DNA from: Paraphaeosphaeria minitans
Lineage: Eukaryota > Ascomycota > Dothideomycetes > Pleosporales > Didymosphaeriaceae
Assembly (NCBI GenBank): GCA_015832175.1
Contig: WJXW01000006.1
Location: 930,001 to 994,000, forward strand
Reading direction: 5' to 3'
Length of the DNA: 64,000 nt
The stretch's first letter is position 1, and the number at the start of each line of letters is the position of its first letter. The translations under genes and the position numbers were made by a program. Of the stretch, positions 1 through 64,000 are shown piece after piece. Under the pieces are notes generated by a model, which saw only the letters and a list, made by a program, of their open reading frames with translations, ran no database searches and was not told where the DNA came from.

Positions 1-354
1 CCAGCACTACGCAGACCCCAGGCAGCCCGTATGCCACGCCGAGTTTGAAAAGTCGTACCCGCACCCACCACATCCACAGACAGTCCCGTACTATAGCGTG
101 TGCAAGCGCGAATGTAAAAGATGACCATTTCTACAGAGTCCATCTGGGCAATCAATGCCGTTTGCAAATTCAAGATGCCCCCGGCTTTCACGAGGTCGAT
201 CCGACGTAGCGCCAGCAATGCAGACACAATGAGTAATCGCAGTCACACGCAAGAAGGACAACCGCAGACCTTGTCTCCTGAAAAAAAAAACCCCTAGGCC
301 CGAGCCCACGCTCAGACCGAGACTCATCTATCATACACACTCCTCCAACCTCCC
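1..354. other. Left edge, 3' flank of SPT5
   Basis: This short stretch lies downstream of SPT5. Two plus-strand frames are open from the window edge, one closing near 123 and one near 210, so the tail of a gene beginning outside the window is possible. Too little is visible to choose a frame or name a product. An A10 run lies at about 280-289. Confidence 0.3.
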
Positions 355-3300
355 CTAATCGTACCTGGGATCCTCGTCCCCGCCCCAAGCCCCCGGCGTC
401 GGCGCCGCCGCAGGCGTAGTGTAGTAATCTCCTGGGGTAGGCGCCGAGTAGTTACCCGGCGTAGGAGCGCTGTAGTGCCCAGGGGTCGGCGCATCCAGCG
501 GGAGTCCGCCCGGCGTAGGCGCGCTGTACGCTCCGTACCCGCCAGGCGTGGGCGCAGAGTACGCGGATGGCGTGGGCGCCGAGAGATTGGACGTGGACTT
601 TGTGGTTGAGGAGGCTGCGCCTGCGCCCCACGCCGGCGTCCGAGAACCTGAGTTGAAGCCCCCATAGGACGTGCCTGAGCCGTCGTTCCCACCGTACGCA
701 GTCGCGCCGCCATACGCGGTCGCGCCGCCGTATGCAGTTGCGCCGCCATATGCTGTCCGCGAGCCATCGCCGCCGCCCCATCCGGGTGTCCGACCGCCGC
801 CGCCGCCCCAGGCTGGAGTGCGTCCACCACCACCCCCAGCAGCAGGTGTCGCACCACCCCAGGACGGACCGTTCCGGGACGCACCGCCCCAAGCAGGCGT
901 ACGTCCGCCGCCGCCGCCGTTGTAGGGTGTAGCACCTCCATACCCACCCCGCGAGCGGTTCGGGAATTTGCCGCCGCCGAGATCGGTGCTGTTGCCCGTG
1001 ATGGGGTCTTTGACGGTGAGGAGCTCCTTCTTGATCGATATTTGCTTGTTTTTGGTGTGCAGCTCGATGCGGGCTTCGTCGTTCATGGTGTCCTTGACGA
1101 TACCGAGCAAACCCTTGTAGGGGCCCTTTCGAACAGTCACGGTCTTACCGATCATCCTGTCTCTTCCAAAGGTCCGCGTTTGGGGTGGAGCCATGGCTCC
1201 CGGGCCGCCATTTGGTTGTTGTAGCGCAGGGTTGATGCCGCTGAGATCAGGCCCGCCTACCTGAGCGCGTCCACTCTTAGCCGCCATCGTAACAACGTTC
1301 GTGCTACGAGTCACGAACACACCGGAGTTTTCGTTGTATTCCCGGTTCTGCACGAAGAGTTGACCGCGGTGGATGTAGATGACTTTCCCGGTTCGGTTTT
1401 CTCCACCATGCTCCTTGACAGAGTCATCGTTTCGAATCTCGGAACCGTCTCGATCGGTCGCAACGGCCCTGTTGTTGCGCCCAACGATACCAGATACTTG
1501 TGTATGCAAGAGGGTGCGGACCTCACTTTGCTGGTCCAAAACACGCAAGACCTCGCGATCAACCTTGATGACGCAACCCACGGTGGAGGCACTGTATGGT
1601 TAGCGAATATACAGGATACAGGATATGTAATACGCACTCAATCTGCACCAGATCGAACAGGTCGAATTGTGAATTGGGTCCAATGGTAGCCGAATCCGCG
1701 GCGCGCTTCAAATCCTTGCTGAAAACGGTGATTTCGGTCTGGGTCGAATCGCAGAGCAGGGTGATCTTGTCGTCCCTGATTTTGGTGATCATACCAACTT
1801 CGTCGATGTACTTGCTCCCACCTATGACCTTGACGTGGTCACCATCACGGAATAATTTACGAAGAGTCCTGACTGGAGTATCGATTTGCCGCCCTTTCAG
1901 ATCACCTTCTGTGACACGGATCGTCACGATGTCGCCCTTGGAGGTAACAGTGGTACCCTTGAGCCCCTTTTGTTCGCCATCGTAGACCTCCACGTTGTCG
2001 CCGGCGACAAAGTTGGAGCCCGATTGTCCAGCCTTTTGTGCAGCCTGGACCGCCAAAAGATCCATGCCGTCTGCGCCATCGGTGGTCGGAGTGGCAAACC
2101 ATTGCAACTCTTCCATGCGCGGATTTACATTTTCAGAGGAAACGGCGTTGACGTTGTGCTCTTTATAAAGGAAGCCGCCAACGTATTGTTCTCCCTTGTA
2201 CTCGATCGTCCTCTGGCTGCCACCTCCTATCATCCGCATTTTACTCGCGTGCCGCTTCTTCGCGTCGGCCTCGCTGAAAAGCTTCTGTGGGGGACGATCT
2301 GTGACACGACCGAAAGCCGGGCGCTTGCGTTTTCCGCCATCAGCAGCATTCGCATCTTCGTTCAGACCATAGTCGAGGCGCGGAACAATTTGCAGGGTGC
2401 AACTGATACCATTTTCACTGACTTCGTATATCTTTGCAAGATCACCCTTGTAAGGACCGCGGGCGACACGGACAAACTTGCCCGGTTCTAGCGTCGTGCG
2501 CTTGCGTTTGCGTAGAAGATCTGGTCGCTCTTTTACCTCAATGGAGAGGGGTTGTGTTCCCAGGAAAAGGTGGATGACACCGTCCGCTATAGCCATCATG
2601 TCCTGTTTCGCGTCGGCTTCGACGTAGATATATCCCGACATCGAGCCTCCGCGCTCGAAAGCGGAATAGACGTGGCATGGACGTCCATAGCGAAGCCGCT
2701 CGTCGATCCGCTTCATGATAGACATGATAACCTCGCGCTCTTTGCCCGGGCGACATTTCAGGACCCAAATTGACGGATCGTCGACAGTTGGCTGCGATGT
2801 CGGTACTGTGCCTGCCGCTGATCGACGAGCGCTCATCATCTCGCGCCGGCGATACTTTTCGTCCATTGCCCTGGCCACCTCCTCGGCATCCATATTCTGC
2901 TCGGCCTGTCGCCGGTTGTCTAGTTCGCGGTGATGGCGGTCGTCGAGGTCGGCCTGGGTGGCCTCGAGCAAGTCGTCTGGGTGGACCTCATCGGCAAAGT
3001 CGTCGTTCTCGTCCTCCTCTTCATCTTCATCCTCGTCAACTTCGGCCTCCTCCTCAATGAACTGATTGCGCCGCATCAACTTCTTTCGTTTCTTAGGGCG
3101 AGTCTGTCTTGGGTCAGCGCTTTCTCGAAGGTGGTCGCGGCTCGTCATACCACAACCTCGTCTTCGTCGTCGTCTTCGTCGTCCTCCTCATCCTCTTCGT
3201 CTTCTTCATTCTCTTCGCCGCCGTCTTCGTCCTCGTCATCTTCGTGCGCTTGAGGGGCTGCCGCTGGGGCGTCGTCTTCATCATCGTCGTCGCTTGCAGG

Positions 3301-3387
3301 CTTGCGGTTGTTGCTCGGGGCCACATCGTCCTCGTCTACTTCGGGCTGCGGGTTGAAGTCCTCGCCGTCGGAATCGTAGTCAGACAT
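355..3387 (-). CDS. SPT5: Transcription elongation factor SPT5
   Basis: Three exons (3387-3151, 3103-1638, 1591-355) give 979 residues, close to the usual fungal SPT5 length. The two introns (3150-3104 and 1637-1592) are 46-47 nt with GT-AG ends and keep frame. Seen: a very acidic N-terminus (about 1-150), an NGN domain starting near residue 191 (IWVLKCRPG), and several KOW modules, for example EPGKFVRVARGPYKG near 287 and GKTVTVRKGPYKG near 716. From about 771 to the end is a Gly-rich C-terminal repeat region with TPAWGG, ATAYGG and SAPTPG motifs. Family knowledge: SPT5 pairs with SPT4 as DSIF, binds RNA polymerase II and supports processive elongation; its C-terminal repeats are phosphorylated by CDK9/BUR kinases. 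Identification is secure. The exact start is the first Met of an acidic exon and is well supported. Confidence 0.96.
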
Positions 3388-4942
3388 CGTAGCAGGAGAT
3401 CGCGTATCGCGCGGAGGCCGATCCCTTCGCCTGAGGGTTGCGGGTGGATCGTCGCAGGTGAGCGAGCGAGGTCCGAGGCTCGCGGATTCGGAGAAGCGGG
3501 ATGGTTAATTCCGAGGCCCAGAGCTGACCAGCGCTTGGCAGCAAGAGAAGCTGAGGGGAAAGGGAAAGAGGGGGTCGTCGACGTTGCGCGGGCGGCGGCT
3601 TTGTTATAAACCGTCAAAGTCGCGGAGCGTCCAAAGAACGATGCGCCTCGGGCCCGTGCGCCTCTAGTCGCGTCTTGGCGCGCCGGGCCCAGCTCAGCTC
3701 TGCAGCCTGTGGTTCTCTCACTCGTTGCAATCGCTGACACGCTCGATCGGATCAAATTTCTCACGTTTCTGTTCGCGGCAGTCGTTGCCTATCTGATCTT
3801 TCCCTAACCCATTGTCTTCTTCATCCTCGCTGAGTGCATGTTCGATCATAATTTGCTATGGCGCCATGTTGATATACATGTGTAGGTATTGTGCATCTCC
3901 TTTTGATTAAAGGCAGTACCTGTGGGATTCCTTTTGCTGCCAGCATCTCTACCACGTCTATCGTAAAGCCACTTCTGCGCCCTACTTTGCTTCTGCGATG
4001 GAATCCGTTCGGACTGAGCATCGGCCTGCGGATAAGACACTGCCTACACGTGCGCTTGGGAGGTTGGAGACTCATTGATCGATTCACTGAACACTCGCAA
4101 ATCGGTCCAACACAACGGTCTTTGTTTCAGCTATGCGCTTATCGAGAAATCTACCAACCTCCCTATACTAGGGAATGGTAATGCTGCAGGAAGTGCAGGA
4201 AGTGCAGGAAGAGCGAACAATCCCAGACAGTACTGTCGGTCAAGAGATGGGAATTGCACTTTGGATCCAGGAAGACACAGTGAACTCAATTTTCGAGGAG
4301 GCACTGTGTTGTCGAGCCAAGCGGAGCATCGGAATGATCTCATAAGCTCTCCATAAAGCAATTTGATGGCGGTACCTTCCCCAACGCTCGCGGACGCCTT
4401 TTGCTTCATATGATAACCGGCTGTACGTACCGTATCATAAGAACCAAGTAATCAAGAACCCTGAGTCATCCTGGGCTCGAGTTTCAAATACTTTACATCG
4501 GTAGATTGCAACCAACATCTGATGTCTCCGTCAACACGAGACGAACGCGTGCAACCGCGCTCCTTCCCTCTCACATCCTACGCGTGCCTTCCTCTACAAC
4601 GGCGCCAGATGTTTGCGCGATCATAACTCTCCACCATGGTTTTGCTTCCAGGTAAGGCAAGGACTGCACTCGTCCCGTTAAATTGAACATTTGCAACACT
4701 GGGCCATCTTTATGCGAACGGATCCACGACAGAGACGATATAGGGTCGCGCCATATCATCATGAGCAGCGTGACGATGAAAACGAAAAATGGCTTTATTG
4801 CTTTCATTCTTGATCATATGGAAGCTGAACTAGGACATTCTGTGGCTCAACCTGGTCATGAACGACTACCTGTGGTGCGCAAGAGTCACATCTACATCCA
4901 GTCTTCCGAAACTGTCAACCTCTGCATGACCGGTCTCTATTT
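3388..4942. other. Intergenic, SPT5 upstream region
   Basis: No convincing gene is seen. The first few hundred bases are the presumed SPT5 promoter. A nine-base unit (TGCAGGAAG) is repeated three times in tandem at 4185-4211. Short open frames on both strands show no domain-like composition. Confidence 0.4.
4185..4211. repeat. Tandem repeat, 3 x TGCAGGAAG
   Basis: Three perfect consecutive copies of a 9-bp unit in the SPT5-BTB intergenic region. No function is implied. Confidence 0.8.
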
Positions 4943-5905
4943 TTAAGAAGACATCCGCTCGGGATCGAACCAGATTGCGACGTAGTCGAAGACGTCTGCA
5001 GCGTACTCATTCTGACCCTTCAATAGTTGACGGTGGCCAGGACAGCTGCTGAAATACTTGTAACGCGCGACCACAAAGGCAGCTACAACACCCCTCAGAG
5101 GATCGATGCTTCCATCTTCTTCTCTATCCGGTATGTAGTTACTGTCGTATGTAAATCGAGCTAGATGGGTGACTGCTTCGAGACCAGATGCGAATAACGC
5201 GTACTCGGACAGTGTGTCGATCACATTCTTGAGAGCTTCGTCTTTGAGCCTTGTGATCAAGTACTGCTCGGCAAAAGCATACAGACGGGCATGCGCTAGG
5301 AGCACCGGGGCAAAGTTCTCCCTCCACGACTGTTTCTTGCGGGGCACATGAGGCCACTCCCGGGCACAGTGACGGATGCGCTGAATACTCCGGAACAACG
5401 CTATTGGATCTGAGAGATCTAGAGAGTCAATCGTTTCGGAGTGTTGCTGAGAACTCTTTCGAACTTGAGGACGGTCGGAGCTGTCAGCATCGAAGGACGG
5501 CTCGAAGTACGATGAGATCGGTGCAGCGAGGAGACGGCCTTGTTTAAGCGCGTCGACATGTTCATCGGAAAACTGCTCGGGCTTAGGAATTGTGTAGTTC
5601 CCACAATACGAAAACTCGCAGATCCGTTCAAAGTCCTGAGCCTGGAGTTCTGGGAATCGAGCGACATTTTCCTGGGCTTCGAGCATCCCTCCGTTCACGA
5701 GGCGATCCAACGGCTTGGAGAGACTCGCAATAGCACCCGCATGCACAACAATGGGCGTCTGCTCTGGGCCGATGAGGAAAGTGAACTGCTTGGTACGGAG
5801 TATCCTGCGTGTGTCCATTAGCATGTTGGAAGGGTACGAGAGGGCGGCAGTTTGTTGCGTACTCGCCGAAGGATGGAGGCGCCATGATGCCCCGAGGGGT
5901 TTCAA
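4943..5905 (-). CDS. BTB/POZ domain protein
   Basis: A single uninterrupted frame of 320 residues. The region about 30-105 has the fungal BTB pattern: a strand-rich start (KQFTFLIGPEQTPIVVHAGAI), a LVNGGM-like helix turn, and a later segment with DFERICEFSYCGNY and GRLLAAP. The C-terminal half (about 190-320) is helical with Tyr- and Leu-rich segments such as LYAFAEQYLI, as in the post-BTB part of many Pezizomycotina BTB proteins. Family knowledge: BTB domains mediate dimerisation or Cullin-3 adaptor binding; most of these fungal paralogues are uncharacterised. The first Met gives 320 residues; a second Met at residue 28 (MLMDTRRI) is an alternative start. No specific partner or substrate can be inferred. 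Confidence 0.8.
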   Translation of the reverse strand: MKPLGASWRLHPSASTQQTAALSYPSNMLMDTRRILRTKQFTFLIGPEQTPIVVHAGAIASLSKPLDRLVNGGMLEAQENVARFPELQAQDFERICEFSYCGNYTIPKPEQFSDEHVDALKQGRLLAAPISSYFEPSFDADSSDRPQVRKSSQQHSETIDSLDLSDPIALFRSIQRIRHCAREWPHVPRKKQSWRENFAPVLLAHARLYAFAEQYLITRLKDEALKNVIDTLSEYALFASGLEAVTHLARFTYDSNYIPDREEDGSIDPLRGVVAAFVVARYKYFSSCPGHRQLLKGQNEYAADVFDYVAIWFDPERMSS

Positions 5906-8127
5906 AGCCTCCTTTCTGGCTCGTGACAGTTGAAGCCCGCGACCTGGTGTGTGAAGAGTGTGTGAACTTGAGGAAGGAGCAGTTGCGTTGAAAGCAAGAA
6001 CAAGCTCTAGACCAATCAGGACTCAGCGAGTACCTGGATAACAGACTAACCTGTTTGGAATAGCGTGTTTGTCATGCCTTCCATCGGGACTCACGTACGC
6101 GCAACTTTGCTCTCACCATCGTTCCTTACCATTGATGGTCTTGCGGTATACCCTTTTTCATCTGGGCTGCCTGCTTATCCTGCCCCAGGGCCATCGGTAT
6201 TCCGCTGCCGAATGCAAGGTGGCCTACGGTTCTACGGAAGTTTCGTTTGGTACTTACGTTGCGAATTTTTTGAACAGCGTATCATGCCTAAGCAGCGGCG
6301 GATTGAAGATAACACAAGCAATCTGGGTCGCATTGTTGAGCAGTCTTCCCTGTATATGCCACCACGCTCGCCGGATATCCTTGCTGATTCCTCAATACTG
6401 CGCCAGACAGCGTGGCAAGACGACATATAATGAGCTCGGTCCCGATGCTTTGCGTCAAAACGTGCAATTTAACGCCAACCAGCAACAATTTGGCTGAGCT
6501 CAACCTACATCAAGCATCACTGACTAATACAGCCCGCAGCATGTCTGGACTTTGCCTAGATTTATTACCACTGCGAGCTGGAGTTGAGGCGGACAGCCAG
6601 ATAAAATATGCTCGAACACGTCAAGCAGACGAAAGCGGTTTGATGAGAGAAGACGGTGACCCCAAAGATGTAGAGAGGCGAGGCCTGGTCCAAACACCAT
6701 TCGAATTCTCCGGCAGTCAATCTACAAAAGACAATATCGTGTTACCAAGGAGACTTCATACAACTTTGGCGAAGAGCCCAGAGGATAAAATCCAACCGTG
6801 TTGCTCAACTAGATCACGCAAGACCAATGAGATGAGCATTATAAGATAGAATGCCTGGAGCACGATAAAGGTCCGGTGCCCTGTAGTGACGCTGAAGAGG
6901 CAACGCGGCATCCACCGTTTCGGATGGGTACTGCATGTCTCAGCTCAAGCTTTCTCAACATCCCTCATCCCCCAATGAAAGGGACACGTTTCGAAGGACA
7001 AAGCGTGAGGTAAGAGTGCACGTTTGGATATATGGCTGAGCAATCGTATTCCGGATTACCGTATGTCACTACGACAAATTCGGTCACTACCATGTTACGC
7101 AAAGACTGGGCCCCTCGTCCATCCACGCAACAATATGAATAGAAGATGGTTCCGATTTTCCGGGATCTATTTTAGTTCATCCTGACTCTTTAAACCCGGG
7201 AGAGGCCCCCGTGGCACGATGTGCCAGCTTCCGAAAGGCTGTCGATTTCAAATTAGAACTCTGTCGACGGGGACGTATTGTCCCCACACCCCACATAGAG
7301 GTATGTGGAGGTCTGACAAGCACTTTATGGGTTACGGAGCAAGGATTCTAGAACCATGACAGCTCCTTTAGGTGCCAGATGCTCCAGAAGCATTGCCTCT
7401 TGGCCAGACGGAGAAGGCTTCGAAAAGTCTACGCCGCTGACGCATATTTCGAACGCGAGTCCATACAATTGGTGCATTAACATTCACTAGAGCTCATGTC
7501 AATCCATACGATTTTCGTGTCGAATTAGCTTCGCATGGTGATCATGGTCCTCGTGGCTGCCCGGCATGGAGTTGCAGACTTCGGCTATTTAAGCCACTCT
7601 CACTTATTATTCCATAAAACGACCACTCCACATACTATACGGTTAAATCACTTGGCCTCTTAGAACACTCCAAATTACTATTACGCTATACTCGAAAGCC
7701 TTCTCGAACCAAGCACTTCGCCACGGCGGCTTGGCCGACTATTGAGAGATCGTGATGCCAAAGGCATCCATCACACCGTATGCAATCAAAGCTTTCCTTT
7801 TCAGACCAGACCACCGTGTCGCTTGCAGAACCGCCTTCCTACCTAGGTTGCTATCAATAGTCACGCGTGAACTGGGATGCCACCTGGAAGTCCTACTAGT
7901 CTATCGTACGCATGTGCTTGTCTATCGCAGCCGACCACGAGCCCCATACCCGGAACTTGAGCGGGATAATGAAAGATAGAATCTTGGCGAGATGTACGGT
8001 ACTAAAATCATGAATGCGCCCATTCTTCGGTCGATAGTGATACTAGGTCCTTTCTCACCGTCTCAAGAGCATCTTTCATCTTCCGAACTCACAGGAAACA
8101 CCCTCTGAACAGGTCGTCTCACTCAAA
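5906..8127. other. Long intergenic region (2.2 kb)
   Basis: No supportable gene. Overlapping plus-strand frames at 6065-6849 lack domain character. Two adjacent perfect inverted repeats occur at 7269-7285 (GGGGAC / GTCCCC) and 7291-7308 (CCACATA / TATGTGG). The last few hundred bases are the presumed promoter of the AA8 gene. Confidence 0.4.
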
Positions 8128-8943
8128 ATGAAGTTTTCACTTGCGCTCGCAGCTTTGGCTGGCCTTGGTGGGTCATAGTCGAAGACTCGTTAATTCAACC
8201 TTCACTCATAGAAGTTACAGCTTTTGGACGTCCGTCAACTGGAGTGCAGCCACGAGCTGAAGGGACAATCACATACGTCGACCAAGAGACCGGATTTACC
8301 TTCTCCGAGTACAAAGCAGCATTCTCACTCTCGGCCAACATTGTTTTCCGCTTCGCGCTCCCCAGCAATGCGCCCTCAGGTCCCTACAATACCGTCATCC
8401 AGGCCGTCGTTCCCAACCAGCTTGGATGGATCGGTCTCGCCTGGGGCGGCAACATGGTCAGGAACCCGCTGACCGTCGCATACCCCAATGGCCAAAAAGC
8501 AACCGTTTCTTCGAGATGGGCTACGTAAGTCCCGCCTCCCACATGCAATATTAGGTGCGCGAGAAGCTAATACATAGGAAAGCGGACACAGCACCCCCGG
8601 CGCCTACACCGGCGCCACCTACACCCTCCTGAACACCGGCAACAAAGTCAACGGCTCGCACTGGCAATTCACCGCCAAGTGCGCCGGCTGCACGACCTGG
8701 ACGGGCACCTCTGGTTCCGTGCGTATCTCGCCGACCGGCAGCTCGCGCCTTGCCTTTGCCTACTCTACGGGCAAGGCGGCTTCGCCGTCATCGAACACGT
8801 CGACGATCCCGGTGCACGATACACCAAATTACTTCACCAACGACTTCTCGCTGGGCCAGAACCCGAACTTTGATGCCTTGCTGCAGAGGAACGGGATCTC
8901 GGCTGCAAGCGATGGTGTGGTGTTTGTCGATGGGCCGCTTTGA
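8128..8943 (+). CDS. Secreted AA8 (CDH-type) cytochrome domain protein
   Basis: Three exons (8128-8167, 8221-8524, 8592-8943) encode 231 residues. Exon 1 supplies a signal peptide (MKFSLALAALAG, cleavage near residue 14-20). The rest is one domain with the pattern of the cytochrome b domain of cellobiose dehydrogenase (AA8/DOMON): LGWIGLAWGGNMV carries the probable Met heme ligand, and SHWQFTAKCAGCTTW carries a probable His ligand and the conserved Cys pair. There is no FAD-dehydrogenase or cellulose-binding domain, so this is a stand-alone cytochrome. Family knowledge: AA8 proteins shuttle electrons, often to lytic polysaccharide monooxygenases. Inference: extracellular redox partner in plant cell-wall attack. 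Intron 1 (8168-8220) could alternatively end at 8211, changing only residues beside the signal peptide. Confidence 0.85.
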
Positions 8944-9711
8944 AGGGGAAGCATGGTGGAAAGCAGCTAGGTAGTGATGTTGTAGAGTATGCATTTATCA
9001 ATATACATGTCTTGCATTGAACCGCGAAGCTTGCGTGTGTAGCTTATACAAGGGTCTCCTGCATGCGAAACGATGGCAAATCGCGCTCGAATGTTGCGCC
9101 TCGAAATCCATCGTAGGTTGTCTCCAGGTTTTCGTTGAATTTAATTTTTGCTGCTACTCACTCCTCTGTGCGTTTCGATGATGTATAGTGGCTGACAGTA
9201 AAAACTGGACTTTTTGTAGAGGTTAGATTTCGGGATATACTCTCATATGATAGCTTTTCAACCGTGTCATACCTCACAGAATGAGGCGTGCTCCAGAAGT
9301 CCAGTTTCCTGTGTCACCTGCTGTGGTATCGCAACTCCAGCAATAACGTTTTCGCGACTTTTCAACAGCAGTGCAAGACCACTGCACGGTGCAAAGCGTC
9401 TTTTGTGGTAATCACCTTCAACAACAATGCCCGTGAAAAAAAACATGAAGCAGAAGTCAAGATCAGGCAAGAAAATCATATGCAACTCTAACTACTTGCA
9501 GCTCATCTCGTAGAAACACACCACCGCGCGCAACGAGCGATGAAAATAAACTACAAAACGCCCCATGCAACCTCCCGCCTGCGCTACCTATGTTCCCCAC
9601 ATCCGCGTTCCCGCAATTAGCCTGGATTCTGGCAATATAGGTACAGGATGTGGGGACGACCCGCTAGGAGCCGGCAGGGGTGTGGGTTGAATGGGCTACA
9701 TTGCGACCACC
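8944..9711. other. Convergent intergenic region
   Basis: Shared 3' flank of the AA8 and DUF1996 genes. No gene-like frame is seen. Confidence 0.4.
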
Positions 9712-10969
9712 TCATGCCTTGATGGCCATGTCGCCCAGGGGGAGAGCCTTGAGCCCTGAGATGGTAAATTAGCATGGTGCTGAGGTAGTAAGGAAGGAAC
9801 AGGGGACTTACAGCCGTCGACGTCCTCGGGCGCTTGCTGTTTCTTGGTGCAGGCGCTGTACTGGGCGTCGCTCTGGGTGGTGAGGCCGGCCTTGGGGCAC
9901 GCGGTGTTGAGGTTGCAGCCGTTGTCCATGGCTTTCTGGAGCGAGTCGCCTTCCCAGCCGAAGACGTAGTCGCCGTGGGCGGCGGCGCCACTGTCGGAGT
10001 GTTAGCATTCGTGCTTCGGGTGACTGCGCCGGAAGAAGGTACGCACCCAAGGTTCATCGAGTACACAAAGGGCTTGGAGCCATCGGTGGGCCACTGGTTC
10101 TTGTCGGAGAAGTTGGTCACGTTCCACATGAGCTCGTACATGATCTGGGGAAGCTTGACGGGGTGCGTAGATGGGCAAGAACCGCCTCCAGTGGCACCTG
10201 AGCCCTGACCGTAGGAAACGTGGCTCTGGTGGTTGGGGGAATCGAGGTTCTTGCCATCCCAGCATCTGGGTCTTTGTTAGTTGAGGCGAAGCTTTGGTAT
10301 GAAGTGGACTCACGTGGGGAAGATTATGGTCTGACGGATCATCTTGCACTTGGGGTCAGAGGGAATAGCGACAGTGTCGCTGCCAGAGCAGGGCTGAGCA
10401 CCGACGAAGGTGTCCTCGTTGGGAGACGTCCAGCACCTGTGACAGATGTTGCCCTTCGCCACTTTGCTGTCATCTGTGTTGGTTGCGGATCCAGCCAGCA
10501 TGCGGAAACCCTGCAATTAGTTAGTGATCGTTCAGTCAGTCTAAGAAGTGCACCTTGCCTTTTTGAACGCCGTCGTCTTGCCGCTGGGAATATAGTAGAT
10601 ATCGAGACCACCTTTGTTGATGAGCTTGCCCTGAGGGCCACCGTTTCCAGTCTGGGGAACGCGGATGTACGATCCGTTCTTGTGGTGAAAGAACATAACA
10701 GCGGTCCAGTAGTTGGACTTGTCCTGGACAAAGGAGCATGATGTGCAGGTGGAGAGCTTGGCGGGATCATTGTCCGGGTCCATGGAAACGTTAAAGCTGT
10801 TGCCACCAACGATCTGGTGGAGATGGGGAGTGTACTTCATTCCAGGGTTGACGAGCGGATCCGTTCGCTCGACGACAAGTTGCGAGCAGGCGAACCGCAA
10901 CATACTGCCCTGAGCGTTGACATTCTGCGCAAGAAGCGCGGCGACAGCCGTGAAGGTAGACCACTGCAT
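9712..10969 (-). CDS. Secreted DUF1996 domain protein
   Basis: Five exons (10969-10559, 10510-10314, 10265-10047, 9990-9812, 9755-9712) give 349 residues. A signal peptide (MQWSTFTAVAALLAQ, cleavage near NVNAQ) is followed by a DUF1996 domain: RTDPLVNPG and PHLHQIVGGNSFN near the start, then FRMLAG, a CWDG segment and HGDYVFGW, with several paired Cys. Exon 1 joins exon 2 only through a GC-AG intron (donor GCAAGG after AAAAAG, 10558-10511); the overlapping GT site would break the frame of the conserved GFRMLAG motif. The other introns are GT-AG. Family knowledge: DUF1996 proteins are secreted and often wall- or sugar-associated; their biochemical role is not settled, so none is assigned. There is no WSC domain. 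Confidence 0.9.
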
Positions 10970-13378
10970 CGTGACTAGCAATTGCCGTGATGTCCTGACC
11001 AAAAGCGTGCACAGCGAAGGTTAGTAGATTAGAATCTCAAAGAGCGGAGGCGCAGAGAACATCACCACCATGTATACCAGTGATTCCTTATAACAACATC
11101 CAGGGACATTTGCCACCAAGAGGCTAACTGCCGGGAGTGCCAACACTTGGTCACTGAGTTTCTTGAGATATGGGGTTAATCTAAGTCATCTAATGATTGG
11201 GCGCATCCGATATGAACTCCGTTTCCTCACATGGTAGCTCTGGGATCCCTGACTTCTAGATTGTCTAGCCGTTGTTCCACAACATAGCTCTGCCACGCGC
11301 TCATATCAAATTGCCGTAGCATGGTCATCTCGATATCCGGATATCCGGATGGGCTGCAGTCCATACAAAAGATACGAAAGCGATCCCGTGACTTTGGTCC
11401 AAGCAACGGGTATTCCACGCATGGTTGCAAAGAAGCTTGGCAAAGCGAATCGGGCTGCGGGCATCCATGTGGAGAAGGCATTCTGCGTGGGAGGGCTGCT
11501 GAAAAGGTGTGCAGCGACGGTTCTGACCATGCAGTCTTACCCTTGGGCACCGCTGCAAGAATAAGATGGAACACTCAATAGCCACGAGCAACTACGTCAG
11601 ACGGCAGAGGGTTGAGTGCAGCGACATCGGTATAGGGTGGTGGTCGATCGACAGTGCAGCTGTGGCTTTCAGTGAATCACTGGAAACCCCCTTTCTTTCA
11701 AGTGGTGAACAGGGCCAAGGTAGCCAGCGTTTCTCACGTGGAACGATATATTTCCGATCGTTCGAAACTTCTTCCGTCGATTTAGCCTTGAGGAGCCTCC
11801 TTCTTGATATGGGTAGATCCTTCGCAGGATACCGTGGATGTACAGTCCATTCTTGAGCTTCAGCACATCTGAATCATCGCTCAGGTGCCGTGTCACCGAT
11901 GATGCACGCATTGACCATACCTGCGTAAATGACTGGTAAGAGCTTCGAGGCAAATGTGGATAACGCACAAGTCTCTTTGCAAAGTGGAATCCCTTTGATT
12001 GTGAAACCGAAAAATCATCTCCATTACTGTGCGAAGTCGCTCTGAGTATTTCGCCGATCAGCGCCATGTATGAGGTCAAAGCAAAGTTGCATGTGGGGTG
12101 CAGACAGACGACCGTCTACATACCTACCTATGGAGCAGGCGCCCTTCGCGAACCCTGCACCTGCTCCCTACCAATCCCTACTCCTCCCCAACCCACCTTC
12201 ATCACCCACCTCAGCACCTTCCAGCCCAACAGCCCGCGAAACAGATACATAGAACTCACCGAAAAGGCTTCCGTTTATCCACGTAGATGTCCCATCTGGA
12301 ACTTTTCACTCCACCCATGCGTCGCCAATCCTAGATCCACAGGCCTTGTTTAGCCGGCCTCTCACAGGCGTGGCGCAATAACTCCCGAGTGGGTCTGGTG
12401 CGTGCAGTCTGCGGGTGCGGAACTGTCGGTAAGATTTGCGAGAGGTGGTATTGACGGCGGGCAGGGTATGATGCGTGCGGCTGAAGGTGGTGAAAGGGTG
12501 CTGAGAAGGATGCCAAATGCCGGTTAGGCATCTGGACTGGATTGCTGAGGAATACGTAGGTGAGATAATGAGCTGGGTGTGGAGGCTCAGGTGGTGCTTG
12601 CGTCTGAAACTTTGTTGGGAGGTGCTTGCGGATCTGGAAGAATCCGCGTGCGCGAGGCCTGGCTGATGCTTTCAGTCGTGAGGGCAAGCTGGAGACCTGC
12701 GCCGCAGTGCTCGATGCGAAACCTAAAGCTGTACGTGCCGCATACTATCTTTCATGGACAGGTATGTGTACCTTTTGGTTATCTGCTCCCTGCTTCATTC
12801 ATCGAACTGTGAGCAATGGTCGACCTTCCACACGACAGTAAGTCTGGGCTTTCGTTCAATGTCTAGGTACGATTTCTAATTAACCCTATTCGCGATACTG
12901 CTTATTCCACTGGAGATGGCGCATGGTAAACGTTTCCTAACGACACGGAGCGATTTGACACTGCCAGGTTCTGGGATTTTAATCTTGCACGAGGGCTAGG
13001 TTTGACTTCTAGTCACAACACACAACAGCCTATTGTAACTCAACTTAGGCTTGATGATAATCAATTCCTTCCACCGGTCCCCTTAGACTCTTGGTTCATC
13101 TGGACGCACATCCGTACGTAGGAGGCGAGCCGAGGGACTACTGACTCTGTCATGGCTGGCTTTTTGTTGCTCAACGGCAGCACTTGCACGATGGAGCAAC
13201 AAGAAACACGAAAATAAAGCTGAGAATATGTTTTTGTGAAGCTTCTAGGTCTATCAGTGGCTACAAGCAGCTCTCAAACCGATGGCACCCGAAGCATACA
13301 TGCTATGCGCGACTACACATCTTCAGCAACCCTCTTTCGTCTGATCGAACCCGGTCACCTCTCTATTTCCCTTTCCCT
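10970..13378. other. Long intergenic region (2.4 kb)
   Basis: No supportable gene. Minus-strand frames at 11227-11574 and 11669-12079 have no recognisable domain. A doubled ATATCCGG lies at 11333-11348 and a CCTA-type motif at 12121-12130. The right end is the 3' flank of the P-ATPase gene. Confidence 0.4.
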
Positions 13379-16300
13379 CTACCAGGCCAACCTAGCAAGC
13401 AGCCATTGCGGGTACGTCCGAATCGCCCACTTCCTTGCCTCGTCCAACATAAGCAGCCCAATACCAAACGCCACTGGGAAGAACCAATACTCGACTGGAA
13501 TCGTCGTCGTATCAATAGCCTCCTGCACACTGGGTGGGTAGCAGAAGATAAACACCACCACAATCGCAAAGACCATGGCAGGGAACAGCAGCAGATTCTG
13601 CGTGTTCTTGTTGAACACCGGCGGCTGCTGGAAGATGCTGAGCCGGCGTGTGCGGGTAGCGAGAAGATTGAACAACTGCATCACCACCAGCGTGACGAAG
13701 TAGATACTCGAAGCCTCGTTGGCTGTCTGGTTGATGTAGTCGGTGTCGTACTGCGGATTGTACTCGCCGAACTTGAGCCACATGGCGGTAAACGGCACGC
13801 CCTTGCGCTCCATGTACCAGAAGGCCATGGTGAAGGAGAGGAAGCATTCGAGAAGGCCGACGATGAAGTATGCGTGGAAGATGAGGCGCGTGTTGACGAG
13901 GCGGTCTTTCTTGGGGCTGCGGGGCGGGCGCAGCATCAGGTCGGATTCGGGCTTCTCGTAGGCGAGGGTGATGGCGGCTGCGCAGTCGGTGAAGCAGCAG
14001 ATGACGATCTGGGGCGGGGTTAGATACATGCAGAGTGGGTTGCCGGGGAGGGGGGGAGATGGAGATTTACCATTAGAAAGGACGAGAGAATCTGAGGGAT
14101 ACCAAAAGCGACGTTTGTGACAACGGGCCAAAGCTCACTGAAGGATCCAGCAGGCAGAAGGTACAAAATTGTCTTCTTCAAATTGTCGTAGACAAGACGA
14201 CCGTACTCGACGGCGGCCACAATGGCGGCGAACGAGTCCAGAAGAACCATGTCAGCGGCCTCGATAGCGATGTCGCTGCCGCTGCCCATGGCGATACCGA
14301 TATCCGCAGCTTTAAGCGAAGGAGCGTCGTTGACACCATCACCAGTCATACCGACGATATTCTCTCGGTGCTGGAATTCCTTGACGATACGGAGCTTCTG
14401 CTCTGGGGTAGTTCGCGCGAATACAATCTCCTCATAGTCGCACAGCTGGTCCCATTGGTTCTCGTTGAGGGTCATTAGCTCGGGGCCGCTCAACACCATG
14501 GCTCGGCGCGAGAAGACGCTTTTTTCCTCCCTGCTCAAAGCCGAGATGTCATCGACCAACGAAGAGTCAGAGATGATACCACACTCCTCAGCGATAGCTT
14601 GAGCAGTGAGCTTGAAATCACCAGTGACCATGAAGATACGGATGGATGCGTTCCGGAGGATATTGACGACGGAAGTGATCTCATCACGCGGCGGATCGAA
14701 GATACCGAGCAAGCCTACGAAAGTCAAGCCTTCACGAGCTGCGGCTAACACCTCTTTCTCAGGGCTGGATGAGAATGGAGCCACGGTATTTTTGCGAGCG
14801 AGAAGGATAACACGCTTTCCTTGTCGGGACAAGTCGTCCTTGATCCTCTCGATGCGTCGGCTCTGGGCCTCGGTCAAGGGCAGAACCTCGCCTTGGTCCC
14901 CGACGATCGAATTGCAGTAGGGTAGAATGATGTCCGGGGCTCCCTTGATCATGAGTGTACTGAGGGAATGTTAGCGACCCGACTCGAGTGAAGCTCTTCC
15001 TGATATTCGATGCTTACCATTGCTTGTTGGCTGCGTCCTGAGATGCCGGCGCCATCAATCGCACCATGAATTTGTTCTTGCTGTTGAAAGCAATCTCGAA
15101 AACCTTCTTGTATGCCTGGCGAAGTTCGGCTACAGACCCGAGGCCCTCTGACAGGCGCAAGATCGCCTGATCAGTTGCATCGCCGTTGATCTTTCGGTCG
15201 CTGATGGGCAGATGCATGGTCGCAGCATCGAATTCACCGGCGTTGCAAAGACCGGACAGTATGTAAAGGTCTTCCATGACGTCTTGACGCTTCTTGCTAA
15301 GCGCAGCGATGTTGTTTTCGGATCGGATGACTGCCATGAGATCGCGGGCGGCTTCAGGAGTGTATTCGTCGCCTCCAGCGTAGATGTCCGTAACGACCAT
15401 AGAGTTCTGTCTGATGTTGGTTGCAAGTCTTGATATGTTGTTACGATGTGACATACCTTGGTCAGAGTACCAGTCTTGTCTGAGCAGATGACCGACACAG
15501 CGCCCAGAGTCTCCACAGTCTTCAGCGACTTGCAAAGGATCTTGTTTTTCCTCATCATGTTCGCGACGATCGTCAAGCTAGTCGTGAGCGCAATGGGTAA
15601 ACCTTCGGGGATGAAGGCTACTGCGCACGAGACGCAGTCAACGATGAGAAGAGGAACATCGATCCAGTTAGGGTAGTCTTTCCGAAGCCAGGCAGCCCAT
15701 AGGATGACAATGAGGATGACAACACAGGTGATGAAAACACAAATGATAAGAACAAATCGAAGGATCTCCTTCTGTAACGGGGTCATACCAGTCTTCGGCT
15801 CGCTGGTGAGCTTTGCAATACGACCGAAGATAGTGCTGTCACCGGTAGCGACGCAAATTCCAATGCAGCTCCCTGATATACAGTGAGTACCTTGCATACC
15901 AATGTTGTGTGTCTCAAGGTAGTTGTCTTCGGTCGCTTCGGTGGTCGCAGGGCAAGGCTCGGATTCACCTGACACCTATCAGTTAAGATTGACATACAAT
16001 GTTAAAGTCTGAGCGCACCTGTCAAGATTGCACGATCGAACATAGCATCGCTGGACACTTCAACAAAACGAACATCGGCAGGCAGCTTGTTGCCCTGCTT
16101 GACGATCACTATGTCGCCAGGAACTAGGTCAATTGCCGAGATGCTCTCATGAGATCCATTGCGAACGACGATACACTGGTCCGGGAGCATAGTTCCGATG
16201 GAAGCCATAACTCGCGCTGAACTCCAGTCCTATTGTGCACCGTCAGTGTTCCTGCCTATAGTTGCAGTTGTTGGATAAAATGCAGCAACTCACCTGCCAT

Positions 16301-17063
16301 GCATTGAACGCCGCCTGGAAGAAGAAGACGATGATCAAAACAATGGCAAGCGCAAGGTTAGCCTTAGCGGGCGGGTTTCCAAGCGGCTTCCATGCAATGA
16401 ACACCAGTATACCGGCAATCAGAAGTATCGATCCAAAACCACCAAATAAGTAGCCCATGATCTTTGCGAAGCGACGCGATGGAGGTTTTGTCATCTTGTT
16501 CTTGCCATGCTCAGTGAGGCGGTGCGCGACTTGCTCTGGAGAGAGACCTTGACCGAGTGTGACCGAAAGGCGGCGGAGAAGTTCGTCAATGGAGATAGTG
16601 TGCCATTCTAGGTCAACAAGCTCTGCGATGAGTTAGACAAATGCACTCTATGCAAAGAAGGCACAAACTTACCAACACCAGCGCGCTCCTTCGCCTTCTT
16701 CACAACCTCCTGTTTCTGGTCTCGGGCTTCGTCAACTTCGATAGAGCTGTGCGAGATTAGTTATACGATCTGACGCTGCTTGTAGATTGTCTGAGCACTC
16801 ACAGGGTGCGGTAGGTGATAGGCAGGGCAGTCTCCGGTTGCACTGTCCTCGTGCCACCACCCGCACTGTGAATCGAGAGACTTCCTGTGCTGGATGCACG
16901 AGACAAGCGTCTGTCATGACGATAGGCGTCGCGCTCGCGACCTACACGAACAGTTTCTTCATCGCCTTGGAACTGAATCCGGGTTGCCCTGCAGACTCAT
17001 GAACACAACGCACACACGCACGCTACCTCGAGTCACTCACGGCTTGATCTCTTCTTTGTCCAT
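13379..17063 (-). CDS. Type IIC (Na+/K+-ATPase-like) cation P-type ATPase
   Basis: Nine exons (17063-17041, 16988-16803, 16746-16673, 16622-16294, 16229-16019, 15968-15457, 15406-15018, 14959-14071, 14008-13379) give 1080 residues; all eight introns (50-64 nt) keep frame. Seen: an N-terminal cation-ATPase region (TISIDELLRRL), M1-M2 near 225-285, an actuator domain ending TGES, M4 with IPEGLP (Glu396), the phosphorylation motif DKTGTLT (Asp438), the hinge TGDGVNDAP (Asp near 782), M6 with FTDCAAAITLAYE (Asp879), and four further C-terminal membrane segments. This layout matches Na+/K+- and H+/K+-ATPase alpha subunits rather than ENA or PMR1 pumps. Family knowledge: the subgroup pumps monovalent cations across the plasma membrane. 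No beta subunit is visible here. Some M5/M6 ion-site residues differ from animal pumps, so the transported ion is uncertain. Confidence 0.93.
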
Positions 17064-18821
17064 TGTGGGAAATTTGAGCGCCTTCAAGAGACGGAGAACT
17101 GTCTATTTGAGTGGATGGGCGCGTGCCGGAGGGGAGACAGTAAGGAGGGTGCGGCAGAAGAGGCGAAAAAAAGAGAAGGTAGAAATGTAGGAGAGTGTCG
17201 AGTTTTGGATGTCTGTATTTATGTCATGTATATCACTCAGCGAAAAGAAAGCTGCGCATGCTCAGAACATTCACGGCGCAACCTTTGCCCATGTAGACCC
17301 TTTCTAGCCCTGCGTGACGACAGTCCGGTACCCACGTGCAGCGCGTTCGCATTTCCAGGTTACAGCGCTGCTATGACCGCACCAACCACCATCTCATACC
17401 GCACGTAACGGAAACCGCGGGAAGCGGTGACACAGAAAGTCACCAGAATCCTTGACATGGCTACGGTGGAAGCGAACAGAGCTGCAAGCAGGCTGTGTTG
17501 TTTGCCGTGCGCGGTAACAAAGCGATTCGACGAAAAATCGCTCAAGCTACGACCCTCAGCGCCATCAAAAGTCTCTTCTTTGAAAGAACAAGCGCACAGC
17601 ATGTGAGATGCAATTTCCGCTCCCAAAGCGACAGACGATGTACTGACGAAGTCGGTTTGCTTAGGCTGTTGGTGGTTAGCATGCGCGAATTTTGAGCTCA
17701 CCCACACAGCCATTGCGTCTTGATGCAGCGCATCAGCGCTTTAAACCAATCACAACACGTTCCATTCAACCTCACATTGCGGATGGATCCCCGCAGCCAG
17801 CAGATAATCGCGTTTCGACTGCCCGCCTCGCGCTGTAAGCTTCCCATCATCACGCCCCCAACGTAGGAAGCAGCTGGATGCGGTATGCAGAACTGCAGAA
17901 CTGCAGAATTGAAAAACGAGCTGCAGCGCATCCCGCGTAGACCCTGATATACACACTCAAGACATCTGTGTGCCAAGGGGGTACCCGCATGGGAAGCGTG
18001 GATGCATTGACGATTTCTGCTCGCTAGTTCCATTTAGCGGCAAGTTGACTCGGTTCTTGTGAGCTTAATGTGACAGCGACAATGCTGACCTGGACTGCTG
18101 GGTCGAGAGCCTAGAACACGTGGGTCCCACTGCGGACTCACTCCGATGGGGACGCCTGCTCGTAAATACCAGTATCAGATCAGCTGTAACCTGTTGAGCG
18201 GTGGAGTTGGAAACGCGCCGGGCCTTTGCAAGTCGATCTGTGGCGGAGCTTCGGAGGGCAGTAGCAAACATCGTTAGACGACGTGATGGCGGCCGCGGTT
18301 ACGACGAGGGTCAAAACATGATATACGGTAGGTAGGTAGGTAGGTAGGTAGGTAGGTACCTAGGTAGTGTGCGGCACTGAAGTAAACTCGAAAACTCGAA
18401 TAGGCGAGTGGGTGCCGTGACGCGCAGCGTCGCTCCTCTCTCCGCCAGCCGTAATAGTGCATATTGCGTCTGGTGCCTCCACCTCTGCTAGTGGAAAAGA
18501 AATTCTCATGTCTCCACTTCTGCCTGGCGGAAGTTCTGCTTGGGTCAGCGTCCTCTTGTTGGCTTTGGGGGGATATCTCAGGCACGTGCGAGGCGGTCAG
18601 GGACTGACTTCCGCGACGGCCTCCTATCCTCGCCAAAAGCAAGGCAATCCCGAAGCCTTGGGCATGTCTTGGAATATTTTACATTGATTTCGTGATCTCT
18701 TCGTTACCTTACGTCAAGTCAGAGCAGACGATCGAATCTACCCGACATACCATCCCGGCCGACCAGTACGGTCCGGTGCATTCCCAAGATGCTTCCAACG
18801 CCATCGCAATGTCTCGCTCGC
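17064..18821. other. Intergenic region with (GGTA)n repeat
   Basis: No supportable gene. The left part is the presumed ATPase promoter. A perfect eight-unit GGTA microsatellite lies at 18327-18358. The right end is the 3' flank of the DJ-1-like gene. Confidence 0.4.
18327..18358. repeat. (GGTA)8 microsatellite
   Basis: Eight perfect tandem GGTA units, followed by CCTAGGTAG, which makes a local palindrome. It is the longest of many AGGTAGGT/ACCTACCT tracts in the intergenic parts of this window. It is not the TTAGGG telomere repeat. Confidence 0.95.
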
Positions 18822-19850
18822 TCAAACGTCAATCGCATCGACTGTAACGCCCTTGACCCAGGAATACTGCATAACACGAGCGACCTCCAGGGCCGAGTCG
18901 TGGGAAACCAAAGAACCCACCAGATACAAGCTGGCATCCAAGCCGGCAGTGACGCCGCCGGTGGTGATGATACGCATGCCGCCGAGCGGCAGTTTGGCAC
19001 GCCGGGCGATGGACTCGCGGCGGCGTGACTCCTGCCAGGCGTTGCTGCCTTTGCGTGCAATCGACTTCCTTCGGCCACTCTGTGTGTCATCGCCGTCGCC
19101 TCCGCGGACCTTCCGGATGATGTACGGATTGTCATCAGGGCTGTATAACATCAGAGAACAGCACAGTATGGCTCGACGGAACACTCACTTTTCGCCCAGA
19201 TCGAATCGAGCGTTGTTGACCACGTAACGCTCCTCCATAACGTCGGTGCGCATAGAGAGATCGCGGCTCGAAGCTTCCTGGCAAGCCTGCTCAAGGCGGG
19301 TATAGTAGTCAGGGTGCGTGGTGGCAGCAAGACCCTCGAGCATGCCCTGCTGCGCGAGGAGAAGCGTGCCAATGTCGACCGCCAGAATGGTGCGCTCTTT
19401 GGCGGGTGTTTTCTCCTGAAGCTCGACGTACTTGGAGAGAAGACCAAGAGGCTCGGACTTGTTCTTGAGCACGTCGAAGACACCCTCGCCACCGGGAACA
19501 ATGATGACATCGAAGTCCTCAAGCTCGTCGTTGGCGTCCTCGTAGTCCATGTCGGCCTTGATGGTGAGGCCCTGAACGGAAGTCATGGCAGCTGCGCTTC
19601 CCGCGAACTGCACCTTGAACGCCTTGCTCGCTGTCGGAGCTTGTCAGCAGCGAAGTAGGGTGTTGGAAAGTCCAATTGATATTCATTGAGACAGATACAG
19701 GAACATACACTTGTCTTTAGAGTTGTGAAGAGAGCGGCTGAGGACCTCAAGCGGGCCAGCTACATCGAGGGTGTTGTAACCGGGGTACAGGGCGAAGAGC
19801 ACCTGTACCGTCTCGACAGGCCCATCGTTGTTGTCGGCAATTGCACTCAT
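18822..19850 (-). CDS. DJ-1/PfpI family protein (nucleophile Cys replaced)
   Basis: Three exons (19850-19709, 19630-19189, 19140-18822) give 300 residues. Family signs: the opening strand VQVLFALYPGYNTLDVAGPLEVL, FDVIIVPGGEGVFD, the elbow strand ILAVDIGTLLLAQQGML, the ATTHPDY segment, and GGMRIITTGGVTAGLDASLYLV, as in DJ-1/PfpI proteins with a ThiJ-like core. The elbow normally reads AVCTG with a catalytic Cys; here Asp stands at residue 133 (AVDIG), so the classical nucleophile is absent. A charged insertion rich in Arg and Ser (about 205-240) separates the last two core parts. Intron 1 uses donor GTATGT; an overlapping GTGTAT would break frame. Role unknown: possibly a non-catalytic or divergent isomerase-like protein. 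Confidence 0.88.
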
Positions 19851-20289
19851 CTTGAATACTTAGAACTGGTGGTGGTTGAAGAGTTGCGAGAGATGAAAGT
19901 GAAGTGGAAGAAGTACACGTACGATCTCGTGTTAGGATGGGCAGATGGAGGGGCAGGAGCTCCTCATGCTCACGCCAGGGTCCGTGCGCCTTCCCCGGAT
20001 TCAGGCTGTGCGGGGTTGGGACCCACTCCAGCCACTAAGAGAGCTGCTCGTGACTACTGACCCACTGAATATACTGTGCGATGGCGTAGCCCCTCCTATC
20101 ATGCGTTCAGGCACCGCGAAAGGCAAGTCGGGCGGAATCTCCCTCGGAATGGCCCCTAACAGCCGTGATGCAAGTAGATACCTACCTACACTGCATTCCC
20201 GAAGTCACATTGTCCTGTACGAGATGATCAATTCAACATCACCCGCCCGCTGCTTCTCTTTTCATACCTACCTAACTCGCAAGATCCGC
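19851..20289. other. Intergenic region
   Basis: Presumed promoter of the DJ-1-like gene and 3' flank of the opsin-like gene. It holds two CCTACCTA motifs (about 20180-20189 and 20266-20275). No gene is seen. Confidence 0.4.
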
Positions 20290-21792
20290 TCAACGGTCTC
20301 CATACTCTACAGTGGTTTCCGATGTGACATATATCCCCTTTCCTTCGCTATCGCGACCAATTGTCGGCGTCTGAACGTACGGCGCTGCAAGCTTCTTTGA
20401 TGACGCACTGGCTCTAGCAGCACTTTGCGGTCCCCTCCACCGTCGGGCTTCGTCGTCGTTTACCCTGGGCGGCTGCACCTTCTTTTGCGAAGAGACATCG
20501 TCTTCGACAAATGTCATCTCGTATATGTCCTTTTTCATCTTCGGGCGCTGGATGCCTCTCTCAATGTTGTTGTATCCATCTGCTTTTTTCAAGCGGTCGT
20601 GGCTTTGCAGCCGAGAGCTGATCCGACCGGGGAGGTACCGCGCGAAGAACGATTTGAGAGCTGGCATAGACGGGCAAACAACGCCACATTGACTTCCACG
20701 AAGCACCATTGTAATTTCTCTACAGCTGCCCAGGTGTAGTCAGGAGACGCCATGAGAGGCTTGGGCAGCAATGTCCGCTTCAGGGCGACCGCGCAAACAC
20801 TGGCGTTTTATCAGTGAAGTGTCACATCACCGAGAAGGTGCAAGGCCCACAATATACCAATCGCAAACATAAGGCAAACAGAGACCTTTTTGGAGGTTCG
20901 ACGTCTGAAGCGGGATGACAATGGGAATAGGAAGGGCGAGCTCGAAGACATCGATGATGATATTGAGGACCGAAAGTGTCTGCATAGGATTAGCCGACTG
21001 CTTGCGCCAGTTCAACTCGTACTCGCCATGTACTTAGTTAGCTGATCCAAGCACTTCGCCGTAGTTGTGAGAGACAGATTCCATGAGGCTGCGATTGGTC
21101 TGCATCCGAAGAGAGACATTAGGTTGTAGATGATCGCATAAGAGATCACGATGGCGAGTAGGATCCACACCAAAACCCTGAACCTGAAGTACGGATGCCA
21201 AGTCAGTGTGGGTTAAGACAGGATACTATATGTCAAGTGAGAAGTCTTTCCATTTGCAAGGAAGACGCATGCACCTTGTACCCCAGGGTTTACTCACCAT
21301 CTTACGGTCGACAATCGAAGGTAGAGAAAGAGGATAGAGATCTTCGAGAATGCGAGACTAAGTGAGTAGACCATGGTGCCCGCCAAGGTATACACCTGGA
21401 AAGGAACCATGTAGCCCGTCATCGGGATGTCCCAAAAGTGGTATCCATGCGCCACAGCCATATCTACACTCGTCAGTGGGAGAAAGTGGGAAGGAGGTCA
21501 ATTTCACTGACGTTTGAAGTCCATTCCAAGCAAGCCTAAGGAGAACACCATGGCGATAAGGACCATGTCTGCACTCGTCAGCTCGTCAATTCGCTCGTAA
21601 TCAGGGATACGCACAGTCATCTATCGCTAGGCCACTCTTTGTTACATGTATCCTCGTAAAGACCCGGAGAGCTACAGTAAGGGATGCAACTACAGTAACA
21701 GATATGGCCGTCGCTGCCAACTGGCAATGCAGGTTCGGTCGCTGATTTTCCCTGTACCTCTGCGTCCTATTCGGTGGGTCTGCTAGGTACAT
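20290..21792 (-). pseudogene. Opsin-like (SAT4/PTH11-type) integral membrane protein, frameshifted
   Basis: A seven-helix fungal integral membrane protein is recognisable in pieces: start near 21792; helix 1 with ATAISVTVVASLTVALRVFTR; then MVLIAMVFSLGLLGMD, HFWDIPMTGYMVPFQVY, FSKISILFLYLRLS, WILLAIVISYAIIYN, CRPIAASWN, LNIIIDVFELALPIPIV, a VCLMFAIGIF segment, MASPDYTWAAVE and MPALKSFFARYLPGR, then a polar tail. Introns join most pieces in frame (donors GTGCGT, GTCAGT, GTGAGT, GTGGGC; one probable GC-AG intron near 20985-21031). Two single-base frame breaks remain that no intron explains: one at the A5/T5 run 20887-20891 (one base too many) and one at 20676-20678 (one base too few). Either the gene is decaying or the assembly has homopolymer errors. 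Family role: G-protein-coupled-receptor-like surface proteins, mostly uncharacterised. Confidence 0.65.
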
Positions 21793-23170
21793 GATACCTG
21801 TATCTGAGTCAACGAACTGACGGGCAACCAGCGGCCGCGAAGGCCATTCCAACGAGCCGAACCTATTAGGCAACAGAAGACAGAGAACGCTCCAGAACAA
21901 GAGTCGCAAGAATCAAATAAAGAGAAATTATGCACCAATACCGTCGCGTTCGTACATATCCGCTCGTACACTGATATATACAGCCCAAAATCATGCGGTC
22001 AGGGGCACACGTCTCTCCTATACGCGCGAATTGGGAGATATTTTCAATTGTATGTTTATAACGGGGGTAGCCTTGCAACAGCCACCGTTGCCAAAGGATC
22101 GTTCTCACTTTAATCCTGCGCCCAGCGGCCAAGCGGCACTGCATCTAGCGGCGTACGTACCACCAAGGTGGGATCATCGAGATAACAATAGTTTTCAGCA
22201 AAAGGTGAACCAGAACCCGTCAATAATTCTGTTCCTGCGTACGTCAGTCAAATTACCGTGCTCAGTGCAGCGAATCAGGACTAAAGACAAGCAGAGCATC
22301 CGCCCATAAGACTGTGCCTCTCTTGCAGCCAGAGAACTCCGGTTCATTCGCCGACGTTAGTATGCCTTGGTGGGGGTTTCAACTCCACGCAAAAAGCAAT
22401 AAGAAAGCGAGTTCCACAACCCGAAAGGACTTGGCGGGCCAGAAGGCGGCGACCTTCACGTCGCGTCACACCTAACAATCTCATAATTATCACTAGTACC
22501 GCCTACCGAGGTTAAAGAATCTCTCGTACATAGTTCTTGCATGCGAGTAAATAAACATACAGCCCACTCGTACGAAGAAGCCACCATCCCACGCAGGCCT
22601 CGGTTCATCTTGGCCAAACGATTACCATAATCGCCCACGCACCCGGGGAAGCTAAGGCTTCACTCGGCTGTAGCGGCTGTAGCGGCAACGGGGAAGCGGG
22701 ACCAGTTTTCTTGCCCTTGACGGTGAAGATCCACACAGATAGGTACCTAGGCGGCTCAGTTCAGGCATCATGAGCAAGAGTCCCGGACGTCACACCACTG
22801 GCAGCTCGCGTAGCTCGAGCAGCCTCGCCAACCAGACCACTGGTGTCCCATAGGAGTTCTACCAAGGCAATATACCGAGACTGGGAGAGCATCCGCGCGC
22901 TGTAGCGTTTCAGTCGCTGCGGCACGGTATCAAAGCAAAGAAACCCAATAAGGTAGGGATGCACGGCCGTGATGTGATTGCAACACAACTTGCCTAGTAT
23001 AATCTTGCGAGCGCCAGGGAATATCTCCGTACTAGTCCACTTGAATCTACATCATACGAACCGCATCTTCCTCTTCCCATACTTTCCTTGGATTCTGACA
23101 ACACAGAATTCCTTCGGCCAATAGCGTGATCTCGCTGCATCAACAGATCGTCAATCATTCCATCCGGTTT
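21793..23170. other. Divergent intergenic region (1.4 kb)
   Basis: Upstream of both the opsin-like gene and the SDR gene. No gene-like frame is seen. A short direct repeat (TGTAGCGGC doubled) lies near 22668-22685. Confidence 0.4.
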
Positions 23171-24299
23171 ATGGATTCTATCAGCACTATGGTGAGCCCC
23201 TACGCAGTCAACCCGCAGCCTTTTGCTGGCAAGGTGATCGCAATTACAGGAACCAGCCGAGGCACCGGGCTTGCACTCAGCAAGTACTTTCTCGCGCGGG
23301 GCACAGCGATATCCATGTGCGCGACCACGACGTCGAATCTCGAGAAGGCTGCTTCAGAAATCGAACACGATTTTCCAGAAGCGAAGGGCAGGTACTGGAC
23401 GTATGTCGTCGACATCGGCAAGCCCGAGACGGTCAAGTCGTGGATCTCGAAGACGGTCGAGAAGTGCGGCAAGCTCGACGGATGGGCCAATGTAGCTGGT
23501 ACGTTATCATTCTCTGGCTTATTTGCTCAGCGATAAAACTGGCCGGGCTCGTGCAGCGTGGTGATTGCTCTGCTGACATGGGATGGCATTGCCGTAGCTG
23601 TGGAACAGCGCGAAATTTTCCCCATCACCGATCTCGATGCGGACTACTTTGCAAACTTGATCGACGTTAACGTTGTGGGGACGTTCAACTGCATCAAGGA
23701 GGAGATGAAGGTAATCAAGGATGGTGGCTCAATTGTGAACGTTGGTAGTATCGCCAGCAACTACGCTTCTGCTGGTGTCGCCGCCTATGTCTCGGCGAAG
23801 CACGCTCTGATTGGGTATGTCAATCTCGTTTCAATATGTGACATTCTCTGTTCCTTCACTTGCTGTGTGACGAGAGCCGCACTCGATGTATCTTTCCTCA
23901 CTGTGTGACTTATGCTTACTCCACCTCCTACCCCCAGCCTCACCAAGGTTGCTGCCTTCGAAGGCGCACCCAGAGGCATCCGCGTCAACGCACTATGCCC
24001 GTGAGTCACCCCTTCGCACTCCATCTCCGTCCACCCGTACAATCTTACGCCACAATTCTTACACATCGCAAGTGGCTGCATAAACACCGAAATGATGGAG
24101 AAGCCCTTCAACTACCCCCTTCGGCGAGTTCCACCCCTCCGCAGCTAACATTCCCACCATCCTCAAGGGCGAGCTCTCTGAGCCGTGGGAGATCGTGGCT
24201 TCCATAGCATTCCTGCTTGGCGACGAGAGCAAGTATGTGACCAAGGCGCAATGGTATGTCGATGGTGGGTGGGTGGAAGGGAATTACTCTAATGCGTAG
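23171..24299 (+). pseudogene. Short-chain dehydrogenase/reductase (SDR), frameshifted near the 3' end
   Basis: Exons 23171-23498, 23598-23814, 23938-24000 and 24073-24299 join in frame. The Rossmann motif TGTSRGTG, the ASEIE/VVDIG strands, NVAG, a catalytic Ser in GSIAS, and Tyr-Lys in AAYVSAKHA identify a classical SDR; the C-terminal part ends WYVDGGWVEGNYSNA. Between EKPFN (about 24110) and FGEFHPSAAN the frame shifts by one base at a C5 run (24114-24118), so translation as written stops early at RRVPPLRS. The 3' part keeps clear SDR sequence (FLLGDESKYVTKAQW), so the break is recent or an assembly error. Starts at 23171 or 23189 are both possible. Substrate cannot be inferred. Confidence 0.75.
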
Positions 24300-25360
24300 G
24301 GGTGGTCATTGGTAGTTGAGGATGAGGAAGAACACATGTTGAAAACCTAACGCTCCGTTGGGTTTTTGTTCATTGATACACAAGTACAAGTTTGAAGCTT
24401 TAGTGAAACTGTAAGATATTGGTGTTCCCGGGTATGAATTTTTATAGTGGCGTGCGGTCAAAGCGACGCCTTGAACTCTCAGTACACCACGGATGGTAGG
24501 AAGGGAAGTAGGTGTCCCCTTTAACAGCTTGATTATCCATTCGAATAGGTAACGGATGGTTCTTACCCCAGCACAGTATTGAAATAGTTCTAGATGCGGT
24601 GAAATCAATCGCATGCTGGCCCCTCCAGAATCCCATGCTAATGTATAGAATTGAAAACAAGGATTGCGTACTCTACGTATAGATCTTGTTTAAGAACTGG
24701 TTTGCTAGCTAAGTATGAGCACTTGTAAAGAATTGCACCCTTTCCCAACTTCAACTTCATATACCACGTGCACTCGCTAAGAATAAGTCTCTGAAAGTGT
24801 GTTCGCGCATAAGATTAGTGACTAACATACCAGATGCTATAGATTCATGGGCACAAGCCTCAGTCTTTACTTCAAGGTGTACACGGGTGTCAAGCTCCTA
24901 TTGGAATGGCAAGTCGAGCCAGAGAAGAAAGAACATGTTAGCAAAACAAGTTCAAGTACAGAGGACCTCTAGCAGTTCCCGTGCATGTGCAACGCGCTCA
25001 GGTTGCCAGAGTCGGTGATGTGGGCTGTAGTATCGATACTTTCAGAACCTTCGGCACAGCATCGGCGCGCGTAAAGGCGAGCTAACGAGTGCAAACGATC
25101 GAGTCGCTTATAGATACCCGTTGTAGGATAGCGCCCTTCCCCAGAAAACGCACGGACGCTCACTATCCTAAGTAGTTATGCCTCGGTATCTTCTAGTTTC
25201 ACAGGTGCCAGCGTGCGCGAACGATGACCGATCCCCCGACTCCGGCGTATATCGGTTGTAGGATGCCTCACTCGTCTTTGTTCGCTCCTTGAGGCACCTT
25301 TCTCCACAATGCAAGGTAAGTCCACGCCGCAATCATGCATCCCGCATCTCCCCCAGAGCC
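24300..25360. other. Intergenic region (1.1 kb)
   Basis: No gene-like frame. The right part is the presumed promoter of the acyl-CoA synthetase gene. An upstream ATG at 25308 followed by GTAAGT (25315) does not splice in frame to the main ORF, so it was not used. Confidence 0.4.
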
Positions 25361-27427
25361 ATGGTGGCTAATCTCCGCGGTCACGCAGCATTCGCCCTGC
25401 CCGCCGCAGTCACCGCCGGCATCGCCTACCTCAACGGACGATATGGGTTCTCGTACGATTACGGCAACGTCTCATCTATCATCGTCGCACATATAAGAGC
25501 CCGTCTAGCCGAGCGCAATGACAAGCTCAACTTTTTCTACGAGCTCGAAGCACAAGCAAAGTCGTCGAACGGCCAGCGCCCCTGGATCATCTCGGGACAC
25601 TCTGGTGAGACGTGGAGCTATGCCGAGGCCTACGAGATCGTCCTGAAATACGGAACGTGGCTGAAAAGCAAGGGAGTGCAGAAGGAGGAGGTCGTGGCCA
25701 TGGACTTTGTGAATAGCGAGGTGTTCATGTGGGTGTGGTACGGATTGTGGAGCATCGGCGCGAAACCGGCTTTCATCAACTATAACCTGACGGGCGCTCC
25801 GCTATTTCATACTGTGAAGACGAGTACGGCAAGATTAGTGCTTGTGGATCAGAACAGCCAGGAGAATTTCAAAGAAAGTGTCATGACAGAACATGGTTTC
25901 GCGTCGGTGCCAGCGACTGCAGGTCAGCAAGGCAACCAAGCGGTTTACGGGTTCGAGAGCGACCCGGGCCATATTCCCCAGAAAGTCCAACAACAGTCCA
26001 ATCTGACTGCACTACAAACACAGTCTGGAGAAGATGCTTCGGAGTCACAGACTCGTAGGCTCGAAATCGTCTTCTTCGACAAGCGCCTTGAGAACTATAT
26101 TCTCTCTCTCGAGCCGACCCGTGCCCCCGACTCCGAGCGCGGAAACCAACAAATAAACAGTATGGCCATGTTGATCTATACATCGGGAACAACAGGTCTC
26201 CCGAAGGCTGCGATCATGGCCTGGGGTAAAGCCTTCATTGGCGCAAAGTTCGCCCAGGGCTGGATGGGTATCAAATCCACAGATGTGCTTTACACATCGA
26301 TGCCTCTTTATCACAGCTCTGCCTCTGTGCTTGGAGTTGGTTCCGTGCTGCGTGGCGGGGCCGCAATCTGCATATCACAACGCTTTTCCCACAAAACCTT
26401 CTGGCCTGAAGTCCGAGCCTCTAAGGCTACAATCGTCCAGTACGTCGGCGAGACCTGTCGCTACTTGCACTCAGCACCACGTTCGCCCCTCGACAAGCAA
26501 CACCACGTTCGCGCCTTCTTCGGTAACGGACTCCGACCTGATGTATGGGACGCGTTCAAAGACCGCTTCGGCATCGAAACCATCTACGAATTTTACGCCG
26601 CAACCGAAGCCCCGAGCGGCCTCTTCAACAAGTCTACCAACAGCTTCAGCGCAGGCGCTCTCGCCCGCAATGGCACGCTAGCCGACCTCCTCGTGGGCGC
26701 CTCCCTCCCCATCGTCCGCATGGACCCTGACGCCTCCCCGCCTGAGCCCTTGCGCGACCCCAAAACCGGTCTCTGCCAAGTGTGCGACTGGAACGAGGCC
26801 GGCGAACTCCTCTTCAAGCTCGACGCCGCGAACATAGCGCTGAAATTCCAGGGCTACTGGGGCAACTCGAAGGCGACGTCCTCCAAGATCCTGCGCGACG
26901 TGCGTACAAAGGGGGACGCGTATTTCCGCTCTGGCGACCTTATACGGCGCGACAAGGAGGGGCGCTGGTACTTCATCGACCGCATTGGGGACACGTTCCG
27001 TTGGAAAGCGGAGAACGTTTCCACCGCCGAAGTTGCAGACGCCCTGGGCAAACATCCCGCTATCGAAGAAGCAAATGTCTACGGCGTGCAGGTGCCTCAC
27101 CACGATGGGCGCGCGGGGTGCGCAGCTGTCATCCTCAAGAACGGGATTACCAATCCCGACGCTGCGACCCTAAAGTCTATCGCGGACCTTGCAAGAGAGC
27201 ATCTGCCGGCGTTCGCGGTGCCCCTTTGGCTGAGGGTTACGAAGCAGATGCACACTACAGGCACGAACAAGCAGCAGAAGCACTTTTTTCAGAAGGATGG
27301 GATCAATGCGACAGCGGTGGAGGAGACTGGGGATGTGCTGTTCTGGCTGGATCCGGAGGCCAAGACGTATACGAGGTTTACGGGCAAGGTGTTGAAGAGG
27401 ATTGAGGGGCGAGAGGTGAGACTCTGA
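25361..27427 (+). CDS. FAT1-like fatty acid transporter / very long-chain acyl-CoA synthetase
   Basis: A single exon of 688 residues from the first ATG with a plausible context. Seen: an N-terminal hydrophobic helix (AFALPAAVTAGIAYL), the AMP-binding signature IYTSGTTGLPKAA at about 272, YTSMPLYHSSASVLG, the IVQYVGETCRYL and EFYAATEA motifs typical of the FATP/FAT1 branch, the adenylation/hinge region YFRSGDL..RDKEGRWYFIDRIGDTFRWKAENVST, and a C-terminal KQQKHFFQKDG segment. Family knowledge: FAT1 proteins couple import of fatty acids with CoA activation and activate very long-chain acids at ER, peroxisome or lipid droplets. The extreme C-terminus VRL loosely resembles a type-1 peroxisomal targeting signal (inference). 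An unusually long linker (about residues 190-265) precedes the AMP motif. FAT1 paralogues are common in ascomycetes, so orthology to yeast FAT1 itself is not claimed. Confidence 0.93.
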   Translation: MVANLRGHAAFALPAAVTAGIAYLNGRYGFSYDYGNVSSIIVAHIRARLAERNDKLNFFYELEAQAKSSNGQRPWIISGHSGETWSYAEAYEIVLKYGTWLKSKGVQKEEVVAMDFVNSEVFMWVWYGLWSIGAKPAFINYNLTGAPLFHTVKTSTARLVLVDQNSQENFKESVMTEHGFASVPATAGQQGNQAVYGFESDPGHIPQKVQQQSNLTALQTQSGEDASESQTRRLEIVFFDKRLENYILSLEPTRAPDSERGNQQINSMAMLIYTSGTTGLPKAAIMAWGKAFIGAKFAQGWMGIKSTDVLYTSMPLYHSSASVLGVGSVLRGGAAICISQRFSHKTFWPEVRASKATIVQYVGETCRYLHSAPRSPLDKQHHVRAFFGNGLRPDVWDAFKDRFGIETIYEFYAATEAPSGLFNKSTNSFSAGALARNGTLADLLVGASLPIVRMDPDASPPEPLRDPKTGLCQVCDWNEAGELLFKLDAANIALKFQGYWGNSKATSSKILRDVRTKGDAYFRSGDLIRRDKEGRWYFIDRIGDTFRWKAENVSTAEVADALGKHPAIEEANVYGVQVPHHDGRAGCAAVILKNGITNPDAATLKSIADLAREHLPAFAVPLWLRVTKQMHTTGTNKQQKHFFQKDGINATAVEETGDVLFWLDPEAKTYTRFTGKVLKRIEGREVRL

Positions 27428-27849
27428 TGGGTCATTGAGAGAAGGAGAAGAAGACTGGTGTTTGGGTTTGTACTGTTTAGGAGCGGGATCCCTTGGATAA
27501 ACCATTATGTACTTGATGAACGTAAGAGTGATTATATAGCGCCCGGTCGGTGGCTGGGTCGACACAGTATATTAATGCATCTCACTTACAAATCGTGGTC
27601 ACTCGGCTCACTGCCACAATAGTAGGTAATGTCAAGCATCAGGAAAGTGCTCCGTTGAGGGCCAAACATCTCTGGAAGGAGGAGCTTGGCGTATCTAATT
27701 TGCGGCTCACTACGTCCAAGCCGAGTGACTTGTTCCACCTCGCGCGAATAATTTCTCAGGGCACGTATGTAAGGGGAGTAAGAGTTGCGTGGTGTAATTT
27801 TTAGCACAGCAATGTGCCCAACTTTACTGGTGTGACCACTTCCGCAAAC
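27428..27849. other. Intergenic region
   Basis: 3' flank of the acyl-CoA synthetase gene and upstream region of the small secreted protein remnant. Nothing further is seen. Confidence 0.35.
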
Positions 27850-28172
27850 ATGAAATTCTTCAGCTCAATCACCGCAGTGCTGCTATCCGCAGTGATCGTA
27901 GGCATCACAGCCGCACCCGCATTGAACACATCAACCCAGCCGGCGTGAATCTTTCCAACGTCGACATTAAAAACATGACATCGTAGGTACCCCTCCCCCT
28001 GCATCATCCCCACCTTCTGACATCCGCAACAGTATCCTGTCCGCTCGGTCTCGTCAAATGCCAGGGCTACGAATATGTGATCATCTTCTACACCAGACGC
28101 GACTGCGGCGAGGACTGGATCAGGCTCTGTGGTGGCAGCGGGCCTAGCACATGCACTTGGCATCAAATATGA
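27850..28172 (+). pseudogene. Small secreted cysteine-rich protein, apparently decayed
   Basis: An ATG at 27850 opens a clear signal peptide (MKFFSSITAVLLSAV, ending ITAAPA). The frame stops at TGA about 100 nt on, while a second frame continues with NPAGVNLSNVDIKN up to about 27980. After a possible intron ending CAACAG near 28032, a Cys-rich segment follows with CPLGLVKCQGYEY, TRRDCGEDW and LCGGSGPSTCTW, closing at 28172. No combination of plausible splice sites joins all three in one frame, so at least one frame break is present. If restored by evolution elsewhere it would resemble a roughly 80-residue secreted effector-like or antimicrobial-type protein. The family is not recognised and the call rests on the signal peptide plus the Cys pattern. 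Confidence 0.45.
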
Positions 28173-28373
28173 ACAGTCGCATCAAGAAGTTTCAGCTATG
28201 TTTTAGAACTAATGAGCCTCAGAATACGTACTATGGTTACTGACACGAAAAATGCGAATATAAGCGCACACCTTAGCCTGATGTAACATGATCTATCATA
28301 GGTTTGTATAGTTATTGTTTAATTAGGCACGTGAATGTTCACATTAGGTCTGCCGTTGTCGACCACTGTGTAG

Positions 28374-28914
28374 GGTGAAGGTGATCGTGGAAAGGCTTTA
28401 AAAAGGGGTGCTGACGTTCACGGGCGTAACTCTCAAGGCCATACATCGCTGCACCTGGCCGCAACCGGGAGTCACTATCGAATTATGCAGCTCCTTGTCG
28501 AACATGCTGGTTTCGAGTTGCTGAATGCAGAAGACCAGTTGATCGATCCTAAAAATCCTCACGCGAAGCCCGGCCTCGGACCTCCGACGCGGGCCAAATG
28601 GTTGGATGGCGTTTCATCTAGCAGTGACGTCTGGACACAATGAACTCAGACTGTGACTCATTAAACATCCAGGGATCAACGTCCATATCAAGGACAATCA
28701 CAATCGAAAACCAATCGCATTTGGTGATGCGTCTGACACAAAAACCATGCTGAAGGCTTCCCTATCAAAGCAACGCAGTCAGATCATTCACAAAGTCTTT
28801 TCTGGTAATGACTTGCTTCACACGGAATCCCTAGGAAGCAATCAAGAGAATTTTGACTATCTGTTTTCGCTTGAAGATACCCCTGACTTCGGCCCAGAAG
28901 GAATGGGGCAATAG
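28374..28914 (+). pseudogene. Ankyrin-repeat gene remnant
   Basis: An open frame from 28374 contains a textbook ankyrin unit: KRGADVHGRNSQGHTSLHLA followed by a second helix ending MQLLVEHAGFELLNAEDQ. A 49-nt GT-AG intron (28624-28672) joins it in phase to a second segment with INVHIKDNHNRKPIAFGDAS, another degenerate ankyrin-like turn, ending at TAG 28912-28914. No convincing start codon or upstream exon is seen; an in-frame TAG lies at 28371-28373, though this could also be a splice acceptor. Such repeats are common at the C-termini of fungal NACHT-ankyrin proteins. Most likely a truncated relic, possibly an expressed fragment. Confidence 0.5.
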
Positions 28915-29649
28915 CATCGCAGATCTTGCGCCAACGCTTCCTGTGGACCAGCATCTGCACGAAATCGGCTTTAGTTATTCGTAAATGCGTCAAAGTGGCT
29001 GTCGAACAGTTCTAGAGCGTCATCTGGGACAGACAAGGGCTATTTTCGAGCAGCTGAAAGATTCGGAAATCTGCTTTCCAGAACTAGAGAAGCAGACGGC
29101 CACAAGCAGCTAATCTTCCTTCCTCCTATCCAACATTTGGAGTACTGGAGTTATGCTTTGAAGTCGATATCGCGCATTACTAGCAAACTTTGAACCATTA
29201 GTATTACCGGGAGAAGAGTTTCATATGCGTGCAAGATATTCTTGGAAAACTCCCTCTGGTGTACCAGTGTTAATAATTTTTGTGGGGAAGAGGAAAGGAA
29301 ATTGGCGCTCTCGCACAAGGCACAGGTCCAAGAAGATGGGTGAAAATGTTCATGGTTGAGAGAACTTCGGACAGGCCCTGATACTCCTCGCTAGCGCATC
29401 TCGACGCGGCAACGATGCACCACCGGTACCTACCTATCATCCTCGGTCATCAGAGATGGATCGAAAAGAATGGAAAGATATTGGTAACATGCGGCAAGTT
29501 GTCTCCCGATAGCGTTCATGTCCATCTGACGCCCTTGTAGCAATTAGTGGTGTGTCCGGACATCTTTTGACCGCCCAAAACACTATAGCTGGAAAGAGTG
29601 GCAATCGTTTAGAATTCTGTGAGAGGATTCTCTGAAGTTCTGGTCTATC
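28915..29649. other. Intergenic region
   Basis: 3' flank of the CadD-like gene and of the ankyrin remnant. Short open frames continue to about 29012 but show no domain. One ACCTACCTA motif lies at 29427-29436. Confidence 0.35.
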
Positions 29650-30687
29650 TCATCTCCGAGAATCTCTATCGATAACATCAGCACCAGGTACTTCTGGTCC
29701 AGGTACAACGTATTGGGATCCCACAGACTCTGGGAACCCGACTTGATCCTGCGGGTGGTCGTCTACACGGTATTCCTGTTTCTTGCCGGATTCCACCTCT
29801 TGAGTACTCCCATCCAGCCCATCATCCGCCGTAACCCCCACTTCACCATCTTCCTCTGCCGCCCGTCTTGCCGCTCTCCTCCTCAGCCTGATCCACACCA
29901 TAGCCCCAACAACCCCTCCAATCACAACGGCAGTAACCACCCCCAGAATAACACTGCCCTGTTTCGAAGACAGATCATCATCAATCTCCCGAACACTCCA
30001 CGGATAGCACTCCGAACTAACCACAATGTACACCCCCAGCCCCACATACAACCACGGGATACCGAACCGCGCATACTTCTCCGCCAGCGCAACGACATGC
30101 CTCTGCTTTATGACGAGATACGCAACAAGACACCACGTACCGAGGAGGATATAGTACGTAACAACGTACACCGCGATCTCCGCACCTTTAGCCTGCGCGA
30201 AGAGAGGCGTGTACGTACTGATGTTGTCCCCACCGTTCGATATCGTAACGAGGGCTACGTTGCTTATCTGTTTCAGTGCATTCCGCTTTCCTCCCTCTTC
30301 CGCTTGCTCAGTCTCCTCGGCTCCATCGCCATCGCCATCCCCATCCCTGTTGCGAAAAGTAAAGAGAAGCCCCAACACGCCCGACACACCCAGCATCATC
30401 GGCACCCATCCCAGAAACCCGATCGGCTCAGGAGGCAGCACCAAGGAAGCTGCAAAGCCGATCATGCTGATTGCGACGATCACCGTGAAGCCGAGGTACT
30501 GCCCGATGGTGATCTTCAACGGCGTGGTCTTGCCGGCGGCGGCGAGCGCGAAGAAAGTGACCAGCACGAACATGTCGTCGATGTTGGTGAGGGCGAAGGT
30601 GCTGCATGCTTTTGCGATGGCGTTGCCGAAGTGCATGGTGCGTACACGGAGATTTGTGACGGCGTCGGCAGCAGAAAGAGTGTCCAC
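29650..30687 (-). CDS. CadD-type cadmium resistance / cation transporter
   Basis: One exon of 345 residues. The N-terminal half has the cadmium-resistance transporter pattern: a helix with ALTNIDDMFVLVTFFALA (conserved N-x-DD), IGQYLGFTVIVAISMIGF, FLGWVPMMLGVSGVLGLLF, an acidic loop rich in Asp-Gly and Glu, then ALVTISNGGDNISTYTPLFA (second NGGDN motif), AVYVVTYYILLGTWCLVAY and a further helix near LYVGLGVYIVV. A last transmembrane helix (VILGVVTAVVIGGVVGAMVW) is followed by a charged cytosolic tail that looks species-specific. Family knowledge: CadD proteins are metal-ion efflux transporters related to the LysE fold. The start may be 30687 or the internal Met at 30636. Substrate in fungi is not established. 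Confidence 0.88.
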   Translation of the reverse strand: MDTLSAADAVTNLRVRTMHFGNAIAKACSTFALTNIDDMFVLVTFFALAAAGKTTPLKITIGQYLGFTVIVAISMIGFAASLVLPPEPIGFLGWVPMMLGVSGVLGLLFTFRNRDGDGDGDGAEETEQAEEGGKRNALKQISNVALVTISNGGDNISTYTPLFAQAKGAEIAVYVVTYYILLGTWCLVAYLVIKQRHVVALAEKYARFGIPWLYVGLGVYIVVSSECYPWSVREIDDDLSSKQGSVILGVVTAVVIGGVVGAMVWIRLRRRAARRAAEEDGEVGVTADDGLDGSTQEVESGKKQEYRVDDHPQDQVGFPESVGSQYVVPGPEVPGADVIDRDSRR

Positions 30688-31198
30688 GGTAAGCGCGAGA
30701 GATCACGTGATGTCTGGTAGTCCACAAATATGAGGGGATTGTCGTTGGGGGTGGCTGAGCCGGAACTGTACTGTGCCAGGATGGAGAATGTGGTTGGTGG
30801 GGGACATGACTGACATAGGTAGTGGATGCGCGTTCGGCCAAAAGTGCGACCGTCCGGGTACCTAGTGGCACGGCAAAACGGCAGTGTTAGACGAGGACTG
30901 CAGCAACAGCGCTCACATCATAAAAAAGTCGAGACGAACACTGATTGCCTTTTCGGGCAAGTGTGGAACGGAAGTACACGGCACTGTTCAAGTGTGCATG
31001 GTCAAGTGTGCTGGTGTGTAATGTCTGGTTTAGTAATACCACCTCTACCTACCTACTACGCGAGTCTGGAATCGACGGATATGGTTAGTTCATAGGGAAC
31101 AGGTAAACCTACTACGAGTATACCCTCTATAGTAACGAAATTGGAATCCGCTTGTAGTCGTGCACCGAACCGGCACTGCCTTCTAAGGCGATGTACGC
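30688..31198. other. Intergenic region
   Basis: Promoter of the CadD-like gene and 3' flank of the MEMO gene. One CTACCTACCTACT tract lies at about 31046-31058. No gene is seen. Confidence 0.35.
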
Positions 31199-32350
31199 TC
31201 AAAGTACTGCAAACGCGCTGGCATACGAGACGCTGCTGTCCTTGACGCTCACCACCTCACTGCTCCTCTCATACCGTAAGAACTTGAATTTGCCATCGCC
31301 CGGTAGTCCACTGGCCTGTTCCACTGCAGCCATGAAAACACCAATTGGATGCCGTCCGCAAACCGTGTTCCCAGTCTCCTTCAGCTGCTCTAGGAATTGC
31401 CTGTGCTCGCCGCTCTCGACTGCGTCTATGCTCTCGAAGTCGACGGCCTTGATGCTCTCGTGAATCGGATAGTATTTCTTGACCTCTGAGGAGGATCGGA
31501 TCTCCCTGGCGCTACCGTCAGGAAGCTGGTAGTACGTGTACCGAAAGCGTGAGCCCCAATGGCAGAAGTCTGAGGAGATGATGAAGAGGTTTGTTGGGTC
31601 CGCGAGATAGGGGGCGAGCTTGGAGCCGAGATCGCGTTCGGTGGCTGAGTTGGTAGCGCCGACGAGAATAGGGACCAGAGGTACTGATGAGCTATTCGAT
31701 TTGAAAGCTGAGTTGTGTCTGTAGGATCGTATGAGTATTCGGGCACAAATGAGAGGACTGGAAATGCGTACAATGACAACATCTTGTAGATGTACGGCAG
31801 GTGCATCTCTAAGCTGTGCTCGTCTTCGTCCTGCTGCCTGGACATTGTCTTCAAATTCCACCCCTTTCGGATAGTCTCTACGAGCTGTGTATCGACGGTG
31901 AGATTTCCGAGAGGTGTGCCATATTCACTGCATCCTGTAGTTGCGGCACCCGGCAAACCCCAGTGATGGGAGGGTCCGAGCAGAAAGACGCGTTTGCTGC
32001 CAGAGTGAGCTTTCGAGTATGTTGTAGAGGAGTCGAATCATACGCGTTCGCCCAGTCGGCGCTTTTGTAGGCCCATGCAGCAGCAGGCCCTGAGTACGAG
32101 TATCCAGCGTGCCTGCACGTCATGAGCCTTGCATTATCAGTAACGGCCGGCAATTAGCCTACGGTGCGATAATGGCTCTGGCTTTCTGCACCGGTATCGA
32201 GACGTCGCCTTGCTTTGAAGACCTCGATCCTATGGGAGTTGTCGAGCTTGGTACTTCCGACAACCAGCCGTCGAGTTGTTGTGAGAGAGTTGCGCCATCG
32301 TCAGTGTACCACGACCCTGCATGTGAAGGCTCACGTATAGCTGGAGCCAT
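31199..32350 (-). CDS. MHO1: MEMO1/MHO1 family protein
   Basis: Four exons (32350-32163, 32112-32044, 31996-31772, 31718-31199) give 333 residues, a normal length for the family. Seen: [10 protein letters not shown] at the N-terminus, [24 protein letters not shown], the EHSLEMHLP motif, and [16 protein letters not shown], which together carry the conserved His, Asp and Cys residues that form the MEMO metal site; [14 protein letters not shown] lies near the end. Family knowledge: MEMO proteins resemble extradiol dioxygenases; in yeast MHO1 is linked to filamentous growth, and human MEMO1 to cell motility and copper-dependent redox. The splice joins are all GT-AG and in frame. Upstream lies a run of AGGTAGGT motifs (32451-32492) in the presumed promoter. 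Confidence 0.94.
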
Positions 32351-33065
32351 CGAAGCTGAGGTTCTGTGAGGTACGAAAAGTTAAGTAGACTACCGGTGAA
32401 GTCGTAAGAAGCTCTTGGGGTTGTTGGGATGTAAAAGTGTTGGTAGCGGGGTAGGTAATGGGGAAGGTAGGTGGGTATTAGGTAGGTAGGTACAGCTCTG
32501 GTGGGGCAGCTGCGTCCCGGTCCCAGACACGATGTAATCGGTTACAGATTGGAATGAGCATGTATGTACTTGGGATTCTAAAATAAAAGCAGCTTTGGCA
32601 TACTATCTATCCAGAGCGAATGCACTTCCGGCACCGGCAACACGAAAGGTCTTTGCAACCATGGTGGTCTTTCATTTCTTTTCCAAGAGGTCAATCAGTG
32701 CGGGTACGGCATGCGTCCGGGACGGTTGAGCTGCCCTGCAGTTGTTCGTAACAACGACCACGACGTAATTTCAATTGATCCAAGCCTTCTTCTCTATGCC
32801 GATACGAAGTGCATATGAAATCATTCAATTGTTTGGGGTATGCCAATGTTGATTGTTGGTACCCTATACTATCTGGACACGCGACTAGTGCGCGTCGCGA
32901 CGATTCACGCGTGCCAGCCTCCACACGATCCTCCGCACTTCATCGTCATCCATTCAGCTCCGCTTACTCTTCCCACACAACGCACGCTTTCTGCTTCATC
33001 GTCCTCCTACACTGTGTATATATAGCGGAATATTACACCCAAGCAAACCATCATACATAAGCACA
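32351..33065. other. Divergent intergenic region (MEMO and CxxC-protein promoters)
   Basis: Divergent promoter region. An AGGTAGGT-rich tract lies at 32451-32492 and a TATATATA-like element (TGTATATATAG) near 33014-33024, about 45 nt upstream of the plus-strand ATG. Confidence 0.45.
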
Positions 33066-33779
33066 ATGGGCTTCAAACGCAAGCGATCCGTCGACGAGTC
33101 TCCCGTGTCGATCTCCAGCTTCGCCGCTTTCGCAACGCCCGATGCGCAACCCCCCATGCCCATTCCCAACGGCTACAGCGGAATGATGGACTTGGATCTC
33201 CCTGCGAGCAGAAGCACAGGCTGGGACTTCTCCAATCTTGGGCGAATAAAGAGCAGCGACTGGGGGCTGCGCACGCGCAAGCGGGTCAGAGACAACAGGC
33301 CAGACGAGCACACAATACACGGTATGCTTCGTCCCTTCACGCTGGGGTGACCAAGCAGTCTAATGTATCCAGAAACCACAATCAACAAGCTCTTCTCCGC
33401 ACAGCGCAAGCAGCCATACGCCGAGCCCATACTATCCGACACACTGCCCACCCAACAAGCACCCCTCGTACAGAAGCTGCAGAAATCAACACTACATGCG
33501 TTTTGGAGTATCCCTGCGCGGCCTGTGCATCCGTCACTTGTGCAGATGCAGCCCCAACGCGAGGCGGACGCGCCCCGGTGCGACGACTGCGACACCCTGC
33601 TTGAGAAAGACGCGAACGACATGGATATTGATATGGACATTGATGGACCACTGGCAAATCGTTCGCTCGCGTGCAACGACTGCGGGAGGAATGTGTGCGG
33701 AAAGTGCGCTGTCGTTGCGAACGCGAGGCATTGCTTGCAATGCGCGACGTCGGCAAGGAACCCGAAGAGGTGGTGGTAG
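33066..33779 (+). CDS. Hypothetical CxxC zinc-binding protein
   Basis: Two exons (33066-33321, 33373-33779) give 220 residues. The N-terminal half is polar and Pro-rich with basic patches (MGFKRKRSVDE, LRTRKRVRDNR), a possible nuclear signal. The C-terminal part has paired Cys motifs: CDDCDTLL near 160, then CNDCGRNVCGKCAVVANARHCLQC near 190-212, which is a probable zinc-binding module of B-box or RING-like spacing; an Asp/Met-rich spacer (NDMDIDMDIDG) separates them. The family is not recognised. Fungal orthologues with this outline are commonly annotated as hypothetical. The intron (51 nt, donor GTATGC) preserves frame and joins HIHG|ETTINKLF-like sequence cleanly. Confidence 0.8.
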
Positions 33780-34152
33780 CACATGCTGCTCATGGTGCTT
33801 TATCTTGTTGACTTGTTGTAACGGGGCTGGGCGTTGTCATTGGATTGGAAGCATAGCATTGGAAGCATAGCGGTGCGTTCGGAGTTTGGGTTGATACCAA
33901 GTGCGAATTTTTGGGGTCCACGAGCAGAGCCAATGCATATTGTTCTTCTTGCGAATCGTAGAATGTTTCATATAGGAGAGTGCCATGGAGCGCTAAATGC
34001 AAGCCTAAATTGTTCCCTGTCTACATCCCTCACAATGAATCGTACATCGAGACCTGCCCGTAAGGTCGTCTGCCACGAGTAATCATACATCTTCGATCAT
34101 TCACCTGTTCATACGTTCCCATGCCATATCATACACCTTCCATCTCACTCCT
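33780..34152. other. Convergent intergenic region
   Basis: 3' flanks of two convergent genes. A nine-base direct repeat (GGAAGCATAGC near 33847 and 33859) is the only feature noticed. Confidence 0.35.
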
Positions 34153-34716
34153 CTAGTCCCCATGGGTAACACTCTCCTCCATCCCCAAAACCGCCTGTTC
34201 CAACTCTCTCACCCTCTGGCCAACCCTCCTCTTGACCTCCTCCGCCACCCCAGGATCCCCCTCCAAAACACCTCCATAATACTCCAACAACCGATCCAGC
34301 TCCTCCCTTGCCGCAGCCCGGTCATCCGCCGCATACGTAGTATTCTTCTCCGTCTCCTCCGCCGCGATCTCGAACTCGTCGCGCGCCGTGCCGTACAGTT
34401 CGGTAATTTCCTCCATCACTTGGTCGATTCTGGCGGCGGCGGAGGATGAGCTGGGTGGTTGGGGGACGGAGGCGGAGGTCCGCGGGCTGGATGTGAAGGT
34501 ACGGACGGAGGAGTAGGTGTGGGGGGTGTGGAAGCGGGTCCAAGAGTGGGCGGCAAGGAGAGTAGGGTTGCGCGCTGTGTATGGCGGTGGAGGAGAAGGC
34601 GAGCGCGATCGCGAGTGGTTTTGGAGCTGGGAGAATGGGCGTGCCGGTTGAGTTACGGGGCGGAGGGTGGTTGTTGTTCGGAGGAGGGCGCGAAGGGTTG
34701 GGGCGCGGGTGGTCAT
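34153..34716 (-). CDS. Hypothetical protein with probable mitochondrial presequence
   Basis: One exon of 187 residues from the second Met (34716); a further Met 17 codons upstream (34767) is also in frame. The first 80 residues are rich in Arg, Ser, Thr and Pro and almost without acid (MTTRAPTLRALLRTTT...), as in mitochondrial presequences. The rest, from about 95, is strongly helical and acidic (IDQVMEEITELYGTARDEFE, AAREELDRLLEYYG, VKRRVGQRVRELEQAVLGME), likely a coiled-coil bundle. No known domain is recognised. Reading from 34767 would place PELPPPK before the presequence, which is less typical, so the shorter start is preferred. Confidence 0.75.
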   Translation of the reverse strand: MTTRAPTLRALLRTTTTLRPVTQPARPFSQLQNHSRSRSPSPPPPYTARNPTLLAAHSWTRFHTPHTYSSVRTFTSSPRTSASVPQPPSSSSAAARIDQVMEEITELYGTARDEFEIAAEETEKNTTYAADDRAAAREELDRLLEYYGGVLEGDPGVAEEVKRRVGQRVRELEQAVLGMEESVTHGD

Positions 34717-35280
34717 TTTGGGCGGAGGTAATTCTGGGTGAGAGCGGACGCGCAATTGCTGCACCAAGTAGCAAAGTGGTTATGCAATGACTGTGGACGC
34801 GGAAAGAGAGGTGGTGGGAAGAGAGAGAACCGGCAAGTGGAACAGCTTCCGAGCTAACGGAGCTTGACCGGGACTATGTCATGGAGGAGGCCGTGCGCCG
34901 TTCTATATGCCAGGCTCTATTTGGATCGTGGACATCAAGATCGATGGAATATCAATCAATCAACTTGCATGTACAGTGTCTTGATAAATCCTTTGTGATT
35001 CTGATGATTGATCTCTGGTTTCCCGGCGATCGCTCTCAGAATGATGCGCTCCATTGCCGCTCCCCTACGCCAAGGGTTCCAATGCCCCACTTTATCGCCA
35101 CACCGTCCCTACTACTTACTGGCTCGCTTCTTCTTGCCCCGCTAGCTCATACTCCACTATTATCTGCCCCACAAAACGGCACTCGTTCTGTCCTTGCTCA
35201 GGTCAGTTGTGCGGCGCCTTCTGTTTTTATGCTGGTATATATATGCATTATGGAAAGAAATCGTCACCGATTTAGCATCA
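34717..35280. other. Intergenic region upstream of tRNA-Val
   Basis: Promoter of the mitochondrial hypothetical gene and 5' flank of the tRNA. A plus-strand open frame at 34881-35336 has no domain character and runs into the tRNA, so it was not called. A TATATATA element at about 35238-35244 lies roughly 40 nt upstream of the tRNA 5' end. Confidence 0.4.
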
Positions 35281-35287
35281 GCGACTG

Positions 35288-35298
35288 TAGTCTAGGTG
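35288..35298 (+). promoter_or_regulatory. Pol III internal box A candidate
   Basis: TAGTCTAGGTG fits the consensus TRGYNNARNNG. Its last three bases come from the inserted sequence, so the interrupted gene still reads as a box A; the restored tRNA reads TAGTCTAGCGG at the same place. Confidence 0.6.
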
Positions 35299-35347
35299 AG
35301 TTGTCTTCAACTGACGTTTTCAAATTTGTTTCCTAACATCCATTCAG
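35296..35347 (+). other. 52-nt GT-AG insertion in the tRNA D-loop
   Basis: Begins GTGAGT, has CTAAC 14 nt before the 3' end, and ends TTCAG. Length, donor, branch-like element and acceptor match the spliceosomal introns of protein genes in the same window (46-64 nt). It contains a hairpin AGTTG/CAACT (35299-35312) and a T4 run (35317-35320). Its exact ends could shift by one base (AG duplicated at the borders) without changing the restored tRNA. Confidence 0.75.
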
Positions 35348-35369
35348 CGGTTATGATGTCTGCTTTACA

Positions 35370-35381
35370 TGCAATGTGGAG
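35370..35381 (+). other. 12-nt anticodon-loop tRNA intron
   Basis: Lies between positions 37 and 38, the canonical site cut by the tRNA splicing endonuclease. Its removal gives a seven-base anticodon loop. Confidence 0.8.
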
Positions 35382-35395
35382 CGCAGAAGGTCCCC

Positions 35396-35406
35396 GGTTC
35401 GATCCC
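35396..35406 (+). promoter_or_regulatory. Pol III internal box B
   Basis: GGTTCGATCCC matches the box B consensus GGTTCGANNCC. The distance from box A is about 98 nt, longer than in an intronless tRNA but within what intron-containing genes tolerate. Confidence 0.75.
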
Positions 35407-35418
35407 GGGCAGTCGTAC

Positions 35419-35425
35419 TTTTTTT
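35419..35425 (+). terminator. Pol III T7 terminator
   Basis: Seven T residues begin two bases after the discriminator base, as expected for a functional Pol III terminator. Confidence 0.75.
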
Positions 35426-35429
35426 CCTC

Positions 35430-35492
35430 TTTGATGTGCTTTTTTTACAAGATAGCAGCGCTGAAGGCCCAGTTCGATCGCGGGTAGCCGTA
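35430..35492 (+). pseudogene. Degenerate 3' half-copy of the tRNA-Val
   Basis: Aligns by eye to 35351-35417: TTGATG..GCTTT..ACA, then AGCGCTGAAGG, AGTTCGATC and GCGGGTAGCCGTA, with several substitutions in the T-stem and anticodon stem. No 5' half is present. Looks like a tandem partial duplication that has decayed. The copy includes the region of the 12-nt intron but not the 52-nt insertion, so it does not date the insertion. Confidence 0.65.
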
Positions 35493-37556
35493 CAATTCTT
35501 TTGATGTTTTGGGGCCGCAATGCGCCATTTTCTGCCCACCCCCGCGACCAAGCGGGGTAGACAACACGATGTCTTGAAAGGAGCATGTAGTTGCACACTC
35601 TCCTAGATTTCCACGCATTTTCATGGGCGTTTGGGTGCGACATCGTGCTCAGGTTTTCCAGCGCCTCCTCCGACCGAGCCAAAGGACTCGCACTCCACCC
35701 ACACCAAGGGAACGGTTTCACTCCCAAGTTTATATTCACACAATACTCTGAGTTACCCTGGAATAGTCTTCAAAGAGACGAATTCATGAAGGCGGGAAGA
35801 CTCAAGAGTTTTCTGGCAGGCCTTTCAGACGTCATGTCCACAATAAGGCGGTCTTACAAACTGCACGTATACGGTATGGTAGAGAACCGTAGCAGCCACG
35901 TTCATCGCAGTTCCGCGCGGCTTGTTGCACAAACCACACAAGGTGAACGATTGTTTCTTTTTCTTTTTACAGTACATTTTTAGTTGCTTTCGGCGTCTGG
36001 TTGTGTTGTGCCGAACAACATCGATGTGCCATTAGATCGAAACTTTGTATTCTCTCAAACCTGTGTGCACAACGCTTGGAATAAATGCAATCAAATTCGC
36101 ATCACCTTGTAACTTGTTATTAAGTGTTACAGGCTTAGGCGAAGACCGAGTCTCGAGTCCAAGGCTCAGCCTACCTAGTGGGGGTACGCGCCCTCCTAGG
36201 CAAAAAGGCAACTCCGACACCCCTCTCAATGGTCTCAGCCCCAGCACCCTCAAACTGTTGCCCTGTGCGCTTACAGGCCATTTGCCTCACCGCACGGCCG
36301 ATGCGAACATGTGAAAACATCTCTTTCGGGAAACAACCACCTTACAGCCTTACAACCTCGAAGACAACTGCTCGCGAACCTTTGTAACCTGCGAACATGT
36401 ACCGACATGCATAGCCCTCCATACTTGCAGCCTTGCAATCTTGCGAGTCATTTTCAGTCTGAAAACTTTGCCCTTCAATCTCATCTCATCTCTGACGTCG
36501 ACATGAAGCAATCTCACTCTGCTCAAGTTAGTCGCTGATCTTCATCTTGATTGACAGACATCACTTACCATTGACAACTTGCGAGGCGCTATTACACGGT
36601 ATGAATCTTGCATCATCTTATGTTCCGAAAGTCAGTATACTATCGAATTTCATACTGTAGTCGACGAGCAGCAACACTTACATGCATGTCGTAAGACCCA
36701 GCACCAAATCTGACTCTCAAAAAGCTGACCAATTTTCTGGAATCAATCGTTTTTCCCGGTATCGTTTGATATGCTAGTGCATCAAGCTCTTCGTGGTCAG
36801 TTTCGTCCAGTGAAGGACCAGAACAGGGTTGCATAGACACTGCAGACATGAAACGATCGCTAGTGGCTCTTGGTAGCGATAGATGTTCAACGAGGAATTA
36901 ATTTTGCTCACGAATGGAAAGTAACTTTGTGATATTGGAGTATGCTAGACGGTGGTCTCCAGATCTTATACAGGACGATAGCATGAAACCTTAGGCAGGT
37001 CCTCTGCCTCAGCCGGACTTTAAATAGACCGGTGGCTAAGCCATGTTATTGAAGATCACATACCCCGATCTCCATTTGATCGTCTGACGCCGGTTACAAC
37101 TGTCGCTCACATGACTGAAAAAGGCAAACGGCGGGGCACTTGATGGGGGCGCAGTAGCTCAAGGTTACGCCTGTACATATGCCGTAATTTAGTACTCCGC
37201 CTTGCAGCCTCCAACCCCCCTCAGGCTACAACATTGAAGATGAGCCATAGAAAAAGTTTCAATGCGCAGCGTTAGTCTCGCACAATATCTGCCTTTCTCA
37301 CTCCAGTCATATCGGCCGCTTACCACACGTTCTTGCCTTGAGCGGCGTTTGACCAACGGTCGCGACTGCTCCAGCCCCCAGGGGCTTGACTAGTCCTATT
37401 TCATGCCAGGCTGCAACATCATTGTGACTTCCCACCGTCTATGTTTTGGGCTTTGCCAATGCGGCAGCGTTCATCTATCGTGTCCAGCGACAATAAAAGA
37501 CCGATAACCTGTACCGAGTTTGTGTAGGGGAGCTCGACATTCAGGAGATTATTCTG
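35493..37556. other. Long intergenic region (2.1 kb)
   Basis: No supportable gene. Short frames on both strands lack domain signs. A CTACCTAG motif lies near 36170. The right end is the presumed promoter of the kinase gene. Confidence 0.4.
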
Positions 37557-40004
37557 ATGGCGTCAGAACCGGATTTAGACTATGGGCATCAGGAGAGGAC
37601 GATGCAGCAATCAGAGTCGCTATTACAATGGGGCCAGATTCAAGACTCCAATATGGATATGGAGAAAGGGCTGCTGCCGATCGATTGGACTCATGGCATG
37701 ATACATGACGATTTAGATGAAGACTCAGAATCGATTGTGAGCAGTGAAAAGCCGGTGATTGGAAGCACGGTTGGCTGATTAATTATATAGGGCACAACCT
37801 ACGGCTCTCCCTCGGATTGTGGGGCTGTTTCTGGCTCACGGCCTTACACGTCTTCATTCGGCCCCCCGGTTTTTCAATCGGAACAGAGCGATACCTCTAC
37901 ACTGAGCATAATAACGGATGCTGGTGACCAACAACACCAGAAACACCTTGCCTTGCCGAGCACCAAGACAGACTTTGATGGCCTTGAGGATGACGAATTT
38001 TCAGATTCCGACGAGCGATATGGTTCAAAACACAGACTTCAATCAGCCATCCTGGAAGCACTCGAAGCACGCACTGTCAATGGCACAAGAGATACAGCCA
38101 TGTTCCTCCCAAAAGGCAAACTTTACCATCTCATCAACATCGAGACCGTGAAGCATGAGCTTGCAGAGAATCTGCCTGGTTACAGTGTTGATCTCATAGT
38201 TGACTACGCTGAAGCGGTCTGCGTGCCGGAAAAAGTCTATCTCGATAGTGGGCGCGAACAGCTGAAGTCTTACCGGAAGATATTTGCTCTTCTAGTTCTA
38301 GCGGGCCTGACCGAATCAATTATCGATTTCGTTCGCGATAATGTCAGCGACCTTTGTTTACCAGTCATGAATATTAGCGAAAACGCTGGCAAGCCTGTTC
38401 TGTACCGTATGAACTCTCATGGAAAGCCTTTCGGGAAGCGTCTTCGCTGCTTCCACGGTTCCAAGTGGCAGCCAATGAATCTCCACCACTTCGAGAAACA
38501 ACAGTGGATCTTCCTCGCGCCCTACTTCTCGCAAAGCAAGCACGATAGAGCGAACCACTACGTGCTCCAAGCTCAGCATATCCTTCCATTCATATCTTCA
38601 GACACCCCAATAGATGACACGGAGCATTACGGTGGGTTTGCGAAAGTATTCACGGTCCGCTTACATCCCAACCATCACAACTTCCCGGACAAGGTACTCT
38701 GTAATCGTGGATTCGCTATAAAGCAACTCATCACAAATGACAGAAATGTGTTCAAGAAGGAGGTCAAGATTCTTAAGAAGTTCAGCGGTGCGCACAGCCA
38801 TCCGCATGTTGTGTCGCTACTAGCCACCTACGAGCAAGAGAAGACGTTCCATCTGATTTTCTATAAGGCAGATGGAGATCTTTTCAATTACTGGAGAAGA
38901 ACAAATCGAAACCCAATCCTGAACCACAAGAATGTGCTCTGGATACTCAAACAGTGGATCGGCATCACTGAAGGCTTGGGGAGGCTCCACCGGCACCTAA
39001 CACTCACCTTTAGCGAATCACACCCACACGAGGAACCAGCGGTCTGCGTCAGCACTGCGGTACTGCTTCCACAAAGATCACGTTCTGACTCGGTGCAGTC
39101 AAACGGCGCTAGAATCTTGCCTGCAAGTCCTACTTGGGCCGATAATGCTCATGCGTGGGATTCGGGAGAGCTGGAGCGTCCTACCCATGGCAAGCTCATC
39201 GAAGAACCAAGATTTGGCCGGCACGGAGACATCAGTCCCGGAAACATTCTCTGGTATGATAACGATGACAAATTGGACAGTGCTTTAAGAGGAACCCTTA
39301 AATTGTCCGACTTCGGTGAAGCGGAGTTAAACTCAGCATTCAGTCGAACGAGGAAAGGAGATGTCGCGGCTACCATGACTTATCGTGCACCAGAATGCGA
39401 TTTTCCGCCCAAACATATACGTCAGTCATATGATATATGGAGCCTGGGTTGCGTCTTCCTAGAGTTTGTGACATGGTTACTCGATGGTGCGGACGCCTTG
39501 GATGCATTCGCAGAGCAGCGTCTCTCCAGAGACCCGTTCCCTCCTCATGAGAAGAATGACATCTTCTTCGACGCTGAAAAGAATCCGGAATTTGATTTTG
39601 AGAAGAATCCGGAATTCGGCGAGATTAGGCCCAAAGTGAAAGGAAAGGTCGTTCAAGTGAGTGCTGTTACTGCTATCGTCGAAACCACAATCTAATTATC
39701 TTCTTAGTTCATCAGCATTCTCCATGAAAATCCGAAGTGCAGCGAATTTCTTCACGATATGCTGAACCTAATTGAGAAGGATATGCTGCTCGTAGACCAA
39801 GAGCAGCGTTTCTGTTGTGTAAGAGTTGTTAACAAACTTGAGGATATGCGCCGTAAGTGTTTCAACAATTACGAGTACGCAGTTACGGGCCATCCCTGGT
39901 GCGTCTACAAACGTACACCGAGGCGCGTGACCGCCATAGGAAGATCCGAAGCATCGAATAGGACATCCATTCAAAGGCATCGATTTGGCGACCAGAAATA
40001 CTAG
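37557..40004 (+). CDS. Protein kinase-like protein, paralogue of the adjacent kinase-HET gene
   Basis: Three exons (37557-37736, 37791-39656, 39708-40004) give 780 residues. The first 115 residues are acidic and disordered. Residues about 125-290 form a helical module (FLPKGKLYHLIN, KIFALLVLAGL, then W-P---FE-QQW-FLAPYF) shared with the next gene. A protein kinase domain follows: GGFAKVFTVRL as a divergent glycine loop, VAIK-type Lys in FAIKQL (about 371), catalytic loop HGDISPGNILW (about 538), SDFGEAE (about 567), APE in YRAPE, and SYDIWSLGCVFLEF. An insertion of about 90 residues precedes the catalytic loop. The C-terminal tail has no HET domain. Intron 1 (54 nt, GTGAGC...TAG) removes an in-frame stop. 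Probably an active Ser/Thr kinase; partners unknown. Confidence 0.87.
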
Positions 40005-40488
40005 GACATCTGACAGATCATGAGGGTTTACTTGCATGTTGACTGTCTGATCGAGCTGCTAGGAGACATTTTCATTTAGCATGAAGTTAATTTTCGACGT
40101 GTTATGAGCCAAAAAATAACCGTGATGGATGTCATGAGCGTGCTGCGATTGAGTTTTGCGATCCTGACAAGAAAGTCCATAGGAGAAGTATCAGGATGCG
40201 AAATGTTCAAGGCTATACAGCTCAACGCGCCACAATAGTTAATACGAACTGTTTACGAACTGTTGAGACTGCATAGATTGGACGACATGGAGCTATACCT
40301 ACCTAGTCTGGGGTGATCCTCGAAAAGCCACTGTGTATTTGTTTTACGTATCATCAAGCCATTGGCTGGATTCACAAGGCTGACCGAACAGGAAGGTGGG
40401 GGTTTTTGTGCGGCTCTGTGGGACAATACGCATACATTAGAAGCGCTAAGATCCGGACCCATGGCCTTGTATCGTATCTGAACACCTA
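40005..40488. other. Intergenic region between the two kinase genes
   Basis: 484 nt between tandem genes of the same strand. One ACCTACCTAG motif at 40297-40306. No gene is seen. Confidence 0.4.
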
Positions 40489-43400
40489 ATGGATGATCTC
40501 GACCTCGACCTCGACGATTTGGGAAGTGCTTTACCTGAGCAGCCAGATACTCTTTCGACCCGGATACTCAATTCGCTTCGTGAAGGTACATCCAGCCTCG
40601 AGTTCCCTAGTGGTTCCGTTCTTTTTTTACCGGAAGGGAAGATAAACAGTATCATTACAAGGAATGATATTTTTCAAGAGCTACAGAGAAGCGATCGCTG
40701 TCGCGTATCGGTCAATCGCCATCGCCATCGCGAACCGGCCGATAAATGCAAGCCATGCACTGAGGATCAACTGGAAAAGCTCTCCGATTGGATATATCAC
40801 AATGCCAGGAAGATCTTTGCTCTAACACTGTACTGCACGCTTGAGGAGGCTGACACCATTTATGCGATGAACCGATTCCGTCAACATCAATTTGGTGATG
40901 ATAGACTTCCCGTTGAAGAATCTGTGAAGTCTGTGAATGCCTCAGACGATACCGTAAAGATCTTCCCCAGGAAAATATGGACACCAGTACAGCGACGACG
41001 TTTCTATGACGACCAGTGGAAATTTAGAGTAATCGTCTTCACTCGAGGAAGATATGATTATGATCTCGATTCCAACGACATCTTTCCATTTACTGTGGGG
41101 TCTTCAACAATGCCCAAGGTCGGCGGGTTCGGGGCGGTGTACAAAATCCGTTTTCGCGAAGAACATCAGGAAAACCCGAGAATGCTTACTGTAAGTATCC
41201 CAAACTTGCATGCACTGCTGTTTCTCATGGACCAGCTAGGTCGCGCTAAAGGAGATCAAATTATCAGTTGGCAAAGACAAGACTGAAGTAGACGACGCGT
41301 GGGAAAGAGAGGCAGTCTCTTTGAAAGAAATAAATCGACTCCAGCATCCTAACATCACACCATGCATTGCCGCTATCCGACGAGGCGATGGCCGATATTT
41401 CATGTTTCCCTGGGCCGATGGCGACAATCTCCGCGAGTTTTGGGATCGTACTCCCAGTAAGCCTCTGACTCCTGAATTGGTCCAGCATGCCATTGGTCAA
41501 TTGCACGGAATTGCAGATGCCCTCCAGAAACTCCACAACATTGAAACCAATCCGCCAATTAACATAAAGCCCATCTTTGAGGAGCCTGAACTAGAGAAAT
41601 CACGTTCTGATGTACCCTTCATCGATGTGCAGGGCGCAGATGGTACAATGAACAACAGTCTAGTGGACAGTCACAAGATATCTATGCGCCATGGAGATCT
41701 GAAACCGGAAAACATTCTCGTGTTCTCGGACCCTGAACAAGGTCACAGTGTCTTTCGTATCGCTGACATGGGTCTCGCTAAGAAGCACCTCGTTGAAACC
41801 AACTTGAGGGGCAAAATCACAAGCACTATGTTCGGCACCCGTCGATATGAGCCACCAGAAGCTGGAGGTGTACAATCGCGGCTTTTCGATATCTGGTCGA
41901 TGGGTTGTATTGTTTTCGAATACATCATATGGCTGCTGTACGGCAATGCTGTGCTGAAAGACTTTATTCGGGAAATCGACACGGACCAAGGTCAATATTT
42001 CGAGACCCGAGTTGGGGGCCCGCAGACGGAACACGCAGTCCGCTCGGTCGTCCGCCGATGGATTGATCATATCCAAACGAACGAACCCGAATGCTCCCAG
42101 CAATGTGCTATTAGGGACTTGCTAGAAATCATAAAGAACAAACTTCTTGTCGTCAATCTGCCACCAGATTCCGCGAGCTCGTTAAGTACAGGTACTGGCC
42201 GGCTGTTCAAACAGCCCTTGGATGCATACTCGATCACCAAATACCGGGCCAAAGCAGTTGACTTCCGAAACGCTTTGGCGGAAGTGCTCGAAAAAATCGA
42301 GACTGGCGGACCAAGATATCTGCTCACAGGGAAGAGTCGGGCTAGTGTCGGACCTCCAGGTAGTAATCTCCTCTCCGAGAAAGCCACCTCACAGCGCATC
42401 GGGACACTAAAATCTGACAAAAACAGTATACAGAAGACACCTTTGACAGGGATTCATGGGCGCAACTACAAAGCTGATTATAGCTTGCCGCCATTGAAGG
42501 GCTGGGAATTTCCCATCGACAACAAATTCAGCGAAATGGTAGCTGCCCGTGTGAAGAACGTAGAGCTTTGGCCCATGGAACCTTCAAAGATATGTACTCA
42601 ATGCCGGGAACTGAACTTTCTCTCTGGAGGATTTGCTTTCGAAGAAGAGATAGCGACTCTACAAGAGCGGTCAGAGACTTGTGTATTGTGCCGGCTCATC
42701 CATAATGCTTTCCATCTCGTCTCCACTGCACAAAGCCAACGAGTCCGAATCGAACGCCAAAACTCGAAGTTGGTGATCGCGTCTAATCCGATGCCGATCT
42801 TGTCCATATTTCGCGGACCCAATCTGAAACCACCACCACCACTCCAGCTGGGCTTTCCCAAACTGCCAGAACCGGGGTCATCGGCCTTCTTCGATATCTT
42901 GAAGTTATGGCTTAGCGATTGTGACTTGAATCACCAAGACTGCCACGTTGGCACCAAGAGGGCCTTTCCTACAAGACTGGTCGACGTTGGAACATCCGCT
43001 GATCCCGAATTGCGTCTGATGGATACCCGGGAAGAAAAACCGACGGACCATCGATATATCGCACTCTCGCACCCTTGGGGTGATACCAAACGGTACCCAC
43101 CCTTCAACACCGTGCGAAAAGATGTGACCGGAGAGAAACGAGATGTTGAAAGCTTCAAAGAACGGATACCTTACGAGGAGCTTCCTGCTACCTTCAGAGA
43201 CACTGTTGATAGTACCCGGGCCCTCGGTATCCGCTACCTGTGGATAGACTCGATATGCATCGTCCAAGGTCCAGACGGCGACTTCAGCGAGGAAGCAAAG
43301 AAAATGGAAGACGTGTACAGCGGGGCATTTTGTGTTCTCGCCGCCAGCCGAGCCCAGCATCAGCATGATGGTTTCCTTCAGGCACGTCCTCGGCCGGACT

Positions 43401-44479
43401 ATGCCACTCTAATTGGGCCGGGTGGCCATCCATATTACGTGTGTCATGCTACAGACAACTTTACAGAGGATGTATTGCAAGGCTCTCTAAACCAACGAGG
43501 CTGGGTGCTCCAGGAACGCGCTCTAGCACGCCGTACGATCTACTTCACTGAGGCCCAGACTTACTTCGAATGTGGGAATGGGATCCGATGTGAGACGATG
43601 ACAAAAATGCACAAGTAAGTCCAAATCAGGCCCTACATCCTTCAAGCTCACTAAACCACTGGATGTAGTACCATGGCGGATTTTTTGGGTGACCCCAACT
43701 TCCCCACGAAAGCCATGCGCACGGAATCTCGCGCGCTCAAAATCTCGTACTTTCAGGATCTCTACAAGACATACTCCCGACTGAGCTTCACTCGCGACGA
43801 CGATCGACCGTTCGCTCTCGCCGGAATTGAGAAACGACTTCAGGTAGCCTACAGCACGAGGGGAGGCTACGGCATCTTCGACGACGGCCCGGACGGCGGG
43901 TTGTTCCATCGCAGCCTCCTTTGGAAGCGCAGCGATGAAGAAAAGGACAGCTCAGAAGAACCAACCGAACATAAAAGAGGAGCCATGCGTCTCATCAACT
44001 TCCCGTTTGAGAGAAACATCCTAGTGCCCAGCTGGTCCTGGATGGCATATACCGGCGGGATCGAGTACACAGACCCGCCGTGGCGCTCCGCAGACTGGGA
44101 GAAAGATGAGATTTCGCCACCTTGGACGCGCAAAGACGACGGGACGCAAGGAGCGCAGTCAGCACCTCACCATCTCGACATGGCTTTAAAGGCAGTAGTG
44201 AGAGACTTCAACCTGGCGGGGAGATCGAAGGAAGAAGTCTTTCTCACATACGACGTTGAGAGAACTGCATCCGACGGCCAGCGAACTCAATGCGTCATTG
44301 TCGCAAGGTCCAGGATGGAGACGTCCGTGCGGGACAAGACGCACTACGTTCTCCTCGTTGCAGCAGAGAGGATGGCCTTGAAACGCGGAGAGAAGGTGTA
44401 CAAACGCGTCGGCGCCGGTTTTATGCCTGGAAAGTACATAGCGCAGGATGTTCCTGGGACACCGGCAAGGATATACTAG
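40489..44479 (+). CDS. Protein kinase-HET domain fusion protein
   Basis: Three exons (40489-41190, 41240-43614, 43669-44479) give 1295 residues. Residues 1-215 match the helical module of the preceding gene (FLPEGKINSIIT, KIFALTLYCTL, W-P--RRRFYDDQWKF). A kinase domain follows: GGFGAVYKI glycine loop, VALKEI (Lys238), HGDLKPENIL (about 385), ADMGLAK in place of DFG (about 410), a PPE motif and FDIWSMGCIVFEY. A linker leads to a CxxC pair (CTQC about 686, CVLC) and a full HET domain: YIALSHPWGD (about 842), IRYLWIDSICIVQ (about 902), MEDVYSGAFCVLAAS, and a C-terminal GWVLQERALARRTIYF block, with a long tail to the stop. Family knowledge: HET domains trigger heterokaryon incompatibility cell death. 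Inference: kinase sensing controls HET output. Both introns are GT-AG and in phase. Confidence 0.93.
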
Positions 44480-46152
44480 TGCGATTATGTACGTAGGATG
44501 CGTGGATTTTCATTTTACTGTCTTTACTGTAAGAGTGGAGGACAAGGCTTAAGCAAGGCTTTTTTTTATACAATTACAGTCCCTCTAGCACCTAAAGCAG
44601 TCTCCTACATATTCTTGTAAGAAGTAACAGTTATAAACCCCCTGAAAACAGCCCTCGTGTTGCTAACTTAGCTAACGTCCAATCATTGTAACGTTATAAA
44701 TAAAAACGCATAAATGCAAGGCTACTCTTCTACATTCCGAACAATTGTAACAAGGGCGACCGGTGAAAAGGACTGGTACGACGAAACCGGAAAAGCTGCC
44801 TGTGAGGAATACACTGAATGTGGAAGGGCTTACGGGATAGGCCCTCAGAAAAACTAAACCCGCTCCAGTATCTGGTTTTTGAAAACCTGTCTTCGCGTTC
44901 TGGAGCTTATACCTAAGTATTGAGAAGTCACTTGATGTTCTCGTGCCTATGGACCTCCTTGGAGAATGCGTTGGACAGGCTACTCACCTAAGCACTGATA
45001 TTCTTGCGAGCTTCAAGAAAAAGGCATAAAATCCAATAGACAGCAGGCAACACGCCCTTGTGGCGTGACACGCGTTTGTCCATCTCCAAGGCAGAAGCCG
45101 CCCAAGGTTTCAGGCCGTCGACGCCACTACCTTAGCTTGCACACCCAAAGCCAGCCGATCGTCCAACGCGACTTCACTGAGGTTGTTATGGGTGCATGTG
45201 ACTCTTACAGAGCAGTGTGCAGAAAGGGGGTGTTTGACACAAAGGACGAAGCCGCGGATTGATAGGACACTGAACACCAACACCTACTTTTGACGGCACA
45301 AAGACTCCCGACGGTCTCTGCAGCGCTCGAAGGCAACCGGTGCATGACTTGCACCGTCGTCACAGGCCCTCTCTCCAGGCCTCGAACGCCTGTACCCACC
45401 GGTTTCCAGTCATACCTTCTGCAAACAAACGCGCCCTTCTGCAGGCACCCCGCTCCATCACCCGCACGATTCCCGCAAAAACTGTGTCTTTTGCAAAAAG
45501 AAGGTGCAAAAATAACCCTTCCCCCCAAGCCTCCCGAGCCTGCTTCATTTTCTGCCAAAATGGCCCCCAACGCGTATCGTTCATCACTGCCTGGCCGTGG
45601 CGACACGCCCTCAGCTGGCATGGCCCCTCCACTGCAAACCCCGCCTACTGACCATGGCTGACCGCCTGACCGAACATCGGGGGGCTCTGCAAATGTTTGG
45701 GTCGACGTCATGCGCGCATGAACGGGCGGCGGTCACCCTCAGTGGCTGGTGGGTGCATTGTGACGCGATGATTGGCGGTCGGAGTGGCTGATGCGACGGG
45801 TCGGCCAATCAGGCGCTGAAGCGGAACCGGCCGAGTGAAGGCTGCGCCTCAGGTGCGTTTTGATTGTGGCTGCGGCTCTGCGACTCCGCCGCCTTAATGA
45901 CCAAGCGTCGTGATGGAGGGGGCCGGGTATGATGGAGAAGGTGAGACAATCGGTCTGGAGGACGGTATAAAACTTGTGGGTTGGGGACATCGTGACTTCT
46001 ACCTTCGCTTTAGCACATACACACACTTACACATACACATCCAGAGTACAAGTTTCAAAGTACAACCGCATCGCATCGCAGCTCAAGCTTTTGCATCTTC
46101 TGGGAATCATACCAGACCAGCCAATCAACATCAACAACTGCAACCAATCATA
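44480..46152. other. Long intergenic region (1.7 kb)
   Basis: No recognised gene. Pro-rich frames at 45205-45711 (minus) and 45290-45661 (plus) overlap each other and show no domain. The stretch before 46153 is CA-rich and looks like a 5' UTR. Confidence 0.4.
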
Positions 46153-46833
46153 ATGTTCTCCTACCACAGCACTCGCACGCGTGAGCGAAGCCCTCTCTTC
46201 AACGACCACGACGACGACTACTACTCCGCGCGCCGCCTCGTGCGCACAAACTCCAAGCGCGCCTACGATGACGGCGACGACGAATACGACGACTACCCCT
46301 ACACCACCAACAGCCACAAGAACAAGCCCTCGCGTGCTCTGACCATCCGCCAGCCCTCGCAGCTGGAGAAGTACAACATCTGGTCAAGGCCGGCGTCATC
46401 GTCGTCGCCAAAGCACACGTCTTCAAGGTACTTCCGCTCATCCTTCAACAACCAGGAAGATGACGATCGTACGGTGAGGTACAAGTACACCACTACGCGG
46501 TACTCCCCTTCACACACGCACACCCACGCCCACGCACATTCAGACGACGACTCGGACCGCGAGCGCGAGTTCCGTCTGAAGGTGAAAGCTACGTACGGCC
46601 GGCCGAGGTCGAGCCACTCATCTGAGCGCAAGGCGATGGCATGGTCCGGCGACATGTTCCGCACGCGAGAGAAGTGGGTGGATGAGGACTGGGAGACGCG
46701 CGAGCGCGAGCGGGAGCGGAGGCGGGACTCCTTGTTCGATGATGAGCGCGTTGGGGAGAAGAGCGTGCGCTTTCGGCGGATGAAGAGGACGAAGACGGAG
46801 GAGTGGAGGCCGTTGAGTGGGTTTAGACGGTAG
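46153..46833 (+). CDS. Charged low-complexity hypothetical protein
   Basis: One exon of 226 residues. Composition is extreme: Arg, Asp, Ser, Tyr and His dominate, with acidic and basic clusters (NDHDDDYY, GDDEYDDY, ETRERERERRRD), a HTHTHAHAHS tract, and a C-terminal basic end (RRMKRTKTEEWRPLSGFRR). No domain is recognised. The open frame extends upstream of this Met, but the upstream part reads as UTR-like repeats, so the Met at 46153 in context ATAATGTT is preferred. Codon composition is plausible for a real gene, and the frame is clean. Perhaps a disordered nuclear or stress protein; no function is assigned. Confidence 0.65.
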   Translation: MFSYHSTRTRERSPLFNDHDDDYYSARRLVRTNSKRAYDDGDDEYDDYPYTTNSHKNKPSRALTIRQPSQLEKYNIWSRPASSSSPKHTSSRYFRSSFNNQEDDDRTVRYKYTTTRYSPSHTHTHAHAHSDDDSDREREFRLKVKATYGRPRSSHSSERKAMAWSGDMFRTREKWVDEDWETRERERERRRDSLFDDERVGEKSVRFRRMKRTKTEEWRPLSGFRR

Positions 46834-47526
46834 TGGTTTTCTCTTTTTCCTGTTGTTGCGTCTGGATTTTGTCTCTCTTCGCTGTTTCCTTCTCTGGCTG
46901 TAGACGGAGCTGGCGTTTGCTGGTTGGTTTTTGCTAGACTGACTCGTCGACTGGCTGCCTATCTAGGTTATGGCGTTGGAGATGGGGCCTAAATTTGGTT
47001 CATTCGCCTTTGCGCACCTGGGAGGCGCATCATATGTCGTATGTCATTTATACCCATTTTCCTTGACTTGGATTAGAAAAACTAGGAATGAAAAGGTCGT
47101 GGAGGATATGCGTTTCTCTTCTTGCGTAGCCCGCGTGCTCAATTTTTGGTGATTGTTACGCAGAGGAATCGAACAATCGTTCGCAGAGTGAGACCTCTCG
47201 TGATCGATAAGCGTCGTGTGCTGAGTTTCCACCGGTCCCGTATGTCAAGTAGCCATGAAGCGGTAACATGAACCTACACTTTGGTACTGATTTGAACGAA
47301 ATGAAAAGTGAAAATGTGTGCAGATTAGATTGGACACAGTGAAGTTGAAAGGGTATATCTTTGTACTTTCTGTGGTTCCGGCTTACCAGCCTGAAGTAGA
47401 CGTTTCAGTGCGAAAGCAGCGGGTGACCACCCACCTAGCCACTTCCTGTCTTGGCTGCCGTGTTAGGCTTTTCTTTCATCTACCAGCCATGCTTATCGTG
47501 ATTCATATCCCAGCATAACGTTACGC
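46834..47526. other. Convergent intergenic region
   Basis: 3' flanks of the charged hypothetical gene and NudC. Nothing notable is seen. Confidence 0.35.
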
Positions 47527-48150
47527 TCATCCCATCTTCGCGTTGGAAAAGTCCATCTCCGGGTGTTGCTGCTGGAACTGTTTGAGGATGTCGAGCTTCT
47601 TCTGCTCGTCACTGGTGGGCTTGCCCATTTCCTTCTGGCGCTGGTCAAACATCATCTTCTCGACCATGCCGCGTGTCTCGCCGTCGAGGTCGCCGAGAGT
47701 GCTGTTTTCGGGCTGGATCTTGGAGGTGTCAATCTTGGGGGCGGTGGTGACGACGTGGGCCCACCACTCGAGCTGGTTGACCTTTTCGAGGTGCACCGCG
47801 ATCTCCTTGCCACCGGGGACTGTTTCGAGGGTCCAGGTGGAGTCGTCGACGTGGATGTGGTGGGGAAGGTCACCCTGGGCTAGTTAGCAGTGCACACGGC
47901 CAGGAGGCGTCGGGCTACACACGTCTATGATGGGATCCTGGCCCTTGATGGCGACCTTGAGATGGCTCCGTGTGAGCTTCACGTCCAGGTCGCGGCCCTT
48001 GTACTTGGCGTCGACGGAGAGAGTGACATCGACGTCTTTGATGGTCTGAGACCACTTGTAGGGCAGAGCGGCCTGTTCGGCGTCCTCGCTGGCCTTTGCC
48101 TCGGCGTCGAGGCGCTTCTGCTCTTCGGGGGTAGGTTCCGGAGCTGACAT
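47527..48150 (-). CDS. nudC: Nuclear movement protein NudC (CS domain)
   Basis: Two exons (48150-47923, 47874-47527) give 191 residues, typical of fungal NudC. The CS/p23-like domain spans about 28-120: [69 protein letters not shown]. The C-terminal part has [14 protein letters not shown] and ends [11 protein letters not shown], the conserved family tail. Family knowledge: NudC is an Hsp90 co-chaperone-like factor that supports dynein/LIS1-dependent nuclear migration in hyphae. A 47-nt intron (donor GTGTGT) joins IID|GDL in phase. It is divergent from the AP180-type gene with 616 nt between the start codons. Confidence 0.96.
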
Positions 48151-48163
48151 GATGGTTGCGTGG

Positions 48164-48208
48164 GTGTGGGTGTGGACGTGGGCGTGGGCGTGGGCGTGGG
48201 CGTGGGCG
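48164..48208. repeat. (GTGGGC/GTGGGT)n repeat upstream of NudC
   Basis: Imperfect then perfect GTGGGC hexamers, about seven units, in the 5' flank or 5' UTR of NudC. Read on the minus strand it is a CCCACG tract. Confidence 0.8.
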
Positions 48209-48481
48209 TATGTCTTGTCGGAATGGGCGCGACGTGGGGTTGGTTGGGCCCGCGTCATCGAGGACTACCGCACCGGCCCTAACTTGTACGTGGCCGTGCA
48301 CCTTCATTCTACTGCACCCCGGAAGCACTTCATCTACTCCAGAGCCCCTTGCGCGCCGCCCACAGCGCACTCGCCCGTGCCCACTGCCCACTACCCATTA
48401 CTACCGCCCCCGGTTGCCCCGCGATGCTGCCGTAGAGTCCACCCGCGACACGAAGCGAGCGCGAGATAGCTGCCCACCTGA

Positions 48482-51038
<2,557 letters not shown>

Positions 51039-51865
51039 GAGCCTGCGATGGGGAGGCTGCGGCTGAGAGGTGGAGACTGCGCGGCAGGCAGGGGCCGTGG
51101 GTGTGAAACGGGCATTTAGCAGATGCATGGGTCTTTGAGGGAGGATTTGGAAGAGAAAAGGAAGGGCAAGAGGAGTGCGAGCTGCGGCGCGGCGTTTGGG
51201 CGATCGAAGGCGATCTGGGATTGGTGTCCTGGGTCTGGTCATGGATCTGTGTCTTGTCACAGTGACAGCGATAATAGTGCCGGCAGGCACGAGAGCAAGT
51301 GCGAGATGGACATCCTCGCGCTGGCGGCGGAACTGAGGGTTTCGCGCGTGAGGCTCTTGTGCCGGGTGGCGCGGGTTAGCAGGATATTGGGGAGCGAGAT
51401 GTGAGGGCGACGTCGTTTTTGTAATACTATTGCTTCAGGGCAGAGATGGAGCGCAGGAGAGGGCACGCACCGGCGCACGGTCATGAGTAGACATGACCAT
51501 GAGTGCATAATCACTATTGGCGAAGACTGCAGGAGTGTTGTTGACATGTTGTATATTGTTAAGGATGGTGTGCGATGCATTGTGTATGCTGCTCTATCCC
51601 TACCTGTTTGTATGGAGGCCAAATGCATGCTAGCTACCAATGTCCAGTCTCTTCCCAAGTCCAAATGCTATGCCACCACATGTCCAATATCCGATGTAAC
51701 GCCCTAATCGCGCACCATTCAGTAACCCAATTAAACGCCATAGCTCCTGCCATATGTGCTGCATACATACTCAAAATATCCATATCGACTTCAACGACAT
51801 GAGTTCCACCAGCCCCCCCCCCCCACCCCCTTGGACAAAAGAATAGACACAGCAAAACGCATCGC
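51039..51865. other. Convergent intergenic region with C12 run
   Basis: 3' flanks of the AP180-type gene and SRS2. A 12-base C homopolymer lies at 51813-51824, a likely length-error site in assembly. No gene is seen. Confidence 0.4.
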
Positions 51866-54850
51866 TCACGACCCCTTGGGCCGCGGCATTGCACTATGCT
51901 TCACGCTCCACCCCTGCATGCTCCTCCTCGCACCTAGCGTCCTCCTCTGCACCCCACCACCCTGCAACGTGCTCATAGAAGTCGTGTGCAGCGTCGTCGC
52001 AGGCCGGAACCCCGACGTCACGGGCTCGCTAGGTCGGACTTTATCCTCCGAGGAGGTCACGAATGGCTCATTGTCCGGCTTTGGAGGCGACGATGAGAGG
52101 AGCACGTATCTTGAAGACGACTCTTTGGTAGCGGGAGTTCTTCTAGGCTTGCTGGCCATAGGGGCCGTTTTCAGGGTGTGCGTGGGGAAAGATGGGGGTT
52201 GGTAGGGGCGGTAGGGGCGGGCAGGTTGTCTGTTTAAGACGTCTGCGATTGGGCGGGTGAAGGTAGCGGGGGTGTTTTGCTGGAGCGGCTGAGGTTTTGG
52301 CGTGGGTAATGGGTCTTGCTCTTCAGACATGGAGCTTGCGGAGCGCTTGAAGAAGCCTGTGATGGCGCCCTGGCCTGCAGCGCGCGGCTTGCTTTTCTTC
52401 GTTTGTGTGGGGTTCGCACCGAGCCTATTGACCTCTTTGTACACCGGCTTTGATGACGTGCCGAGCACATTGACTTCGCTGTAGGTGTGTTTGGCGGCGG
52501 CGTTGGCGCTTGCGAGCAGTCGTGCGTTCTCAGCTTCTTGCTGCAGAGCTCGTACGTCTCGGGCACTAGTGAAACCCGCGTTGCCACCGGCGCTGGTCAG
52601 ACTCATACTACGCCCCCCTCCCAGGCCCAGTTCGCGCGTCGAGTGCTCTACCTTTGGTCGCTTGGCCCATGGCTCTACTGTGGTGTTCCATCCGTTGGGC
52701 CAGGACTCTGTACCATCTATTTCATCTCGTGTATACGGGTATTTGTCGTCCTCTATACGCTCTACTAGGCTTCGAGCAGTTTGAACTTCCGTAGCAAGTG
52801 GGCAAGCTCGTCCAAGTATCTGTGCGAGGTCCCTTATAGCGGTGGACCCCATGCTCGGGCCACTTCGACTGAAGAACTTCTGTATACTGGCGTCGTCGAC
52901 GAACTTTGACAAGACAGTGTCATCCGAGGAAGCAAGTTTCACAGGGCAGCTCAGGTACAAGAGGCCCTTGGCTCTAGTCATACCAACATACAGCAAACGT
53001 CTCTCCTCATCGTGGTCTTCTGCTCGAGAATGAGGAATTGACCCCATGTAGACTGCTGGGATGAAGACGACCGGCCATTCAAGTCCTTTGGCGGCGTGAA
53101 TCGTGGAAATGGTGACCTGACTCACTTCCTCTCCATTGGGCTGTTCCACAGCAGATGACAGAGTGACATTTGCGAGGAACTTCGACAGGATATCAGCAGC
53201 CGTATCTTGGCGCTGTTCAATGCCCTCGACGATAGGTAACGCATCGTTGGCGATCTCTTCACCATTTGCCACGCTCGTTGCCATTTGTGTCGCTTGAGAA
53301 ACGAGTTCCTCGTAATTCGCCCACCGCTCTGTCCAGTCTTCCTTGTATGTGCTCCTCAGGTAGGCTTCGAAATTGATCTTGGTGCTAACATGATCGATAA
53401 GACCTAAGAGATCACACGAATCTTCTTGTTGAAGTTTCTTCTGCGATGTCAGGACCAAATTGACGAATGTCTCGATGCCAAGCTGCGCAGGTTTGGCAAT
53501 TTTCGATCGAGCCATCTTTCTGCCCTGAGCAATAGCTAGGATGTGTTTCCAGAAGGATGTCTTCTCCTCTTCCGCTTCCTTGACGAGGGCTTTGACGGTA
53601 CTCTCGCCGATCTTCCGTGGCGGGCGATTGATGATGCGCATCAGCACATCATTGCTTTCCGGCTGGTTGATGATGCGTAGGTAGTCAAGCACCAGTTTGA
53701 TCTCCGCACGGTCGAAAAAGCGCAAGCCACCAACCATGCGATAGGGTATCCCTGTTTTTGCGAGTGCTCTCTCGATTGACAGTGATAGCGTGGCTGAGCG
53801 GATGAGGATGGCATGGTCATTGTGGTCTATCAGGCCGGCACTAAGTGTTGTTATCCGTTGGATCTCGTCAACAATCCACCACGCTTCGACTTGCGCAGTG
53901 GCAAGATGGCGAAGCGTAGGTTGCTCACCCACGCAATGAGTCGCGATGAGCGGTTTCTCGGGACGCGATTCGTCTTGCTCGATAACAGCCATTGCCGTGG
54001 TCAGGATACAGCCAGACGACCGGTAGTTCATCTCGAGATTGATGACGGAAGAGTCAGGATAATCCCTTCGCATCTTGTGGAGGTTCTCAATCTCTGCTGC
54101 TCGGAAGCTATATATGCTCTGATCCGGGTCGCCGACGATCGTGATGCGGCCCCTGGCTTGTGCTAAAAGTTTCATTAACTCATATTGCACATTGTTCGTG
54201 TCTTGGTATTCATCGATAAGCACGGCCTCTATGCTAGAGACGCATTGAGGGTGTTTTTGAAGAAGCTCCACGCATCGTACGAGCAGGTCATCGTAGTCCA
54301 GAAGGTTTTGAGACTTCAGCTGTTCTTCATACTCGAAGTAGACATTTCTAAACTCATGCTGGTCTGCCTTCTTCAGGGTAGCGGCAAACTGCTCTGCGGA
54401 CACATTGCGGGCCTTCAGTCCAGAGATTCGACTGCGAGCCTGGTCGGGTGGCACAAGGTATTGCCGGCTGTCGATAATCCGCTTGATGATAGACTTGCTG
54501 TCGGTGGTGTCGGCAATACCGAAGTTCTTTGGGATACCGATCTCTTGGCCGTACCGAACCAGGAAGCGGCGAGCGACTGAGTGAAAGGTGCCCAAGATCA
54601 ATTTTTTCTCGTTTCCTTCGCCGACGAAGCCACAGATCCTCTCTTTCATCTCCCGTGCGGCCTTGATGGTGAAGGTGCAGACGACGATGTTCCATGGCTG
54701 GAGTCGCTCGTGGTTGACATGATATGCGACGCGTGCCGTGAGTGTTTTCGTTTTGCCAGAGCCGGGCGGCGCCAGGACCTGCAGAACGGACGCAGGGCTG
54801 GTGACAGCGCTCCGTTGCGCACCATTGAGGCCGTCTAGCAGCGTCTCCAT
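51866..54850 (-). CDS. SRS2: SRS2-type ATP-dependent DNA helicase (UvrD/Rep family)
   Basis: An uninterrupted frame of 994 residues. Superfamily 1A motifs: Q-motif LNGAQRSAV, Walker A APPGSGKT (27-34), motif Ia TFTIKAAREMKER, Walker B LIDEYQDT, motif III GDPDQSIYSFRAA, motif IV NYRSS, motif V TIHAAKGLEWPVVFIP, motif VI EERRLLYVGMTRAK. The C-terminal 280 residues are disordered and carry a perfect PIP box QGAITGFF (827-834) and a hydrophobic VLLSSSPP segment near 906 that resembles a SUMO-interacting motif. Family knowledge: Srs2 strips Rad51 from ssDNA and is recruited to SUMO-PCNA at forks. Intronless, as many fungal orthologues are. Identification over UvrD-like mitochondrial helicases rests on the C-terminal motifs and the KLASSDDTVLSKFV region. 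Confidence 0.95.
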   Translation of the reverse strand: METLLDGLNGAQRSAVTSPASVLQVLAPPGSGKTKTLTARVAYHVNHERLQPWNIVVCTFTIKAAREMKERICGFVGEGNEKKLILGTFHSVARRFLVRYGQEIGIPKNFGIADTTDSKSIIKRIIDSRQYLVPPDQARSRISGLKARNVSAEQFAATLKKADQHEFRNVYFEYEEQLKSQNLLDYDDLLVRCVELLQKHPQCVSSIEAVLIDEYQDTNNVQYELMKLLAQARGRITIVGDPDQSIYSFRAAEIENLHKMRRDYPDSSVINLEMNYRSSGCILTTAMAVIEQDESRPEKPLIATHCVGEQPTLRHLATAQVEAWWIVDEIQRITTLSAGLIDHNDHAILIRSATLSLSIERALAKTGIPYRMVGGLRFFDRAEIKLVLDYLRIINQPESNDVLMRIINRPPRKIGESTVKALVKEAEEEKTSFWKHILAIAQGRKMARSKIAKPAQLGIETFVNLVLTSQKKLQQEDSCDLLGLIDHVSTKINFEAYLRSTYKEDWTERWANYEELVSQATQMATSVANGEEIANDALPIVEGIEQRQDTAADILSKFLANVTLSSAVEQPNGEEVSQVTISTIHAAKGLEWPVVFIPAVYMGSIPHSRAEDHDEERRLLYVGMTRAKGLLYLSCPVKLASSDDTVLSKFVDDASIQKFFSRSGPSMGSTAIRDLAQILGRACPLATEVQTARSLVERIEDDKYPYTRDEIDGTESWPNGWNTTVEPWAKRPKVEHSTRELGLGGGRSMSLTSAGGNAGFTSARDVRALQQEAENARLLASANAAAKHTYSEVNVLGTSSKPVYKEVNRLGANPTQTKKSKPRAAGQGAITGFFKRSASSMSEEQDPLPTPKPQPLQQNTPATFTRPIADVLNRQPARPYRPYQPPSFPTHTLKTAPMASKPRRTPATKESSSRYVLLSSSPPKPDNEPFVTSSEDKVRPSEPVTSGFRPATTLHTTSMSTLQGGGVQRRTLGARRSMQGWSVKHSAMPRPKGS
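52349..52372 (-). other. PCNA-interacting peptide (PIP box) of SRS2
   Basis: Encodes QGAITGFF, an exact fit to Q-x-x-[ILM]-x-x-[FY]-[FY], in the disordered tail. Listed separately because it marks the PCNA-binding function. Confidence 0.8.
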
Positions 54851-57149
54851 CGCTGCAGTTCACGGAGGGGCTGTCCGTGTGAACAGTGTCGGGGTGGTTG
54901 AAGGACGCGTGGCGCGCTAGTAGAGTGCTTCACCCAAAACGGGAACGGCTCGCCACGCGCTCACGTGACGATAATTAGCGGGCATAGGAGTCTACCTTTC
55001 CAGTGGTGGCAGTCCACCTCGCTACGTCAGCTTCAGAGAGTTGGCAACAGTCACACACACACACAGAGACTGCGCCAGGTTGAATCACCTTCGACTCAGC
55101 GCGCAATTGCGCGTGCCGCTACCGTTCACCTTGTTCACCTTATACGGAATTGTTCCATCGATGAATGCTAGCGCACGATACTTCGTGACCGCCTTTCCCT
55201 TCTCGTGCCTGTAAAACCCAGTAGAAACGACCGGTACGCGCAAGATCTTATATCAGAGTGGATAGCATCAGATATATTAGACTTTGTCTCGACTCCTCAC
55301 TAGTTCCTGCACTCCAAGCATCTTCAAGGTTCAATGTGCTGCATTAGAGTCCCAGCTCTCAATCTCGGGCTTCGTGCTATAGGTACATCTGGTTGGAGCC
55401 AACAACACCTGAGTCATATTCCGAGCTGTCGTGCTAGAAATTCGAATCACCCAACCTGGCATCATATGGCTACTATACAGCTCGATTCCTCGCTTGCATT
55501 TGATCTCGAATAACGGTCGGCATCCTGTGCTTATCAGACTGTATCAACTGTATCAAAAAAAATTTACAAGGAAGGTAGTGTTAGAGGTGCAGCGCCCATA
55601 ATGGATGCGTGAATTAGATTTTTGTCTAGAGCATCATATAAATGATAATATCTCCTTGCAGATCGACTTTCAAGCTTGCTCGGACGTGCGGATCGAGAGC
55701 TCTTTCTAAAGCAGATGCAATACAGACTAACCCTTTCCCCGTCCCGCCTTCCTCCAATCTTTAAATAGCAATTGCTTCAACCTGCCGCGTGTGCTACAGA
55801 AAAGCACGAAATGTTTCGACGTAATCGACTTCCGATTTCGCGCACGGCATGGCTACTTCTGTGTTCTTCTGAGACTCTGGCGCACGATTACCTAGACATG
55901 TTCCCGCAGCGGCAACTGTGAAACCCTCGCGCAACGGAGCTTTCGAAGTCAATGCAAGGATGGAATCATGCATTAGAAGCAAACTGAAGACTTTTATGAC
56001 GGACGAGGTTTGGATAGAAGATGGACTGCCCTCCCATCCAGGAGTGGGCAGTCGGATTCCGCAGGTGGGTCGTCCAGGCAGTACGACAGCAGCACAAGGT
56101 CGCACGGCGCCGGGAACGATTCCAATGTGATGACACAGTAGGTACTACTGAACATCCCATCACGGTAAAGCAACGAAACACCATCCCCTGTAGAATCCCT
56201 GTCCCTATCACGTCGGTCAAGCCGTTTGTTTGAAACGATGCGAGATCCCAGCGCTTGCCAGGTCCCCCGAATTTCGTCCCACCACCATTTTGATTTTATT
56301 TCCAGACGTCGACGCTCTTCCACGACGTCTTCCTGCAGACGTCCCACGGACTATCAATGCGATTCGTCACTCCGTTGATCGTTTTCCAGCTAAACGATGA
56401 TCGGAAAACCCCTATCAGATGCAGAAGTCCGATTCGGCAACTGTAGGCTAGGACCGAATGAGCGTTGCACAGCGTACCTACACTGCTACTGGCACACCGC
56501 TTTGTCATAGGCTGTCCTACGCGAGTGTCAGAAATCAGATTCCAATAGGTAGTATAGGTACTTTACCCAAAAAAACGAGCATGCGGAGGCCCATGTCTGT
56601 GGTTCAACCTCTCGGCGGCGCCACGTAAAATCGGGGGGGGGGGTTTCGGGATCACGTCGTTGGTTCCAGTGTCGGACTAGGCAATGTACCGATTCTCATT
56701 GCCCACGGTGACGTTGTTGTTGGTATTTTAAAAGGAGGTGGAGGAAAAGGGGGAGTGAAGCAGGGATCTGAATCGAACAGGGCGTCGTTGTGAGCTGCCT
56801 AAGATTATCGGTACAGGCAGATGAAATCTCGTCGACAAGGTGCAACGAGTCTGAATCGATCGCGATGGGCCAGTGTGCAGTTGAGGGATAGACCAGCAGG
56901 CAAGCCATCAGCGAGGCGTCTCTCGAGAGGCATGTCGCAGGGATCAAGACCTGTAGGTAGTAGGTAGGTAGGTAGGTAACGAAGGGAGGCTTGATTGCTG
57001 AACCTATGTAAAGCGATCACGGAATCGCATAAAACTAACGGGGGAACATTCTGCTTCGAAATGGGTGCCAATCTGCTGTACCACAGATTCTAGTGCGTTG
57101 CCGTTCAACACTAGGTAGGTAGGTGTATCTTCAGATCGCTACTCCCATC
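54851..57149. other. Long intergenic region (2.3 kb)
   Basis: No supportable gene. An (AC)n tract lies at about 55053-55065, an A-rich run at 55554-55562, and an 11-base G homopolymer at 56633-56643. AGGTAGGT tracts lie at 56953-56978 and 57112-57124. It holds the promoter of SRS2 and the 3' flank of the glucanase gene. Confidence 0.4.
56953..56978. repeat. (TAGG)n tract
   Basis: TGTAGGTAGTAGGTAGGTAG and following units in the intergenic region; part of the dispersed TAGG family described under findings. Confidence 0.85.
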
Positions 57150-59063
57150 CTAAGCAATACACGGTCCCGCGCCATCACACTTATCCGGCTTTCCCTGTCC
57201 CGCTGGTCCTTGCCACACATCACCCTGCTGCAAACAGTTTGTCGGGAAGATCTGGCTGCTCGCAGTGATGGTCCTCCCGCACGCCTTGGTCGTGGTCGCA
57301 GCTGCAGTCGTAGTCTTGAAGGTGGTCGTCACCGGGATACTGGTCACGGGAACTTGAGTGGTAGAAGTTGTCGTCCTCGTAGCAGGAGCGGAAGTTGACG
57401 GTGAAACAACTCGGGATGTCGTAGTCGGCGCTGCAGCACCATTGCAGCTGCCTGGCAAGGGCGACCCCAGTGTTGGCTTCGCCTGACAAGTGGATACCTT
57501 CAAGCCGATGGTGAGGGAGGCTAGACCATCGGCACCGAGTGGGTCGGCTTCGCCGCTGCCGGAGCACGTCAAGGTGCCGACGTAGGCATTGAAGTTGTAC
57601 AAACCGCATGGGCAGACATTGCTGACGTCTTTCAAAGACGTAGCACTCATTACCGTCGCGCCATTCCTCTGCAGCGCAAACTTCTGCTGTCCAACACCCA
57701 TGGGCACAGTCCAGGCGGCAGCACCAGCCGGAGCATTGAAAGTCTGAGTGTTACCTCCGGAAGACACCGATACTTGGCCTGCAGATTTGAGCAGCGAGAC
57801 CACAAAGACGGAGTCGCTCATCGTTTGCCAGCCATCCGGTCTGCCCTTGAAGTAGTTCCCGCTGCCGTTGTTGGCGTCCTGCAGGGTGGTGTCTGTGGCA
57901 TCGCAGTTGAGGTCTCGGAGTGTCGGACGGTACCAATACACAAGTTCGTCTTCAGTGATGTATGGTGTTACGTCGGAGGCATCAGCTTTGAAAGCGGCAA
58001 TGTAGGGCTTGCTCATGTCGAGCCAACCAGCGTGAGGCATGTCATTGGTCCATTTGGAGTTGCCGTCGTCTATAACTATGCGTTAACCACAGAGAGCTTA
58101 GCAATATAATGATTGGGAATTAATACCGTAATGTTTCGACTTCAGAGGACCGATGTAATGCGATTCGCCGTAGTCGTTCCAGGTAATGATCTCAATGAAA
58201 CGAGGCTTCAAAGAAAGAATCTCGTTCCAACGATGGTACCAGAGTAGATCACCAGGGAAAACCCAGTTCTTGGAATATGAGACCTCGGGTCCGAAATGAG
58301 TGAAGAACCACGGCGACACGGCTGAGCTGCAATTAGCGACACCGACGGTGGGTTCGGTTCTGCTGCAGGCTTACGGGCAATATACGGTTTGCCAGCCAAG
58401 GCTTGCACATAGCGACTATCGCCTTGAGCTACGGTGACATCGGCACCGGGCTTTGGCGCTTTGTTGTTGCCGTCGTTGTCCCATGCCATCCAGTTCAGGG
58501 CCCCGTCGACGTTAGCAAAGCTGGTACCATATTCTGGATGGACGTTCGGTGCCCAGAATACGGGAACGCCAGCAGCACTGCGCATGGCAGGCACGTTGAG
58601 CTGATCGCCTGCAAAGCTGCTGGCAAATACCTTGCCATCGACCATCAACTGCGCCGGTCTGCTACCATACTGGGCGATCTTCTGGCCCACGACTGAAGCA
58701 TCTGACGTGCCGTGGTACCAGTTGAAGTCGAACGAGATGAACACTTTCATTCCATTGTTGGCTGCACTTTCGTATGCGAAATTGAGTTGTGTGTCGGTGT
58801 AGGAATCAGTGCCAATGTTGAGAGCGAAGGCGTCAATACCAAGGGACTTTGCGCGTCTCATGTCATCATCGTAGTCTGCGGCGGTGGTTCGGTCGCCAAC
58901 GATACCGATCTATGGCAGATGTCAATTATTGTCGTGCAACCTGAATAGCGGACCAACAACTTACCATGAAATGGCAAAACACCAGCTTGTCACTCTGGGC
59001 GAGTACACTCAGCGCCAGGCAGCACAGCAACCCTATGCGGGCCAAGAGGTGTGAGCGAGCCAT
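57150..59063 (-). CDS. GH71 alpha-1,3-glucanase (mutanase), secreted
   Basis: Four exons (59063-58965, 58909-58375, 58321-58127, 58069-57150) give 582 residues. A signal peptide (LLARIGLLCCLALSVLAQ) is followed by the GH71 domain: KLVFCHFMIGIVGDRT, MRRAKSLGIDAFALNIG, MKVFISFDFNWYHG, VPVFWAPNVHPEY, ALNWMAWDN, PVSPWFFTHFGP, WVFPGDLLWYHRWNEIL, and FIEIITWNDYGESHYIGPL with the conserved acidic pair. A C-terminal beta-rich domain leads to a Ser/Thr-rich linker (about 500-550) and a short Cys-containing end (ACGRTITASS, NCLQQGDVW, CDGAGPCIA). Family knowledge: GH71 hydrolyses alpha-1,3-glucan, used in fungal wall remodelling and mycoparasitism. The third intron ends at CTCAG (58322); an upstream GCAG would break frame. 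Confidence 0.94.
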
Positions 59064-60863
59064 GGAAAATCGAGCGGCCTTCGACTGAGCTGGTGATCAG
59101 CTTTGCGAAACCCTCAATCCATATAAATACGATTTGTTGTCTCTTTCTACGCTGTCGTCCTATACCAGGAAAGGTGGCTATTGATGTCAGCAAATCAAAA
59201 CATGAGCCGCTGATGCAGCAGTGTGAGCCCGGGAACACACGAAAAGGGACAGCACTTTTCCCGAAGTAAGTAATTCGAATGACCATGTGATACATTTTGG
59301 ACATCTGGCCTTCCTCAAACGTGTAGAAGCGCTCAGGGTCGAGGTGCCATTGGAGCAGAGTATGCGTTGGCCATGGATGGCAAGCTATCCGCGGGGTTAG
59401 GGTAGTCTAGTAGGTAGAGGAGCAGCGACGCTCGATGCAACATCCGTGTTGGGATCAATCTGATCTACCGTACCGACCCGTCCCCTGGCAGTTTCATGAA
59501 CTTTTGGTGATGGAAAACTGACCTTGCATAGGAAAGGCCCGGTGCAAAAGGCATTACGTCCACTCCCTACCCATGGATATTCAATGCTGAATGCAATGTA
59601 GGAGCTGAATTTGCTGGCCCATGGATCGCATTTGCTGTGTCTAGTCTTCGGTTGCGCTTGTCCGTGTGCAAACCGCCCCCAGGCCAGGTTACCTCGCACA
59701 CAAGAAGCGAAGAAACATCAATATATCTCCCCGCGAAGGCGATCGGCAATGCAACCCGCGGACACGTCTCGGCCCCGGATTCTGCAGACCAGGATACGTG
59801 CTGTGGGGATAGAAAGCGGGGTCGATGTCGCCTTGTCTTTAGTTGAACTGGACCTGCCGAATCTGGTAAAAGGCGAGGCAGTGAACAGAAGTTCATTGCA
59901 TCGAAGCGAGCTCTTTACGGTCGTGTTTGGTACTACCGTGACATAGGAGATACTACTGAGCGTTTTCTAGTTTTCATACCCTGCCAGGGCACAATGATGC
60001 GTCCACGGCTCCACGTCGGTATTTTCAGCTTGCGAAGGTAGGACTTTGTAGAGCTAAAGCTACGAGCCTCTGTTGTTCCGAGCCGACATCACTCGGGTAG
60101 AGAAGTCGATGAAAAGAACCTCGGGTTGTGGAGAACGGTGCGGGTAGGTAATGGCGAGAGCAATGACGTAAGCATAGGCCCTAGGTACCCATGTGAGTGC
60201 ACGACTGGGAATCCCACGATGGGAGAAAAGGTGTGGTAAGACGACTTGACGATGGAGGAAGTAACGACATCGCTCCCGCCACAGCTCTACCGGTTGACAT
60301 GAGGCTAGGTACTATCAAGATCACGTGCCACTGCGAACAATCAATGGGATCGAGGACCTCATCGCTCACAACTCCCACTTATTAGGTAGTGCCTGCAGGA
60401 CGTCTCTCGTGTAACGTTATCACATTCATTACTTTTGCTCATTTCTCGCGCAACCCAGTCCTGACTCCTTTCTGACCCAAGTGCTGCCAGCGCAGCAAGC
60501 GTGCCCCAGCCCCTCCTCGACGCGCCAGCCAGCCAGGTCAAGGTCTACATATCGCAGCAGCCTCCGTTCCTCGCCCTAAGGACACCCCCTTTCTACCCGC
60601 ACGTAGTGCTCTGGACCTTGCTCGCCGAGGCCCTTACAACCCCGACTAGTACGCTCTACATACCTACCATACCTAGGTACCAGTACCAAGCGGGTTTCCC
60701 GACTACCCAGGCCCGCACGCCTCGTCCCTCCTGTTCGCCATTCAATTCCGCGAGGGCTTTTCCTTCGTGCCGCGGCAGAGCATGTGGTCGTGTTCGTCGC
60801 TCGCTCGCTTGCCGCTCCTAATGCCCACGATTGATCGATCGATGCGTGTGTGCGGAGGAGGCC
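59064..60863. other. Long intergenic region (1.8 kb)
   Basis: Promoter of the glucanase gene and 3' flank of the small membrane protein gene. Several AGGTAGG/CCTACC motifs (about 59409, 60144, 60661-60683). No gene-like frame with domain character. Confidence 0.4.
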
Positions 60864-61319
60864 TCACATGACGCCTAAGCAATAACCTGCGCCATTGATG
60901 GCAACGCACTTCGCCCATGCGGGGTCGTTGCAGCGTTCTCCGCCCTCGCGGGCCAGACATGCTTCTCTGGCCTGCGTGCCCTGGTGCTGGACGACGGCCC
61001 ATCCGCCTATGGCGCAGCCGGCTATGAACAGCGTGAAGAGCAGCAGTGTAGCTATGATCTGCGCTCGGTTCTTCCTCCCTCTTTTGCGGAGCACTTCGTA
61101 GGCCCGTGACCGGCCTTCATGTGTCTCGTATGATGTGTATCCCCTCCGCCACGCAATCGAGTCTAGGATGTCGAAAGATTCGATCGAGGCGGGAGACGTG
61201 GGTGTGTCCGATACGATTGATTCTGCATAGTGTGGCTGGAGAATGGTATTCGACAGCGCGGCCTCGTCGTCGGAGTACGGGGAGAACGGAACGGGCATGT
61301 AGCTAGCAGCCTTTGGCAT
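60864..61319 (-). CDS. Small single-pass membrane protein, hypothetical
   Basis: One exon of 151 residues. A polar, Ser/Asp-rich N-terminal part (about 1-80) is followed by basic residues (LRKRGRKNRAQ) and one transmembrane helix (IIATLLLFTLFIAGCAIGGW, about 87-106). A short C-terminal domain has four Cys (EACLAREGG, RCNDPAW, KCVAINGAGYCLG), spaced as for two disulfides. Topology by the positive-inside rule places the N-terminus in the cytosol and the Cys domain outside or in the lumen. The family is not recognised. The start is the first Met, followed directly by conserved-looking sequence; no upstream intron is needed. Confidence 0.7.
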   Translation of the reverse strand: MPKAASYMPVPFSPYSDDEAALSNTILQPHYAESIVSDTPTSPASIESFDILDSIAWRRGYTSYETHEGRSRAYEVLRKRGRKNRAQIIATLLLFTLFIAGCAIGGWAVVQHQGTQAREACLAREGGERCNDPAWAKCVAINGAGYCLGVM

Positions 61320-62512
61320 AGAGGGCGACAGCGATAGGGAAATCTACGTGCTCGTTCAGCCCACTTTGGTTCTTCCTCTGTGATCTGGATCGATTGGGCA
61401 TCGACGACTCACAGGTGCCATGCTCGCTTGCTCTGAGCGTGTGGAATGGGTGTACACGCGGGAGCCATCGCCTTTAGGAGCGCTCACAGCATGTGCGGCG
61501 GTGAGACGGTGCGTGTCAGTACAGCGACCCCTGCGGCCTTCTCTGTATGATGCACGTCGCCTCCACCTCCGCCTACTCGCCGTTGCCTGTCCGCAAGACG
61601 CTGGGCCTATGAAACACAATGCATATCAGCAGCCGGCGCCACTCTGAAACCGCACGCCATCATGCACGGCGCGCGAACACGAACGCCGAAAATGGCAAAC
61701 AGACCATCTGGCAGCAAACAATGCAGCGCGGCACAAGGGGGATAGCGCTGGTGCTGGTGCTGGTGCAATTTGTTCACGGATATTTTTTGATTGGGGTTTC
61801 TCCAACTAATGCTCGCCAATGTGCTTTTTGCTGCAGCCATTCCGCTCGCCGCCCAAAAACAACCTGAAGAAGCCGTGCTATCTACGGACACTCAGACCCT
61901 GATTCCTGCTCTCCATGGCTAGGGACGCCATCACGCGCATCTTTTGCTTCCATCGACTTGGAAGCAAAGACGTAAAAGATAAGATCAAAAAGTGAAAGTG
62001 ATTGACGAAGGGGTATCTCTTCTCGCCGAAGTAAGAAGATGATTGGACGATAGAGCTTGATTGTGTTTTGTGAGTTGCTGGCTGGGGAATCGATCGAAAG
62101 CTCCAGTCCACCATCCCCGTATTCAATTTCAGCTTTTCCATCCCGTCCGTCCGACTACGCAGCCCCAAGCACGCTCACACCCAGCGACCCAAATTACGTG
62201 TCCATTATACACATGGGAATGCCGGGGGCCGCGCCGGGGACGCACCAAATTGAGTTGACATGTTTTTTGCTTCCACCAAAGTGAGATCACGACCGTTTTT
62301 TTTGTATGGTCGCGGAAACAAAGGAAATCGCTAATAAACAATGAAGACTATCTCTGGGACTCCGGGGAACGAAAACGCAAACGCTTGCAATGCCAATGAA
62401 CTGGACCATGCTATGACGCTCATTCAGATAAACGAGTTTTGATACAGCTGGAACGGGGAACCAGGGTAGCCTGTTGATCTTGGGTCGCTACAGCCGGTAC
62501 TACCATTGGCCG
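61320..62512. other. Intergenic region (1.2 kb)
   Basis: Promoter of the small membrane protein gene and 3' flank of the cyclin gene. No supportable gene. A short GCTGGT triplet repeat (three units) lies near 61748-61763. Confidence 0.4.
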
Positions 62513-63779
62513 TCAGTACTGCGGCTGCGGCTGTACGTATGTGTTTTGGTAGTACTGCGCTTGATGCATGTTGGCTGGATGCTCCGGGGTTGGAGTGGTA
62601 GGATACGTGGTAGGCGGCATAGGGTGAGACTTGGCCACGAATTGCTCGTTCTCCGGCGTGATGGGCGGGGTGAGGCATCCATGTTGCATGACAGAAGCAG
62701 AGTAGTGGGACTTCTGGGGTGTCTGAGGTCCATAAGCATCGATCATTGACTTCGGCTCTTCCAATCCAACAGAGACAGGCGGGGTCGGTGGGGCAGCAGC
62801 CCGTCGAGCAATCTGCGCCTGGCGCTGAAGGAACTCGTCTACAGCAGTGGAGACATTGGAGAGGTGCATGGACGAATACTTGCGAGATAGTACTTGCGAA
62901 GGCTGGTAGAGGTGGTTGGACAAGCTCATGACGGTCTGGGGGTCGTATGCCGCTGCCCACTCAGACACCTTGTGGTCGTTGCGAGAGAGAATACACCTGG
63001 CCAGAGCGAGCGAGGAGCGAGCGAGGATGGATGGTTTGGTTGAGACAAACTCCTTGTGAAAGAGGGCAATCTCAGCGATGTACAAAGACATGTACTCAAC
63101 CTCGGGATCGTAAGGTCCTTCCGCGAGAGCGACCTGGAGGAAGGCGTCAACTGTGGGGTGCCCAACGATCCAGTTCAGAGTCTGCAGCACATGCCACTCC
63201 ATCTGGGTGAACATTTCATCGTCGTATAGCGAGCAGCACATCGACTTGAGCTCCCGGATCGTAGGCACACGGTCCTTCTTGTCACCGTACTTAGCAGCGA
63301 TCAGCAGGGCAGCACAGCCAACTAGCTGATAATGACGCTTGTATACGACACGACGAGAACAGTAGCGGTCAAGAAGGTTGACGGCGAGGAAAAGGGTCTC
63401 TGGGAGCAACTGGAACGCAGCGTGAGCTTCAACAAGGAAGTCAAGAAGGTAGGGGCGCATGAACCACTGGATCTCGGTTTGGATGTCGATGGAGTTGACG
63501 TCGGGCAGAGTTTGAGACTGCTTGGGGTCAGCAAGGATGCAAGCTTGAGCAACCTTGGGCACAAACCTCCATGTACTCCATATGGTCCATGATATCGTCC
63601 TGATATTCATCCGCAGTCAATCTTGACAGTTCCTCTGCGAGAGCCCTCTGCTGCATGCGGGCGATGGCCCGGGCACGATCCCTCTCTTCTGCGCGGGCGG
63701 CGTATAGACCGTCATCTTGTGCCTCGACAAAGTAAGAATTGCATTGTCCGTAGCGGGACAAGGGTTGTCGGAAAGCCAT
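62513..63779 (-). CDS. Cyclin (G1/S CLN-like)
   Basis: Two exons (63779-63567, 63517-62513) give 405 residues; the 49-nt intron (donor GTTTGT, branch TGCTGAC, acceptor AAGCAG) joins DHMEYME to SQTLPDV in phase. Seen: an Arg/Ala-rich helical N-terminus, then the cyclin box: TEIQWFMRPYLLDFLVEAH (the MR..L.DWL-type motif), ETLFLAVNLLDRYCSRR, YQLVGCAALLIAAKY, FTQMEWHVLQTLNWIVGHPT, a second cyclin fold with SLYIAEIALF and a Pro/Gln-rich C-terminal tail with PPITPE and TPTPEH, possible CDK sites. Family knowledge: such fungal G1 cyclins partner Cdc28/Cdk1 to drive START and polarised growth. The C-terminal tail resembles PEST-type instability regions. Confidence 0.92.
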
Positions 63780-64000
63780 TGTAGTGTTTGGTATTTCGAA
63801 AGAATGGACGTCGGTCTCCTGGATAGACTATATACTGGGAGGATTACGCTCTGAGGTGAGACTGGTTGCTCGAAGAGCGGTACTAGAGAGCGGCAGCCGG
63901 GTAGGCAATGGGTAAAAGGACTGTAATTAGTTGGATGATTTTGAGAGTCCCGAGGTATTGAGAGGCCGGGAGCTGATATAATAGAACCTAGAATGATACG
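63780..64000. other. Upstream region of the cyclin gene
   Basis: 5' flank of the cyclin gene to the right window edge. No gene seen. Confidence 0.4.

Follow-up and report, generated by a model that had tools for sequence, protein, structure and literature searches.

A tRNA-Val(UAC) gene interrupted in the D-loop

The window, by which we mean the whole 64,000-nt stretch of Paraphaeosphaeria minitans DNA that was analyzed (G000:C6:930001-994000), contains at 35281-35417 of the plus strand a tRNA-Val(UAC) gene with two introns, a 52-nt insertion in the D-loop and a 12-nt intron in the anticodon loop. The observation that drew attention to this locus, a tRNA-Val(UAC) gene carrying a GT-AG insertion in its D-loop, is confirmed. 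The features of the locus are as follows.

35236..35244, plus strand: TATA-like box TATATATAT, with the first tRNA-Val nucleotide 45 nt downstream
35281..35295, plus strand: exon 1, comprising the 5′ acceptor strand, positions 8-9, the 5′ side of the D stem, and A14 G15 (from the sequence and alignment to the uninterrupted paralogue L002)
35288..35298, plus strand: A-box-like TAGTCTAGGTG, spanning the exon 1/intron boundary (from the sequence compared with the consensus)
35296..35347, plus strand: spliceosomal-type GT-AG intron in the D-loop, 52 nt (from the sequence, a pattern count, and the L002 alignment)
35296..35301, plus strand: 5′ splice site GTGAGT of this intron (from the sequence)
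35333..35337, plus strand: branch-site-like CTAAC of this intron, 12 from the 3′ splice site
35345..35347, plus strand: 3′ splice site CAG, the insertion ending in TTCAG (from the sequence)
35348..35369, plus strand: exon 2a, comprising the rest of the D arm, position 26, the 5′ anticodon stem, and the loop to A37, anticodon UAC (from the sequence and ARAGORN)
35370..35381, plus strand: ordinary anticodon-loop tRNA intron (37/38) of the tRNA-splicing-endonuclease type, 12 nt (from the sequence and ARAGORN)
35382..35417, plus strand: exon 2b, comprising C38, the 3′ anticodon stem, variable loop, T arm, 3′ acceptor strand, and discriminator A (from the sequence and ARAGORN)
35396..35406, plus strand: B box GGTTCGATCCC (from the sequence)
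35419..35425, plus strand: run of seven T, a Pol III terminator, one base past the tRNA-Val end

The exons total 73 nt. When both introns are removed, ARAGORN identifies the product as Val(tac), in which the acceptor stem has 7 pairs, the anticodon and T stems 5 each, and the D stem three pairs and a U/U mismatch. An earlier, sequence-only reading of this DNA is thereby borne out in its sequence, its coordinates, its 52-nt insertion, and its complete 73-nt tRNA; its description of the arms as fully paired was slightly too strong, given the D-stem mismatch. Removal of the D-loop insertion alone leads ARAGORN to misplace the anticodon intron and to report Ser(tga), and the unspliced gene is reported as Ser(gga). 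At the gathering score, Rfam gave no match anywhere in the window, intron families included. With a loose threshold, the Val locus reached 23.5 bits (cut-off 29), the match beginning at the 3′ end of the insertion. The consensus of the A box is TRGYNNARNNG, and because the Val intron starts with GTG, the A box still fits this consensus despite the interruption, matching in unspliced and spliced form alike. The window contains, over both strands, 127,896 52-mers; two of these match a pattern with GTRHGT at the start, CTRAC near the end, and YAG at the end, and one of the two is the Val insertion. This count, together with the gapless alignment of L002 across the junction (below), upholds the judgment of the earlier reading that the split gene is not a chance match.

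Just downstream, at 35431-35492, lies a decayed, 5′-truncated second copy of the tRNA-Val 3′ half (anticodon region to acceptor end), in which the T stem is broken. A neighboring protein is 93% identical to a Paraphaeosphaeria sporulosa protein. A MEMO-family gene of the window has as its second intron a 47-nt GT-AG intron (31997-32043, minus strand). Its protein is 99% identical to a P. minitans protein over 78% of the query, and P. minitans protein P0121 reads through the stretch matching the intron (16 residues). The 93% and 99% identities point to a Paraphaeosphaeria-like fungus (Pleosporales, Didymosphaeriaceae).

Other Val-UAC genes were sought in the one assembly that was searched (47.45 Mb, 30 contigs), using two patterns. 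One spans the anticodon through the T loop and matched 32 places; the other, which tolerates up to three mismatches, covers the D arm through the anticodon and matched 15. A Val-UAC gene in which both of these stretches are interrupted would escape both searches. Together the patterns matched two Val-UAC genes, the window gene and L002 on contig C17. The D-loop of L002 is intact, and hand reading places one mismatch in its acceptor stem and one in its anticodon stem. We do not call L002 dead because its 36.8 bits against the tRNA Rfam model exceed the cut-off of 29; it may be a working gene. At the same anticodon-loop place as the window gene, L002 carries a related 9-nt intron, TGCAATACA, and 63 of 75 aligned positions are identical between L002 and the spliced window gene, with no gap across the junction. 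Several intact tRNA-Val-UAC genes elsewhere would, to the sequence-only reading, have counted toward a dead insertion; one other was found, L002. The Ala-AGC gene L082 matched the anticodon-to-T-loop pattern through its intron, and ARAGORN miscalls it as Val. An uninterrupted tRNA-Val(UAC) gene also occurs in L073 (NVWL01000032.1), a eukaryotic-looking contig in an Oceanobacter MAG of bacterial designation. The contig also has three further tRNA calls and a reading frame resembling reverse transcriptase, and its Val-UAC gene serves only as a yardstick of a normal gene.

At least ten interrupted tRNA genes in one genome

The assembly contains at least ten interrupted tRNA genes: the Val gene of the window and L102, L103, L104, L105, L106, L118, L121, L139, and L161. 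A tRNA search with Rfam, in which 62 of 1307 candidates were scored, gave 52 matches, and three of these are interrupted by GT-AG introns (initiator tRNA-Met L093, which is L106; Leu-CAG L103; and Ser-CGA L102). A survey of B boxes, which samples tRNA genes regardless of D arm and anticodon, used the patterns GGTTCGAWTCC (62 places), GGTTCGASTCC (38), and GGTTCAAWTCC (31), and all 131 places were read. These patterns miss other T loops, the initiator and Val-UAC among them, and the whole tRNA set is wider than the survey. By hand count, the 131 places comprise 34 uninterrupted tRNA genes, 6 interrupted ones, 5 set aside, and 86 that were not taken as nuclear tRNA; ARAGORN made a call at none of the 31 places of the third pattern. 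The interrupted genes in this survey are L102 and L103, together with four that were new: L139 (Ala-CGC), L118 (Leu-CAG), L121 (Asp-GUC), and L161 (Leu-AAG).

Five further loci are tRNA-like, with T arms, terminators, and apparent anticodon introns of ~75-150 nt, and were left uncounted. L130 and L160 are related to one another.

C5:1464529-1464799: L130, long-intron tRNA-like locus
C1:4584131-4584411: L160, long-intron tRNA-like locus
C2:3544807-3545087: L162, long-intron tRNA-like locus
C2:3943635-3943915: L164, long-intron tRNA-like locus
C14:416390-416660: L150, long-intron tRNA-like locus

Two other features of the assembly came to light. At G000:C3 ~2,839,800-2,853,200 (L011, L014, L015, and L101), an AT-rich, mitochondrial-looking tRNA cluster lies inside a large contig, and would be either mitochondrial DNA inserted in the nuclear genome or an assembly join. 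A dispersed repeat, TTACAACTCTGCTCCTRAATATCCTRTRATAGTTCGAGCC, has many copies among the matches listed for the pattern TTACAN{14,44}GTTCRANNC; most differences between these copies are at G/A positions, the pattern expected from repeat-induced point mutation.

For eight of the ten interrupted genes, removal of the one GT-AG intron in silico yields the expected isotype by ARAGORN. Spliced Ser-CGA L102 is returned as undetermined (cg) and is CGA by hand reading, and the Val gene gives its expected isotype only once the anticodon intron is also removed. An ordinary anticodon intron is present as well in six of the ten genes by hand reading. When the unspliced genes were submitted to ARAGORN with intron search, 6-7 of the 10 received no call and two a wrong one; the only correct call was L106, whose intron sits in the anticodon loop. 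Because about eight of ten unspliced genes are thus missed or misread, a genome of this type may seem to lack some of its tRNAs, among them the initiator.

Intron signals and positions

Each of the ten insertions is 49-53 nt long and runs from GT to AG, and in 10/10 genes GT and AG fall at a register that keeps the exon product. For L106, GT-AG is the only boundary among shifts of -4 to +4 that does so. Compared with GTRNGT, the 5′ splice sites have GT in 10/10, R at position 3 in 10/10, G at position 5 in 10/10, and T at position 6 in 9/10. CTAAC occurs within the last 20 nt of eight of the ten introns, and a branch-like motif lies 10-12 from the 3′ splice site in nine. The exceptions are Leu-AAG L161, where branch-like motifs stand at 35 and 21 and none at the usual 10-12, and Leu-CAG L118, with CTGAT instead of CTAAC and a 3′ end of CAAG. 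These signal counts are not wholly independent, because splice signals helped to recognize L118, L121, L139, and L161. In length, the tRNA introns match the three introns (50, 47, and 53 nt) of one protein-coding gene of the window, a very small yardstick.

Group I and group II introns have a large catalytic core and are commonly hundreds of nucleotides long. Self-splicing introns of either group were considered and rejected, since insertions of 49-53 nt are too short and are without an Rfam intron family; none was among the matches at E <= 1 in 11 loci covering all ten genes.

The ten insertions fall at nine places in the tRNA, two of these places being one base apart. Sites are given in our own tRNA numbering.

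3/4: Ser L102
10/11: Leu L103
15/16: Val, window gene
23/24: Leu L161
24/25: Leu L118
25/26: Ala L139
38/39: initiator L106
46/47: initiators L104 and L105
52/53: Asp L121

Empty sites, promoters, and terminators

The exon structure and intron signals described above, the empty sites, and the layout of promoters and terminators can all be read directly from the DNA. For the empty-site test, the spliced exons were aligned to genes of the same genome that lack the insertion in question. The following alignments are gapless across the junction (identical/aligned positions).

Leu-AAG L161 and L096: 96/98
Leu-CAG L118 and L094: 91/96
Asp L121 and L138: 85/87
Ala-CGC L139 and L115: 84/87
Ser L102 and L098: 80/93
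Leu L103 and L094: 68/81

Leu L103 is gapless against L094-L096 but not against L118 and L161, which are themselves interrupted nearby, and the alignment of Ser L102 to L099 is not gapless. The initiator loci, with two intron positions between them, act as one another's empty sites.

A TATA-like box at -60 to -28 is present in 10/10 interrupted genes, 27/47 uninterrupted genes, and 68/3000 random window positions. A run of four or more T within 42 nt downstream follows 10/10 interrupted genes, 46/47 uninterrupted genes, and 313/3000 random window positions. In the interrupted genes both elements are positioned as they are around uninterrupted ones.

The initiator tRNA-Met genes

A DNA query of the assembly located three initiator tRNA-Met loci, all of them interrupted. 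L106 carries a 53-nt intron after gene nucleotide 37 (38/39 in tRNA numbering), and L104 and L105 carry 52-nt introns after nucleotide 45 (46/47). Spliced in silico, the three yield one identical 72-nt sequence, and ARAGORN calls each Met(cat). In the assembly, the anticodon-arm core GGGCTCATAACCC matched L104 and L105 alone. Neither this core pattern (2 places) nor the DNA query (3 places) revealed an intact initiator tRNA-Met gene in the assembly.

The exons of L104 and L105 are identical at 72/72 positions. Their intron interiors, taken as the 28 nt from the 5′ splice site to the last 18 nt, agree at 13/28, and their 100-nt flanks match at 28 and 30 of 100 positions, ungapped. Drift has thus spared the exons, the two splice sites, the branch site, and the intron length and altered the rest, as is expected of used introns. 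A cell cannot do without an initiator tRNA. As our searches returned no intact gene for it, these introns are most simply taken to be removed, and splicing by the spliceosome would seem obligatory for initiator tRNA-Met, every copy found being interrupted. The initiator is the only case that argues for necessity, because the Asp, Ala-CGC, and Leu-AAG genes have intact relatives able to substitute for them.

Viral contigs were also scanned. The Val core gave 0 matches, a neighboring protein gave none that was confirmed, and the initiator split after nucleotide 45 gave 0 matches; the initiator split after nucleotide 37 gave 7, none with adjoining tRNA sequence.

Proposed spliceosomal maturation of tRNA and alternative explanations

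The Val insertion is very probably an ordinary U2-type spliceosomal intron in a working nuclear tRNA gene, one of at least ten such genes whose tRNAs the spliceosome would mature. We favor the spliceosome over the tRNA endonuclease because of the GT-AG ends, the 5′ and branch motifs, the mRNA-intron-like sizes, and the lack of any full bulge-helix-bulge. We infer transcription, spliceosomal removal, and the order of steps from the DNA. Pol III would transcribe the gene from the TATA box and internal boxes. From pre-tRNA that is nascent or nuclear, the spliceosome would then excise the GT-AG intron through a branching step and ligation of the exons, and the joined exons would fold into the cloverleaf and have their ends trimmed. 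Where there is a short anticodon intron, it would be taken out in a step of its own by the tRNA splicing endonuclease and ligase. The sequence-only reading had suggested that spliceosomal introns spread into tRNA genes and that a tRNA is processed by the spliceosome. Both suggestions are supported at the level of DNA: nine more genes carry insertions that agree in size and signals but lie elsewhere in the tRNA, and all three initiator genes found are interrupted, with no intact copy found.

The same reading had also considered a pseudogene that caught an intron, and this idea extends to the whole set: dead insertions, in which the interrupted genes are pseudogenes that acquired introns, or DNA carrying introns, and the cell relies on intact tRNA genes. 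It would fit the intact relatives of the Asp, Ala-CGC, and Leu-AAG genes and the uninterrupted Val-UAC gene L002 with its score above the Rfam cut-off, and tRNA decay does occur here, as the 5′-truncated 3′-half copy just downstream of the window gene attests. However, our search found no intact initiator tRNA-Met gene, and the exons of the three initiator genes are identical despite drifted introns and flanks. Moreover, the joined exons of all ten genes still form a tRNA (by ARAGORN, and by hand for Ser-CGA), and 5′ splice-site signals are kept in 10/10. With nine more interrupted genes and an initiator for which no intact copy was found, the pseudogene is not favored, and we regard dead insertions as very unlikely. 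Cleavage of non-canonical tRNA introns by the tRNA splicing endonuclease at a bulge-helix-bulge, as in Cyanidioschyzon merolae and archaea, has a precedent in the ectopic introns of C. merolae, which include the D-loop (PMC3978253), and six of the same ten genes contain ordinary anticodon introns by hand reading. Yet when every product-keeping register was examined for a 4-bp central helix and two 3-bp flanking helices, a test of simple pairing only, the full motif was present in 0/10 genes. Ala L139 (central 4, flanks 1 and 0) and Asp L121 (central 3, flanks 3 and 2) came nearest. The endonuclease would also leave the GT-AG ends, GTRNGY, and CTAAC unexplained, and the sites are spread over the acceptor, D, variable, and T regions; we consider this route extremely improbable.

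It is likewise highly unlikely that the insertions are introner-like or transposable elements, one family that inserts into tRNA genes and is then spliced out, a proposal that bears on their origin and not on their removal. Introner-like elements are known in Dothideomycetes (PMC4457414), and 5′ starts such as GTAAGTTCAATCAA are common to iMet L104 and Leu L103. Against this, the near copies of the 52 nt that the sequence-only reading had associated with such an element are missing from the genome at E <= 0.001 for the Val intron, and the ten intron interiors show no clear likeness to each other (for the 45 pairs, mean z 0.47 and best 2.6), the other nine introns having been compared only among the ten. 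Old, diverged introners are possible.

Returning to spliceosomal maturation, we think it likely that the spliceosome is an obligatory tRNA-maturation machine in this fungal lineage. Introns would have entered tRNA genes repeatedly, at no fewer than nine positions. The initiator could be made only once the spliceosome had acted on a Pol III transcript, so all cytoplasmic translation would depend on this step, and two unrelated splicing systems would act in succession on some pre-tRNAs. If true, this fungus makes its initiator tRNA through the spliceosome, and a splicing defect would strike translation initiation directly. It would also make experimentally accessible the question of how short, uncapped Pol III transcripts with a high degree of structure acquire introns.

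Relation to known systems

Eukaryotic tRNA genes are described as limited to one intron in a 2021 methods paper (PMC8450103), and tRNA splicing is described as spliceosome-independent in a second source (PMC13149111). No report of spliceosomal introns in tRNA genes was recognized by title or abstract opening in a literature search, outside of which lay most subscription papers and all bioRxiv preprints. As far as we have seen, the host, number, positions, and apparent initiator dependence of these introns may be new; the kind of intron itself is known. Koehrer and colleagues, in 1990, reportedly engineered a yeast tRNA precursor with a pre-mRNA intron that was spliced by the spliceosomal route; this was an artificial construct and would show feasibility. 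The 12-nt intron at 35370-35381 is of the same kind as the canonical eukaryotic tRNA intron.

The ectopic tRNA introns of C. merolae are removed through bulge-helix-bulge motifs, and many of those in the Guillardia theta nucleomorph form no defined motif (PMC3978253). As in both of these systems, the tRNA genes described here are interrupted away from 37/38, the D-loop included. Unlike those of C. merolae, they have no full bulge-helix-bulge in 10/10 genes and have spliceosomal signals instead. Spliceosomal introns also occur in ascomycete rRNA genes (PMC11889510, citing Cubero 2000 and Bhattacharya 2000), which likewise are mRNA-type introns within a structured non-coding RNA of Ascomycota. 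rRNA is transcribed by Pol I and is much longer than tRNA; the shortest exon of the tRNA genes described here contributes 3 nt to the mature molecule.

In fungal U6 snRNA and U3 snoRNA genes, GT-AG introns with branch sites are found in some paralogues only, and their positions cluster in one part of the RNA. According to the 2017 paper that describes them, no small structured RNAs other than U3 and U6 were known to be frequently interrupted by an intron (PMC5832005). Like those genes, the present ones have spliceosomal-type introns inside small structured non-coding RNAs and leave some paralogues uninterrupted. In contrast to U6 and U3, the hosts here are tRNA genes of several isotypes, the introns occupy nine positions, and six of the ten genes contain an ordinary tRNA intron as well.
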